Below are positions 1 through 64,000 of a stretch of DNA of 64,000 bases, piece by piece. A program made the translations under genes and the position numbers. Position 1 is the stretch's first letter; each line of letters opens with the position of its first letter. Location: assembly GCA_001574975.1 (NCBI GenBank), contig KQ965734.1, positions 670,249-734,248 of the forward strand, given 5' to 3'. Source of the stretch: Gonapodya prolifera JEL478. Taxonomy: Eukaryota; Monoblepharomycota; Monoblepharidomycetes; Monoblepharidales; Gonapodyaceae. The notes beneath the pieces are model-generated. The model was not told the origin of the DNA. It did not search any database and was given only the letters and a program-made list of their open reading frames with translations.

Positions 1-3000
1 CATCCATCAAAGATATGAGCTCATGGGTGAGCAGATCGGGAAGATTTCGGGACTTGGTGGGCGCAGATTGGGTGTCAGGTTGCGAAAGTGACGAAGATAG
101 AGATAAGGATATCAAATTTGAATTAGCGGTGTCAAGGGGAGACGGGAGGTATGTTGCGCTAAGGGCTCGCTGAGCTGCTTGCAGAGCTTTCAGCTTCCGC
201 CCGGCACCACGTTGTCAATATCGCTTGCCCTGATGTCGATCTGCACGAAGGAAACTCACCTCGGCCATCAGTTCTTCAACCACACTTTGCAGCTTCTCCC
301 TATCCCGGCGCTCTCTTTCCAATTCCGCTCTCCAATCCTCGCTCTCTCGTTGCCATGCCGCAACCGCGGACCCGAGTGCTTGTCGGAGTGCCTCTCTCTC
401 GTCCGCCCACGCAGATTCTTTCTCAGCAACCTCCCTCCGCCATTCCGCCTCTACGGCGGCCACAGTTCCTTCAAGTACTGCGCGGACTTGTACACGCTCT
501 TTCCGCCAAACTTCGTCCTTTGCCTCCAATTGCCGGGCAACTTCTTCCGCTACGCCTTCGGTCCGCGTCTTGACATTCTCCAGCTGTTCGCGTAGTTGGG
601 CAACCTCATTCTGCCAAGCTTCATCTTTCTGTGCCTGGACACGTTCCCATTCCTTTCCCGCTTCGTCAATAGCCTCACCGACCCTCCTCTCAATTCGTTC
701 TGAAATTTCGAGGCGAGCATCATCGAGAGCCTTCCTCAGAGACTCGGTGGGAACAATGTCTTCCTCCTTGCCATGCTTTCGGACACTCGCTTCCACCTCG
801 GCCCACACTTTTGCAGCTGCCCGCTCTGCTGCTTGCCCCCTCACACGCCTCTCCAGGTTCGCTACGGCTTCATCGATTCGCATTTCCAAACGGGGCATTG
901 CGGCGGCTAACTCTCGGCGCACCAGAGTCGCAGCAGGATGAGGTGGTGAGTGTGGTAGTGGAGTAGGCGAAGGGTCCCGCGAGAGGTGGGCATTGTCTCG
1001 GCTCAGCATGTCCCAAAAGTTTGGTATATGAGGTTGCTGTGCAGCGTTTGTGGCATCGTCCACCAGCGAAGGTTGATGAGTTCCCGAACTGTCAACAGCT
1101 GGAAATGAGTGCCCTTGACGGTACTCGCGCACATAACGTCGGACCAAGTAACCACGCGCAATTGCTTGGATTTGTATTGCGGGGGGGACAAGTGGATCCT
1201 CTACGAGTTCGTGATAATATTGTAGGGAAACAATTATTGTGAATAAAATGGCGTGAGCATCGCGATAGTTCATCGCAGTGAAGTTTGGTGTTTCACACTC
1301 ACCCAAATCAATATCAAATACCTCACCAAACAATCCAACCTTATTGCATGCCTCCCACAACACCAGTTTGAACGGGTGGGGATCTGCTGGGTGCGGAGGG
1401 GGGAGAGGCGGTAGAGCGTTCGCAGCCGACTCGACGGCGAGCGGTTCCGCAAGGGATGGGGGTAATTCATCTTTGGTGTCATCGTAGGCAGAATCAAGCG
1501 GGCTTTCCTCCTCCACGTCCTCCTCCACCTCTCTCAAGACAGCGTCCGCAGGCACAATATCCATTCCGACCTCGCTCTCTACGTCCTCTTCGATCGGGTC
1601 TTCTACAACCAGCTCCGATTCTACAACGTCGTCCACGATCTCTTCTTCAGCCGCCTCTGGTGCCCCGATGACAGATTCCGCCCGATCAGGATCCAGGTCC
1701 GAAATCTTCAAGCTCTCGTCAGCCGGATGAGCAGACTCTGGTCCTTTCTCTCCTAGTGCGGTAGAACTCCACGCAATGGCGGACCCAACACCGCCAACAC
1801 CGCCCATCGCCACACCGACGAACGCCGCTGGATCCCACCGCACTACATCCCCATCCATCCCCATGGTTGGCCCACCACCACTCTGAAGCCGCCTCCCCTG
1901 CGGCGGAGACCGCGGTCCACTTAGCCCCTGCCCATGCTGTCCTCCTCTTTGCGTTGCGATGGCAGGTGGGGGCGTCCTGGATGGTGGCGACTTGAGACCA
2001 CCGCCCGGCGCACCCAAAGAAGCGCCCTTGCCTCTTATTTTAGTCGGACTTGCGGGCACTTTGGGTTTTGCAGCCACCGCGGCGACTGGTGCCGGTGGCC
2101 ACGACGGAGACCTCTGCGGCCCCCCACGGGGTTGAGCACCTGCGCTCGATGCCGGTGACTTGGTCACAGCCCCGGCTGCCACGCCGGAGCCCGCTACCGA
2201 CGACGAGGCCGAAATGCGAGCACGGTTGGCGCGAGGTGTGGCTGGCGAGCCCGGGGTGGACGACGAAGGTGGTGTGGCAGACTGAGGTGTGTACCGGCCT
2301 GGTTCGTACGAAGGCGACGTGGGGCCTGCGGGCGATAGCGGCGACAGAGGCCATGTGGTTCCGCCCTGAGGAGAAAGTGGGGACGTGGGTCCGAACGCAG
2401 CTGCTGCCACCGCCGCTGCCGCCACCGCCGCTGCTGCTGCAGCAGATGCCGCAGGAAATCCGAACCCGCCGCGAACGACAGGCATAGTGATGGGGACCGA
2501 TGTCCCACCAGGCGCATCGGCAGCCTGCCCCGGAGCTTGTCTCCCTTTGGAGACCCCCGCGACGGCTGCCGGGCTCGAGGGGGACCTAGCATGCCCCACG
2601 ACGTCCTGCGCAGTGGCAGTGGACGTGCCCGATGCCGTGGACGATGTTGAGGCCGAAAGAGACCCAGGCAGCGTTACGCGACCGTGCCACGAACCCGAGC
2701 GCGACGGGGCTGTGGTGGACGAGCTGGACGACGGGCTGGAGCGACCTTGGGCGTTGGTGCGAGTCGCGCTTTGGCGGGTGGATGGTTGGGCGGTGGAGGG
2801 TGGAGTCGCTGCAGATGGTGTCGCGCCCGCTCCGCCCGCGGTACCGCCCGCAGCCGGAGAACCATGCGAGCGGTGCATCTGTAGCTGGCGGAAAAACGTC
2901 GACGTGGCCGCGCCCTGGTGTTGCTGCATGGGAGCCTGCTGCTGCTGCCTCTCGGCGCCATGGCCTGGCACACCAACTACGGCAAAGTACCCGGCGCTGC

Positions 3001-4959
3001 TGGATACGGACCCTGTCGGCGACGGAGTGGAGCGCGCCGTGGAGCGGGCCGGCGACGCAGTGCGCACGGGTGTCGGGGAGGCCCCCGGCGTGCCCCATGC
3101 GCGGCGGGTCGTGCGGGCGGGAATGGAGGAGGGCGGTGGTTGAGTTGCAGTTCCTGGGGCGGGTGCGGACGAGGAGAAGACGGAGGTGGGCGACGTAGGA
3201 AGACGCGACGGTGCGGGTGGACCTTGTTTGTCGTGTGCGGGTGGCGGGGTTGCAAGAAGTGGTTTTTGGGTGTCGCCTGAGAGCTTGTCAGTTTTGACGG
3301 GCGTTGATGGCGGCGGCGGGCTCAGTGGACCAGCGGCCGGCACGACCGTCTTGGTGACGTCGTTGGGCGCTGGAACCGAAGCGTTCGTCGCGGATGCGGC
3401 AAGAGCCGCGGCGGGGTTTCGGAGTGTTGGCTTGCTTTGCTTATCACCGACTGGAAGGGCAGCCTGGACCTTGAAGAACTCAATCGGAGCTGCCTTCCCT
3501 TGCTTGTCAGCGACCGGTGCCAGACCCACGGAGGTAGGAGGCACGGGCAACTTGAAGAACTCAATCGGAGCGGCGGCCTGCGCCGTCGGGGGAGGAGAGA
3601 GCGGCGCTGTGGGGGCGACGGGCGCGGGCGGAGGTGCGAGGGTATGTGGGGCAGCGCTGGACCTGTCGGCAGAGGCACCCTGGGCACCCCCCGCCAAAGA
3701 TCGTGCGGTGCTTGGCGCGGGAGCAAGAGCAGGAGTCGGGGCAAGGCTGGTAAAGTAATTCTTGAACAGGTCCACGGGTGTCGTCGGCGGGGGCGACGTG
3801 GCGGAGATTCGGCGGTCGTCGAACACTCGGGGTCGGGCCCGGAAGACGGCGTCGTAGTCGGATTCGTCCTGGGGTTGGAGGGTGTGGGGGAAGGAGGGCG
3901 GGAGGGGGTTGGAATGGTTTGCATTTACGTGGACTGATTCGGGGGTGCCCAGCCGTCATGCATAGCAGAATTTCTGGGTGTGACCGTCATTCCAAAGCAA
4001 GCCCGATCGAATGGTGCCACAGCCTTGGACGCAAGTCCATTGTACTCGGCAGTTCCAGTCAAAAGGTGAATCCCACAACGCTTCCCTTCATTGAAAATGT
4101 GTCGTTTTCCTTGTTGCATCGAGTAGACTACATTCCACGGCAACATCCAATTCTGTGTCGAATGATGCAAATTCGGGTATTGTTCCCGGTCCCCTCGAAT
4201 CGATTATTCCATTCCACCGACAACGTCGATTCCTGTAGTCCTACTCCTTGGACACAAAAACGTCGCGCATTATGCACCACACCGGCGCTAGCTCGAACAA
4301 CGACCAAAACCAACGTGCATGCCACCACGCCATGAACAAGCAACCCTAAACCCCCCCCCCAATTGGCCCAGCCTTGCGCTACTCACGATTCCACGACCCC
4401 CACCATCTCCTGACGCAACGGACTCAGCCGCGTCGCCGTCATCGGCCTCTGCCGAATTCGCTGCGCTCGCGTACGACTCGAACGACGATTCGGACACGGA
4501 GGGCGTCAACTTCTTCCCCGCGGGCGAATTCGGCACCGCGCCCACAGGAGCTCTCCACGAGGTCTGTGCGGATGTCGACACGGACGGAATTCCCCTCCCT
4601 CGCCGTATCGAAGATGTCCCCGATGGGCCAGGGGCTGGCGACAGCCCAAGCCCATTGCCACCACCGTGCACTCCCTGCGACCCAGCTGTGCCCAGCCCGC
4701 CGTTTCCAGAGGCCCCTGTGGCGTAGGAATGGAATCCGACCCCGGATGTGGGATAAGAGCCTGCGCGTCTGGCAACCCCGTCCACCCCGCCGTCCACGGC
4801 CATCGCCTGCGCAAGGTGCTGCGCCGAGTCAGACGCGGGGCCAGTCGACGGAGAGTGCGCCGTCACGATGCCGAAAACGGGGCGCCGGTGAGACGGGGAT
4901 GCGATTGTGTGTGTTGTGTGGGAAGCGAGAGCCGCCAGCTGCTGGTCACCTGCCGCCAT
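1..4959 (-). CDS. IQ-motif, coiled-coil, low-complexity protein (3' end off window)
   Basis: Function not recognised. Proposed exons, in transcript order: 4959..4387, 3868..1303, 1200..260, 193..<1; all phases agree, giving at least 1424 codons. Residues 1-900 are Pro/Ser/Ala-rich with a poly-Ala tract and three related short motifs (VDLFKNYF, PIEFFKLPV, PIEFFKVQA). An acidic stretch follows, then a calmodulin-type IQ motif (IQAIARGYLVRRYVREYR), then a long charged coiled coil that continues through the last splice (LMAE joined to LKALQAAQRA). The 3868 junction follows a strong pyrimidine tract ending in CAG; the frame there has no ATG of its own, so the first exon at 4959 is needed, although its 518-bp intron is longer than usual here. 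Intron 1201..1302 is a multiple of three and may be retained. An IQ plus coiled-coil layout suggests a calmodulin-binding cytoskeletal or septation scaffold, which is inference only. Confidence 0.6.
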
Positions 4960-5234
4960 CGCGGGCGCTGCTGCAGGGGAATTCGTACGTGCGCAGTGGT
5001 GCGGGTGCGCTGGACTGGGTTACACGCGCGATCCGCGTCGGGGAGCGGGGAAATGGTCGGGTTGTTTGGACTGCCTGGTTAGGCACCATGCACAGGAAGA
5101 CTAAGTGCCAGGTTCCTTGTGTTTACTTCTTTCCATCCATCCCATCTAGAAAGTAGTGCTATCGCAGCTAACTATCCAACTCAAAACTTTTCATTTCTGA
5201 TACAGCAAGTCACAAAGGTAACCCGCCAGATACT
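4960..5234. other. intergenic: 5' flank of IQ gene, 3' flank of BTB gene
   Basis: No coding exon seen. Both flanking genes run leftwards, so this holds the promoter of the IQ gene and the 3' UTR of the BTB gene. Confidence 0.5.
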
Positions 5235-5729
5235 TTATAACGCCCTCGCGCCTGCCACCCTTGCACACTCGCTCAACAGCACAGGCACATCGTACTTGTC
5301 CGCAAACGCCTCCAGCTGCGCCAATTTTTCGCGCGTTCCCTCGAAGCACGTCGCGCGGCACTCGCAGTACGGGTGGTACAGCCACACGAGGAACCGACGC
5401 ACTACAGATGCATGGTCGGTGAGGGGAAAGATCTGTGTGTTCGTGGGTGGGTTATGTATTCGCGGTGGGCGGGAATGACGTGACACCGGCAAACTCACGA
5501 CGGTCTCACCACCACCACCGGCGTCCCGGGAGACGCCCAGATCCTCCACCAGCGCTCTGAAAAAACTTGACGCGAGGGAAAGCATGCTGGCGTGGACTTT
5601 GAACTGGACCACCGCCGCGGCCGTGGGGGTTGGCGCTGTGATGGGGGTCGAAAGGGGCGCTTGCAGAATGACGTCGCCCGTGCGGAAGAAGAACGAGTCT
5701 GAACGTGTGATTTTGGGTGGAGTGGACAT
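5235..5729 (-). CDS. small BTB/POZ domain protein
   Basis: Two exons, 5729..5499 and 5432..5235, separated by a 66-bp intron whose length keeps the frame open; spliced protein 142 aa. The sequence is essentially one BTB fold: the strand-helix start (TGDVILQAP, VQFKVHASMLSLASSFFRAL), then after the junction the helix FPLTDHASVVRRFLVWLY and the end helices (LEAFADKYDVPVLL). No Kelch, BACK, MATH or zinc-finger domain follows. Such stand-alone BTB proteins usually dimerise and can act as adaptors for cullin-3 ubiquitin ligases; the role here is unknown. A related but decayed BTB gene lies at 50654-51820. Confidence 0.8.
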   Translation of the reverse strand: MSTPPKITRSDSFFFRTGDVILQAPLSTPITAPTPTAAAVVQFKVHASMLSLASSFFRALVEDLGVSRDAGGGGETVVSLPVSRHSRPPRIHNPPTNTQIFPLTDHASVVRRFLVWLYHPYCECRATCFEGTREKLAQLEAFADKYDVPVLLSECARVAGARAL

Positions 5730-5981
5730 GATCGGTGTGCGTTCCGTGAGTGGGAGCGGGTATTGTGTGGAGTCTGAGGTGGGAATTTTCTCACGTCATC
5801 TTGGTGTCGAGGAACGTGGAAAACGAAATCTTTAATTTTTCTTTTGTCTGGGTCAATAATACGAAGAATTCACTGTACGACAAACGCAAACTAATAAGAA
5901 AATATCAAAATACCAAATCAATACTCCACAGCTCGCCCATGCAGTATCTCTCTCCACGTCCGCACCGTACCGCCCTCTACT

Positions 5982-8480
5982 TTACACCCGACCCAACACC
6001 TCCCCAATCCTCTCCAACTCCTCTGCCACCCTTGTAAATGACGGCCGCTCCTCCGGCCTCTCCCTCCAACACCACTCGACAACGTCACCCACTCGCCGCA
6101 CCACCTCCCTCGCGCTCTCCTCCTCCCCACCACTTGCAAACCGGCCGACCACTCCCTCAGTGTCCCACGCCGCCCTCTCACCCCTCAACGTCCTTTGCAC
6201 GGCCTCCTCCGTTCCCAACCCCTCCCACAACGACTCCACCCCATGCATGACCTCATACGCGACGGTCCCGAACATGAACACGTCCGCCGGGGGCTCGTAC
6301 ACGGTCGCGTCTGAAAGGGCCTCGGGGGCGTACCGCCGACACGCCCCGCGGAGGACTTTGGACACGTCGCCACGTGGCTTGGCTTGCGAAAAGTCTGACA
6401 CGGCAGCACGAAGACCGCCCGTGGGAGTGGACGAGATCAGGATGTTGTCGAGGGAGAGGTCGCGGTGGACCCACCCCGTGCGCGCGTGGGCGGGGCACGG
6501 CGGCTGCGGCTGCGGCGCACCTTCCTCGCCTTCATCCCCGTCAGCGCCGACACCGATGCCGACCCCGACGTCCTCCCCGGCAACGTGAGCCATGCCCCTC
6601 GCGACCTGTCTCAGCACATCCACGCTCTGCCACAGCGACATCCCCTTCCGCGCCGAAAGCACCGCGGTAAGGTTTCCCCTATCCGCCAGCTCAAGCGCCT
6701 CGACCGCATGGGTCGGCGTGACACCGCACCCGACAAGGTGCACCACATTGGGGTGCCTGAACGCCGCCAGGGCAAGCACTTCACGCGCAAACGAGGTCAG
6801 GGTGCGTTTCAGCTGGGGCGCGCGAAGGTCGTACATCTTCACCGCCACGTCGCGGCCCGAGGGAGTGTGGCGCAGGATGTACGCCGGGGCCACTCGGCCG
6901 GCGCCTAGGCGGGTGGAGGGGGACGGGGAGCCGGAAATGTCGGTGGCGAAGAGGAGGTGCGGTGGGTGGGTTGGGCATACGTGGAGAGTGCCGAGGGTTG
7001 GGTCGGGGTGGGATGGGAGGGGTGTGGCGAGGGGTGTGGGCGAGAGGATTCCGAGCAGGATTGAGCGGAGGGGGGTCGGTGGGGTGGTGTTGAGGTGTGA
7101 GATGAGTGATTTGTAGAGGGGCGAGGCGGATAAAAGTTTGGGAAGTGCGGTGGTGCCAGCGATGGCAGTGCTGCTCCGGGTGGGGCGGTCGACGGGCATT
7201 CGGGCCTTCTTGCCGTTGGTGGTTTTTCCAGCTGATGCGCTGTCGGCCAATCCACTCGAACTCGCGAATCTGCCATTCCCCTTCACGTTACCGCCACCAG
7301 CTTCCCTCGTCTCTCTGCCATCTGCCGTCCCTGCCCTGCGTGGACCTGCCACGGCAAGGACCCCGTTCCCATTCTCTCCGCCACCCTCCCGCCTTAACAT
7401 CCACTCCCTCACAACCCTCTCCAACCCTTCCACCGCATGCCGATCCACCAACCCCTCGACGCCCACCCCCCTCAGCAATCTGGACCTGACATTCGTCGAC
7501 GACAACCCCGGCGTCTGGCCCACGGGCACGGCGATCACCGAGGAAGGGTAGGGTGACAGATCGGGCGCGGGTTCGTGCGAGGGGTACGCGATGACGTAGT
7601 CCCGCGGACGGCGGATGCGCGCGAGGGCGTCCAGGCCGCCGATAGAGAGGATGTGGAGTGTGGCCGGGTGGGAGTCAGGTGTGGTGATGGGAGTGGAGGA
7701 AGATGATGTGGGTGAACTGTCAGTGCCACCCGCTCCGTCGATGCCGCTACCACGCATTGTCTCGAAACTCGCTGTCGCGACCCCATTGGCACTGATTGTC
7801 TCGACACTCGCTGGGTCGACCCCAGTGTCATTCGATGTCTCAACACCCGCTGACTCCACCCCAATGGCACTCATGTTCTCGATACCTGCTAAGCCATCCC
7901 TATTGCCACTCGGTGTCGCGAGCGCTGCCGCGAGATACGAGCTGTACTGGGTGGAAAAGGCGGCCTCGACGTGTGTCCTGATCCTGTCTGCCGTTGCTGC
8001 TGCGTACGAATCCTGCCTGACTTGCCAATCATCCATGGCCAGCCAGGTGTTAAACCTATCCCGCGCCGCTGCAGCCTGGGGGTCGTCTTCCGTGCCGTCA
8101 TAAACGTCTACGGGGGGCGCCGAGTTGCGCAGGACAGCGGTAATGAGAGGCAGTCTGACCACGGCGGGCGCAAACACGGCATGCGGGCTATGGCCGTGCG
8201 GGTCTGAGGCGAGGTGCGCGGGTAGGTCCGGGTCGACGCACGCCGCGAGTTTCGAGACTGCGCGTCTGTCAGGCACGGGTGTGATGTAAGCGCCTGCGAC
8301 GTGCGTGTTTTCCTGAGCGTTGAAGAATGCGCGCACGGCCGCGAGCACTCTGAGATGGTTGCAGTGCAGGGGGGCAAATGTGCCGTTGTAGGTCAGCACG
8401 ATGTTTCTCGTGCGCGGGGAGAAGTCGAAGCGCAGGACGTGCGAGGGGAAGGGATCACGCGAGGGAGCGGAGAACGCCAT
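5982..8480 (-). CDS. NMNAT-like nucleotidyltransferase fused to protein kinase
   Basis: Single-exon gene, 831 aa from the first in-frame ATG; the open frame extends 102 nt further upstream to a TGA without an ATG. Residues 20-390 resemble the NMNAT/NadD nucleotidyltransferase fold: NGTFAPLHCNHLRVL matches the GxFxPxHxxHL active-site loop, and LSSTNVRSRLLRG matches the ISSTxIR loop near the fold's end. A Ser/Thr-rich, repeat-containing insert separates these two motifs. Residues ~530-831 form a eukaryotic protein kinase of tyrosine-kinase-like type: glycine loop GAGRVAPAY, VAVKMYD lysine, WVHRDLSLDNIL catalytic loop, VSDFSQAK in place of DFG, RYAPEAL for APE. The third DFG residue is Ser. NMNAT makes NAD from NMN and ATP; whether this domain is active and what the kinase phosphorylates cannot be read from sequence. 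No gap or splice signal separates the halves, so the fusion is a direct reading. Confidence 0.85.
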   Translation of the reverse strand: MAFSAPSRDPFPSHVLRFDFSPRTRNIVLTYNGTFAPLHCNHLRVLAAVRAFFNAQENTHVAGAYITPVPDRRAVSKLAACVDPDLPAHLASDPHGHSPHAVFAPAVVRLPLITAVLRNSAPPVDVYDGTEDDPQAAAARDRFNTWLAMDDWQVRQDSYAAATADRIRTHVEAAFSTQYSSYLAAALATPSGNRDGLAGIENMSAIGVESAGVETSNDTGVDPASVETISANGVATASFETMRGSGIDGAGGTDSSPTSSSSTPITTPDSHPATLHILSIGGLDALARIRRPRDYVIAYPSHEPAPDLSPYPSSVIAVPVGQTPGLSSTNVRSRLLRGVGVEGLVDRHAVEGLERVVREWMLRREGGGENGNGVLAVAGPRRAGTADGRETREAGGGNVKGNGRFASSSGLADSASAGKTTNGKKARMPVDRPTRSSTAIAGTTALPKLLSASPLYKSLISHLNTTPPTPLRSILLGILSPTPLATPLPSHPDPTLGTLHVCPTHPPHLLFATDISGSPSPSTRLGAGRVAPAYILRHTPSGRDVAVKMYDLRAPQLKRTLTSFAREVLALAAFRHPNVVHLVGCGVTPTHAVEALELADRGNLTAVLSARKGMSLWQSVDVLRQVARGMAHVAGEDVGVGIGVGADGDEGEEGAPQPQPPCPAHARTGWVHRDLSLDNILISSTPTGGLRAAVSDFSQAKPRGDVSKVLRGACRRYAPEALSDATVYEPPADVFMFGTVAYEVMHGVESLWEGLGTEEAVQRTLRGERAAWDTEGVVGRFASGGEEESAREVVRRVGDVVEWCWRERPEERPSFTRVAEELERIGEVLGRV

Positions 8481-8926
8481 GTGCGCAGAGGGACGGAGAG
8501 AGGTGCGTGGGAACAAGCGTGGTGGACACTCGCCAGGTGAAGGCAGGCGGCCAAAGAGAGGCCGCAGAGGTGTCCTCAGCAACGACCATCACACAGACAA
8601 CAATTGCTATCCATACCATGAAATCCAATCAACGCTAATTCGCAATAAGTTAATGGGTACTACTCTCGCCACTCCCCTCATCCATCCAAACCACGACTCC
8701 CAAGTCACACCACAAACACTCCACCGGCCATGGGAACTCAACAAAAACAACCCCTCGCCACTCCACCACTCGGATATCAAGTATGCCCACTGTCCATGTC
8801 CCAACCATCCACCTACCCGCCCACGTTCCGCGTCGCCCCGTCTTCGCAGCACACGGCTCGGCTTGCGGTTCCGCATCCCCTCGCCGTGACGCTCCGCCGT
8901 CCTGTCCGGCGTGATGTCGCCCTGTG
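8481..8926. other. intergenic between kinase fusion and F-box gene
   Basis: No coding exon seen on either strand. It holds the promoter of the nucleotidyltransferase-kinase gene and the 3' UTR of the F-box gene, both on the minus strand. Confidence 0.5.
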
Positions 8927-11182
8927 CTACGACGTTACCAACGGGCAGTGGTACGGGTCCAGAAAGTCTTTGTGGCGGGGGGAGGTCGGGGGGGGAAAGG
9001 GTAACGAGTGTGTCGATTGACGGTATTTCAATATTGGGGAGTAGAGAAGGGATGAGTGGGTCAATCGACAGAACGTCAACACGACCACGATGCAACCCGC
9101 TCACCTGACGAATCCCACTGCAACGACCGCACGCCCGCCAACCTCCACATCGGGGTACCTTCAACCCTTGTCCCAGCCACCGTCTCGAGTGTATCGCGCT
9201 CATACACGGCCTCGCCATCCGTCATGCCAATCCACGCCAGCTCCAACTTCGGGAACTTTTCCCAATGGGTCGCCAAAAACGCCTCGAACGAGTCCCTTGT
9301 GTGCCCCGAGAACGGCACGCGGAGGTACCGCAGGTTGGGCCCGGCCCCGTCGGCGAGGGCCTCCATCACGGGGGTGCCCAGGGTGGCCATATTGGTATCG
9401 CGCACGATCCACAGCCTGCGCAAACCGGGGCTCGCGCGGAGCACGGCGGGGACCCGCTTTGCCCAGCGGTCGGCATCCGCGGAGGAGAAGGCAAAGAAGT
9501 CGAACGACAGGAGTGCCCCGCGTGCCAGAAGGGACGTCAGGTGCGCCTCGTCGCCGTCCGGGGCGGTCCCGCGCCCGAGGTACAGCCCGACGTGCACGAG
9601 GTTCTCGAGAGACGCGAGCACGGCAAGCATGTTGGGCACGCGGCCCTCGATGGTCAGGCTGGTGAGGCGCGTGCCGCGCGTGGCCAGGATCCGGGCGTAC
9701 GCGGCGTCGGTGGACCCGTCGGTTTCGATGTGCAGGCGGCGCAGGTTGGGCGCAGAGAGGAATAGGAGTTCTAGTTCGGTCGGGCCGAAGGATGCGGTCA
9801 CCCCCGAGGTGTTGGACATGTCAACCAGCCCGAAGGTGGTCACCGAGGTCAGTTGGGGGAGAAGGCGGTGCCACATGTGCGTGTGCAGGAAGGAGTCGCT
9901 CGAGCCAGCCTGGTGGGAGATGGGGGACGGAGTTGGGGAGGGGGAGCGGGGGGAGGGGGGGGCAGTTAGTGGCTGTTGTAGTGTGGTGCGGAACTCGCCT
10001 CTGGGGAACATTCCCTCGTCATCCAAAGAACTCCGGCCCCCGCTCCTTCCAACCGGTCTTAATCACCACAGCCAACTCTTTTAGTATCCACCACGACTTC
10101 GTCGTTCATTTGTCTCATGTCCCCGACCGAGACATTTGTCCCCGAATCGCAATACCTCCGAAACCCACCCAGGCAGCAATATCAACACACTCGACGCGGT
10201 GCCACGAACCCAGCGAGGTAGGGTCTCTCGACACCGCTACGTGGCGGGAGCCACCCCCGGTCGCGTTCCCAAATTCCGGACTGATATCATCCACGCCACC
10301 CGCTCCAACCACGTCATGTTCCAGCTCCAGCTCTGGCTCTGGATCAGGCTCTGGCACCAGAACGTCCGCGTCGTACTCGTTGTCCACGTCGTCGACGGAG
10401 GACACGCGGAAGGTGAGGGAAAGCCTGCGCGTCAGGCGCGGCAGGATGAGGGCGATAGAGTCCCAGACGACCTGGCTGCGCATGGCGTCTCCATCGCACA
10501 GAAACAGGCTGGACAGGTTCCGAGCCGTGCGGGCCAGCTTCGCGACGGCGTACTCGACCACGCCCGTTGGCAGGCCCGTCTGGACCAGGAAGGGCTCGGG
10601 GAAGGACACGCTGCGGATGTTTTCCAAGTCGATGGAATCAAACAGCGCCCGCACGTCGCTCCCCACGCCCGGGAAACTGGCCTCCCCCTCCTGCAGGCCC
10701 AATGGGCGCATATCCAGCTCCCGCACCGACGCGCACAGCGTCCGCCCCAGCTGCCCGCACAGACTGGGCCCCGCCGCCGCCGCCACGCGCGCAGCGTGCA
10801 CGAAGATGGCGGCGAGGCGGGACAGCTGGAGGGCCGTGCGCGGCGCGACGCGGCGGAATGCGATCCTGGTGGCTGAAGGTTCGAGGGCGCGGGCGACGAG
10901 TCTGCAGGCCAGCAGGGTGTGCTGGTCGGCGTGGCACAGCATGGGAAGCTGCAGGTCTTGCGGAAGGTCGAAGAAGCGGAACTTGGGCAGGGTTTGCGGT
11001 GGGGATAGAGGATCGGAACATTGCGACGTCGCATCGACCGGGAGATGGGCTGATTCCGCGAGCTGGACAACTACATTGGTTTCTGCTGAGTCCAGTGTTT
11101 CGTCTGCCTCGTGGGCTTGGATCATTGGAACGATCCAGTTGCAGTATCGTTGCTGCGGCCACTCCCTATGATGACTGGCCAT
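8927..11182 (-). CDS. F-box protein with leucine-rich-repeat-like body
   Basis: Model exons: 11182..10169, 9909..9105 and 8967..8927; phases agree and give 619 aa. The F-box follows an acidic leader at about residues 70-115 (FRFFDLPQDLQLPMLC, HTLLACRLVARALEP). The rest has LRR-like segments such as LELLFLSAPNLRRLHIE, LASLENLVHVGLYL and GAGPNLRYLRVP, as in fungal F-box/LRR proteins, which choose substrates for SCF (Skp1-cullin-F-box) ubiquitin ligases. The middle intron (259 bp) is placed from a phase-0 TGG/GTGGGT donor to a CAG after a long pyrimidine tract with a CTAAC branch site; a shorter intron is possible. The last exon codes only 13 residues plus stop and follows a 137-bp intron with a long C-tract before its acceptor. 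Confidence 0.75.
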
Positions 11183-12024
11183 TATTTATTCATTGTCAAA
11201 ATTATTCGAAATTAGCCTGGGGTCTTTAGACTCGATTTTTGTGCTAAAGGTATGTCTGGAGAGCAGGTGGCTTTGCACGGGGGTACGGGTCTTTGGTCAA
11301 TCGCACCAACGCTAACTAAACTGCCATCCGGGTGTCTGCCTTACTGCCTTCGCTGCCTCCAGCAAGCGCCCCACCTTTACCTCAGTCCATCGGCAATCAC
11401 AGCCCTACGACCTGTGGGACTCCCGTGGCTGACGTCACTTCCGTTCCCTCCCGCTTTCTACATTGATGGCGGCTTCAACACCTATCATCGGTATCGATTT
11501 GACGGAAAATGTTGACGTTGAGGTGCCAGGTGGGTGCTTTTTTGACTCGGAGCCACCAGTCCCCTCAAAAGGTGCATCCCCCTTTCTGCAGTTCTGTCTT
11601 TCTCGCCGGACGAGCTACTTCTTCTTATCCGCACTGCAATAACCTCATAAATAGTGGGAACTTTGGAGATCTGGATACGCTACTGCGGGAACTGGTGGAT
11701 ACTAGCAACGGATCAAGGCCACTTAGCGACGTACTTCAAGCCCAGAGACTCTGGAGCATTTATTCGTATCCTCCGTTGTACCTTTGCTTCTCGAAGCCTG
11801 GGACAACTTGAACTCCATTAACGCGCGCACCACACCCACACGTGAAATGCTCTGTGACCTCGGTCGTGTCGGCATATCGAAGCGAATTTTATTCAGATCC
11901 ATAGGCCGGGGAGCCAGCCGTCCACTCAAATTATAATCGTACACTCAATAATTGTCGTGGACAGGGTGGAACACATTGGTTATTTGTGGCACAGTCACGA
12001 ACACGAATTCCCCCTTTTCTTATT
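11183..12024. other. intergenic, mostly no recognisable gene
   Basis: Apart from the weak candidate at 11465-11938 nothing is recognised. The right end abuts the conserved 3' flank of the HRQ1 gene. Confidence 0.4.
11465..11938 (+). other. possible short spliced gene or relic
   Basis: An ATG at 11465 opens about 21 codons (MAASTPIIGIDLTENVDVEV) up to a GTGGGT donor. Further on, after a TTAG acceptor near 11727, a 69-codon open stretch reads protein-like sequence (LEHLFVSSVVPLLLEAW, DLGRVGISKRILFRS) and ends at a TAA at 11938. I could not connect the pieces in one consistent phase, because a TAA interrupts the middle segment. It could be a small unrecognised gene with a further intron, or a decayed one. 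Confidence 0.2.
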
Positions 12025-12316
12025 ATGACCCATGTCGAAATGTCGAAATGGACGACACATGAAACCGTGAGACCCGGGTTAAAAATTTAGGAAAAAACAC
12101 AGTGTGACAACAAAACCAATCATAAATGTTCTATGAGGCAAAAGTCCATTATCTGCCTGCCATATTATCGCAGAAGTCTCGATTCATCCACCCCACCAGC
12201 TCAAATAGCCTAATACCATGTTCCCATCAATCCTTCGAGGACGAATTTTGCACCATCCTTAGTTAATGCTTTGTTCTCCTCCGAGCACGAACTCAACATG
12301 CAGCAGTCCTTGCAAC
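12025..12316 (-). repeat. 292-bp segment duplicated in inverted orientation at 26483-26774
   Basis: This segment covers the last ~35 codons and about 185 bp of 3' flank of the HRQ1 gene. Its reverse complement recurs at 26483-26774 with equal length and roughly 94% identity (18 mismatches, no gaps, counted by eye). Confidence 0.9.
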
Positions 12317-15300
12317 CTTTCTCCTCCGTACAGGGGCAAGCCTCAACAATCTCATACGCTTGCTTGATCAGGTCCCCTAGTCGGAGAAACAGGCGACGAC
12401 AAGCGCCTGAGCCAGAAGGTCGTGTGTCGTACAGTGTAACTCTGTCGGGACACGAGTACCAGGGTAGAGCCCATTCACTGAATGGTGAAACTCAAGTACG
12501 CATTCCACAACTCACCGCGCGGGTCTCGGCCTCTCGGCCAGCGGATACTTGCACTCGGTTCTTACTTCCCCGTGAGCCACACCCCCATCTTCCCCCCTGA
12601 CCACATTCATCACGGCGTGCGCTGCTGAGTGGACCGCCCAATCCATCTGGATTCCCTTCGTCGGCAAAATATGGACCGTGTCTGGGTGAACATCGAACCA
12701 AGTGCCCACGGTATTAATAATGAAGGGAGGCATCGCGCGCGCGTCAACAGCTTCCAAGATTCGGCGGGTGTGTGGGTCCATTTTGAAGTAGCCATAGACT
12801 TGTGCTTGAACTAGGAGTAGACAAGGACATGCGTTAACTTTACAGAGGGCAATGCGATGGAAGGACTAACCCCACCTTTCACGTCCCCATAGAACCCCCA
12901 CACCGTTACCCCTACGTCACTTCCGCTTTCCAACGGAACTTCCTCAAAATCCTGTGAGATCTGACCCCCGTCCCGCACAGGCTCCCCATCAACCAAGCAC
13001 CTCCTCCTTGCTCTGGTCCTCACTACATCCACGTTTGTGTAGTCCCTCTGAGCAGTAATATAGCTCACGTTTGTCTGACGCACCCGCGCGACGCCTTTCT
13101 CCACGTTTAGGGACACAACCATGAAGGATTCGCCCTGATGCAAAAATACGGCGCCCTCATACAAATCGTAAATTGCGCGGCGGTGCTCAATCTCCTCCAG
13201 GATTCCTCCAGTGTCCATGTTGACCACAAGAAAAGTTGTATCGTCGATTGCACGAATGGAGACTTTCAGTGCAGGACGGTCACCCCAACGATCTCCTTGC
13301 GGCACGTAGTAGAGACCATCAGGGCCTCGAATGAGCAGCTGCTCGCACTGCTCGCGTAGCCATCCCATCCGCTCTGCCTTGTCACGCACTTCTACACCCT
13401 CAGTTGTGCCGCTTGGTGACATCACATCCCAGTCCACCTCGAGATCCACAGGACCATCCGCCGCTGCACACACAATCTGCCCTTCCACGACTTGGCTTGC
13501 CCATGGGTCCACTGGAGCAGCTTCAGGTCGGCCATCGACGAGCTCTCGCGGGAAGGTCGCATAATGTTGCGAAACCGGATCAAGGTGGTCACACACCAGA
13601 AGTGAAAGAGCATCGAGGTATCTGCGACCAGCTCGACCGACCTGTTGAATGTAACCAGCCATGGTGAATGGGAATCCCATGTGAATGACGGCATCTTGTG
13701 AGAGCATGCGTGAAGTAGACTTGTCATGTGGGATCTTACGCTGGAGATAATAAATACTTACCCAGGTACCCAATATCGACTCCTAGCTCAAGGGCGGTGG
13801 TGGCTACTACACACATGACCTCTCCCGAAAACAGTGAACGCTCGATTCGGCGCCGATCTTCGGGCATGTAGCCGGCTGACAGGGGAAAGAGCGAAGATGA
13901 CTTCTGGAGTACTTTCCAACCACTTGAAACACACATATCACCTCGATATCCGATAAATTTAGTTTTCAAATCAGGAGTTCCAGCGCGTTCGAGGTCTGTT
14001 GCGATGACTTTCAGAAGAATTTCCAGCATTCGGCGGTACTGATATGACGTAATAATGTCCAGCGAGTCCCGAAAATCATCACACATCGGAACTACAGGTC
14101 AAAATGACAGCCAGCTTACTTTGCAAAAAATTACACATCGTACACCCGCCTCCACCATCCTCCTTGCTACCCACGCGGTCTCTGTGAGGCAACTCCGCCT
14201 CCCAAGTCCAGGCCTGGTTGCATCTATCAAAGGTGGATTCCACACAGCGTGATGGCGAGGCCCCGAGGGACTTGTATCGTCCTCCACCGCCACCACAGAG
14301 GCTTCAGCTTCCAGGCCAACGAGAGACCGCAGATGTCCTGCGGGATCGGGGAGTGTGGCTGATGCCGCCAAGAAGCGGCAATCAACAGTGGAGTGGAGCC
14401 GGAGCATTCGGCGAAGTCGGCGGAACACATGTGAGGTATGCGATCCAAAGGAGCCCGAATGAGTGTGTAGCTCTGATAGTTTGAACTTGAGCACTGAGTG
14501 CAAACGTGCGACCAAGAACGTGCTCGGGTAGCCTACCATCGATCACTACGGTGCCCAAGACACGCCACCATCCCCCCCACATCTCACGATTGGGAAGCAT
14601 TGCCACGTGCAACGTATCTGGGTTTGTGAGAATAACTCGTGCGTTGTCTCTGATAGCTCTACGGATGTCCTGCGCCCAATTCGGAAGACCATGCCGTTGG
14701 TTGACAAAATCATACCTTCCTTGTTTCTTGGATGTACATGTCAACTCACATTCGGTGTGTCCCCATCATAGGTGGCAACAAAATGCTCTACATAATGCGG
14801 TGATCCTTTCTTAACGTACTTACTCAGTATGGGGTGAGCCTCGAGAAACTCTTTCATAGCACGAAGCTGGTCTATGAGAAACCGGATTATTCGCACATTC
14901 ACAACTTCAGGTCAAAACAACCCACCCTGGGCGAGTGCTTTCGTGGGATACACCACCATCGCTTTCCATCCATCTCCGTCAATGCCCTTTTCGATACCTT
15001 CAGCAATCCAACACCAGTACACTAAACTCTTGCCCGATCCGGTACCAGTGGCGAGAACAAGGTGACGATTCGCGCGAAGATGTTCAAAAGAGGATAATTG
15101 ATGCAAGTAGATAGATGGAATGTTGAGAGCGGACAAGGTTGCCAGGGTTGTCGGGAGGAAAGTGTCTGAAGTTGGTTCAACTTTTGGGTGCGATCGTGAT
15201 GAGCCACAAATGTGTCAACGACAACAACGCATCTTCAATGTCGAACCTGTATTAGGTTTCCTTCCCTCCACAGTTATGACCTCCACAAGTTGCTCCTGGT

Positions 15301-16561
15301 ATTCAGGTTCGGCAGTCAAACTCGTCATGACCTCCAACAGCGACTCTGGCCTTTCCGCCACGAGGTTTGGTGCAGGGGAATCACTGGAGCCACTGCTCAT
15401 GGTTGCGACGTTCATTGCATGAGTGGGCTGAACATCTGTGTCATTGAGAATCGTGGGGCTTATGACCCTCCCTTCGCGCTCTAGTTCTTCTTCCAAGGCT
15501 AAAAGTTGTGTGTCGGTGAAGCGGGGTACAACAACACCGGAAGAACCATCCAAAAGGTCATGTTGGGGGGTAGCCGGGTGTCTCTTCAGAAATCCCTCCC
15601 ACCAACCCCAAGATCTGCGCGAGAAGGCATCATTCCGGCGCGCAATTTCCTTGGAAAAACTCAATTCTGACTGATGTTGCTGAGTCATTTTACCTCGGCC
15701 GGAACCTGCGTTCCTATCTGTGGATGCCACGAAGAAACCCCCTCCACTCCGAGCCTTCCCCTCCTCCTTCTTTCTGCTAATTTTTGCAACGCCTGTCCCT
15801 TCTATAGCAATGAATAATCGAACATCATCGTCCTCGGGTCGGAGAAGAGGAACACCACCGACTGTGTGAGAGAGGTGTTCACTTAAGGAAGAGCTCGAGG
15901 TATAAATCAATGTGAGAAGGTCTGGATGTGTGAGGGGCAGGAGCGGGACCAAGGCCAACGGTGGAAGAGACCTTGATTGTTTAGGGAAGGTTAGCACTGT
16001 ACTCCAGGATTTTGAATCTCGTCAAACGTGTTGAACTCACAGACCAGTTGCATCTTCGCAACCTTTCTGAAGAATGTCCCAGCCAACAAGACCACCACCT
16101 CCAGGTATACCATCCCTACGCGCGCATGTTAAAGAGTGTAATGTGTTGATAGCGCGAAATATTCGGGAAAGCCGCGCTAAAGGTGGTGGCAGATCATCAT
16201 CGGGGTTCTTTGGTGGATCTGAGGTGCGCTGTTTCTTCGAGGGTTTCGGCTTTGATGCAGGAGTTTGTTTTCCAGGATCATCCGAATGCTCCTGTGTCGA
16301 TCGCTTTCGAGCACGTTTTCGAGGGGTTGCAACTTCATCGAGTTCCAGCTGCTCTTCTTCACTTTGCTTGGTCTGATCTTTCAATTTGCCCTTGCGTTTT
16401 CCCGCAAGTGCTCTTGGTTTTGCGAGAGGAAATGATCCAGCTCCGTTAGCTGAACTCGATGTGTTGCAACGTGGGGAGGTATCGTCAGCGTGAACCTTGG
16501 ATGTGACAGGTTGAAGAACAGGCACAGAGCCCCGTGAAACGAGGCTCAACGCGGACGACAT
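12210..16561 (-). CDS. HRQ1: HRQ1-type ATP-dependent 3'-5' DNA helicase
   Basis: RecQ4-like DNA helicase of the Hrq1/MrfA type, acting in nuclear repair of interstrand crosslinks in yeasts. Eleven exons: 16561..16041, 15971..15247, 15180..14926, 14871..14750, 14669..14537, 14472..14120, 14038..13942, 13875..13762, 13694..12876, 12810..12516, 12441..12210; every phase agrees, giving 1221 aa. The N-terminus is basic and disordered (KKQRTSDPP). Walker A is TGTGSGKS (residue ~460), YPTKALAQDQLRA follows, then YDGDTPND, ILTNPDTLH, the DExH box VIDELH formed across a splice, SATLPDP, GYMPEDRRRIE, ATTALELGVDIG and QQVGRAGR (~790). The C-terminal DUF1998 region ends with LYDTRPSGSG and the cysteine cluster CPC, GCKDCC, SSC, so it appears complete. 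Introns are 54-81 bp. Its last exon and 3' flank were copied to 26.5 kb. Confidence 0.92.
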
Positions 16562-16668
16562 AGCACGAAGGGAGGGATAGATCTTCGCAATGAACTGTGG
16601 CCGACAAAACTTAGTGGAGGTATCACGAAGAATCAGATCAAATATGAAATGAGTAACAATTATGCAGT

Positions 16669-18891
16669 CTAATCAGTGTAATCGTCAAGGACATAGACTC
16701 CGGCAGCGTCCAAAAAGTCCATCCAGTCATCTTCGTCCTCAAAAAACCCATCATTTGAGTCCACTTCTACATCATCCATTCCCCAAGCCATTTCGGCAAA
16801 GTCATCCTCTTCCGGTTCTGCCACAAAGACCGATATTTCAAGCCCGTATCGATTTCGAACATCAATGAGAGCACCCTCGTTGAAAACCTGCTCCATCTGA
16901 CCAGTGTACGCTCCACTTGTAACGACGTCTTCGCCGATTTCAAATTCCAAGTGGCGCAAAGTATGCAGCCGGCGGCGCGGGAGAGACTTTCCCACGTGGG
17001 CTTGGGTACCTTCTGGCTCCGCATATCCGTCGAGGCCCAGAAGACCGCGGACAAGTGCTTCTATGAGCACAACAATTCTGTGCACAGCATCGTCCATCGG
17101 GATCGTCACCATATCCGCGAGGTCTCGCAAAATTCTGGTCAATTCCACACTCGACACAGATATCGTCTCCAATCCCGGCATACTCGAAGAAATGTCTGAT
17201 CCAAACGTGTACCAAAATGATGGATTGTGTAGTGGTGGATCTTCGCGCATCGTTGGAGGAAAGCTCTCCTCATCTGCTGGAAGATCAACACAGAGGGCTT
17301 TTATTCGTGGGTACGATGTGCCATCTTCAATCTGCGGACGAGCAGCATTAATGAAGAAATTTTGAGGGATATAAAGCACAGGACCAAACTCTCGGAGATG
17401 TTGTAGGTGATTTGGCAATGCATGGAAGAGATCATAGAGAGTCCGGTCGTTCTCTACCGCAAAAGGATCGAACGCTTCGTCGCTGAGAAACCAGTCAAAT
17501 ATCTTCAGGGAGACAAGGAATTGAAACGATTGGACTGTTTTCAAAATAACGTCGGCACGTAGAAGCATTCCTCGAGACGAAGGCATCAATTCAAGCTCTT
17601 TCAAAGGTGCTTTGCGTCGTGCAACTTCAGTTTTCTCAACCAAATGTTGAGCTTCCGCGAGAGCGTCCTTCTCGGCGATCGCCAACCGCTCAAAAAGGTT
17701 GACAACATCCATATCTTCTTCGTGTGGGCCATCCAGCTCCAGTGTCAACGAGTCCATATCAACCCATTCCTCCAGCTTCAAACCGTCAAGTTGCCTCATG
17801 GACAGAATCTCCATTGATAAATTTCTGCACCCAGGAACGCCACTTCCATCCCACTTCAATTTCGTATCGGGCATATCCACGATAACCGTGTGAACATTCA
17901 AAGTCCGTGCAATCCTTTCCAAACTCAGACCGTGTGCACCCTCTCCGTATCGGACTTCGAGTGTGTCCCAGCTAGCCATAACGCTGCGGCGTAGCATAGA
18001 CTCTACCGAGTCCAGAATGAGTGCGGGGAGGTTGGCAATGCGGCGATAGACTTGAACCGGTATGTTCTGGCGGGGGGCTTGTCGCCAAACAAGGGGTACA
18101 GAGAGCCTGGCTGCAATAGGAAGTCGGGTGGAGACCTCAGGAGTAGCCTGTGCAGATGTTCGGTCACTGCGGTGGAGACCGCCTTGAAATCGCCAAGGAA
18201 AAGCGGTCTGGAAAGATGAACCACGCTTTTCGGCCGATGTTGCAAATCCTCGTCGAGTTAATTCGGCAGGAGATATCGCTGAATAGTGAAATTGCTCCAG
18301 GGGCGATAGAATTTGTGGGGTTCGTGGAACGTGAAATCCAGGATCCTGTATCCGCCGAGTTTTCGTTCGCGGATCGAAAAACTCCTCGTCTGTTTCGTCC
18401 GTGAGTACGACAGTGACGTAAGCAGGGACACGCTCTATAAACGGGAGAAGGTGACGCCGGAAAGCTCGGTTGAGCCGGGACAGGTGGGCGTAAAGAGAGA
18501 CCGGGGGGACGAATGGGAAGACGATCTTGTGCCAGAAGATCTCTGCAGGAAGACGTAGAAGCCAGTGAGGCTCCAAGCTTGCAGTTGCTGACGCTGGTAC
18601 GAACTCAGGAGCCTCCGGATTCAGTTCTGACATTGCAACATCTCCATTCGAACTCCGGCCGTCCGTACGAACTACACGCTCGATCGGCATTCCAAATACC
18701 GTATTTTGCATTTGATTGTGAAAGTTCCTTGCATCGCCCAAGATTCGTCTGTCTGATGATGGATCCAAATCCATCACATCCCATCCCCCCATCCCACGGC
18801 CTCGCCCACGATGATGCTGGTTTCCGCGACCTCGGCCTCGACCACCAGATCCTCTTCCGCGCCCTCCCCGACTACCGCGCCCATTGTTCAT
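16669..18891 (-). CDS. RGG-rich, PAM2-containing F-box-like protein
   Basis: Single exon, 740 aa. The start is the ATG beginning MNNGRGSRGGRG; the open frame runs 14 codons upstream without another ATG. Residues 4-35 form an RGG/RG-rich, RNA-binding-type tail. Near residue 90, SELNPEAPEFVPASA matches the PAM2 consensus LNPxAxEFxP, the peptide bound by the MLLE domain of poly(A)-binding protein. An F-box-like helix pair follows (HWLLRLPAEIFWHKIVFPFV, LYAHLSRLNRAFRRHLLPFI). The remainder is leucine-rich with no family I recognise and ends in an acidic tail. Read together, the layout suggests an SCF adaptor recruited to mRNPs through poly(A)-binding protein; the function is inference. The 16562-16668 gap to the HRQ1 start is only 107 bp, so the HRQ1 promoter is very compact. 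Confidence 0.75.
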   Translation of the reverse strand: MNNGRGSRGGRGRGSGGRGRGRGNQHHRGRGRGMGGWDVMDLDPSSDRRILGDARNFHNQMQNTVFGMPIERVVRTDGRSSNGDVAMSELNPEAPEFVPASATASLEPHWLLRLPAEIFWHKIVFPFVPPVSLYAHLSRLNRAFRRHLLPFIERVPAYVTVVLTDETDEEFFDPRTKTRRIQDPGFHVPRTPQILSPLEQFHYSAISPAELTRRGFATSAEKRGSSFQTAFPWRFQGGLHRSDRTSAQATPEVSTRLPIAARLSVPLVWRQAPRQNIPVQVYRRIANLPALILDSVESMLRRSVMASWDTLEVRYGEGAHGLSLERIARTLNVHTVIVDMPDTKLKWDGSGVPGCRNLSMEILSMRQLDGLKLEEWVDMDSLTLELDGPHEEDMDVVNLFERLAIAEKDALAEAQHLVEKTEVARRKAPLKELELMPSSRGMLLRADVILKTVQSFQFLVSLKIFDWFLSDEAFDPFAVENDRTLYDLFHALPNHLQHLREFGPVLYIPQNFFINAARPQIEDGTSYPRIKALCVDLPADEESFPPTMREDPPLHNPSFWYTFGSDISSSMPGLETISVSSVELTRILRDLADMVTIPMDDAVHRIVVLIEALVRGLLGLDGYAEPEGTQAHVGKSLPRRRLHTLRHLEFEIGEDVVTSGAYTGQMEQVFNEGALIDVRNRYGLEISVFVAEPEEDDFAEMAWGMDDVEVDSNDGFFEDEDDWMDFLDAAGVYVLDDYTD

Positions 18892-18993
18892 AGTTTTTTC
18901 CTTCGTTACGTGCAACCTCAGTTCCGTGACCACAACATCGAAGTCATTTTCATGTGACTGTATGTAAAATTATCGTACAATTGTTCTATTTAA

Positions 18994-21398
18994 TCAGCCT
19001 TCCATAAGCTCAATCTTGTCAGACCACATCCTCGCGCCAGCATCTGATCGCGGCTTCACGCGAACAAACAAACGACCGGGGCTGTTTGAACGTAAGAGAG
19101 AGAAGATTCTTAAGTAAAAGGAAGGGTCTTCCGCCAACCAGCAACTTACTCGAGGGTCATGCTGAGGTACGTGCGGGGTGGTCCTTGCGCGTCGTCGTAC
19201 TCAATGTCCCAACGACGGATGATTTCAGTCAAGAAGCATCGAAGTTCCAGCTGAAAAGTTGAAAACATAGAGCACCTTAATTGTCATCTTGGCAAGGTCA
19301 TCCAAAGCTGATACTTACTTGTGCGAGCTTTGTTCCAGCACAGTTCCTTGGCCCAAGAGAGAATGGGAAGTATGCCCTTGGGTCCATTCCTAGCTTCGAG
19401 CCTTCCTCCCAACGCTCGGGAATAAACTCCAATGCGCGCTCAAAGTAGCGTTCTTGGTTGTGAAGGAGGGGTGGGATGAACCAAATTTCGGCGCTAAAAT
19501 GAAAAGATGAGCTTTACAAGAAAGTCCAAGATGCATTTTCGAACACAACTCACCCCTGTGGGAGGTTTACACCACCAAGCGTTACACCTTTCGGGTCAGC
19601 GACTTCCCGGGTGAATCCAGCAGATGGGTGCACTCGAAGAACTTCTTTGATGAATGCGTTGAGGAAAGGCGCACGCTCCAAGTCCGAGAATGAAGTCTTT
19701 GTGGGAATCACGTTGTCTACTTCGTGCCTGAGCTTCTTAAGATGCTCAGGGTTGACCGCGAGTCGGTAGAGTGCCCAGGTGAGAGCATTTCCTGTGTGAA
19801 GCGATACTTAAACCTCAGGTCGAATCAGTTCGCAGAAGACGAGAAGATCCTACCAGTGGTGTCGTGTCCAGCGAAGAGAAGAGTTTTAAGCTCGTCGCCC
19901 ATCAGCTTTTTGGTCATGATGAGATCGCCGTGTTCGTCGATGTCTGCAATGGCATCAAGCAGTGTTCCATCTCTTCCACGGTCGCCAGCGCGCACCCTGG
20001 CAAGGCGCTGGTCAATGACACGGTACACGACCTTGTCGAGGAGTTCAATGCGTTGGTCATAATTCTTCTTCTTGTCCTGAAAAAAGAAAGTTGAGTCATG
20101 TAGATATAGCAACCTAAATTTTCAGACTTACCGAAAGGAAGGAAAGAGGGTTAATACGAACAGAGACGTCAGCCATTGTCGTAAGGACCTCTTTGAACAC
20201 ATCGTGGAGAGGCTCCCCGTCAAGTTCGACGCTCTTTGAAGCTGTTTTCAGTTTAGATTTGAGGGATGTTGTGGTGTAAGTCTCCTTCTCCAGCTCAAAG
20301 AGAGCGGACCTTTCAGCGCCAACTTCAAAGTCACGCCCGAATCCGACCTGAGCAAGCAAGCAAGACATTGTGAGTGTTTGCTTTGAACCTGAAACGTTGG
20401 TAAAACAGAAACTCACTTGGCAAATAACATCCATGGTTGTGCGCAGCATGTCGGATCGAAGGTCGAACCATCCGGGAACGCCAGATTTCTGCGACAGATC
20501 ATATCGCTGTCTCCACCTGTCGAGAAGCCTCATGGCACTCTTGGCGACTTGCTTGTGGCTGTACTTGAGGTTTTCGAGCCTGAACGCAACTTCGACGAGC
20601 TTGCGCTGGTGTTTCCATTCTTCGCCCCATTGGTTGGCTAAGATTCCGTTTCCGATGATGGGAGCAGCAATCTGAAAAGGAGCTGTTGAGCAAAAGGAAA
20701 CGAGTCTAAAGTGACGAAACCTACCCTGTAGGATCTCCCTTTCGCCACCTTCGATTCGGCAGTGGCAACAAGAGCGTCCTTTAAGACATCGACGTCAAGA
20801 ATAAAGAGAGCTTCAGACGACATTGGAAGGTATGGTCCCATCATCTGAAGGTGTGACGTGTTATCAGATGTCACACACTTTGACAGGTGCAAGTACTACC
20901 CACTTGGATTTTCAAGAATTTGTTGCCCTGGGGAAACTTTTCGCGGTCCAAAGCGTAATCACCCCACTTAAGAAGGCGATCCACTGGTAGTCCCAAGCCT
21001 TCAGCTCTGAGCTTTGGGTCAACCCAACTATGTGCGTGTCACAATGTCAGCTACAGACACGAGCCACCAGTATCATCTGAAGCTCACCTGGCCATGTGAC
21101 CAAAAATAGGATGCACCGGAGCTGAAGACGCCACGACAGGTCCAATCGAAGATGGAGTGTCGGTTAATGCAATCACAGATGACATGTTCGCACAGTGAGT
21201 GATCCGAGGCGCTACAGCAACGCGAGGCAGACACATACCGGGCGGATTAACACCAAACCCAGGAATCCCTTTGTAGTAAGTGGACAGAGCGCGTTGTTGT
21301 GAGACGTACGAGAACCATTTGATGAAGATGTAGGTTGCTGCAACCGCAACGACAGCAGCGATCACGGCGCCAACCGAGGACGCTCCTATCTGAGACAT
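18994..21398 (-). CDS. cytochrome P450 monooxygenase
   Basis: Haem-thiolate monooxygenase of the ER membrane. Eleven exons: 21398..21239, 21121..21088, 21027..20904, 20844..20725, 20671..20417, 20347..20132, 20076..19854, 19791..19554, 19493..19319, 19250..19150, 19081..18994; all phases agree, 577 aa. An N-terminal membrane anchor (VGAVIAAVVAVAATYIFIKW) is followed by a short basic linker, the I-helix motif AGHDTTG (~377), ExxR as KEVLRV (~425) and the haem loop FPFSLGPRNCAGTKLA with its ligand Cys near 509. One exon is only 34 bp. The sequence resembles fungal microsomal P450s of the fatty-acid/xenobiotic type, but I cannot assign a CYP family. It diverges from the DHCR7 gene across about 1.25 kb, so shared regulation or a sterol substrate is possible but unproven. 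Confidence 0.93.
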
Positions 21399-22649
21399 GG
21401 TTGAAGTTGAGGCGGTGGACGCGATTTTTATTCTCCGATCGGCTCGCTCGCACCGTCCGGACCCGATTTTAGCGGGTGAACAAGAATAATTTTAGCCGCC
21501 TCGGTGATGGATCCTCAGACCTCCACCTCCGATGTTTCATATAATCAGGTAGGCAGCCCCCGTCTCTTCAGGAAGGACACGTTTGTCTCCAAGCGATGCG
21601 CACTTCGTGGTATCAAAGGGATTCGGATTTTCGCTCAGTGACAAATTTTGGACTTCTCCCCAACGTGGTCGGGTGGAGTGACAGCGAGAAGGCATCCTAA
21701 GCGGCGTCCTAAACCAGTTTATCTCTTCTCTCTCCCCGCCCAAAGAAACATTGAGATTCGGTATGAAAGAGTTGGGTTGTGGTGCGTCCCCCAATCTCCG
21801 GGGTTTGTCCCTCTGGTGATTCACCATGAGCCACATGCGGAGGAGCAAAACCAAAAAGCGGAATACATATATTGAATTTATCTATTGTCGACTGGATGCC
21901 TCCCACTATTTCCAGGACTACTAAATAGATCCAGGGGCACCTTCGAACGTCGCCAATTCCTCCTCTGAATCTTATTCCGCGAGGCTCGAGGCCACCGACG
22001 ATATGTGCTTTCTTTCCCACATTGATCGATATATGCAGCAGGCCAATTCCGACGCTATTATTCCTCAGCAAAGAGGAGGACGGAGAAAAGGGGAAGGGAG
22101 GAGAGAACATCGTTAATCTCGTCGCGCGTTTTGAAGTAGCTCCAGCCGACAAGAAGGCATAGCTTTGTTGGCCTGATTCGAAGTGCGCATTTATCGCCTG
22201 CGAGACAGAAACGTGTGGCGGGTGAGGGTCCTACTCAAATCCTCCACCATACCCACACGAGAGAATGTATCCACTTCTTCCACCAAGATCATGATAATCT
22301 CGCAAGTGGTATATTTGTAAAACGTTCAGCTGACCTCCCTTCCCACCGTGGAGCAAACTGCAAAGCTTGTTTTGGTCCAGTGCAACGAGGTGAAACTCGT
22401 CGGTAGTTTATCGCTCAAGGCATCTCTCTTTCCGTAGAGTGGAAAGCTCAAAGCAATTGTTGGCCCGTGAATTGACCCCTGTTTTTGCACAAAATTGTTG
22501 ACAGGGTTCTCAAGGCGAAGCATTGAGGTGCCATTCATCAGGTCCATGGTCTGCCAGCACCCATTCTGTTAGACCAGACCCTCAAACCCATCCATCGGTG
22601 CTCTTGGACCCTCCGAAGCAACGAGCAGACTCGCTACAGACCAACAAAG
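21399..22649. other. divergent intergenic region between P450 and DHCR7
   Basis: About 1.25 kb with only weak open frames and no recognisable exon. It must contain the promoters of both divergent genes. No clear TATA box or operator repeat stood out. Confidence 0.5.
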
Positions 22650-24705
22650 ATGAAGCGTGCCACGCGTACCTCGAAAGCTGAGGCGGAACCTGAACCACCA
22701 GTCTTGCCACCTGCACCCGCATCGAACGAGAAGGATGAGAAGAAGGATGGAAAGACTGTCGAATTTCAGGGGAAAGGAGGTGCAAAAACCTGGGGCCGAG
22801 CCCACAGTGAGTGGCGATGCATGTTCTGTTTGTGTCATCTTCACCTGACCAGTATGGATCACACCTCCAAACAAACGATGGCACGCATCATCAATTTCTC
22901 GGGGACACACTTGCGTGAATCGTTGCTCAGAACCCAACTTCATGGGCGCCCTGGCAGTTTACCTGATGATCATCTTCTGCCCTATCCTCCCATTTTACGC
23001 CTATGCCTCATGCAGCGCGTATGAGTGCTCGATTACCAATCTCGCTCAAGATATAGTTGCTACGCAATCCATTCTGCCGTTTTGGAACAACATTCCTACA
23101 CCTTCTGTGCAAGGATTCCAGATTTTGGGAGTGTGGGTTGTGTTCCAGGCACTTGTCTACGTCTACCTCCCAGGTCCCAAAGGCTACGGCCAACTTACGC
23201 CAGCTGGTAAAAAGCTGGAGTACAACGTAAGTTACTTTGGCTACAGTTATCTCACCGGTGACAAGTCTGATGGGTTTCCACATCTTTAGGTCAACGGCTT
23301 CAGCGCCTACCTCTTGACTCATGTACTTTTTGTGTTCCTCTCTGACATGACTCCTTACTCTGCGGGCTTTTTCCCTGCCACTATCATTGCCGACCACTAC
23401 TCGAGCCTGCTCTGGGCATGTTGCGCAGCAGGTTACATTGTTGCCACATACGCCTACATCAAGGCCCGCGTGGCCCCAACTCACCCCGAGGATCGCAAGT
23501 TTACTGGAAACTTCGTCTTCGACTACTTCTGGGGTGTCGAGTTTAACCCAAGAGAACAATGGTTCCCCAAGATTGGACAGAACGCCAGCGGAGAGGGTTT
23601 GGATTGGAAGCTTTACTGGGTGGGCAGGCATGGAATGATGGGTTGGTCGCTGATTAATCTCAGGTGAAAACATGACATGTCGAGTACCCCCGTTAATATT
23701 TTCTTGACATGGATCATTTGTCAGTCTTGCGGTCTACCAACACCGCTTCCTCGCTGCTCACCCCGGCCACCCCTCCAAGTTCTCACCCGTCGCACTTCCT
23801 TCTCACATCACCAACTCGATGGTGCTTCTCAATGTTCTGCACACCATCTACATCGCGGACTTCTTTTACAATGAGGACTGGTACTTGAGGACCATCGATA
23901 TTGCGCACGATCACTTCGGGTTCAGTGGGTCTCTCTGAAATTTTCGACGTTGAGGGCTCACTCAACCTTGACATTTCTTCTCTAGTGTTCGCGTGGGGAG
24001 ACTCAACGTGGCTCACCTTCATGTACGCCCTCCAATCCTTCTACCTGATCAACAACCCCATCGAGTTGCCACCCGTGTACTTCTGGACCGTAGCTGCGTT
24101 AGGATTTGTGGGATACGCGATTTTCCGCATCACTAACGCGCAAAAGGACTTGGCGAGGTGAGATTACGAATTTGAGGAAGTGGTCAATCGGTTTTAAATT
24201 TTCTTTCTGACTTGTAAAGGTCCACAAACGGCAACTGCACTATCTGGGGCAAGCCGGCCACATTCGTGCGGGCTGAATACACCACGTCCGATGGCGTGAA
24301 GCACGATACCCTTCTCCTCACATCGGGTTTCTGGGGTAAGTTTGGCCTTCAGTACCACTTTCGCTGCCGCGTGTTAACTTATCACACGTCACCGTCAGGG
24401 ATCGCGCGCCACATGAACTACACTGCTGACCTCATGGGATGCCTCGCGTATTGTATGACTTGCGGTCTGAGTCATGCCATGCCATACTTCTATGTTATTT
24501 ATATGACCCTCCTGTTGCTCGGGAGGAACTACAGGTAAGCTCTTGGTGAGAAGGAAGAGTTGCGTCCCGAGTACTAACCTTAAATGGGATGTCGCGTTTC
24601 GTGATTCCCCACAGGGATGAGTCTCGATGCTCGGGGAAATATGGGGACAAGTGGAAGGAGTACTGCAAGCAAGTGCCATACGTTCTCATACCTGGTATTT
24701 TTTAG
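22650..24705 (+). CDS. DHCR7: 7-dehydrocholesterol (sterol delta-7) reductase
   Basis: NADPH-dependent sterol reductase of the ER that removes the C7-C8 double bond, as in cholesterol synthesis. Eight exons: 22650..22806, 22931..23226, 23290..23663, 23725..23924, 23986..24157, 24220..24335, 24399..24534, 24615..24705; phases agree, 513 aa. A polar N-tail ([10 protein letters not shown]) precedes multiple membrane helices. Family signatures are strong: [18 protein letters not shown], the HDHFGFMFAWGD segment rebuilt across a splice, [60 protein letters not shown] and the terminal [10 protein letters not shown]. These follow DHCR7/DWF5 rather than ERG24 or ERG4 (the terminal ...YRLLPGIF and RxDxRCxxKYG are shared more broadly). 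Introns are 61-124 bp. The gene is divergent from the P450 and lies 111 bp upstream of the Nudix gene on the same strand. Confidence 0.9.
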
Positions 24706-24816
24706 TAGCCGTGCCTGTACGAATGGCAAAATGTGAATTATGTGACAAAAAGTTGTGTTCGGCACATTTCATCATGATTGCTGTGGCCGCAACTCGACAT
24801 AACAGAAGACAACTCA

Positions 24817-25920
24817 ATGTCCAGACGATTGAACCGAGTTTTCTTTCATGTCCGACCGGGATGCCAAACGCGCTTTTCATCTACGGATGCTTCGAGCTCG
24901 ACCTCGCGGCCGAATCCTCCAACGGGGTATTCGACACGGCCCGATATTCCAACATTCCACGATACGCCATTAGAATCTTCTCCACCCCTTCCCTTCTTCA
25001 AATTTGACCCATTGACCCTGCAGTCAATGGAAGAAAAGCTTCGCGAGTACACACGGGGCAAATTGGCCAGTGGCAACCACACTCTATCCCCCCAGAAGTA
25101 TCGGAAGGAAGCTGGCGTCCTCGTCCCTCTGTGCGTGGTTGACGGCAAACCTTCCGTGCTTCTCACTGTGCGGAACACAAGGTTGAGGAACCACACCGGT
25201 GAAATCGCTCTGCCTGGCGGCGTGAGAGATCCCGAGGACTCTTCAATCGAGCAAACGGCTTGTGAGAAGGAGCACGTCCCTTCAATTTGGCTTGCTCCCC
25301 TTATGTCGGCTTCCGCCCATAGTGCGAGAAACCTTCGAAGAAATTTACATCCGCGACTCACGGGTTCGATTGATGGGCACGCTTCCCCCTGTCTCTGACA
25401 TTAAAGGCAGCACGAAGGTTTCCCCTACTGTCGGTTTCGTTGATCTTCCAAAGCATCCAAGAGACCTTCTTTTCAGTAAGGCCGAGGTGGGTCGCGAGAG
25501 CTTTCTCTTGGCGCCTTCCCTTCTTTCGAAGGCTTAACAGAACTCACTAACATCCTACTTTCTCCTGTTTCATGGCACAAGGTCTCTCGCGTCTTTCACC
25601 TTACCGTCGAGCAACTCCTAGATCCCGCCCGGCAGAAACTGATGAATTTCCGGGGTGCAAAGGAACGCATTTCCGTTTTCCGCGCTGACGACACCTCCTC
25701 TTACCTACCTGAGATCCCTATCCTGCCGGCCCCAACTTCATCCGAAACTTTGCCGGAAGAGTACAGACAGCTTCTTGAATCCCACGAGGCAATGCATGGG
25801 AGCACGATCGTATGGGGTTTGACTGCATACATCCTGTCAACGTTGTTGAGGGAAGTGATTGTACCCACTGTGGAGGAGGCGAGACTCATGGTAGACCGAG
25901 GTGAGAACAGTGAATCATGA
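24817..25920 (+). CDS. PCD1: CoA-diphosphatase-type Nudix hydrolase
   Basis: Nudix hydrolase of the peroxisomal CoA/acyl-CoA diphosphatase group (yeast Pcd1, animal NUDT7/8). Exons 24817..25261, 25323..25486, 25582..25920; phases agree, 315 aa. The start is the ATG of MSRRLNRVFFHVRPG; this Arg-rich, acid-free opening resembles a mitochondrial presequence, so the location could be mitochondrial rather than peroxisomal. The core shows the strand LVPLCVV, the group-specific LRNHTGEIALPGG, and a Nudix box completed by the first splice (GGVRDPEDSSIEQTA joined to LRETFEEI). Later signatures are SPTVGFVD, VFHLTVEQLL and IVWGLTAYILSTLL. The substrate assignment rests on family resemblance, not on measured activity. 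Confidence 0.88.
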
Positions 25921-26482
25921 CCACTTGAACGCAGTGGAGTGGTCAAATGGATCAGAACTCTCACTTTGTAGTAGTGGAACCGTGAGACAATGTAATTGCA
26001 TGTGGACTCAGTTAGGAATCAGATTTGCAAACTGTTTCTACCCCTCAAGTGACTGTCTGCCCAATGAAATGCCACGAAAGAAGAGTGTGAGAAGAAAGAC
26101 TGCCAGCAACAGGACAATTGCATGCCCCGCATTACGGAAGTGCTTGTTGCGAGGACGGTCCCTATATCGGGCCAAGTTTTTTAAGATTACTCAGGTCCTC
26201 AGAAGTGAAGGTTGCTTGGGCCAAGGGGGAATGGTTAAAGAAGGACGGATGACGTCTTGTGGCGAACAAATATCAAGAGCGAATAGCCATCACAGTAGAG
26301 CATACTGTCCACTATATATGATGCTGTTCCAGTACGGTTACAGTAGCTTCAGATTACGAAATGGACATGAACGCGAGTTCTACTTTCCACCCAAAGGATT
26401 CTTGTCTCGACCTGAACTATGTAAGGATCAGTGCTGTAATTTTGAGTAAGGTCTCACGGTGTTACGTCCATTTCGACACAAC
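25921..26482. other. intergenic, no recognised gene
   Basis: A 182-codon open frame on the plus strand (to 26449) has no family signature and unusual composition, so I leave it uncalled. The right end holds the first copy of the ~30-bp motif. Confidence 0.4.
26450..26479 (+). repeat. ~30-bp dispersed motif, copy 1
   Basis: Reads GGTCTCACGGTGTTACGTCC then ATTTCGACAC. It immediately precedes the duplicated HRQ1 fragment and resembles the motif at that fragment's other end. Confidence 0.55.
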
Positions 26483-26774
26483 GTTGCAAGGACTGCTGCA
26501 TGTTGAGTTCGTTCTCGGAGGAGAACAAAGCACTGAGTAAGGATGGCGCAAAATGGGTTCTAAGAGGATTGATGGGAACGTGGTATCAGGCTATTTGAGC
26601 TGGTGGGGTGGATGAATCGATACTTCTGCGATAATATGTCAGGCAGATAATGGACTTTTGCCTCGTAGAACATTTATGATTGATTTTGTTGTCACACTGT
26701 ATTTTTTCCTAAATTTTTAACCCGGGTCTCACGGTTTCATGTGTCGTCCATTTCGACATTTCGACATGGGTCAT
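26483..26774 (+). pseudogene. duplicated 3' fragment of HRQ1
   Basis: An inverted copy of the last ~35 codons and 3' flank of the HRQ1 gene (12025-12316). It begins inside the cysteine cluster and reads CKDCCMLSSFSEEN, so the last zinc-ligand Cys of the parent (SSCSEEN) is Phe. The parental stop after GTWY has become Gln and reading continues two codons to a new TGA. There is no upstream helicase sequence, so it cannot code a functional protein. Bracketing by the ~30-bp motif suggests how it may have moved. Confidence 0.88.
26725..26769 (+). repeat. ~30-bp dispersed motif, copy 2
   Basis: GGTCTCACGG, a 5-bp variable part, then GTCCATTTCGACATTTCGAC. It is part of the HRQ1 3' flank copied here; the parental copy lies in reverse orientation at about 12030-12074. 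Confidence 0.55.
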
Positions 26775-26898
26775 TAAAACGGGGTTGTGTTTCCTTCCAC
26801 CCACTGTTCGTCCCGCCTTCCAACTCTCGCCTTCAATTCACAAATACACGTATTCGATCCACCTTCAATACTACTTGTGCTCTTCCCTTGAGTCCTAC

Positions 26899-28205
26899 GA
26901 TGTTCGCGGACTTCCTTGCGACCAATGGCACTCAGATCATGCCCAGAGCATCATCTGCCGATGATCTCCTGGTCTCTGTCCCGGCGATTATGCCCAAGGA
27001 GCTAAAAATGTCGACATCGGAGACAGTGGAGGTTGTCCGAGTGGTCCGGTGGTGCGATGCCGGTGAGAAGTCCCTTATGAGTGCGAGATGTTGGAATGAG
27101 GCTCGAATGCTGCTGTTGGACGCATCATCCTTCGATTTCAATAGCTCTCTTCGGTCCTTGAAGCAGTTGGCGACAGGAAGGAGTCGGAAGACTCCGATTG
27201 CAGTGATTGGAGCAAGGATGATGTGAGCACTCCATCGCCTCGACCTCACCTATCCCCTCACGCTATCAATCAATCACTAGCTTTTTTTAGAAGATGTGTT
27301 TCTCCTTCATAGTGAAACGGGGTCCGAAACGACGCTTGTGGCACATTGGAGTCACATGGCGATCGACGAGGTCAAGTAGGGAGACGAACAAGCCTGCCGG
27401 TCGTCAAATGCACGGAGAGTACCGCCGTCATCGAATATCGGCTTTTGGGTTTGTTGATGTTTCAGACTAACGCCATTTGACTTCATTTATGTCAGACTAA
27501 TCAATCCCCTTGCCGCTCCCTTCATCCCCCAAGCCCAACCTACCACTCCCTACCCCTCAAAGAGCAAATTCGTGTTGAGCCCCTTTGCGGTGGAGTTTTT
27601 TCCGGCATCCATTCCCCCAGCAGATGAGACCTTGGTGATTGGAAACCATTTTACTGCCATCCCCTCTCCGAGAACAAGCCTCGCGCAGCGAGACATCCTT
27701 CTCCCCGACGTCGATACAACGCCACCTCGGATCTTTTGGCGTGTACCAAACCCAACGTTCAGTGCGGATCGGAAACGGCGACCACCGAACACATCTCACC
27801 CACCGGACACATCCCACCAACAGGAACCATCGCGCCTGCGCTAGACCAGCTCACCACTACTCAGACGTTATACCCGTTTACTTGATTTCTTTTCAGTCGA
27901 TTTACGCCCTCCAGTACCCACATCTTGGGCTGACACCGTTGATGCACTCATCGCTTCCACCTAAGCATCCACCTCCTTCCATCCCACCAATTCCACCCAG
28001 TCACCAAATCCGCAACAAGCATCACCCAATCTCACTTCCGCCACAACCTCTGCCAAACCGACCACCTTTCTTGATCCCATCGAGGTCCCAAAAACTCAAA
28101 GTCCATTACAACTGCGGTGGAGGCTCGCATTGGAAGTTCCCTGTGGGGAGGAAGTTTAGAAAGACTCAGGACCGTACGTACCTTAGCCCCGAGGAAGTGT
28201 GCTAG
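26899..28205 (+). pseudogene. degenerate tandem paralogue A with two PAM2-like motifs
   Basis: Function not recognised. The first exon is open (MFADFLATNGTQIM ... RKTPIAVIGARM) and ends at a GTGAGC donor at about 27223. The next segment reads LEDVFLLHSETGSETTLVAH ... IDEVK, but needs one extra T in a T-run to join, is followed by TAG, and its expected donor is GGAGAGTAC instead of GTGAGTAC. A third segment after a GTCAG acceptor (~27500) reads INPLAAPFIPQA and then LSPFAVEFFPASI, both fitting the PAM2 pattern NPxAxxFxP loosely, and runs to a stop at 27844. A further proline-rich open stretch to 28205 ends KVHYNCGGGSHWKFPVGRK and may be another exon. The matching neighbour at 28943-29790 shows the exon layout is real and inherited. 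Confidence 0.6.
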
Positions 28206-28768
28206 CGGGACTGGGCCACCATGGGGTACGTGGAACAGGGTGGTTTTGGAACGCAGAGATTTGGAAGGATCAGTTTGCACGTTCTAAAGGCTTTTGAGTA
28301 TGCATTTATTATTTACAATGATGCTTTATTATTTATTGAATTATTTATCTCGGGGCGCAGCGAATACTCACCATGGGCATTGGATTCCATCGATTTCCAC
28401 CAAATACTGGGCTTCATTTGCGTCGTTAAGCTCTGGCGCCTCAAATTCTGTGCTTTTTCTTCTTGAACTTGCACTGAGTGCTTTTGTAGCTTCAGCGCAG
28501 TCGTGGTTGGCGTTCAAAGACCGTGGGAAGCTATGAACCCACACTGGTCGCTATCACTGTCACGACCTTCCCGACGTCCAATCGTCCACCAAACTCCGTT
28601 TGTTCCCAACCCACGTCTCTATTAACTACTTTCCTCGCACATATCATTTCAACCGCGCTTAGAGCCCCTGACGGTCTTTACCCTCACTCATGAATGATTG
28701 CTACAATTTGGATTCTTTAGACGTAGACCTTCATTGCAATAACTTTAAATATTGTGGCTTTTGAGCAA
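28206..28768. other. intergenic between tandem paralogues
   Basis: AT-richer stretch including a run of TTATTTATT-type sequence near 28310-28350. No gene recognised; it separates paralogues A and B. Confidence 0.4.
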
Positions 28769-28798
28769 GGTTTCGCAGTGTTTCGTTCATTTCGACAA
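28769..28798 (+). repeat. ~30-bp dispersed motif, copy 3 (diverged)
   Basis: GGTTTCGCAGTGTTTCGTTC then ATTTCGACAA, upstream of paralogue B at the place where copy 2 stands relative to paralogue A. Confidence 0.5.
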
Positions 28799-28942
28799 TT
28801 GGGTTTGAACAAAGGGATTGTCGTGGTTGCCTTCCACCTACATTCACCCTGCCTTCCAACTTCTGCCTATATCACAAGTACGACCAATCACCTCTCTCAA
28901 TTACCACCAAGTAGACTACACCCATCACCAGTGCCTCCGACG

Positions 28943-29790
28943 ATGTTCCTCGAATTCGTCACCACCAGCGTCATGACGTTCTGCCCTCGGGCCTAATCCG
29001 CCGACGATCTCCTGACTTGCGACCCGGCAATCATGCCCAAACAGCTCAGGAGATCCACCTCCGAGACCGTGGAGGTGGATAGGATGGTGCGATGGAGCAG
29101 CCGCACCGAAAAGACCTTGGTGAGTGCATCTTTGATGAGATGAAGCCCTAAAGCAGCTTCTGAACTCATCATCCTTCAATCTCGGTAGCTGTTTTCCATC
29201 TTCAAGGCGGTTGGAGATGATAAGGCGTCAGAGGACTCCGATTGGAGTCTTTGTGGGGAAAATGATGTGAGTACTCCATCGTCGCCATCTGTCCTGAATT
29301 ACTGGCCCCTAATGCTATCAAACAGCTTACAGCTCCTTGCAGATGATGTGTCCCTCTTTGAGAGCGATTCAACGTCGGCCAAGACCATTGTTGCCGACGA
29401 GAATCCTTTCTCCGTCGACCAGGCCAAGGACCGAGTCGAGCAGTCTTGTTGGTCGTCAAAAGCACCGTGAGTACTGTCATTGCAGAATGGCGACATTGGA
29501 TTTTGTTGATGAACCAGACTTACACTAGTAACTCGGCTTACGTCAGACCACTCAATCCTCTCGCCGATTCCTTCATCCCCCTCGCCCAAACCTCACCTCC
29601 TATCCCCTCCAAAGCCCCCTTTGTGTTCAATCCGCTCGCCTTAGAATTCATTCCGGTCCCCATCCTTCCAAAGGAGGTGGAGGTGGCATTACCTCCCGCC
29701 CCTTCCATCCCTTCTCCAATTCCAAGCCCCATTCCTGGGGAAGTTCTCCGCCCGGACGTCAGATCCGAAGCTACGTTCAGCCGTTCTTGA
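28943..29790 (+). pseudogene. degenerate tandem paralogue B with two PAM2-like motifs
   Basis: Parallel to paralogue A over about 850 bp, including its 5' flank. The first exon starts MFLEFVTTSVMTFCP, then has a TAA where A has Ser in SSADDLL, continues AIMPKQLRRSTSETVEV, and later shifts frame. The second exon is intact (LQLLADDVSLFESDSTSAKT, VDQAKDRVEQSCWSS) and ends at a perfect GTGAGT. The third exon, after TACGTCAG, reads PLNPLADSFIPLAQ and FVFNPLALEFIPVPI, two good matches to the PAM2 consensus LNPxAxEFxP, then a Pro-rich tail ending at 29790. Nonsense and frameshift changes in exon 1 make it a probable pseudogene, although the PAM2 exon is unharmed. Protein family unknown. Confidence 0.62.
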
Positions 29791-29890
29791 GGATTCGAAG
29801 AATCTTGCTATTTCATATTATTGCTATTATTTTATTCTTATTTACGGGAAATAGTTATCGTGCTGGGTACACTCGTTCTTGCTCTTGGAT

Positions 29891-29925
29891 CACCACGAGG
29901 TTATGTTCCTTTCGACACTTCGACA
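29891..29925 (+). repeat. ~30-bp dispersed motif, copy 4 (diverged)
   Basis: CACCACGAGGTTATGTTCCT then TTCGACACTTCGACA. The weakest copy; it lies just past the end of paralogue B. Confidence 0.4.
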
Positions 29926-30031
29926 CTTTGTGCTTACAAACTATTGAACGAAATACATACTCGAAATCACTTGGTTACCAAAACGGTTCCCAAAACCTTC
30001 ATTCCTACTGAAAGTCCCATCACGAGCACCG

Positions 30032-31955
30032 TCACAACTTCCCCCCCTTTGCATCCCCAAACCACTCCGCGTTCCTCTTCGCCCACCTCTCGATGGTGAT
30101 CGGCTCCCTGCCACATATCTCCCGGATCACCTCCGGATACACGGGTGGCCTCTTCGCGGGTGCTCCCTGCGGGCGGGCCTTCTCCCGGGCCTCGAGCCCC
30201 GCCATGGTGACACCCATGAGGTCCCGGATGCACGCGAAGTAGGCAAGCCGCCCCCCGTCTTGCGGGTCCAGCTGGAGAGCCTCGTCGTACGTCTGTTGCG
30301 CCGTGCGCGGGACGAGGGTCAGCGGGGTGTGCAGGACGCGGCTGATGGTTCTGACGGCCTCGGCGCTGCAGGGTGCAGAGGGTGGTGCGTTAGAGGGGCG
30401 GTTTGGTGCAAGGGACGGGCGAAGCGGGGGGGCTCACATTGTGGTGACTTCGGTGAGAAGGGTGTGTGTTTTGCCCAGGTGGGCGTCAGGGTCGAGTAGG
30501 CAGCTTGGTAGAAGAACGTGTTCGGTCGATAACCGCCGTGGAAAGGTCAACGCATAGGCGACTCACCATGCGGCGACTTCCCCGATATCCTCGCACGCAA
30601 TGAACTGAATAGGCGCGTTGGGGTTCCCCAGGGCGGTGATGACACCTGCGTGGAAGAGGGGGGGGGCAGCGGCGATTCGAAGTGAGTACATGGGTCGGCG
30701 TAGTTTTCCGGAAAAGACAGGGCAAACGTCATCGCTCACCGTTTTCCACGCGTTTGCGCCCGTTGTAGGTCACGATGTTCTCGGTAAAGAAGCCGGGCGC
30801 GAGGAGGGTCCATTTATTGGGGAGTTTGGTCTCCAGGTACGCGTCGATGAGTTCTGAGTAGAGAGTTGAGTAGTGAGGTTAGGGTGATGTATGGTTGAGC
30901 TCAACTGCCGTCCACCGTCCGAAGACGTAACGCTCATGTATGGTCACGCAACGTGCACCCTGGGCCACACCAACTCCACCCTCAATTCGACTGGTTCTGT
31001 GGAGACTCTGTGGAGAGACCAGAGCACTCACCGTGCCATGCGATGTGCTGGATGAACTGGTTCTTGGGGATATCGGCAGAGAGGTGCACGAAATGTTCAA
31101 CGCCTAGAAACCGTGGTTGTGAGGGGGGCATGAAGAGGGCGATTCTAGTGTTGGTGAGCCGCGAGGTGGAATGGAAAAAGCCAAAGGGACGAACGAAAAC
31201 GAACCAGCGGCAGCCGCAGCGTCGATGAACCATTTCGCCTGGTGCATCATGGCGGCAGTGTACCCGTTGACGAAAAAGACGGCGTTGCATCCTGGGAGGA
31301 AAGAGGGGGACGGTGAGTGGAATGCGTGGCGGTGTGAGTGTGTCCCGAATCGCAGAGTGGACCACACCCTGTTCACTCAGTCGCTTAAATAAGCATGAAT
31401 GCAAATGCAAGATCGGCCAATTGCCCACCCGTCTCGCTGGTACGACACGAGAGTCCACCAAAGACACAATGTCACGTAAAAAAAGGAATGAATGGAAATC
31501 GGCAGATTCTCGTCCCGACGCGCCGACTACTCTCGTACCCGCTGCGAATCGGCAATCGCGAGCCCGACTCGCCGACCAACAATCACGTACAATCCCGCGT
31601 CGTGAATAATAGAGAGCAAATGCAAATGCAAATGGCAAATGTGCACGTCGGCCGATTTCGTCCCGCCAAGCCGACCACTCCACCCACCATCGAGGACTTT
31701 CTTAAACGTTCTAGGCTGATCGAGGTCCAGCACTCTGTACTCGTGCGCAAGACCCTGCTGCGCGAGTAGCCGTGCCTTGTCCTGAGACCGCGCGGTTGCG
31801 ATGATGCGGACGGGTCGGCCGCGGACTGTGACCGTGTGTGAGGGAGAGCCCGGAGCAGACAGGCGGGCCTTAAGGTGGCGTAGGCAGTGGCCGCCGACGA
31901 GGCCCGTGCCGCCGAGAACGAGAATGGTCCAGGGTGTGGTGGGATCGGATGGCAT
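30032..31955 (-). CDS. NmrA-like NAD(P)-binding family protein
   Basis: Atypical short-chain dehydrogenase of the NmrA/HSCARG type; members bind NAD(P) and act as redox sensors or reductases. Exons: 31955..31688, 31291..31205, 31103..31032, 30853..30740, 30645..30567, 30503..30438, 30365..30032; phases agree, 339 aa. The start is ATG of MPSDPTTPWTILVLGG. The Rossmann loop is GGTGLVGG (residues ~15-22); RVLDLDQPRTFKKVLDG follows, then CNAVFFVNGYTA, AAAAAGVEHFVHLSADIP across a splice, KWTLLAPGFFTENI, and GNPNAPIQFIACEDIGEVAA, all in the order typical of the family. No catalytic YxxxK is evident, as expected for NmrA-like members. The first intron, 396 bp, is the longest here; the others are 63-178 bp. 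Confidence 0.88.
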
Positions 31956-32521
31956 GCCGGGTGGTGGTTGGAGCCCGCTCGGCTTTTGTATCACCCACCC
32001 AACCTGCAAAAAGAGTTATTCCAGGTCCGGAATATGTACGTGAAACTAAGGCGAGTTGACTTTGGAGTGCGTTTTTCCGAGATGCTAGACGTGTCATCAT
32101 GTAAAGGTAAATGACTACATGGGAGAAAAGAAGGGCAATACCGATTGTAGATGGAGCCGGAACACAGGCACCATCGATTTACAGTAAGTTTCTGGGTGCG
32201 ACGCGAGACGCAATCGCACCAAAGAGTCGCCGCTCGCAGGCATGCCTTCGGTTGGCACGATTGCAGTGTGAGGTGCGAGTATAGACTCTGACGGAAAGTA
32301 GCACAGTTGGTGCAAGCGTAGTGACACAGCCATTGGAGGCATCGTGAAGACAGAAATGTGCTGTGTTAAGTTTGTCTCGGGGACGCGTGTGTGCGAGACG
32401 TTTTTCCATATTAGGCAAGAGGAGTTCAGCGCGGTCCCTTGCGAAGAGCGGCACGCAAATCCCGTTCTCCATTTGATTTCCGCCGTTTTTCACACGTCAT
32501 CGTCCGTTCCGCTTTCCTCTC
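31956..32521. other. divergent promoter region
   Basis: 566 bp between the NmrA-like gene (leftwards) and the seven-exon gene (rightwards). No exon or clear core-promoter element identified. Confidence 0.45.
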
Positions 32522-33902
32522 ATGCCCGTGAACGTGGCTTGCCCCCAAGCGCTCCCTCCGGCGAATATGTCGGCGGTCGACATGCAGCTCGGTAACTTCA
32601 CACGCGCCGACACCATTTCCGACGGCATGACGCCCATCTGTCGCATCCTCAAGCTCGAATGCTCCCAAGCTGCAAGACGCGCGTGAAAAGTGCGAAAAAA
32701 TCCATGATATATGCAACACAGGTGCGTTTGAAAGCCCTGTCACCCCCGCGGTCACATTCCCAGTATTTTTTTCGGTTTGACTCTCCTCAACCTTGCTTGT
32801 CAGCGCCCACCATCACCGTCCCACTGGTGGGCGATGTGGTGAAACCTTTCCGAACCCGTTTGACAAGCTTGGGCATCACGTGCGACGATGTGACCCTTAA
32901 CATGATGGTCATTTTCTGTCATCGCGTCACTTGGAATTATGTTTGCTGTATACGGAGTACACAAAACAATTCAGATCTCCACCCGAGTTGGTGACACAAA
33001 GGAGGTACGTTCGAGATGAGAAGGTCCACTCCACAAGTGCGAAGCCCCACACAACATAATACGCGACTTACCATTTTCATCATCAAATCAGAGGTCAGTA
33101 AATTGGTTGGCAAGGTCAAACTGCTCGTCAAAGATGTGTCACCGTTGCAAGTGTTGGCATCTCATCTTGACACCGGGTGTGGTATGTATATACGTTTTCC
33201 GCGAGTTTGGTCGAGCACACCTCGCTTTGCTGTGCTCTATTACTAAGCTACCTACCCCTCCTCCTTTCCTTTTTCAGATCAGCTCGTAGCATATGCCCAC
33301 GCGTTTTGCACAGATGTTTGTCAATTTCTTTCGGATATGGCGCACGAGGCAGAAAATCTTCACAGGCTGTACAGCGAAGCAACGAGCTGGAACGGCATGT
33401 TTTGGAAAACCGGTGCATTTTTGTGAGTTTTCGCATTCAAATGGTGTCTTTCAAGGGGATACCTGAGGAAGCGCAGAACTCCCAACGTTTTGAGTTTTTT
33501 TTTTTTTGCAGTATAAGCATGCTTTCTTTCCAGAATGTCCAAATGAGAGGTCACTGGTACTGGTTTTAGCCAGGTTTCAGCGACAGAAGCCAAAACCTAG
33601 GAGCCGTTGGCCTTGCCATCAGCACTGTTGGTGGAGTATGGAGCGACGACCTTGTCTCGCAACTCAAAGGTCTCTTTGCTAGTATCAAGAAGGAAGTTGA
33701 GCTGCTCGAGGAAAATCTGGACTCTGTGGAAGATATGGCGAGGAAACTTGGGGTCCACCTGCAGCGACGTGATCTTGTAATGACTGTCACCAAATATTTC
33801 CAGTCTTGGATTAATAGATATTTTTGTTTTTGTTTCACACGGTCTCGACCAAACTTTCTCACCACACCTCACCCATCTACCCTTTCCTCTTCTCTCCGAT
33901 GA
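32522..33902 (+). CDS. seven-exon gene of unknown function
   Basis: Assembled from exons too short to stand out as open frames: 32522..32591, 32677..32721, 32804..32907, 32975..33004, 33094..33181, 33278..33422, 33581..33902; phases agree, 267 aa. The predicted protein is helical: LDAREKCEKIHDICNT, TITVPLVGDVVKPFRTRL, VSKLVGKVKLLVKDVSPLQV, DQLVAYAHAFCTDVCQFLSD, LGAVGLAISTVGGVWSDDLV, then a charged helix KKEVELLEENLDSVEDMARK. No family is recognised. The GLAISTVGGVW segment is hydrophobic enough for a single membrane pass. Exon 4 is only 30 bp and uses a CAGAG acceptor choice afterwards, so boundaries there are less sure. The tail after residue ~240 (RYFCFCFTRSR) looks less protein-like and may hide a last intron. 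Confidence 0.55.
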
Positions 33903-34218
33903 AAGAGAGGAGGATGGAAGTGGACCGCGCACAAATAGGCGGCTGCGGTCGCTGTCGTGTCCAAAGCCCCAGAACTGAGCGAGGAATCGCACGCGCAGAG
34001 TCTGCATTCGGAGAGACCGTTTCGCCGTCGGACGCTGCGTGGGAGAGGCAATTGCAGCGGAAGAGTTCGCAGGGAGGGGCAATCCAGCACACGACCAGCG
34101 AACACACCTGCCATTCCATTTTTCTGGTGCAAAGAGCGAGACACATTCCACACTCGCGAAACCGCCGTCTCCTCTCGCTCTCACCCTCTCCCTCGCCCTC
34201 GCACACCCCCACCCGGCA
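33903..34218. other. promoter region of the CHERP-like gene
   Basis: 316 bp, CT-rich near the start codon (CTCTCGCTCTCACCCTCTCC). No coding exon seen. Confidence 0.45.
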
Positions 34219-37200
34219 ATGGCGGGCGAGGCGGAGCGCACTCGGCTGGCAACTGCACTCGGCGAGCCCATGAGCGCAGTCGACAGATTCGAGTTCCTCG
34301 TGCAAGCAGTCATGCGCACGTGCACGCCTGACACCATTCGCGAGGCAAAGGATTGGGCTCTCGATAGGTGCCGCACCGTCGAGCAGTTTGATGCAATGCT
34401 CGCGGTCCTCGCGAGTGCGCAGCAGGCAGCGAGCAAATTCGAGGCAAGGCTTTATGCAGTGTATCTTGTCAATGATGTGCTGGCGCACAGGTGCGTTTTG
34501 GGGGTGGGGTTCGAGCAACGGAGGCTGTCGAGCAAAGCGAGACCCGAGGCCTAAGCACAGCAAGGTGCTGTCCGAGGACACGCGTGTAGCGAGCGTGTCC
34601 GCCGGAGGCAAGTCATCCGCGGAGCGAACCCGAGGCCTAAGCGCGAAGCGCTGACGGAGGAGTCCGCCGGAATGATACGGAGCAGAGCATACGTTTGAAA
34701 CAGCGGGCGGGTAGTTCGAGGAGAGAGCGATTCGAGGAGATTCGGATTGTGGGACAGTAGAGAGGAGGGAAGTCGAGAGACTATTCAGCAGACGCTGGAG
34801 AATGAGAGAGAGAGTAAGGAGCAGATGCTGGAGAAGGACAGAGAGGGCAATGAACGGATGCCTTGAACAATGGGAGAACCGGTGTGGGAAAATGACTGGG
34901 GGTCGACTTGGGACGGAAAGAGGAGGCGCGTGTGGACAGAGACAACGGAACATGTCCGGAAAAGGAAATCGAGAGAGCAGGTTTTGAGGCGACGACATAT
35001 TCTCTTGCGGCGTGGAAAACGAAACACCGCTCTCTCCTCCTCCATCACTCAACCACCACCAACAGCGACCGCCGCAAACTCGCTCCAGCCAAATCCGCGA
35101 TCCTCTCCAACGCGCCCGCGCTCCTGGCCTCGTCCCTCGCCGCCACGTCCGACAAGGACAAGATCGCCAAAGTCCACAAACTTGTCGACATTTGGGCCCA
35201 GAAGGCGTATTTTGCGGATGCGGATATCGCGTCGATACGGGAGGCTATTAGGGAGAGGCAGAAGCGTGCGTGTGCCGTCGTTACTGCCCTATTTGCCTCG
35301 TGTCCTTTTGCTCACCCGACACCCCTTTGTCAACTCGTCGACGTCCCTCATCCCGTCACCACACACACCCATCTCCCTCCCACATCTAGCCGCCCCCACA
35401 CCGCCCGCCACTCGTCCCGCGCAATACGCACACGCTCCTCCTCCCACACCTCCCACCGCTACCGTCCCTCCTCCATTCCCAACTCAATCTCAACTCCCCA
35501 TCCCGCACATCCCGGGCCTGCCACACATCCCTGGCGTGCCCCCACAGTTCCCCTTCCAGGTCCCGGGAGTCCCGGGGATCGCGCCCAATCCGGCGTTTCC
35601 GGTGGGAGGTGTCGGGTTCCCCGGTATTCCCGGCATCCCAGGACTTCCCGGAGTTCCGGGCTTCCCCGGAGCAATGGGGGCACCCGGTGTTCCTGGAGTC
35701 AACCCCATGTTCGGAAGACCTCTTGTTCCCGGGGCTCCCGCAGTCACAACGGCACAACAGGCTGTTCCTGCGCTCACCCCCGCGGCCCCCCACCCCGCCG
35801 CAACAGCAGGATCCCCACCTTCGAACCCAACGCCTTCCTTCACTCCACCCGTCCGGCCCGTCACCTCCAGCGCACCCACCACATCAACCTCATCCGACCC
35901 ACCCCGCCGACCCCGCCTCGCCTCGCCCTCGCCCTCGCCCTCCCCGCCGCGAGATCGCCCGCCCACGCCGCCGAGGAAGCGCGAAGGCCGGTGGGGGAAG
36001 GAAGCCCCCAGCGGTGGCACCACCGAGAGCGCCAAACCACCCTCCGACGGCAGCACACGGTGGGGCAAACCGGCACAGTCCGGCAGCGTGGTCGCCGACC
36101 TGCCCGCCCCCGCATCGTCGACAGGCCCGCCAACACCCGTCCCCACGTCGTCGCTCCCTGCGCACCTCCTACCTGCGTCTCTGCTCGTCCCGCTGTGCCC
36201 GCCCTCGCGCCCCGCATACGCTCCCGTGTCGGTGGCGATGCTGCGGCTCGTGGCCGTGCGGACTGAAGTGGAGCGCAAGGGAGCAGGAGCAGGCAGCGGG
36301 GCGGACGGCTCCAAGAGAGCCGAGGTTGTCGTGGCGGTGGACGAGATGCTTGGGGGGTGGGATGCCGTGCGCGCGGCGGTGGGTGCGTTTGGCGGAGGGA
36401 GGGACAAGGAGGGCAAGGAAGGGGAGGGAGGCGAAAGGGGGGAGGACGAAGTGCATAAGGGCCCCAGGTACGATGGGGAAGGGTGGGAGGTAGGGTACCT
36501 CGACTTTTGGTACGACAAGGTCCGCGCCGCTCGTGCGGCGTCTGCTGCGTCGGGGGACGGCGGCGGCTCCGGGTGGGCTCGGAGCGTGTCGGGAGGTCCT
36601 ACAGGGGACGACGATGATGATAAGCCCTACCTGTCTGAGGACGAGGTGGAGGAGAGGCTCAAGGCCGTGGGCGTGGTTCCGGGAGGGAAGAAGGACAGTG
36701 GCAGTCGGTGGGACAGGGCCGCGAGCAGGGGGAGCGGGACACGTTGGCTCAAGGGCGGTAGCAGGAGTCGAAGTCGGAGTCGGAGTAGTGGGCGGGGTAC
36801 AGGGAATAGTAAGAAGAGAAAAGCGGGAGGTCGGAGTGAGAGTGTCAGTGGGAGTCGGAGTCGAAGCAGGAGCAGGTCCAGGTCGGGCTCTCGTCCGCGA
36901 TCGTCGGGGCGCAAGCGGCGGAAAGACGGTGGGAAGGACAAAGGACGGAAGCGACGAGAGGGGCGCAGTAGGAGTCGGAGTCCCAGCCGGTCCAGGAGCA
37001 GCAGGTCGAGGAGCCGGTCGCGAAGCCGCTCCAGAAGCAGGTCCAGGACGAGGTCGAGAACACGGTCCCGGTCCCGCTCACGCTCCCGATCTGCGAGTCC
37101 GGGCTGGAAGAGACACAAGAGCCCGTCTTCGTCCCGGCGATCAGGTGGTGGTGGTGGATGGCGGGATGATGGTGGGGGCGCTCGAGGCGGCGGGTGGGAA

Positions 37201-37800
37201 AGAGGTGGTTTCGGTGGAGGTGGGTTTGGAGGAGGCGGTCGAGGTCGGGGAAGAGGGGGAGGTGAGTGGTGAGGGGCAGATTCTCGTTCCAAGAGGATGA
37301 CTGACTGGGATTTTGTCACTGTCTAGGATGGTCCGACGGATACTCTGGGGGACAAGGGGGTTTGGGTAACGGCGGTGGAGGTGCAAATTTTGGCGCCCCT
37401 GGTTTTGGTGGTGGTGGTGGTGGTGGCGGCGGGCCAACTGGTGGGACAGGTGACCCCTTCGAGTCCTTCCGTCGGGCCAAGTCGTACGCATTCGCGCCAG
37501 GGAGGGGAAGGGGGGCCGGAACGAGGGAGGAAGAATCGTGTTTCAAATGTGGTCGGGTGAGTGCTGGCTTTGTGGTCTGCTTTCTGTGTGGAAGAATACT
37601 GATTGGGTTTCGTGTTCGTGTTTTCGTCAATGAAATGCGTGTGTGATGGGCATCTTGTCGATTTGCCTCGGCATGGTACCACCGCCTTTCGCTTTCACGA
37701 CCATTAACATCGTTACTGGCTGGTGCCTTTGGGGACACAGCCCGGTCATTTTGCGAGGGAATGTCCTGAGATCGAGCCGTGGAAGACGAGGGGATTGTAG
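34219..37800 (+). CDS. CHERP-like CID/RS-domain splicing-associated protein
   Basis: Likely nuclear pre-mRNA processing factor. Exons 34219..34490, 35066..35265, 35390..37261, 37327..37556, 37741..37800; phases agree, 877 aa. Residues 1-157 form a CTD-interacting domain (CID): FEFLVQAVMRTCTPDTIREA, YAVYLVNDVLAHSDRRK, KVHKLVDIWAQKAYF. A Pro/Gly stretch with collagen-like PGxPG repeats follows, then PPTPPRKREGRWGK, then YDGEGWEVGYLDFWYDKVRA, which resembles the EGWE...YEFFRAKMRAR block of animal CHERP. Next come a long Arg-Ser domain, a Gly-rich block and a CCHC zinc knuckle (CFKCGR joined across a splice to PGHFAREC) at the very C-terminus. Unlike animal CHERP I see no N-terminal SURP domain. 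The first intron is 575 bp. Confidence 0.8.
34537..34643. repeat. short direct repeat inside an intron
   Basis: ACCCGAGGCCTAAGC occurs at about 34542 and 34628 inside the first intron of the CHERP-like gene, each preceded by AGCGA. Too short to classify. Confidence 0.4.
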
Positions 37801-38083
37801 CGATATGCGGCTACAACATGCACACTGTAAACATAAATACTCTTCCCCAAACTCCTAATGAGGATGCAATACTCTCTGAGAAAGATCTTCCCCTGTGGCT
37901 TCCAAGTGGCCTTCGGAGCTGACGAAATATCTTTTTGTCTGCGCAAGTATTTTAGAGACATTTGACTTCGGGCAATTTCTTAACGCAAACTGTACAAAAA
38001 CGAAAACAAGAAGCAAAGTTCCAGAAATAAAGCCAATTATCCAAGGACAGAGGCCCATACGAATGACGCCACGACTTCCTCCT

Positions 38084-39854
38084 TTACTCCACTTTCACCC
38101 TTCCCTGTACTCCCCACTTCTCATCCTTCCATTTCCCACCAATCCAATTAATAAGAAAGTCCACTGGGATCGCCACAGGCATTAAAAGGACCCACACCAC
38201 ATCCCATAATGTCCGCGGCTGCAGTTTCATTATCATCTTGGTCTCGTTTGGGAGTTCTAGTCGTGACCTTTCCTCTACTTCTCCGTTTTTAATAAAAGGG
38301 TCCACTTTTGGGAAATGGCCGGTGTCATAGAACGAGTCCATCAATGCGTCCTTTTCGAGGAATCGGTCTCGCAACCACGACGTGAATGAAGCCGGAGGAG
38401 CTGGAGCGCCTGAAGTAGGTGAGGTCGCCGAGGAAGCGGACGACGGGGAAGGAGATGGGGTGCGGGATGATGTTGGTTCCGCCGAAGCTTCCTCGTCACC
38501 TTCAGCTATTCCTGGAATCTCATCAGCACTCCATCTACGCAAGTGTATCGCCAGCCTTCGGACTTTCTGTCGTCCATTGTGAAACGCTCCTGGACCAATT
38601 GCATCGAATGGGTACGCCCCACCAGCTGCCGGTGTGCCCGGCTTGCGGCAGCCGACATAGCCTATGGTGAAGTCCCATAACTGCGTGGGGGGGTTGGGCA
38701 GAGCGGCAAACGAAGCGTGAAGGCCGGCAGATTTCGGAAGGAGGACGTTGCGGTACGGGTATGGAACCTCAGCATCACTTGGAAGTTTGAGCTCGCGGCG
38801 GAGGTACTCGACCGATTTTTCCTGATTAGAGCCATACAGGAGGGTGCCCTCTGGGAACAGTATTAGGGTAAGAGGTAGAGATGGTGATGTGTTGCGTAGA
38901 AGAGCATCGAGAAAAGATGTGGCAGGAGCTGAGCGGCCAAACTTCACCTGTAAAGGGTAGGAGTAAAACAATTTTGGGAACTGTATCAATCTGGGCATTT
39001 GTTCTTTTCTCCGAGAACCACAACTCTCTGTCCGCCATATTGGCCCATCACGAAGAGACCCAAGGATACCCCCTCACACACACTTCACATCCCATTCCCC
39101 AACTATTCTTCAGGCGATGGAACTCACAAAGATGAACTCAAACATTCTCATTCCCCAACCATATATTGGTAATGATGCCATGTCTGCCCTTAAAATGATC
39201 TTGACGTCCGATGAACGATCAACGTCGAGATGAGTAGTGAGGAGCCAGAGGTCCCACCAGTCCAGAAACGTCTTGCATGACATAAAGAGAATGAAATGCC
39301 TTACACACCAGCGCTCTCGTCAACCAAGAGATGGATGTAGAGCTCACCTGGTGGTTCGCGATCCAAACAACTCTTTTGTCACCGCCGGTCCGGGCCCATT
39401 CGTCGATTACTTCCTTTTTCCCCACCACCTCTACGACACATGGTGAAAAGACCCAACTCTGAAGGGCCATGAGCCTCGTCCAGGCTCTCTGAGTAGCGCG
39501 CACCCACAGGCGGGCCAAGTTTACGTCAATCCGCCAGAGGAGCGCCGCCGGCAGCTGGCATAACACGAGAATCGAGGATCCAAGGGATAAAAATCCCCAG
39601 AAAGCGACGAGGAGCAGTGGCCAGAAGAAGGGTGGTTCAGGTAGGACGGAATACATCTTTTGTTTTGCATCGACGGGGTCAGCGGGCTTGGAATTTGATG
39701 CATCGCGGTCAGATGGTGAGGCTCCTGATTGCGAGGTGGCTCTTGAAGTGCCGGTGTCTTCGAAAGCACGTGATCCGTCACAGTCTGTCCTAGCGCTAGG
39801 AATGCCGTCGCTCATTGCAGAAGATGCGCGAAGCGGCTCTGATAAATCGGGCAT
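38084..39854 (-). CDS. PlsC-type lysophospholipid acyltransferase
   Basis: Membrane acyltransferase of the LCLAT1/AGPAT group, which adds acyl chains to lysophospholipids in the ER. Exons 39854..39348, 39271..39128, 38947..38084; phases agree, 504 aa. The start is ATG of MPDLSEPLRAS. After a polar Ser-rich tail comes a membrane segment (FFWPLLLVAFWGFLSLGSS). The catalytic motif is rebuilt by the first splice: WIANHQ joined to TFLDWWDLWLL gives NHQTFLD, a proper HX4D. Next come KIILRADMASLPIYGWGMRM, FEFIF, the acceptor-binding LILFPEGT, LLPKSAGLHASFAAL and a C-terminal hydrophobic pair (LWDVVWVLLMPVAIPVDFLI). A ~45-residue Ser/Pro insert lies before the end. The second intron (180 bp) could contain a small extra exon; its placement is the least certain point. 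Confidence 0.85.
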
Positions 39855-40042
39855 CGGGGGGTGCTTCAAACTCGACTTCTTGTCCTGATTCAACGGTGGG
39901 TTCTTCCTTGCGCTGTCACGTTACGTTTCGTTTGAAACGTTTGAAACCCATCCCTTTCCCTGGAATTGTCTTGTACATTCAAATGCAATTACCACCTAAT
40001 TCCAGCGCTAATACCACTAAATTTCTTCGGATTTTTGCATTT

Positions 40043-40935
40043 CTACGCCGCAGCTGCACTTCCAGCTGAGTGGTTTCTCTCTTCGACCACCTTCGCCCAC
40101 TTCGCACCCCTCCAAGCAGCCATGGCCACGCCAAACCACAAAGCAGCACCGGCCCAAAGAAGCCATCGCGACCAGAAGAGCGCGGTGCACCTGGAAGGCG
40201 TGTACTCGTCTCCAACGACAGGTCGGTAGATGTAGTTTGTGCAAATTGAGCCGTACGGGCTTATAGAGAGGATGGCAAGGACGACATCGAGAACCAGAGT
40301 GAGAACGGAGAAGAAGAGCACAGACGAGCTGTTCCAAGGCAAGGGGTTACCGACGAAGTGGGGGGGAGGGAGGCAAGACCACGTACTAAAATTTTGGTCG
40401 CAGCCACCACGCCCACTTTCTTCCAGACATGAATGATCCGACCAGCGCAAACAGTGAACTCCAGACGCTTGCGATTAGGACAGCAGCAGTCCATCCCCTA
40501 TTGGAGGTGTCTGACGAGAGTTGCGCGGCGAGAGATGCGGAAGATGCGAGGACAGAGAGGGAAACTAGAGCAGCGAGGAGCAGAACAACAAACGTTGTCG
40601 ACCGCTGGGGCAACTTTAAACAATGATCGCGGATAGTGATGCAAAGGATTACCACCCACATATCTCTGCAATAAAGTGAGCTCATCGACAGGAGTCTCGA
40701 CCTCAATTACTGTTAGCGGTGGGCGATACCAGGAGTAGGGTGAGTAGGGTGATTGCGATTGAATCACGGTCACGGTCGGAGATCCGTATGGCGAATTCGA
40801 TATCACGTGCACAGGTGGGGCGGAATATGCACCGGGATAGCCATACGGTTGTGGTGGCGGCAGAGGTTGTGCAGGAGCAGACATTTCCGGATTGCGAGAG
40901 GTGGACCTGGACTCGAGGTAGCCGGACTTGCTCAT
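40043..40935 (-). CDS. four-transmembrane protein with Pro/Tyr-rich N-tail
   Basis: Exons 40935..40660, 40604..40417, 40328..40043; phases agree, 249 aa. The first ~90 residues are a cytosolic-type Pro/Tyr/Ser tail (PLPPPQPYGYPGAYSAPPVH). Four hydrophobic segments follow: TTFVVLLLAALVSLSVLASS, AVLIASVWSSLFALVGSFM, SVLFFSVLTLVLDVVLAILS and WLLWAGAALWFGVAMAAWRG. The layout resembles MARVEL or tetraspan proteins but no diagnostic motif is seen, and I do not assign a family. The 55-bp first intron uses the CAG before CGGTCG; an acceptor 9 bp upstream would also keep the frame. Confidence 0.72.
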
Positions 40936-41411
40936 TGGTAAGTCAGGACTTTTCTGGGCTTGAGAGTTGGATTCGCGCTTGGTTTCTCTCTCGTCTGATT
41001 CTCAAGCTGATTAGTTGGTTTAGCTTGATTTTCCCCAGTTTGATTCACGGTCTCATTCCATTGATTTTGCGACTCCAGGCCTCAGCAACAATACTTGGGT
41101 CCCCTGTTTTGCGCATTTTTTGCTTCTGCAAGAATCCAACGAAACCCCACCGACCCTTTCCTGTCTTCCTTCTGCGGGAAAGTATAGAATGCATTCATCT
41201 ATTTTCCGGCCCGGATAAAGGTCCGGCGAAACTTTGTCACAAAAGTCTTCTTTTCCTCTTCCCTTTTTTGTAAATTAATTTATAAAGCTTTGATCCCGCG
41301 TTTGCCCGATTGAATTAACCCATTGCCGGAAGCATGGGTTGCGAACACAAAATGCTAAGGCGTGAGCACGTAAGAGAGGAAATAAAGAAAACCCGAATTA
41401 AGTAAAGTGGA
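40936..41411. other. divergent promoter region
   Basis: 476 bp between the four-TM gene (leftwards) and the rhodanese-PTP gene (rightwards). No exon identified. Confidence 0.45.
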
Positions 41412-43900
41412 ATGGGAAAGGTGCGGGAAAGGATGTCCCTATTTCTCGTGACAGGGAAACCCAAAGGCGCAAAGTTTGGGAGGGTGTACAACGGCCCGGC
41501 TTACCCACCCGTTATCCCCTCTGACCCCAATTTCCCCATGCAGCCTTCAAACTTTCCGGCGGTCCAGCCGGAGGTTGTTGGTCGCCTACTTGGGTCGCCG
41601 GCCGAGAGCTCAGTTGGACACCCAGAGTCGGATGTCAGGACGTCATCCCAATCATTCCTCTTGGTCGATGTCCGTCCGCTCGCCGAATATTCTAGAGGGC
41701 ACCTCGCGGGAGCTGTTCATCTCAGCATTCCGACCACGTTGTTGAAACGGGAGGGATTCACGATCGATAAGATATCTCCGCTCGTGTCAAGCGAAACGAG
41801 ACGAGCGCTAACGAGTCTGGGAACATTTTCACTCGTTATTGGTGAGCAATACTAACAGGGGGACTACCATTACATGGATTGCGATGGATGGGTGCTGACC
41901 TCATTGTTACGATTTGCGGTGGATAAGTCTACGATGCCGAATCGGAGCAACCGGCACCGAACACCCCCTTATCAGCAACGATGGCGAAGTTTGATAAAAT
42001 TGCCCCACGGAATTGCAACATATGTTTCCTTGCGGGGGGTTTTGGAAAGGTTCAACAGAAGGTGGGACATCCCTTCAAGCACGCTTGCCCACCATGGGCC
42101 CGAGTTGCATAACGATGCATGTTATGATTAGTTCCCCGAGCACATTTCGCGGCCCCCCCGCACGGCACAGCTTGACACGACCGGACTTTCCCTTTATTTA
42201 CCAGCCTCCGCTCCTCCTACTCCCGCTACATCCGACAATATCGATTCCGCTCTCGTTACGTCACAACTTCCTCTTCATGGCGGCTCACGCTCGGGCGCCA
42301 GTGTACCCACCGGTTCACTGGGCTCCGCTTCACGAGGAACGTCAAAGTTTTTGTATGGGACTAATGTGGAAACGGAACCACCCGCGACTTACAGGGTACT
42401 TAGGCAGCGATCGGGTGCAACTCTTAGCCCTGACCTTACCCGAGCTTCGCTTCCGAGCTTCATTGTGAAAGTTGCCACTCATGAACATCCGCGGGAGGAG
42501 CTGCGGAGAAAGTTTCTAACACTGCAGAAAGAAGAGAATGCTAGAATGTACCTTGCAGAGAAAGCTGGCGGGCCAACTGACCGTGAGTGTTCCCTTTTGT
42601 AGAGCAATAGAGAGCTGATACTAAGCGTCAAACTTCCAGCATTCTCCGTTTCGGTGGGAATCGAGTCTGGATTCAAAAATCGATATATGAACATCTGGCC
42701 GTGTAGGTTCATTGAATTGCTTACGTCTGCGTGAACTCATCAAGCGTTGGGACAGACAACTACAACCGTGTTCATTTGCACTCGTCCACGACCGGCTCCG
42801 ACTACATCAACGCATCGCACGTGCGCACTGTTCGGTTATTTTCGCCAGCACTTACTTCATCGGGCCCGAGAGATGGGGTTACAAACCCCGCGCTGGAAGA
42901 GTTTGTGTGTACACAAGGCCCCATCGCCGACACTGTTGCTGACTTCTGGCAAATGGTACGTTTCTCCGTGAACGTCACCTTTCTATCGGGACTGCACTTT
43001 TTCCATGCAGGTGTGGCAGGAGAACAGTCGCTTGGTTGTTATGCTTGCGAGAGAGAACGAGTCTGGTCGACGAATGTGCCATAAGTATGCTACCGAAACG
43101 CAGCGATTTTCTTTCTGACGGATGTTTTCTAACGAAGAACTTATCGTTGCAACAGGTATTGGCCAACGTCGGACCAGCCAGTAATGGACCTCTCTATACA
43201 CATGTCCGTTCGCTTCCTTTCGTCGTGGGATCATCCGCACTCAACTTCAACAATTACTTGTCGCCTTCTTGAGGTCTCTTGGCGAGATAGCAGCGTATCA
43301 GTCGAATCAGTTGTTTCTCGAACTATCATTCAAGTGGTTTTCGAGGGCTGGGATGACCATGGTGTCCCGGAAGTGAAAGAATTGTCAAGACTACTCCAGG
43401 TTTATGACGAAGCGATGCAGGTTATACGGATCGTTGAAGGCAGTTCTGCGTTTGGTCCATCAATCATCCATTGCTCTGCTGGATGTGGACGCAGCGGAAC
43501 TTTCTGTGCCCTCCGGTGGATAGATAAAGTCACCCGAGGAGGGAAGGAACTTGACAGTAGCTGGGCCAAGGAGCACACTGGTGACGACGTTATATTCGCG
43601 ATTGTGCGGAGATTGAGGGAGCAGCGATTACTGTGAGTTTATCTCTTGAGGCGAATGAGTTCATTGAGCGTAGAGCGTCTTCGCATCGACAGGCTGGTCC
43701 AAACATTCTCCCAGTTTTGCCTCCTGTACGAGACACATCTCCAAAATGCTGCTCGTGGAGGGAATACTTCCCCAACCGATTTAGCCGCTAGAGCATCCTA
43801 TGGTGACTGGCTACGTGCGAGGTTGTCACCAGTATTATTGAACTCAAAAAGCGCACAGAATGAAAAATTACCCAAACGGCCTCGTGCTCCTTGTACGTAA
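41412..43900 (+). CDS. rhodanese-domain protein tyrosine phosphatase (Pyp type)
   Basis: Classical protein tyrosine phosphatase with an N-terminal rhodanese/CDC25-like domain, the layout of fission-yeast Pyp1/Pyp2, which dephosphorylate stress MAP kinases. Exons 41412..41841, 41928..42061, 42132..42582, 42640..42702, 42756..42955, 43011..43084, 43156..43632, 43693..43900; phases agree, 678 aa. Rhodanese residues ~80-215: LLVDVRPLAEYSRGHLAGAV, VYDAESEQ, and FLAGGFGKVQQK at the active-site edge; whether the domain is catalytic is unclear. A disordered Ser/Thr linker follows. The PTP domain shows RYMNIWPYNYNRV, SDYINASHV, TQGPIADTVADFWQMVWQ, CHKYWPT, the WPD-loop equivalent WDDHGVP, the signature HCSAGCGRSGT (catalytic Cys ~555) and LVQTFSQFCLLYE. 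All catalytic residues are present, so it should be active. Confidence 0.9.
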
Positions 43901-44008
43901 TAATACCAAAAGCAGGTTTAATGCAACGAGAAATTGTACAATTGTTACATTCGTTCATCTATTCATCTTTTTCAATCTTATAAAAATCAAAAACAAATAC
44001 ATCCCAGC

Positions 44009-44984
44009 TTAGCGGTCGTTCTCGATGAGTCGGTGGATGTGCGGTGCCAGGATGTAGCGGTCTAGACGATCACGCGGTAGGAATTTAGCCCCACGAACAA
44101 TTCGGACACACTACGAAATGAATGAGGGAGGGGTGAATGTTGGTAAAAATGTTGTAGCAGACATCCAACCCGCTCTCCAAATCAAGCAAACAGAGCTTTC
44201 CGAGTCAGACGACGAATTCATCGTGTAATCATGGTGCTCACATCAGCGCTTCCGCACCAGCATTCGAAAGGTTGGTCCATTTCCCATTCAGTCGAAGGGT
44301 AGAAGAACGTGGCCTCGTCACCGGCCGCAAAGTCTTTGTTCGCGACGACACACCGGTTGGGGATGTCGAGAGTGACGGACGGACTGCAAGAGTGGTTCCT
44401 ATGAAATGTAATTGGGCTTGAATATTGCTTGTGAAAGTCAATATAGTCGCAGCTCACATGAAGACGAGCTCCGAGTTGAGCTCGATGTGCTCATCAGCTC
44501 CAATTTGGACTGATGTGTACCTGGCGACAGCAGGCGATAGCAGGAGATGAGTCCAGCAAATAATGAAATTGACGGGGGTTCAATTGGAAGTTGGACGATA
44601 ATAGGTGATGAGTTCCACCAAAGAATGAAGATGGGGGAAAGGAGGTTGAACATACTTCTTCGGGGCCTTGGTAAGACCTTCGAGCTTCACGATTGGCTCT
44701 CCCTTCTTGAACTTTCGCTTCACAACGAGCTGGCGAGGGGCGGGTGGGATTGAACCGGAATCCGGAGGATATGTCATTGCGGGCGTTCCGGAACAATGGC
44801 GATGCTGCCCGCTAGCTCATGGCCTCCGCTCCCCTTTCTTACACACCTTGGACGAAAGATTGTCCCCAAACACGATCTCAAAAAGGTCCGGGTATTTGAG
44901 CGCCCTGCCCGAAACGTTCTGGGGGGACGTGGGCAGCGAGCTGGCGTCCAGGGGCAGGGAGTGTACTGTCGCGGCGGTAGACAT
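44009..44984 (-). CDS. small SET/post-SET domain protein
   Basis: Exons 44984..44847, 44729..44656, 44520..44458, 44398..44242, 44110..44009; phases agree, 177 aa. The second exon opens the fold (VVKRKFKKGEPIVKLEGLTK). NHSCSPSVTLDIPNRCVVA, completed by a splice, is the SET-domain NHSCxPN-type signature, and GDEATFFYPSTEWEMDQPF leads to ECWCGSADC, a cysteine cluster like that after SET domains. The protein is much shorter than classical histone methyltransferases and lacks pre-SET cysteines. Small SET-fold proteins of this type are common in fungi with unknown substrates. The Asn-His-Ser motif is intact, so cofactor binding is plausible. The 117-bp first intron contains a tRNA-like B-box sequence (see rejected items). 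Confidence 0.83.
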
Positions 44985-45213
44985 GGGTGATTCGAGTGGA
45001 TTGCGTCGAAGTGATGGCGATTCCGCGGTGGCAAGGGTGAATTCAAAAAGTAGGCCGGGTGATGGCTTCTTTTATGGGTGGTTCGGAATCCTCCCAAAAT
45101 TTGCTGAGCACATTCTGGGTCGCAACCACGTGACATCATTTTTTGCTTGGAAGGTTTCCGAGAAGGGGGACACCGTCGGCTGTTCTATATTTTCCTCACA
45201 CTTTTCATCCCAT

Positions 45214-46862
45214 CTATAGTTTTGCTCGCGTCATCGCCGCTCTGACAGTGATTGTTGACGCGAACAGACGAACATCACCCACGAGTTCGTCAGGGCATTC
45301 CATTGCCGCAAAATGCCTGTAATACAAAAGATGAGTATACTGTATAGCAGAGCCTAAACGTCATTACGCACCCTCCCTTCTCGAACTCAGACCACTGCAC
45401 AAGGTTCTTGTACCAGTACTTTGCCCATCCTTTGGGTGGGAGCGAGCTTTCAAAGGGGAACGCGGCAACTCCGACAGGCTGGTCAACGCGCGAGTGGTGC
45501 AGTCGTCCGGCGTCTACCTTCCGAAACAGTTGGACGTGGTACATCCGGAACGACGAGGCAATGGTGTTGCTGGAATGATAATAGGGGTAACTGAGATGAA
45601 TACCACAAACTTTCGGCGCCCGTCTCAGACTCAGACCCACGTGATCCAATATATCATCACATTGGTCAAGAAGTGATCTAGGTGCATGTTTGGCGAAAAG
45701 TCCCCGTCCCCGCCTCTCAAGTCGACCCACTCGTGGAACTTTTCTCCGATCCACGCCAGCACCCCGACGGGGCTATCACTCACGCCAAACGATAGCGTCT
45801 GCGGTTTCGTGGCTTGAATCCGCTGGTATCCGATGCGCTCCTCTACGAATTTGGCGTCGGCAGCTCGAGACATGCGCGCGGTCTCGGCAGGTGTGGGTGG
45901 GTCGACGTCGGCGTTTGGAGGTGGTCGGGGGTACGTTGGCATGTTGAGCTAGATGTTGGGAATGAAGTACATATCATTCGGGATAGAAGATAGGTTTCAC
46001 AAAGGTGCTTACGTGAATCGCTCGGCAGTGCTTAGGATGTCCTAGCGCAAGCGCTTTTGAAATGTGACTTCCAAAGTCACCTCCTTGAGAAATGTACCGG
46101 TCGTAGCCGAGCGTTGTCATCAAGTGGTTGATGCACGCTGCCTGCTGTACGATTCCAAAGTCCCGCACAGGTGCGGCGGACGAAAAGCCGAATCCGATGA
46201 GCGAGGGCACAACAACGTGGAAAGCCGGAAGAGACGCGTTCGGTGGATGCGCGAGTGGGCGGATAACATCGATAAACTTTTGAGAGCGGGGAAGTGTGAA
46301 GGACGCAAAATATCTAACAACATTACTTCGGAAACACACCTCAACAAAGCATCCAGGCCACCCATGCACGAGCACCACCGGAATCGCATCGCTCCGTTCA
46401 CTCCTTTCGTGCAAAAAATGAAGTTGAACGGTGCCTTTACCCCTTTTGTCACCTTGTGATGCGCCAACTGGTACATCGATCGGCATTCGGAAATGGGAGA
46501 AGCTATTGAGCTTGGCTTCCCAGGCTGGCCACGAATATGAATGCAGCCAGTGGTTCGTGAGCTTCTGCGCAACGCGGTTTGGCATTCCTTCGAACGAAGG
46601 TGAGCCATGATTGTTAATTGCCACTCAAAAATTGCATCACTCACCGTATTCCCTGCACGGTGATTTATCATGTTGTGTTTTGAGAAATGTGTCGCTTCAG
46701 AGACTCTGAGTGGCAGCTCACAATTGTAGCTCACCATGTGTCTCCGCCCCCGACATCGTTCGCCAGCGAGTTTTCCGGCCATCGCGTATTTTGAAGACGA
46801 TTGCGGAGGTCGTCGAGCGAGTCCTGCGAGTAGCTGATGCGAAATGGGACGGGAATCGCCAT
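45214..46862 (-). CDS. epoxide hydrolase (EHN plus alpha/beta-hydrolase)
   Basis: Microsomal-type epoxide hydrolase. Exons 46862..46735, 46652..46645, 46587..46340, 46276..46013, 45948..45641, 45569..45372, 45316..45214; phases agree, 418 aa. The EHN domain starts at MAIPVPFRISYSQDSLDDLR; WEYGMPNRVAQ is built from three exons, the middle one only 8 nt. The hydrolase core shows the oxyanion loop VVLVHGWPG (~120), the nucleophile elbow QGGDFGSHISKA with Asp (~195), AIHLNMPTYP, LTNVMIYWITNTIASSFRMY and the catalytic His in EKGGHFAAMECP (~385), again created by a splice. Residues for catalysis are therefore present. The substrate could be fatty-acid or xenobiotic epoxides. The gene faces the F-box/CxxC gene head to head. 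Confidence 0.9.
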
Positions 46863-47170
46863 CGTATCGTTGCAGTCGGGATCTTGTCGGATGGCACGTG
46901 CACACTTGAGCTGCGGTCAGATCACTATTAGTCCCCGTCGTGCATCCACTCGCCAGGCTGCTCGCAGGGCAAACATCGCAATCAAAGCTGACGTGGAGAC
47001 CGATGAGCAGCCTGATGCCGAAGAGAGCGGGAATGAGCGGGAGACGGCGACCGCAACATTGACGCAGAGAGATTTGGACGAAAGCCCGACCGAAACCACC
47101 GAAACCGAACAGAAACCACAGGATCAAAGGAAGAGGAAGAAATCCGTTTCCAAAAAGCGAAAAGTCGCCG
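46863..47170. other. bidirectional promoter with unexplained open frame
   Basis: Lies between divergent genes. A plus-strand frame from an ATG at 46891 stays open through it and codes an acidic then Lys/Arg-rich sequence (QDQRKRKKSVSKKRK); it could be a real N-terminus of the next gene if a splice or frameshift links the frames. Confidence 0.4.
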
Positions 47171-48583
47171 ATGCGCGCGCAGAGCAGCTCGACGAAGCCT
47201 TCCTCCCCCGAAGAAACTGGAGCAACAAGCACCGCACCCACGCTCACAAACACCACGAATATAGATTGTATGCCTGTAGAAATTCTTGCGAACATTGTGG
47301 AGTGAGTGTTTGCTTTCGAGTCCTTCCTATGGAGGGAGCGCTAACTCGGCATCTCCAGCTACATTATTAAAACGCCAGTCCTGGTGGGCCGTCTCTCGCG
47401 GATGAATCGTAACATGCATTTTCTTGTCGGAGGTTTTCCCTTGTGGAAGGACATGGGCCTTGTGAGTATCTTCAGTCGCTACCTTACGTTCAACTCACTT
47501 TGACATCGCAACAACTTAGAAAATAAAACTTTCACCGCCAAACCCTGAGGCAAAAAAATACAAGACTTGGTTTTCAGTCGTCGGTCGTGAAGGGTGAGTC
47601 AATCAGACCGCCATTCATACATCCCAAACCTCACCGCCACGGAAAAGGTTGCGCCTTTGCCACTGGTGCTATTCGTGCGTGCCACAGAATGACCTCTTAC
47701 GATTCTCCCTCGACGGGCTGTGGACCAAAATATGCGGCAACTGTCGCGCGGCCAAGTGGGAGAGCGAGAAAAGTGAACACACGAGCGCGAAAGAGCTCGA
47801 AGGCGGTGGCGACCAAGCAAACGGGATCCTTGTGGGTGCTGACAGGGACAGGGACAGCGGCGGTGTGATCAACAAGGGAGAAGCAAAGAGACTGTTGATG
47901 TTGACAGACAGCGACCTCGCAAAGCTGACGCACGTCGAGCACGGCACGCAGCCAGCGTGGAATCGAAGGAACGTCCAGCATCTTTTCAAGTTTAAGGAAG
48001 TGCGTGAAATGGCGCGCCGGAGATGGGGAGGTGACGAAGGGATCAAAGTGAGTGTGTTTCGAACACACGGTATGCAATAGGATTGATTCAATGCCTCACT
48101 CCTGTTCCTCAAGATTCGGCGGGAACAAGTTGCAGAATCACAACGATCCCGAGAAAGCGCACAGGAGGCCCGCAACGAAGAGCGCCGCGAGGAGCTTCGT
48201 ACGTACATTACGAGCCACGCGTTCGAAAAGGTTTCCGAGGTCCAAGCTCTGAGCCCGTCCTTGGCCAACGAAAACTCATATGAGGCGGATGCTCCGCTGA
48301 CAACGGAAGAGTGGAAATTCATTGAGAATGATCAAGCCTTCACGAGGTGTTGGAGCGCAGTTTTGGGAGATCGAGAATGCTTCGCCCCCACGTCGACCTT
48401 GCGTGGAGCCAAGAAGAAGCAAAAAGAAAGCTCCGAAGGATCTTCGCAGAAGAGGATGCGTCGCTCGTCGCAGTGGTGGAATTCTGCGAGCCCGACACTG
48501 ATCCAGCAAACAATCTATCGCCTGTACAGCAGCATCTTTCGCTTGCGTCTTCTCTCCAGTCATTTGAAAAGCGCCGGGTTTGA
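47171..48583 (+). CDS. F-box protein with CxxC pairs
   Basis: Exons 47171..47301, 47359..47461, 47520..47593, 47648..48047, 48114..48346, 48409..48583; phases agree, 371 aa. The F-box is MPVEILANIVDYIIKTPVLV ... LSRMNRNMHFLVGGFPLW. Then LRLCHWCYSCVPQND and WTKICGNCRAAKW give two CxxC pairs suited to zinc binding, a combination common in fungal F-box proteins of unknown target. A basic, Arg/Glu-rich helical region (REQVAESQRSRESAQEARNE) and PLTTEEWKFIEND follow. The N-terminus is uncertain: the frame carrying an NLS-like basic stretch upstream is one nucleotide out of phase with the F-box, so either translation starts at 47171 as given, or an unseen intron or frameshift joins them. The last intron (62 bp) is inferred mainly to restore phase. 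Confidence 0.62.
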
Positions 48584-48671
48584 GAACGGGGCTTTGGAAC
48601 CCATCGTTTTGTGTTCTGCTGGGCCGCACGTGAGAGCGCTCGTGGGACAGCGCCCGTCGAATGAAGGCAAA

Positions 48672-50565
48672 ATGCCCGAGGAAATGTTGGCGGACCAATG
48701 GTCCGAACAGGAATCTCGTGGGCAAGCAGTCACGAGCCCTCCACCGGTCGAAGCCAGCGGTACGAACTTGAGTCAAACATACGAAAAAGCCGTACAGCAA
48801 TTGGATCTGGCCGGCCTCACGGCAAGGATTGTCCGTGCTGTAACGAGAGCAACCAGGCTGATCGACAAGGTGTGCGAAGCGAGCAAGGGCTACGCGAATG
48901 TGGAGGCGATTTCCATAGCGCTTGGGAATGTGGCCCGCAAGTGGCTCTGGACAGACGACGCTGGTGCAGACAGCAATGGTGCATTAGATGTGCTTGTGGA
49001 GCAGATTGCGATGTACAAAGTGAGTGTTTGTGTGCGATGCGGTGGTCAAAAGCTGAAACTTTGCCGCGACATAAAGTTCATCTGCCGTTCGCAGAGGGAA
49101 CCGTCCGTCTCTTACACGGCTGACGAGATTGCAAAAGAGACGTAAGTGCTTATCACGAACGATCTCAGATGAAAAGTTTCGAGTGACACCTTATATTAGG
49201 CAAGACGCGATCGACAAACAGCTGGACGTGGACCTGACACACACTGTAGAGTTCTATGTTGATCGGAAGGTCCAGAAGGATGATCTTTCCACGCCGTGGA
49301 AGAACGATGCGAACGAGCCTTGGTGTAAAGGACTTGAAAACCCGCCAGATTTCTTCGCGGAATTGGATGCCGATCTCACTAAGGACGAGGTTCTTGCCTC
49401 CCTGGAGTCCATCATCACGGCACTAAATAGAGGCAGAGGCTATTGGTATGGCGGGAAGTGGAGGGAAGCACCACTGGATGGATCTTCCAATACGGTCCCA
49501 CGGGCCCTCTGGACGAAGATTGATGCACAAATGCAGCATCAAGTACTCGAACTCATGCGGAGCAAATTGATGTGTGCCATATCAACTGTCTGGCAACCTT
49601 CATCCTACTATGGCACTTTGAAAAACCCTTTGAAAGGCATATTCGCCATCCAAGAAGTCTGCGATCCTTTGATCTTTCCCTGTGACAAGGTCCTCGAGGC
49701 GTTTGGAAAGACGGATCACTCAGGGCCAAACAAACCCAGTCACCATGGAATTGCGTGGTATTTGCGACAACTACCTCAAGCGTTCAGCACTATACTCCAG
49801 ACTGAGCTTGCCAAAACTTGGAAGGATTATGTCTCCATGGAAAAGGAGATGGCGGCCAGTGAACTCTTCAAATCGGCGCATGGATTCGTGGATGGGATCG
49901 TGAGGGATGCCCTTGCGCGTGTGGTGCAGTTAGAGGAGATTGTGAGGCATGTTCTCGATGGACTATCACGTTCGCATTTGGCCCCAAAAGAAATGCCACT
50001 TTGGAACGACATCCTTCCAGAGCAAGCCAAGACGCATGCACTGTTGACTCACATATTTGCCTCCCTTCTCAGGGCTCAAATCGATGGTTCTTCCACAGAG
50101 AAAGGGTCCAAAGCTCCCCCTGCGAGCTTCTGCATCTTGGCGAGACAGATTGATTTGCCCAACACGAGGCTCCGCGAAGAAGCTGCTCGCATGAGGCAAC
50201 AAGTGGGGGTCGCGGCAACATGCTCGACTGTAGCTTCGCTCGGATCACTGGAGTGTTGCCTTCTTGCAGTCCGAGGCTTGTCGCCGTCTGTACTTCAAAA
50301 GCTTGCACAGCCTTTAAGCCACCCACCTGAAGATGTTAAGATGCTGTTGATTCGCGAGTGCGTGGGTGAAACAGTACGGGCACGTTCAGTCAATGAGCTC
50401 GAACAATGGGGATCTTCATGGACAAGCGGATCCTCAACCGCGCCGTTCTGGAAAAGGCTGAATGGAATAACGAGGATGGATTACATCGAGGTGATGCTGG
50501 AGTGTAAATTTGAGGTGGTGGTGAAGCGGGTGCAATACTGGCAATCCTTGAAGAAACCTAAGTGA
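48672..50565 (+). CDS. large orphan protein, function unknown
   Basis: Exons 48672..49019, 49095..49141, 49200..50565; phases agree, 586 aa. The start is the first ATG after the upstream gene's stop, though the same frame is open back to about 48261, so the two genes could instead be joined. Segments such as LTARIVRAVTRATRLIDKVC, QDAIDKQLDVDLTHTVEFYV, MQHQVLELMRSKLMCAISTV, LRQLPQAFSTILQTELAKTW and AFWKRLNGITRM-like helices suggest an all-alpha protein. No motif, membrane segment or zinc cluster identifies a family. Protein-like composition and two clean introns support a real gene. Confidence 0.6.
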
Positions 50566-50653
50566 GGTGCGTGAGGGAAGTTAAAATGATTTGAATCTAC
50601 TATTACAGATGTAATGCACTTTGTTAACATGACGATTCTTTCTCTTACACAAC

Positions 50654-51820
50654 TTATCGTATTTGACCCAAGTTAGGTCGACCATCCAAATTTGGGCCAA
50701 AAGTTCTACCATACTTTGCGCTGAAGCCAGTGCAAGTAACAAAGTGACTGGCAAATGTTGGTGCAGTATATGACCCCGTCTGATTGCAAAACGGGCAGCT
50801 ATAAGAATACGTTCCCATGCCATTAGCTTTACGCCAGCCGTATTCCACGCCGATACGGGCAACAGATTTGGTCAGTTCTGCAATGGTATTGGGATTATGG
50901 TTCCTCTCGAGGAGCATTTGCCGCAAGGTCGCATGGCTCAATGCTGAAAACCTGAAGCGACCCTTCCCTGGTCTGCGTCCGAGCTGAACCAACAAAATTC
51001 CACAGCAGAGGCTCTTGTTATATCGAGAAGTGTAGTGAAGTTATAGCGGTCCGCGAGAACAAACAGCTCCACGTCTTCCAGCGGCATGTTGAGTTCGAGA
51101 AACATTTCTCCGGATGTAGTTCAACAGTGCTGGTACCTCGTACTTGTCTGCAAAGGCGAGGAGCGCTTTAAAGTCGGAAGTCTCTCAAGAGAAATCGGGA
51201 TGTCCATGGATAAAGCGAAGAAACGAGGACAACATTCTCTGGTTCGGGAAGGGGAATTACCTGCAAGATTCTGACATGTTATAAAGGAAATTCTTGCCTC
51301 TCTTACTCACTTCATGAGTGCTCTTACCATGGGGTTATTCGCATTGCCGGCCTCTTGAAGGTTCGTGATCATTTCACGGAAAAATGACGAAGATGTTTTG
51401 AGGGCAAACTAGGGCACTCGAAAGTGGGTGGAGGTTTCGCCCATGGCATGAGCGCCATCTTGCTCCTGTGCCTCCCCTTGTTGTGATCGCTCCTGTGTTT
51501 CCCTTTGTTCGAGCTGGTCCCTCTGCTGGGTTTTCTGTGGATTCCCGCACTTTCGTCACCTTTTCCCGGGATACGGACAAGATGACGTCTCCCGATGGAT
51601 CGTAGAACTGTGAAGGGTGGGCTCGATTCGTCCACCTTGAGCATGTTCGGAGGCCACTGACGATGTTTAGCCGTGCCAGGGCGACTGTGGACTGCCCGCA
51701 GGAGCGGCCTCTGACAACGACTTTCTCCCCCATAACCGATTCCACTCTATTCCACTCCTTTTCGAGGGGGCGAGGGGGGGGCGGAGGCGGGGGTAGAGCT
51801 TTAATTTGGGGCGCGCTCAA
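50654..51820 (-). pseudogene. decayed BTB/POZ gene
   Basis: Leftward remnants in BTB order: QFYDPSGDVILSVSREKVTK (around 51590), ALKTSSSFFREMITNLQEAG (around 51380), LSSFLRFIHGHPDFS (around 51220), DFKALLAFADKYEVPALLNY (around 51140). An in-frame TGA separates the last two, and the following block (LNMPLEDVELFVLADRYNFT) is in another frame. A final open segment after a good acceptor (TTGGTTCAG) codes FRFSALSHATLRQMLLERN and a Cys/His group SYSCPFCNQTG ... ASHFVTC. Some breaks may be introns, but the TGA inside a helix is hard to explain that way. The BTB gene at 5235-5729 shows what an intact relative looks like. Confidence 0.6.
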
Positions 51821-52478
51821 ATGAAATGGGGAGGATTATCGAGAAAAAGAAGATTCTCCGCGCTGGAATCCAACAGACTGATTCGCGATCTTCTGTGCTT
51901 TCGCGGTCGCCTTTGCCTATGATTGCACCAACAATGAAGATGCAGCAGGTAACATGCGGCCATTTTCACCTCTCCTCATGAACTGCAATTGAAAGCCCAA
52001 CCTAACACTTAGAACTTTGGAAGGCCGTCCATGGAAAGAACACGTGGATTGTAACGGGAACCTTTGATTTACATACTTGAGACGTGTATGAACGGCGAAT
52101 GAAAACGGCACCCTGATTACCTTGTCAGGTAAAGAGGTCAACGGTGAGGGAATGTAAGGGAATGCTCAACCCGGGAGACACCCCGCATCGGAACGTAGAG
52201 AGCTCTCCTTCAAAGAGACTTTCACAAACGGTACGATCTGAAGGCAGGCCGAAAAGCACTGGAACAAAAATGCGTGGATCTTGCCCGTGGGCTGGAGTTG
52301 ACGTGACGAGAATCCTCGGCCGACTCCAGAATCCTAATCCACCGTCGGCGGATTGCAGGGAAAGGAGCTCGCAGGGAAAGGAGCTCTCAGGTAATCCAGC
52401 AATAATTGGAGATGTCTATAAAAGCATTCGGTTCTCATTTACCCACGCTCCAATTCTCTTGCCTCTCTCAACATCAAA
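51821..52478. other. intergenic and promoter of pectate lyase
   Basis: No exon seen. Near 52365-52390 the segment GGAAAGGAGCTC occurs twice in tandem, just before the TATA-like box; it may be a regulatory element or chance. Confidence 0.4.
52417..52424 (+). promoter_or_regulatory. TATA-like box of the pectate lyase gene
   Basis: TATAAAAG lies 55 bp before the ATG, the only clear TATA box noticed in the window, consistent with an inducible secreted enzyme. Confidence 0.5.
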
Positions 52479-53787
52479 ATGATCATCAAAACCACACTTG
52501 GACTCCTGCTTCTTGCGCTCACCGCTTCCAGTGCGCCTGCTAGGGCCAACTTCAAGCACGACGAGAGCGACTTCAACATTGAAAAGTCACACAGAATTCT
52601 CACCGCTCGTGACCTCGTCGGTGACCTCACCATCGACGGCGACGTTGAGCTCGCCGCTCGCGCTTTGGGCAACGAGTGCGTGGTTGATACCGTTCAATGT
52701 AAACTGGTTGCTTGCTCACAATCCCACACAACTGTCTTATCTGTGCTCAGCTTTGAGCTTGCCCGACGTGCAGCGAGCCCCATCCCGGCGGCGTGCAAGT
52801 CCTCCAGCACTAAACCTCCAAGCGGTCTTCCATCCAAGTTCCCCACCGCCACGGGATCCCGCTCATGCAGCGCGCCCATCACTGTTTCGGGAACCTTTGA
52901 CGGTGGAATGTATCGCTACGATCGCGGCGCTGGGTTCAGAGACAGCAACAACTGTTTGAGCATCGGTAAGTGAAGCGAAGTCGTTGAGTGAGGCCGTACC
53001 TTCCTGATCCATGTCACATTTTCGTCTGGTACCTCGGCTGTTACTTCTCGCTCCCTCTCAGAGCCCGGAAGTGCGGACACCATCTTCCTCCTCAACGACG
53101 GTGCTACGCTCCAGAATGTGATCATCGGTCGCGAAGTCTTGGACTCGGTGTACTGCTTGGGCAGTTGCACCCTCACCAACGTCTGGTTCGAGGAGACTTG
53201 CGAGGACTCCCTGTCGTTCAAGAACCCAACAAGCTGCAGCAGCTGCGTCATGTCGTGGACTGGCGGAGCCGTCAAGTGAGTATCCACGAGCCTGGGATTT
53301 CAGTTCCACCACTGATTGCTGCATCGACATTATCCACAGTGGCTTCCACGACAAGGCTGTCCAGCACAATGGCGGTGGCACGGCCAAGCTGTCCAACATT
53401 GATGTCTACTACACAACCAAGAGCAAGGGCAAGTTCTACAGGTCGTGCGGAGGGTGTAGCTACCCCGACCGCCATGTCGAAGTCACCAACGTCCGGGTGA
53501 GCATTACCACGATATAGCTGATGCTCCCTTCTTCATATCACTGACATTCAAATTGATTTGGCTCGATGCGCATTCTGAACTAGGCCCACGGCGTTCCAGG
53601 CGAGGCATTTGTTGGCATCAACACCAGCAAGGCCAAGGACAGCGCCAAGTTCAAGTCCATCTCCATTCCTTCGAGCTTCGGCACGAGCTGGCCTGTGTGC
53701 AAGAAGTTCGGTACCAGCGAGACGAGTGGTCCTGACGGCACCTTCTGCATTTACTCTTCCTCTGACATCACCTACACGTCTTCGTAA
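52479..53787 (+). CDS. secreted pectate lyase, family PL3
   Basis: Cleaves pectate by beta-elimination outside the cell. Exons 52479..52965, 53062..53275, 53340..53496, 53584..53787; phases agree, 353 aa. A signal peptide (MIIKTTLGLLLLALTASSAP, cut near ARA) and a likely propeptide precede the catalytic domain. PL3 landmarks: SAPITVSGTFDGGMYRYDRG, DTIFLLNDGATLQNVIIGRE, VYCLGSCTLTNVWFEETCED, FHDKAVQHNGGGTAKLSNID and FYRSCGGCSYPDRHVEVTNV, with the paired cysteines and Asp/Lys/Arg-bearing segments of the family. Residues ~70-105 read through a GTAAAC...CTCAG segment that could be a 52-bp intron, but only the unspliced reading keeps FELARRAASPIPA in frame. It points to growth on plant pectin. Confidence 0.88.
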
Positions 53788-54235
53788 TGGGACTAAATTA
53801 TGCCGCTTTTGAGGTGTAGCGGGACTATAAGAGATATTAGTTATGCGTGCTTTCGAAAAGATCTCACTGTCGTTCTTGAGAAAAAAGACGTCCCCTTCCG
53901 CACTGAATAAGTTGCAGCTAAATGTGACCACAGTGTCCTGCGGCCCGGCGTGTATTGGTCCAGGTTTGACGCTTCAATCTATCACACAAAGTTCAAAATG
54001 AAGTGCGTATCAGCTGCAGGGAGATGGTCGACCGCATCGTGCCGAGAATTCTTCACGCGTATCGCAACGTGGCATCGGTGGCAGTCCCTGTGAGAGTGCG
54101 GTTCTTGAATGCTGTTTGAAACAGTGGAGACGCACAGCAGAACAGGGGCTTTCCGATATGAAATCTGCGATTACCGTGAAGTTTTCTCGCTGCTTTGTCA
54201 GACCATCTCTCGCTTGTGCGGGGGGATCCTTGTAG
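53788..54235. other. intergenic, no gene recognised
   Basis: 3' flank of the pectate lyase and 5' flank of the next gene on the same strand. Confidence 0.45.
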
Positions 54236-56692
54236 ATGCCGTTTCGAACTTCATGCCTTACCGTCCACACTCTTTACCGCGAATCATCTAGGTTCTTCTC
54301 AAAAGCTCTTGCGGTATTCCTACTTCTGGTTTTTTCATACTACCTCGGTTTCCCTCTTTCGGACCCCAGCTGCAGTGGCAGTGCACTGGTGGAATTCTTC
54401 TTTTACGTTCCGGACGTCCAGCGCGGCGGATCCTGTAAGGGATCCAAAGCTGCTGCGACGGGTTGTCGCTCAACCGCGGAGTCGGTGCTGGGGCTGGGTG
54501 CGTTCAATAACATCTTTTCGGTAAACGATTTTGATGAACTCTCTTGTCTTTTCACATTCAGGGTTCATTCTCCTATCCCTAGCACTGCTCTCGGTCAAGG
54601 TCCAAATCGCGCTGCTCATTTTGATGCACCTCTTGTCCGCTCTGTCCCCATTCATCCTCCAACGCGTCGCGCCTTCTCTCGTCGCCTCCGTGTCGCCCCG
54701 GGCGAGGATAGTGGCAAAGAGCACATTCGACTTTATCATTCTCACGCTGTCGGTGTTGCACGGATGCCTCGTTGATGTGATGGAATGGATCGTGTGTGGA
54801 CTTGGTAATTACTGTACATTGCGTCCTTTGCGCGACTCCCTTTCTCATGCGCTCTTTTTTGGATTTTGCTACAGATATTCCTGCCTCATGGTTGTATGAG
54901 CACTGCGTAATTCCCGTTGAACACGCCGCCCACAAGGAGATCAGATACGCCGCGCCGGACCCTGTCGGCAAGTTCGTAGACACGTATGCTGCGCGGGGAT
55001 TCTCGGCAGCTCTCCTTGTCCTGGTGAATCCGGAAAGGGAGCAGATGGTGTCAAGGATCACGACCCTCGAAGCCGACAACTCATACTTTCGCGGGTTGGC
55101 AGGGAAGGGCGAAGCCCTCTTGCAGCTCCAGCTTTCGGAGATCAAAATTGTGAGTATTGGTGCAAAAAGAATTTTGGACGTTCTGCCGTCAATACAGCCG
55201 TTCATTGACTGACTTGATCGCATTTTTCCCTCAAGGCCTCACAAAATGCTTCGTCCGCGCTTGCCAAGACCACGAGTGAGCGAAACGAACTCAGGACCAC
55301 CGTGATGGACCAACGATGGGAGATTCACAAGCTCCGTTGTGAATTAAAAAAGATCGAGGGCCAGAAGCGGGAGCTCTCTATCGATTTGTCGTCCTGGAAA
55401 GCCAGCGACGGATACAAGACCGGTGAGATCGCAAGGTTGGGGGGTGAGGTGAAAGCGCTCAAAACGAGAGCATCTGAGGTAAGACATTGTCATTTGTTTG
55501 GAGGTGTTCCATTTCTGAAGTTTTCCGCTTTAGCTCGAGACACTTGTTGCGCTTGGACCAGGTATCCCACTCATGGGTGCCGCCCCCATCGAGGCTCTTG
55601 GTTTCGCGATTGCTCAAGTCCCCCCACTTGTGAAGCAGGTCGTAGTGGAAGATGTGGTAATGGAGGATGCGTGCCCTCTGGAGCCGGTGAGTATTAAATA
55701 TGTTTATTCCACGATGATTTGTCCCATTTTAATTTGTTTTTGCTTTTTCCCGCAGGTGATCGCCCCGCCTGCCGACGTGGTTCCATCAGCATGTGACACT
55801 CGTATCACCATGGGAGCCCCACCCACATTCGCGGTTGACTTTCCAGCCGAGGTGGCAACTCCAATTCCCGAGGTCGCCGTGGTTCAGCCCGGCGCCCCTA
55901 TCTTTCCACCTCTAACTGCCCCAACTCTTGCGGTCGTTCCATCCGCCGGGATTGCGTCCAGCTCAGTGAACCTACCCGCGTCTTTCGACGGGCTCGATCT
56001 TGCTGCCGCAGCTGCCCCGCCAGCCGTTGGTGTCACCGTCGCGCCACGCTTCGTCCCTGGCATCTTGCCACCTCACGTTGTAGCACCTGTGTCATCCTTC
56101 GTCACCGGCTTGCCACAACACGTTGCAGCCCCCGGGCCATCCTTTGTCGCTGCCCACTTGCCCCCAGCCATTGCAGCCCCCGCGCCGTCGATTCCATCGT
56201 TGGGCTCACACGTCGCAATAGCTTCGGCTCCGTCCTCATCTCGTGCTCCTATGGCGTCTATAAAAAAGAGAAACAAGGGGAAGGCCGTAGCCCGCAACGG
56301 CGGCTCCGTTGCGCAAACGAGTCTCAAAGACCGCGACCCACGACTTGGGTGGGCAGAGGAACCAGGGTCGAGGGCCAATCTAGCGGCAAGGATTGAGAGG
56401 CTCTGGAGGTCTGGAGCTCTCAGTGAGGAGCAGCTTGAGGCGCTGTTCGCCAAGTTGGGTGGGTGGAGCGTGGAAGATGTAAGTGACTGGGCATGAACCT
56501 TCTTTGAGCCTATCATAACTTTTGTGTACTTGTTTTTAGATCGGAGATTCTGTCCAAGTTGGTGGCCCCGTAAGGCAGTGCCGCTTCACCATCAGGCAGA
56601 TGGTTGAGCAGGCCGAGGAACACAGTATCTTGAAGGTGCGAAGATGGTTCTGGAATCTCCCGGAGGAGATCCAGGCGCTCTCCGACCTATGA
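54236..56692 (+). CDS. membrane, coiled-coil, proline-rich orphan protein
   Basis: Exons 54236..54434, 54562..54804, 54875..55149, 55236..55478, 55534..55686, 55756..56478, 56540..56692; phases agree, 662 aa. N-terminal hydrophobic segments ALAVFLLLVFSYYLGF and FILLSLALLSVKVQIALLIL suggest two membrane passes. Residues ~200-330 form a charged coiled coil (LRTTVMDQRWEIHKLRCELK). Exon 6 is Pro/Ala/Val-rich with imperfect repeats of the form LPPHVVAPVSSFVTG, LPQHVAAPGPSFVA, LPPAIAAPAPSI. A basic patch (KKRNKGKAVARN) precedes a C-terminal helical domain (RANLAARIERLWRSGALSEE, LFAKLGGWSVED, FTIRQMVEQAEEHSILKVRR). No family recognised. The first intron contains an alternative donor (TCGGTAAAC) that would put the next exon out of frame. 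Confidence 0.65.
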
Positions 56693-58099
56693 AGAACGAC
56701 TGGTGTGTACGGACGTTTCTTGTTGTCGAAATTTCAACAATTAACCTTTTGGTTGTTTGAACAGGTTCACCGAGGAACTGCTTTTTTCTAAAAAATCATT
56801 ATTCACCACGGCCAGCGAACCACGTTTCCCTCCTTCCGAACCATGTCGATACTTTTTTTGTTTCAAGGCTTTCACGTACTACAACGACGTCTCGCACTCT
56901 CCCCTTCCCTCACCCCAGTTCTTTGCAGTGCGGGCGGCTTTTCCATTTCTTTCTCTCCCCCGCGTTCTCATTATTCTACCCAACTCCGGTCGTCAATGGC
57001 ACTGCACGATACCGCCCGTCCGTCGCCCAATATCTGGATGAAATTTCGCGTCATCGTTGAATCAATTTGAGGCCGGCTCGCTTTCTTTGTCCAAACGGAC
57101 ACATCAGACTTTGGCGAAAGCTGGACCCAATGTCTACTCCCTCTACTCCTACACCTGCGTTTCGGTGTCTTCTATCCCATCATGACCCTTTCCTCCTGTT
57201 CGCCTACAACTTCCAGCATTCATTCTCACGGCAGTGTTAGTCGCTCGCTCGTCATGCCGTGTCTGGTTGATACCGAAGCCCCCGGAACTGGATTTTTCTG
57301 AGCGAATGGTTTCCACCTTCAAAATATGTTTCACCAATCAGAGCAACATTGGGTAGAGATACTTCGTTTGGCATGGCTAGATTCGCAATGGAGAGAAGGC
57401 CTGATTTAGAGCTGGGGACGACGATGGCTTGTCCAACGATGGAGCGCCTAGGCCTTTTCGATTTCGGGCCATTTTATGCGAATTTTGTTGATGTCAAACT
57501 CGTCAATATGCTTGACCCGTTTCAGGAGCAGTGACGATGATTTTATGGACCTCGACCTAGGCTGCGCAAACTTCCTTCTTTATTCCTCCGCTTCTGAGAA
57601 AGATTATGAGCGACGATATCCTTCAGCTTTACCACCACTGTCTCAGTATGCTTTTGGGTTGATGCGCGCAGAGCAACTTCACTGCAACTGGCCCGGACTT
57701 TGAAGACGATTTGTTGCCGAGGCCAAGGGAGGGGTTGAAGCTCCTAGGACCTGTACCTGCTGAAGGCGCGAGATGTCACCGTTGGCCAATGCGAATCGAC
57801 CCCTGCCAGCACCGACGTTCTCAGTATGGCCAGTATGAGGCAGAAACCATCGACTCGGATGGCGCGCAGTGAACCACCCTTGGTCGCGATCAATGACGTT
57901 CACAACTGATTTCTAATCAGTCTTTTGGCAGTTCGGTGCACCCCGCGTCGCATCGTACACGCCCCACAAATCTGCCTTCTCTGCGATAATGCAGTGGGAG
58001 CAGCAAACTCCCTCACATTTTTTCATCCCCTTTCAAATACGTGCGACCTCGAGCACCAAAATCACGGTGTAAACAGGACAAACGGTCCCTTTGGCTTCC
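56693..58099. other. intergenic or decayed sequence, no gene recognised
   Basis: About 1.4 kb with only short open frames on both strands. The right part may include the lost N-terminal exons of the NAD kinase relic that follows. Confidence 0.4.
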
Positions 58100-59330
58100 A
58101 CACCAATTTGTGCCAGCGCGAATCACCGTCTGGCCCCCAAGCTTGGCGCAGTAAACGCAGACCCGATTGACTTCACCATCACTCTTGGGGGCGGTGTGAC
58201 AGTCCTGTTTACCTCGTTGCTCTTCCAGCGATCCCAAGCACCCTCCATTATAGCCTTCCACGGAACTCCCGTGCATTCCTCCCCGCGTTTCACTTTTAAG
58301 ACATCCGACGTGTCCTCCTCAAGATCGTCGGTACCCCTAACGTCGCCCCGACGTTGCCTCGGGAGAGCCGTCGCCGCCTTGGCTTCGAGTCGACTTGCCT
58401 ATGCGTGTCACTTATACAGTGTGGCGGTCCCAGCCCCACGCATGGGAAGGCCCAATCACCCCCCTCGGCGCCCTCAATCAAGCCATTCTTCGGGATCTAC
58501 AGCCACCAGCAGTTCTGCCCCATAACGCGTCATCTACATACCCGAGTCAATCTGTCTATGCAAGGCACTGCTCCTGCGAGTGGAAGGATGCGCAGGCCTG
58601 TACCGACGGAGTCATTCTAAGTGCTTTTAACGACCTCGCGGTGGACAGAGAACTCAGTCCTACATGGGCCAACTGGAACTATACGGAGACGACAGGCTGC
58701 TTAGAGTCGTGCAGGCGTATGGCCTGGTCATTTGCACTCCTGCGGGGAGTACAGCGTACAGCGTGAGTTGAAACTGTATGGACAGTTATCTGGCGAAGAC
58801 TGACATTGTTCAGTACTCCTTTACGATCTTTAGTTGTCAGTGCGTGGTTCTGTTGTACATTCGCAATTGCCGGCACTTCTCCTGACACCGATCTGTCCTC
58901 GTGAGTGCGACATCGCAATGAACTTTGTCAAGGTCTGTCACTGCGGAAAGGAGATCAAGATATCGCGCAAATATTCACACTGTATTCTTTCACTTGCAGG
59001 AACTGCGTACCGCAGACCGGAACTCTTGTCCAACCATTTGCGCGACCGGGCAGAGCTAAGATTTATTCGAGGGACTTTCGCAAACGCTTCACTGGAATGA
59101 GCGCGCCTGTCAAAAGCCCTGGGCGAAAATAAGGAGGGCGAGCGGATCGTCCGCGAGTTTTTGGGCGAAACAGAAGACAGAAACCCACTATCTGGGCATG
59201 GCATCGGAGACATTCGCACCGGGAGACGCACTTCCCACCCAGTGCCTTTTTCTGCTGTGGGGAACGATATGAGCGGGGATGCGTGTTCGTACTTGTCGTC
59301 CGAAGGTGCTCCATTAGTCTTTACAAAGTA
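58100..59330 (+). pseudogene. decayed NAD(H) kinase
   Basis: Fragments of an ATP-NAD kinase follow one another in the correct order but in changing frames. IDFTITLGGGVTVLFTSLLF (from ~58167) matches the active-site strand, with the invariant GGDGT motif now GGGVT. Then AFLPAFHF, a TAA, DIRRVLLKIVGTPNVAPTLP; FNDLAVDRELSPTWANW (~58630); after a deletion GDDRLLRVVQ, AYGLVICTPAGSTAYS (the NAD-binding TPTGSTAYS block, ~58720); and, after an apparent intron, GSVVHSQLPALLLTPICPRE. The C-terminal CLHWNER-type block (SLHWNERACQKP, ~59090) is in yet another frame. At least one nonsense change, two frameshifts and the loss of GGDGT mean it cannot code an active kinase. An intact paralogue presumably exists elsewhere. 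Confidence 0.82.
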
Positions 59331-61759
59331 AGTCTCGACCACCTTTGCATTTCAAACCGCTCGCTTACCATTCCGTGATCGAAACGAAGGCCATACGCAA
59401 CAATTGCACTCAACACGAGAGTGCAGTCGACAAGTCACAACTCTGGCACAGATGCCGCCGAAAACACCACGCTCCCGCTCTTGCTCTTACTCTCCAACAT
59501 CTCCATCAGAGAAGCAGCAGTGCGCCATTTGAGCTTGACCCGTCAAGGCTGATTCGAAGGGGTGGAAGCAAGTCGTAAGTACAAGGGTAAGGGGAAAGCG
59601 CCGTGCCTCGGATCTGCCAGTCCACTTGAGTGAACACAAAGGTGACCTCACCGTGGCGCGACGAAAATCACTTCCGCAGGACCATCCAGTTGTTTGTGGT
59701 GACCAGTGCTCACCTTGCCCCGATTCTTGGCCGACGCCAGACCGCTGGAAAAGGAGTTCAGAAGCTGTCTTTCACTGCATGCGGGTCGGGGTGATAGTTG
59801 ACTGCTGGTGAGCTTTAGGCTGAAGTTGGTGCAAGGTTTTGTGTTCTGACGGAGAATTTATGAATCAGAAAAGGGTACATCACCGACTGCAACGCTCGAC
59901 ATTCAACTCCGACGCGTCGCCTTCGTTCCGGAAGTCCTGGATAAAGTGCAGTTTGAGGAGATGGAGGTGAGACTCCTCGAACCCTTTTCGAGCAAAAGGA
60001 AACGTGCTCACCGAGACCTTGGAAACAGATCATGCATTCGACAACCACTTCGTCTGGTGGCAAGTGGCAGGGGGACCCGTCGTACCAGAAACAAGGTTAC
60101 GTTGACCATTTTGTCTTGATTTCGTCGTTTCCATTCGATTGACTTTTTCCCCGTTCGGTTCTTTATAGCACAAGTGAAAGGCTCGACGGTACGTAGTTTT
60201 GTTTTTTGATCGTTGTTTTTATATTTTTAGTAACGGCGCGCGTTCCCTGAAAGGTAGATGCGTCCGGGAATTCTTGACGGTAAGCACACTGGCTCGAGGT
60301 TTCGTCGCTGTCAAATCGCAGAATACTAACTTCGCGATGCCCTTGTGTCTGGGCAGGGTCCCCCTGCCACTTTGGCGCACCAACTACGCGGTCCTGTCGG
60401 TCCTGTCGCTCTGCATGATCTCCTCTTCTCAAATGCCCCCACCTCCTCAACGCCGCTTCCACGCTGCATCCACGCCGCATCCGCCGACCACCATCCTCCA
60501 CGAGCCCAAGCGCAGTCGTACCCCAGCAGGTTCCCTCGCATCGTGAAAGACAGTGAACTCCAGAAGGCGGGATTGGTTCACGGCGCTCGATGACCGGGCA
60601 AGGTTTGTATCTCACTGGTTCGCCCTTCCGATTCGGTATGGAAGTGCTGGAGTGCAGAAGTAGTCGTTGTCCCGAATGAGCGTTCTCTGGCGTGGATCTC
60701 TTGTGTCAACTGTGTGGTATGGGGTGGTGGCAGGGACCCTGTGCTTGAGGACGTGCGGCCTGTGGAAGCTCTGGAGATAGGTCTGGGTTGAGCTCGTCGA
60801 AAGCCTCCTTGGAGGCATGGTCTGGACCACGTACGTGGGCGTGGTGGTAGGCGGTAACAGTGGATTCCAGTCGAAAGCGGCCTCCCGTGTCCCGCTTGGT
60901 CTACAGCTTGCGGGATGGAAGCCAAGGGTCGCAATTGCAGCAGTGACGCAGAGTATGACCTTGCAAGAATGTATCAATAACAGCGATCAACGCGTGGACC
61001 ATACCATCCAGTGCGAGTCAGACTCTACAGCACGGTTGAGGCCGCATCGGTCTGGAATCTTGTCGAATGGAAGCCAAGGGGCGCATTTGCAGCTGCAACG
61101 TAGAGAAGAGAATTCTTTGGACTCTAACAAGACTTCAACAGCAGGGAGACTGACTTTGTTTGAGAATGGTTAGAAACCGAAACTGAACGTGGACTTGATT
61201 CGAACGGGTGCCACGGGGAAGGGTTCGACGGTGACCAACAATCGAAAACAACCAATTGTGGACTTGATATATGTGGAGCGAGGAAGATACAAGGTGGCGG
61301 ACTGAGAACCTGGGGGCAAATGACTCAAAAGGACTCACTCAGTGTGACCTGGTGTACAGATGACTTGTTGTTATGGAGAGATGAAGTTGAAAATTGAATG
61401 CGACATAGGTTGGGGAATGTTGGACGGAGAAGGGTGAAATGAGAGCACGTAAATGACAAGGCATACGTTTTATATATACGAGAAATACGAAATATAATTG
61501 GAAGTGATAAGCAAAGATGGCCAACCCTCTTATGATTCAATAGATTCTTGTGTTTTGCCACCAACCGACCGGGGCGGGAAATGAGGCACAAGACACATTC
61601 CTTCATCATCACTACATGCACAAAAAGAAGAGAAAAAACTCGGACGTGTCATCCTGATGGTTTCGTGCAGTTTTCTGTCTCGGAGCGGTGTCACAAGGGA
61701 GTGTGCGAACAACGCGCATAAAGCGGATTCTGCCGAAATGAAACCGGTTGCTTTTGCTC
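59331..61759. other. 2.4 kb without a recognisable gene
   Basis: Only short open frames without family signatures. A stretch on the plus strand around 59875-59966 reads LDIQLRRVAFVPEVLDKVQF up to a GTGAGA donor and could be an isolated exon or relic. A leftward frame at 60977-60612 has a signal-peptide-like start but no ATG. Confidence 0.35.

Positions 61760-64000
<2,241 letters not shown>

Follow-up and report, generated by a model that had tools for sequence, protein, structure and literature searches.

An NMNAT-like domain and a TKL-like protein kinase encoded by a single exon in Gonapodya prolifera

We describe a gene of Gonapodya prolifera JEL478 that encodes, in one open frame, a single protein whose two catalytic-type domains are connected by a linker of low complexity. 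The N-terminal domain resembles a divergent NMNAT/NadD nucleotidyltransferase and the C-terminal domain is a TKL-like protein kinase. Both domain families are known, and we found no described precedent for their pairing in the open-licence literature. The fusion is known from a single locus of a single genome. A chain that combines an NMNAT-type domain with a protein kinase would make a direct, testable link of NAD metabolism to signalling, and the fusion would show how fungal TKL kinases can acquire metabolic input domains. The fusion and the homology are supported by the evidence below; a coupling of NAD or ATP to the kinase is what we infer from them.

Results

The window, by which we mean the whole stretch of DNA that we analysed, is 64,000 nt of G. 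prolifera JEL478 (KQ965734.1, 670,249 to 734,248, forward strand). A preliminary description of this window had proposed that one uninterrupted exon carries two NMNAT/NadD-type loops followed by a kinase. We recovered an exon with the same coordinates, on the minus strand, and found each of the motifs that had been named (Table 1). The overall interpretation, a one-exon fusion with these two domain assignments, also stands, while the check on the fold of the N-terminal half depends on NadD sequences that we supplied.

Table 1. Features of the fusion gene, with positions in the window
Feature	Position	Strand	Basis
Whole single-exon ORF, NMNAT-like domain and TKL-like kinase	5982..8480	-	832 aa, with start (ATG) and stop codons
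NMNAT/NadD-like nucleotidyltransferase domain, residues ~25-365, with inserts	7386..8408	-	Alignments, profile, AF2 model
GTFAPLHCNHL (residues 33-43), HxxH ATP-binding loop (H39, H42)	8352..8384	-	Alignment; motif role from the available part of PMC12470169
NTWLAMDDW, aligned to STWIDVDDW of the canonical NMNAT	8025..8051	-	End-free global alignment, profile
Low-complexity insert in the NMNAT-like domain, residues 181-270	7671..7940	-	Alignment, GC3, pLDDT <50 for 199-259
39-bp tandem repeat inside the insert, 3.3 copies, 74% matches	7756..7882	.	Unit divisible by three (13 aa)
SSTNVR (residues 327-332), SxxxxR motif (S327, R332)	7485..7502	-	Alignment, motif positions
Low-complexity linker, residues 371-505	6966..7370	-	GC3, intron scan
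TKL-like kinase domain, residues ~523-825; insert of ~30 residues near 637-666	6006..6914	-	Pfam matches
Catalytic loop HRDLSLDN (H672-N679) to DFS (D696-S698)	6384..6476	-	Motif positions

The ORF has a single full match in its own genome (47.6 Mb, 207 contigs). The other five frames of the region contain 8, 16, 17, 22, and 23 stops, and when the same length was simulated 300 times with a dinucleotide-Markov model, the longest open run reached at most 442 codons (mean 220), as compared to the 832 codons observed, so this frame is not a chance opening. In the NMNAT-like part and the kinase part, GC3 is 0.75-0.83; it is lower in the insert at residues 181-270 (0.58) and in the linker (0.68), both of which remain open. 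A relaxed scan for introns (GT...AG, 40-130 nt, with a branch-point-like site required) listed four candidates in the ORF, none in the linker and all elsewhere. The 39-bp minisatellite within the insert could differ in length among strains.

The match of the N-terminal half to domain models falls below their cut-offs. Its sole Pfam match is PF01467, at 14.4 bits with a curated cut-off of 21, and TIGR00482 scores 14.7 bits with a cut-off of 112.45. Nevertheless, the matches from NCBIfam are headed by NadD models, three of them at E = 0.0044-0.058, and the single match from a sequence search of the PDB is an NMNAT (9iw1, E = 0.12).

Compared directly to eukaryotic NMNATs, the N-terminal ~180 residues show significant similarity. 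The local alignment of residues 27-80 to the canonical NMNAT of the same genome has a score of 65, which was reached by 0 of 500 shuffles of residues 1-180 (26.8 +- 4.5, z = 8.4) and by 0 of 500 shuffles of residues 1-385 (31.4 +- 4.5, z = 7.4). A two-sequence profile (the canonical NMNAT and 9iw1) matches residues 1-385 with E = 3e-7, as a single comparison, and the best value from 300 shuffles was 0.002. Further blocks of the profile follow in order at residues 144-178 and about 324-351, each weak alone (E of about 0.002-0.1). The block with NTWLAMDDW has E = 0.016, and SSTNVR is placed onto the SxxxxR region both by profile pieces with E = 0.002-0.1 and in a MAFFT alignment. Residues 271-385 alone are not significantly similar to the genome's NMNAT (the score is equalled or exceeded in 71 of 500 shuffles), and that alignment misses SSTNVR; an end-free global alignment of residues 1-385 to the same protein misplaces it. 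With a four-sequence NMNAT profile, hhalign reported a probability of 17% and E = 0.0015 over 24 columns.

We also compared this half to NadDs. Of 25 NadD loci that we retrieved (3 + 22), 23 were used, and we omitted L023, whose listed values equal those of L021, as well as L029, a partial match. Identity to the 23 NadDs is 14-22%, and relative to them the fusion protein has extra segments at about 78-102, 122-145, and 180-268. It retains 9 of the 10 columns that are invariant in the NadDs (in 100 shuffles, mean 4.7 and maximum 8). Where at least 80% of the NadDs agree, 13 of 26 columns are retained, which is within the range of the shuffles (mean 9.7, maximum 15). Taking these comparisons together, residues ~25-365 look like an NMNAT/NadD nucleotidyltransferase that has diverged, and homology is supported. 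As a side observation, NadD-type genes lie on 22 contigs of the viral collection (L012-L033), two of them on contigs of more than 500 kb (L012 and L032).

Both loops that had been described as NMNAT/NadD-type are intact. The (H/T)xxH motif in the GxFxP loop is retained (G33, F35, P37, H39, and H42), as is SxxxxR (S327 to R332), and the two occur in the correct order. The available part of PMC12470169 states that (H/T)xxH binds the phosphates of ATP and that its second histidine is essential for catalysis; SxxxxR also contacts ATP, is dispensable for synthesis, and is required for chaperone activity. According to the same excerpt, the tryptophan equal to human W169 is conserved in the eukaryotic NMNATs examined except Pof1. 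In the MAFFT alignment, the tryptophan position of the NadDs is P292 in the fusion protein, and the region around it is longer in both the NadDs and the canonical NMNAT. The NadD tryptophan aligns with the tryptophan of the genome's canonical NMNAT, and its equivalence to W169 comes from this alignment together with what we have of PMC12470169.

Structure prediction gave a divided answer as to whether this half adopts a Rossmann-type fold. Without an alignment, the AF2 model of residues 1-385 was uninformative (pLDDT 34.6, with no NMNAT among the best 50 matches listed). With 23 NadD rows, AF2 predicted an NMNAT-type fold for residues ~25-365, with mean pLDDT of 62.4 and pTM of 0.60; within the core, most blocks of ten residues are at 68-87, and the weaker parts are residues 61-100 (43-53) and the insert at 199-259 (<50). 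This model is supportive, but it was given the NadD rows, and the one built without them was of no use; it is therefore partly circular and not independent, and it neither counts against the proposed fold nor proves it by itself. The ranking by Foldseek is more independent: human NMNAT (1kku) is at the top with E = 5.8e-4, the only match below 0.001, and Chaetomium NMNAT is second with E = 1.9e-3. VIA-align matched the same model to a bacterial NadD (5vir_B, Z = 18.2, rmsd 2.3, 179 aligned) and to Chaetomium NMNAT (9iw1_B, Z = 16.0, rmsd 3.3, 201 aligned), and phosphopantetheine adenylyltransferases scored at most 11.5 among the best 50 matches listed.

The genome also encodes a separate canonical NMNAT (locus L003, G000:C2 at about 523.7 kb), with E = 5e-60 to solved NMNATs; its protein model was built from six exons by reading splice sites and has no assigned start codon. 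We had considered that the fusion gene might be the genome's only NMNAT, and we rejected this idea on finding the canonical one. Because the canonical NMNAT is present, the fusion protein is probably not the housekeeping NMNAT, and a specialised or regulatory role is likelier than bulk supply of NAD. The canonical eukaryotic NMNATs (the genome's own, 9iw1, and 1kku) share with the fusion protein the GxFxP loop with HLR, PVxD, TWxxxDDW, and SxxxxR. They differ from it in having TxxH where it has HxxH, and the fusion protein has a shortened tryptophan region and extra inserts. Where the fusion protein has its large insert, human NMNAT1 too is longer than the genome's NMNAT. Furthermore, the genome's canonical NMNAT has six exons rather than one, and only the fusion has a kinase attached. 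A search of the genome with PF01467 found two members, neither of which is the fusion or the canonical NMNAT, so such a search overlooks members that are divergent or split by introns. We take these two members to be a choline-phosphate-cytidylyltransferase-like frame and a phosphopantetheine-adenylyltransferase-like frame.

The kinase half is well above the cut-offs of its Pfam models: PF07714 matches with E = 1.2e-26 (94 bits, cut-off 23.1) and PF00069 with E = 1e-24 (87.8 bits, cut-off 31.7). So profile searches of the two halves bear out the kinase that was first proposed and leave the PF01467 score of the other half short of its threshold. The matches of PF07714 and PF00069 are both split in two, with the best pieces covering residues 669-822 and 523-633, and a glycine-rich, acidic insert of ~30 residues separates them. 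The catalytic residues K548, E567, D674 (of HRD), N679, and D696 are retained, with APE at 718-720. HRDLSLDN is intact and DFG has become DFS, with serine as the third residue, both as initially reported; the P-loop is GAGRVA, with its third glycine replaced by alanine. Loss of the glycine of DFG does not by itself predict a dead kinase. The kinase is apparently active and probably specific for Ser/Thr.

As described in the accessible part of PMC3937382, CW(X)6RPXF is a motif of TK and TKL kinases, and certain other motifs are found in TKs only. Reading by eye, we found CW(X)6RPXF in this kinase, as CWRERPEERPSF, and none of the TK-only motifs DL(R/A)A(A/R)N, P(I/V)(K/R)W(T/M)APE, and GxR(L/M). 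TKL thus seems to be the fitting group, with the caveat that these motifs exclude TK rather than prove TKL. The fungal TKL kinases described in the portions of PMC2838846 and PMC3937382 that we have likewise combine a PF07714-type kinase with CW(X)6RPXF, but their partner domain differs from the one here. In a TK-related fungal lineage, 16 of 241 members have an additional domain (PMC3937382, in part). G. prolifera itself has a large set of TKL-like kinases, with at least 144 exon-level matches to PK_Tyr_Ser-Thr (PF07714), two of which are from the fusion gene. When compared to its own genome, the kinase half matches itself and, weakly, four kinases (28-34% identity).

We found no relatives of the N-terminal half in viral contigs (1 stretch matched a pattern) or in genome contigs (37 stretches matched), and tblastn against phages gave no match at E = 0.01. 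Because these collections hold no other eukaryote, the absence of relatives says little. The N-terminal half matched 0 of the 3 bacterial genomes that we reached via L009-L011. In its own genome, residues 1-200 match nothing besides themselves, and the full fusion protein matches itself and two kinases. The canonical NMNAT had no relative in the viral contigs either (3 stretches matched).

Among the titles and abstract openings listed by our searches of an open-licence paper library, we found no fusion of an NMNAT to a protein kinase. CTP_transf_3 of PMC4102429 is a different family.

Discussion

What does the fusion protein do? We think that there is about an even chance that its N-terminal half is an NMNAT-like sensor or slow enzyme, binding ATP and a mononucleotide, whose ligand state regulates an active kinase. 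The N-terminal domain would bind ATP along with a mononucleotide, for example NMN or NaMN, and its turnover would be slow or nil; we expect this by analogy with Pof1 of yeast. Given that the two domains are fused, the ligand or conformational state of the first may regulate the second, and phosphorylation might thereby follow the status of NAD precursors or of ATP. The separate canonical NMNAT would carry out bulk synthesis of NAD. It is plausible, as was originally suggested, that the substrate of the partner domain is sensed by the kinase.

Two known proteins are useful for comparison. First, yeast Pof1 is described in the available part of PMC13191266 as a less efficient NMNAT and an ATPase, which needs H43 but not R227 for NAD synthesis. 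Like the fusion protein, and in its motifs only, Pof1 keeps T/HxxH and SxxxxR, lacks the equivalent of W169, and occurs alongside canonical NMNATs; unlike it, Pof1 has no protein kinase that is mentioned in the accessible parts of PMC13191266 and PMC12470169. Second, there is NadR. The kinase of NadR is not known to have the protein-kinase fold. As far as the excerpt of PMC7221760 goes, NadR combines an NMNAT with a nicotinamide riboside kinase, so that, as in the fusion, an NMNAT and a second ATP-using domain lie in one chain; but NadR is bacterial and its kinase acts on nicotinamide riboside. NMNATs are chaperones as well as enzymes. The turnover of mouse NMNAT2 involves MAPK/JNK signalling (PMC12470169, in part).

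A bolder version of our preferred reading is that this is the first kinase gated by NAD or its precursors: the NMNAT-type domain would read NMN/NaMN, NAD, or ATP and switch the attached TKL kinase. This is possible, although we are doubtful of it. If it is true, then NAD metabolism is coupled to phosphorylation in a direct way in a zoosporic fungus.

The main rival to regulation of the kinase by its partner is control in the reverse direction, in which the kinase regulates the enzyme or places it. The protein would be a working second NMNAT for local synthesis of NAD/NaAD, and the kinase would recruit or regulate it rather than be regulated by it. HxxH and SxxxxR are both intact, including the histidine on which catalysis depends in other NMNATs, and Pof1 supports NAD synthesis without the same tryptophan (PMC13191266 and PMC12470169, as far as available). 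On the other hand, P292 occupies the tryptophan position in a shortened region, and the genome has a canonical NMNAT already. We consider it unlikely that the protein works in this way.

It is less likely still that the N-terminal half is a degenerate NMNAT domain that serves the active kinase as a scaffold or chaperone-like module, with no role for a ligand. The strong divergence from the NadDs, the extra segments, and the replaced tryptophan would fit with this, and so would the tie between SxxxxR and chaperone activity in other NMNATs (PMC12470169, in part), but both of the ATP-binding motifs have been retained despite the divergence.

We think it very unlikely that the NMNAT-like and kinase parts are two adjacent genes, or a mis-joined frame, that were fused by chance or by the assembly. 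There is an in-frame Met at 428, inside the linker, and the linker's GC3 is below that of both domains. Nevertheless, the frame contains no stop, the linker contains no candidate intron, the assembly has 868 open codons from stop to stop, and coding-type periodicity is in the same frame on both sides of the linker. Least likely of all is that the N-terminal half is no nucleotidyltransferase and its two loops are chance matches: the PF01467 score, the failed single-sequence AF2 model, and the lack of significance at the 80% NadD columns and for residues 271-385 alone would allow it, but the similarity to eukaryotic NMNATs (z = 8.4, E = 3e-7), the 9 of 10 invariant columns, and Foldseek matches headed by human and Chaetomium NMNATs, neither of which was in the supplied alignment, argue against it.

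Having set out these alternatives, we still favor an NMNAT-like sensor or slow enzyme that precedes and regulates an active kinase.

We also noticed a few other features of the window and the genome. Directly downstream of the fusion gene and on the same strand, a short ORF (5235-5729) has a weak match to BTB/POZ (E = 0.0012, below the cut-off). Elsewhere in the window, a 740-aa ORF (16669-18891) has a weak match to the PAM2 motif (E = 0.0013, below the cut-off), the sole match of a 904-aa ORF (215-2929) is a weak one to the IQ motif (E = 0.0077, below the cut-off), and an 800-aa ORF (34870-37272) has no Pfam match at E = 0.01. In the genome as a whole, the matches to two families are together consistent with a zoosporic fungus: the radial-spoke family PF04712 has 8 matches, as compared to 0 of 14 bacterial and archaeal controls, and the chitin-synthase-type family PF03142 has 36 exon matches (best E = 2.6e-176) and is also found in 4 of the 14 controls.
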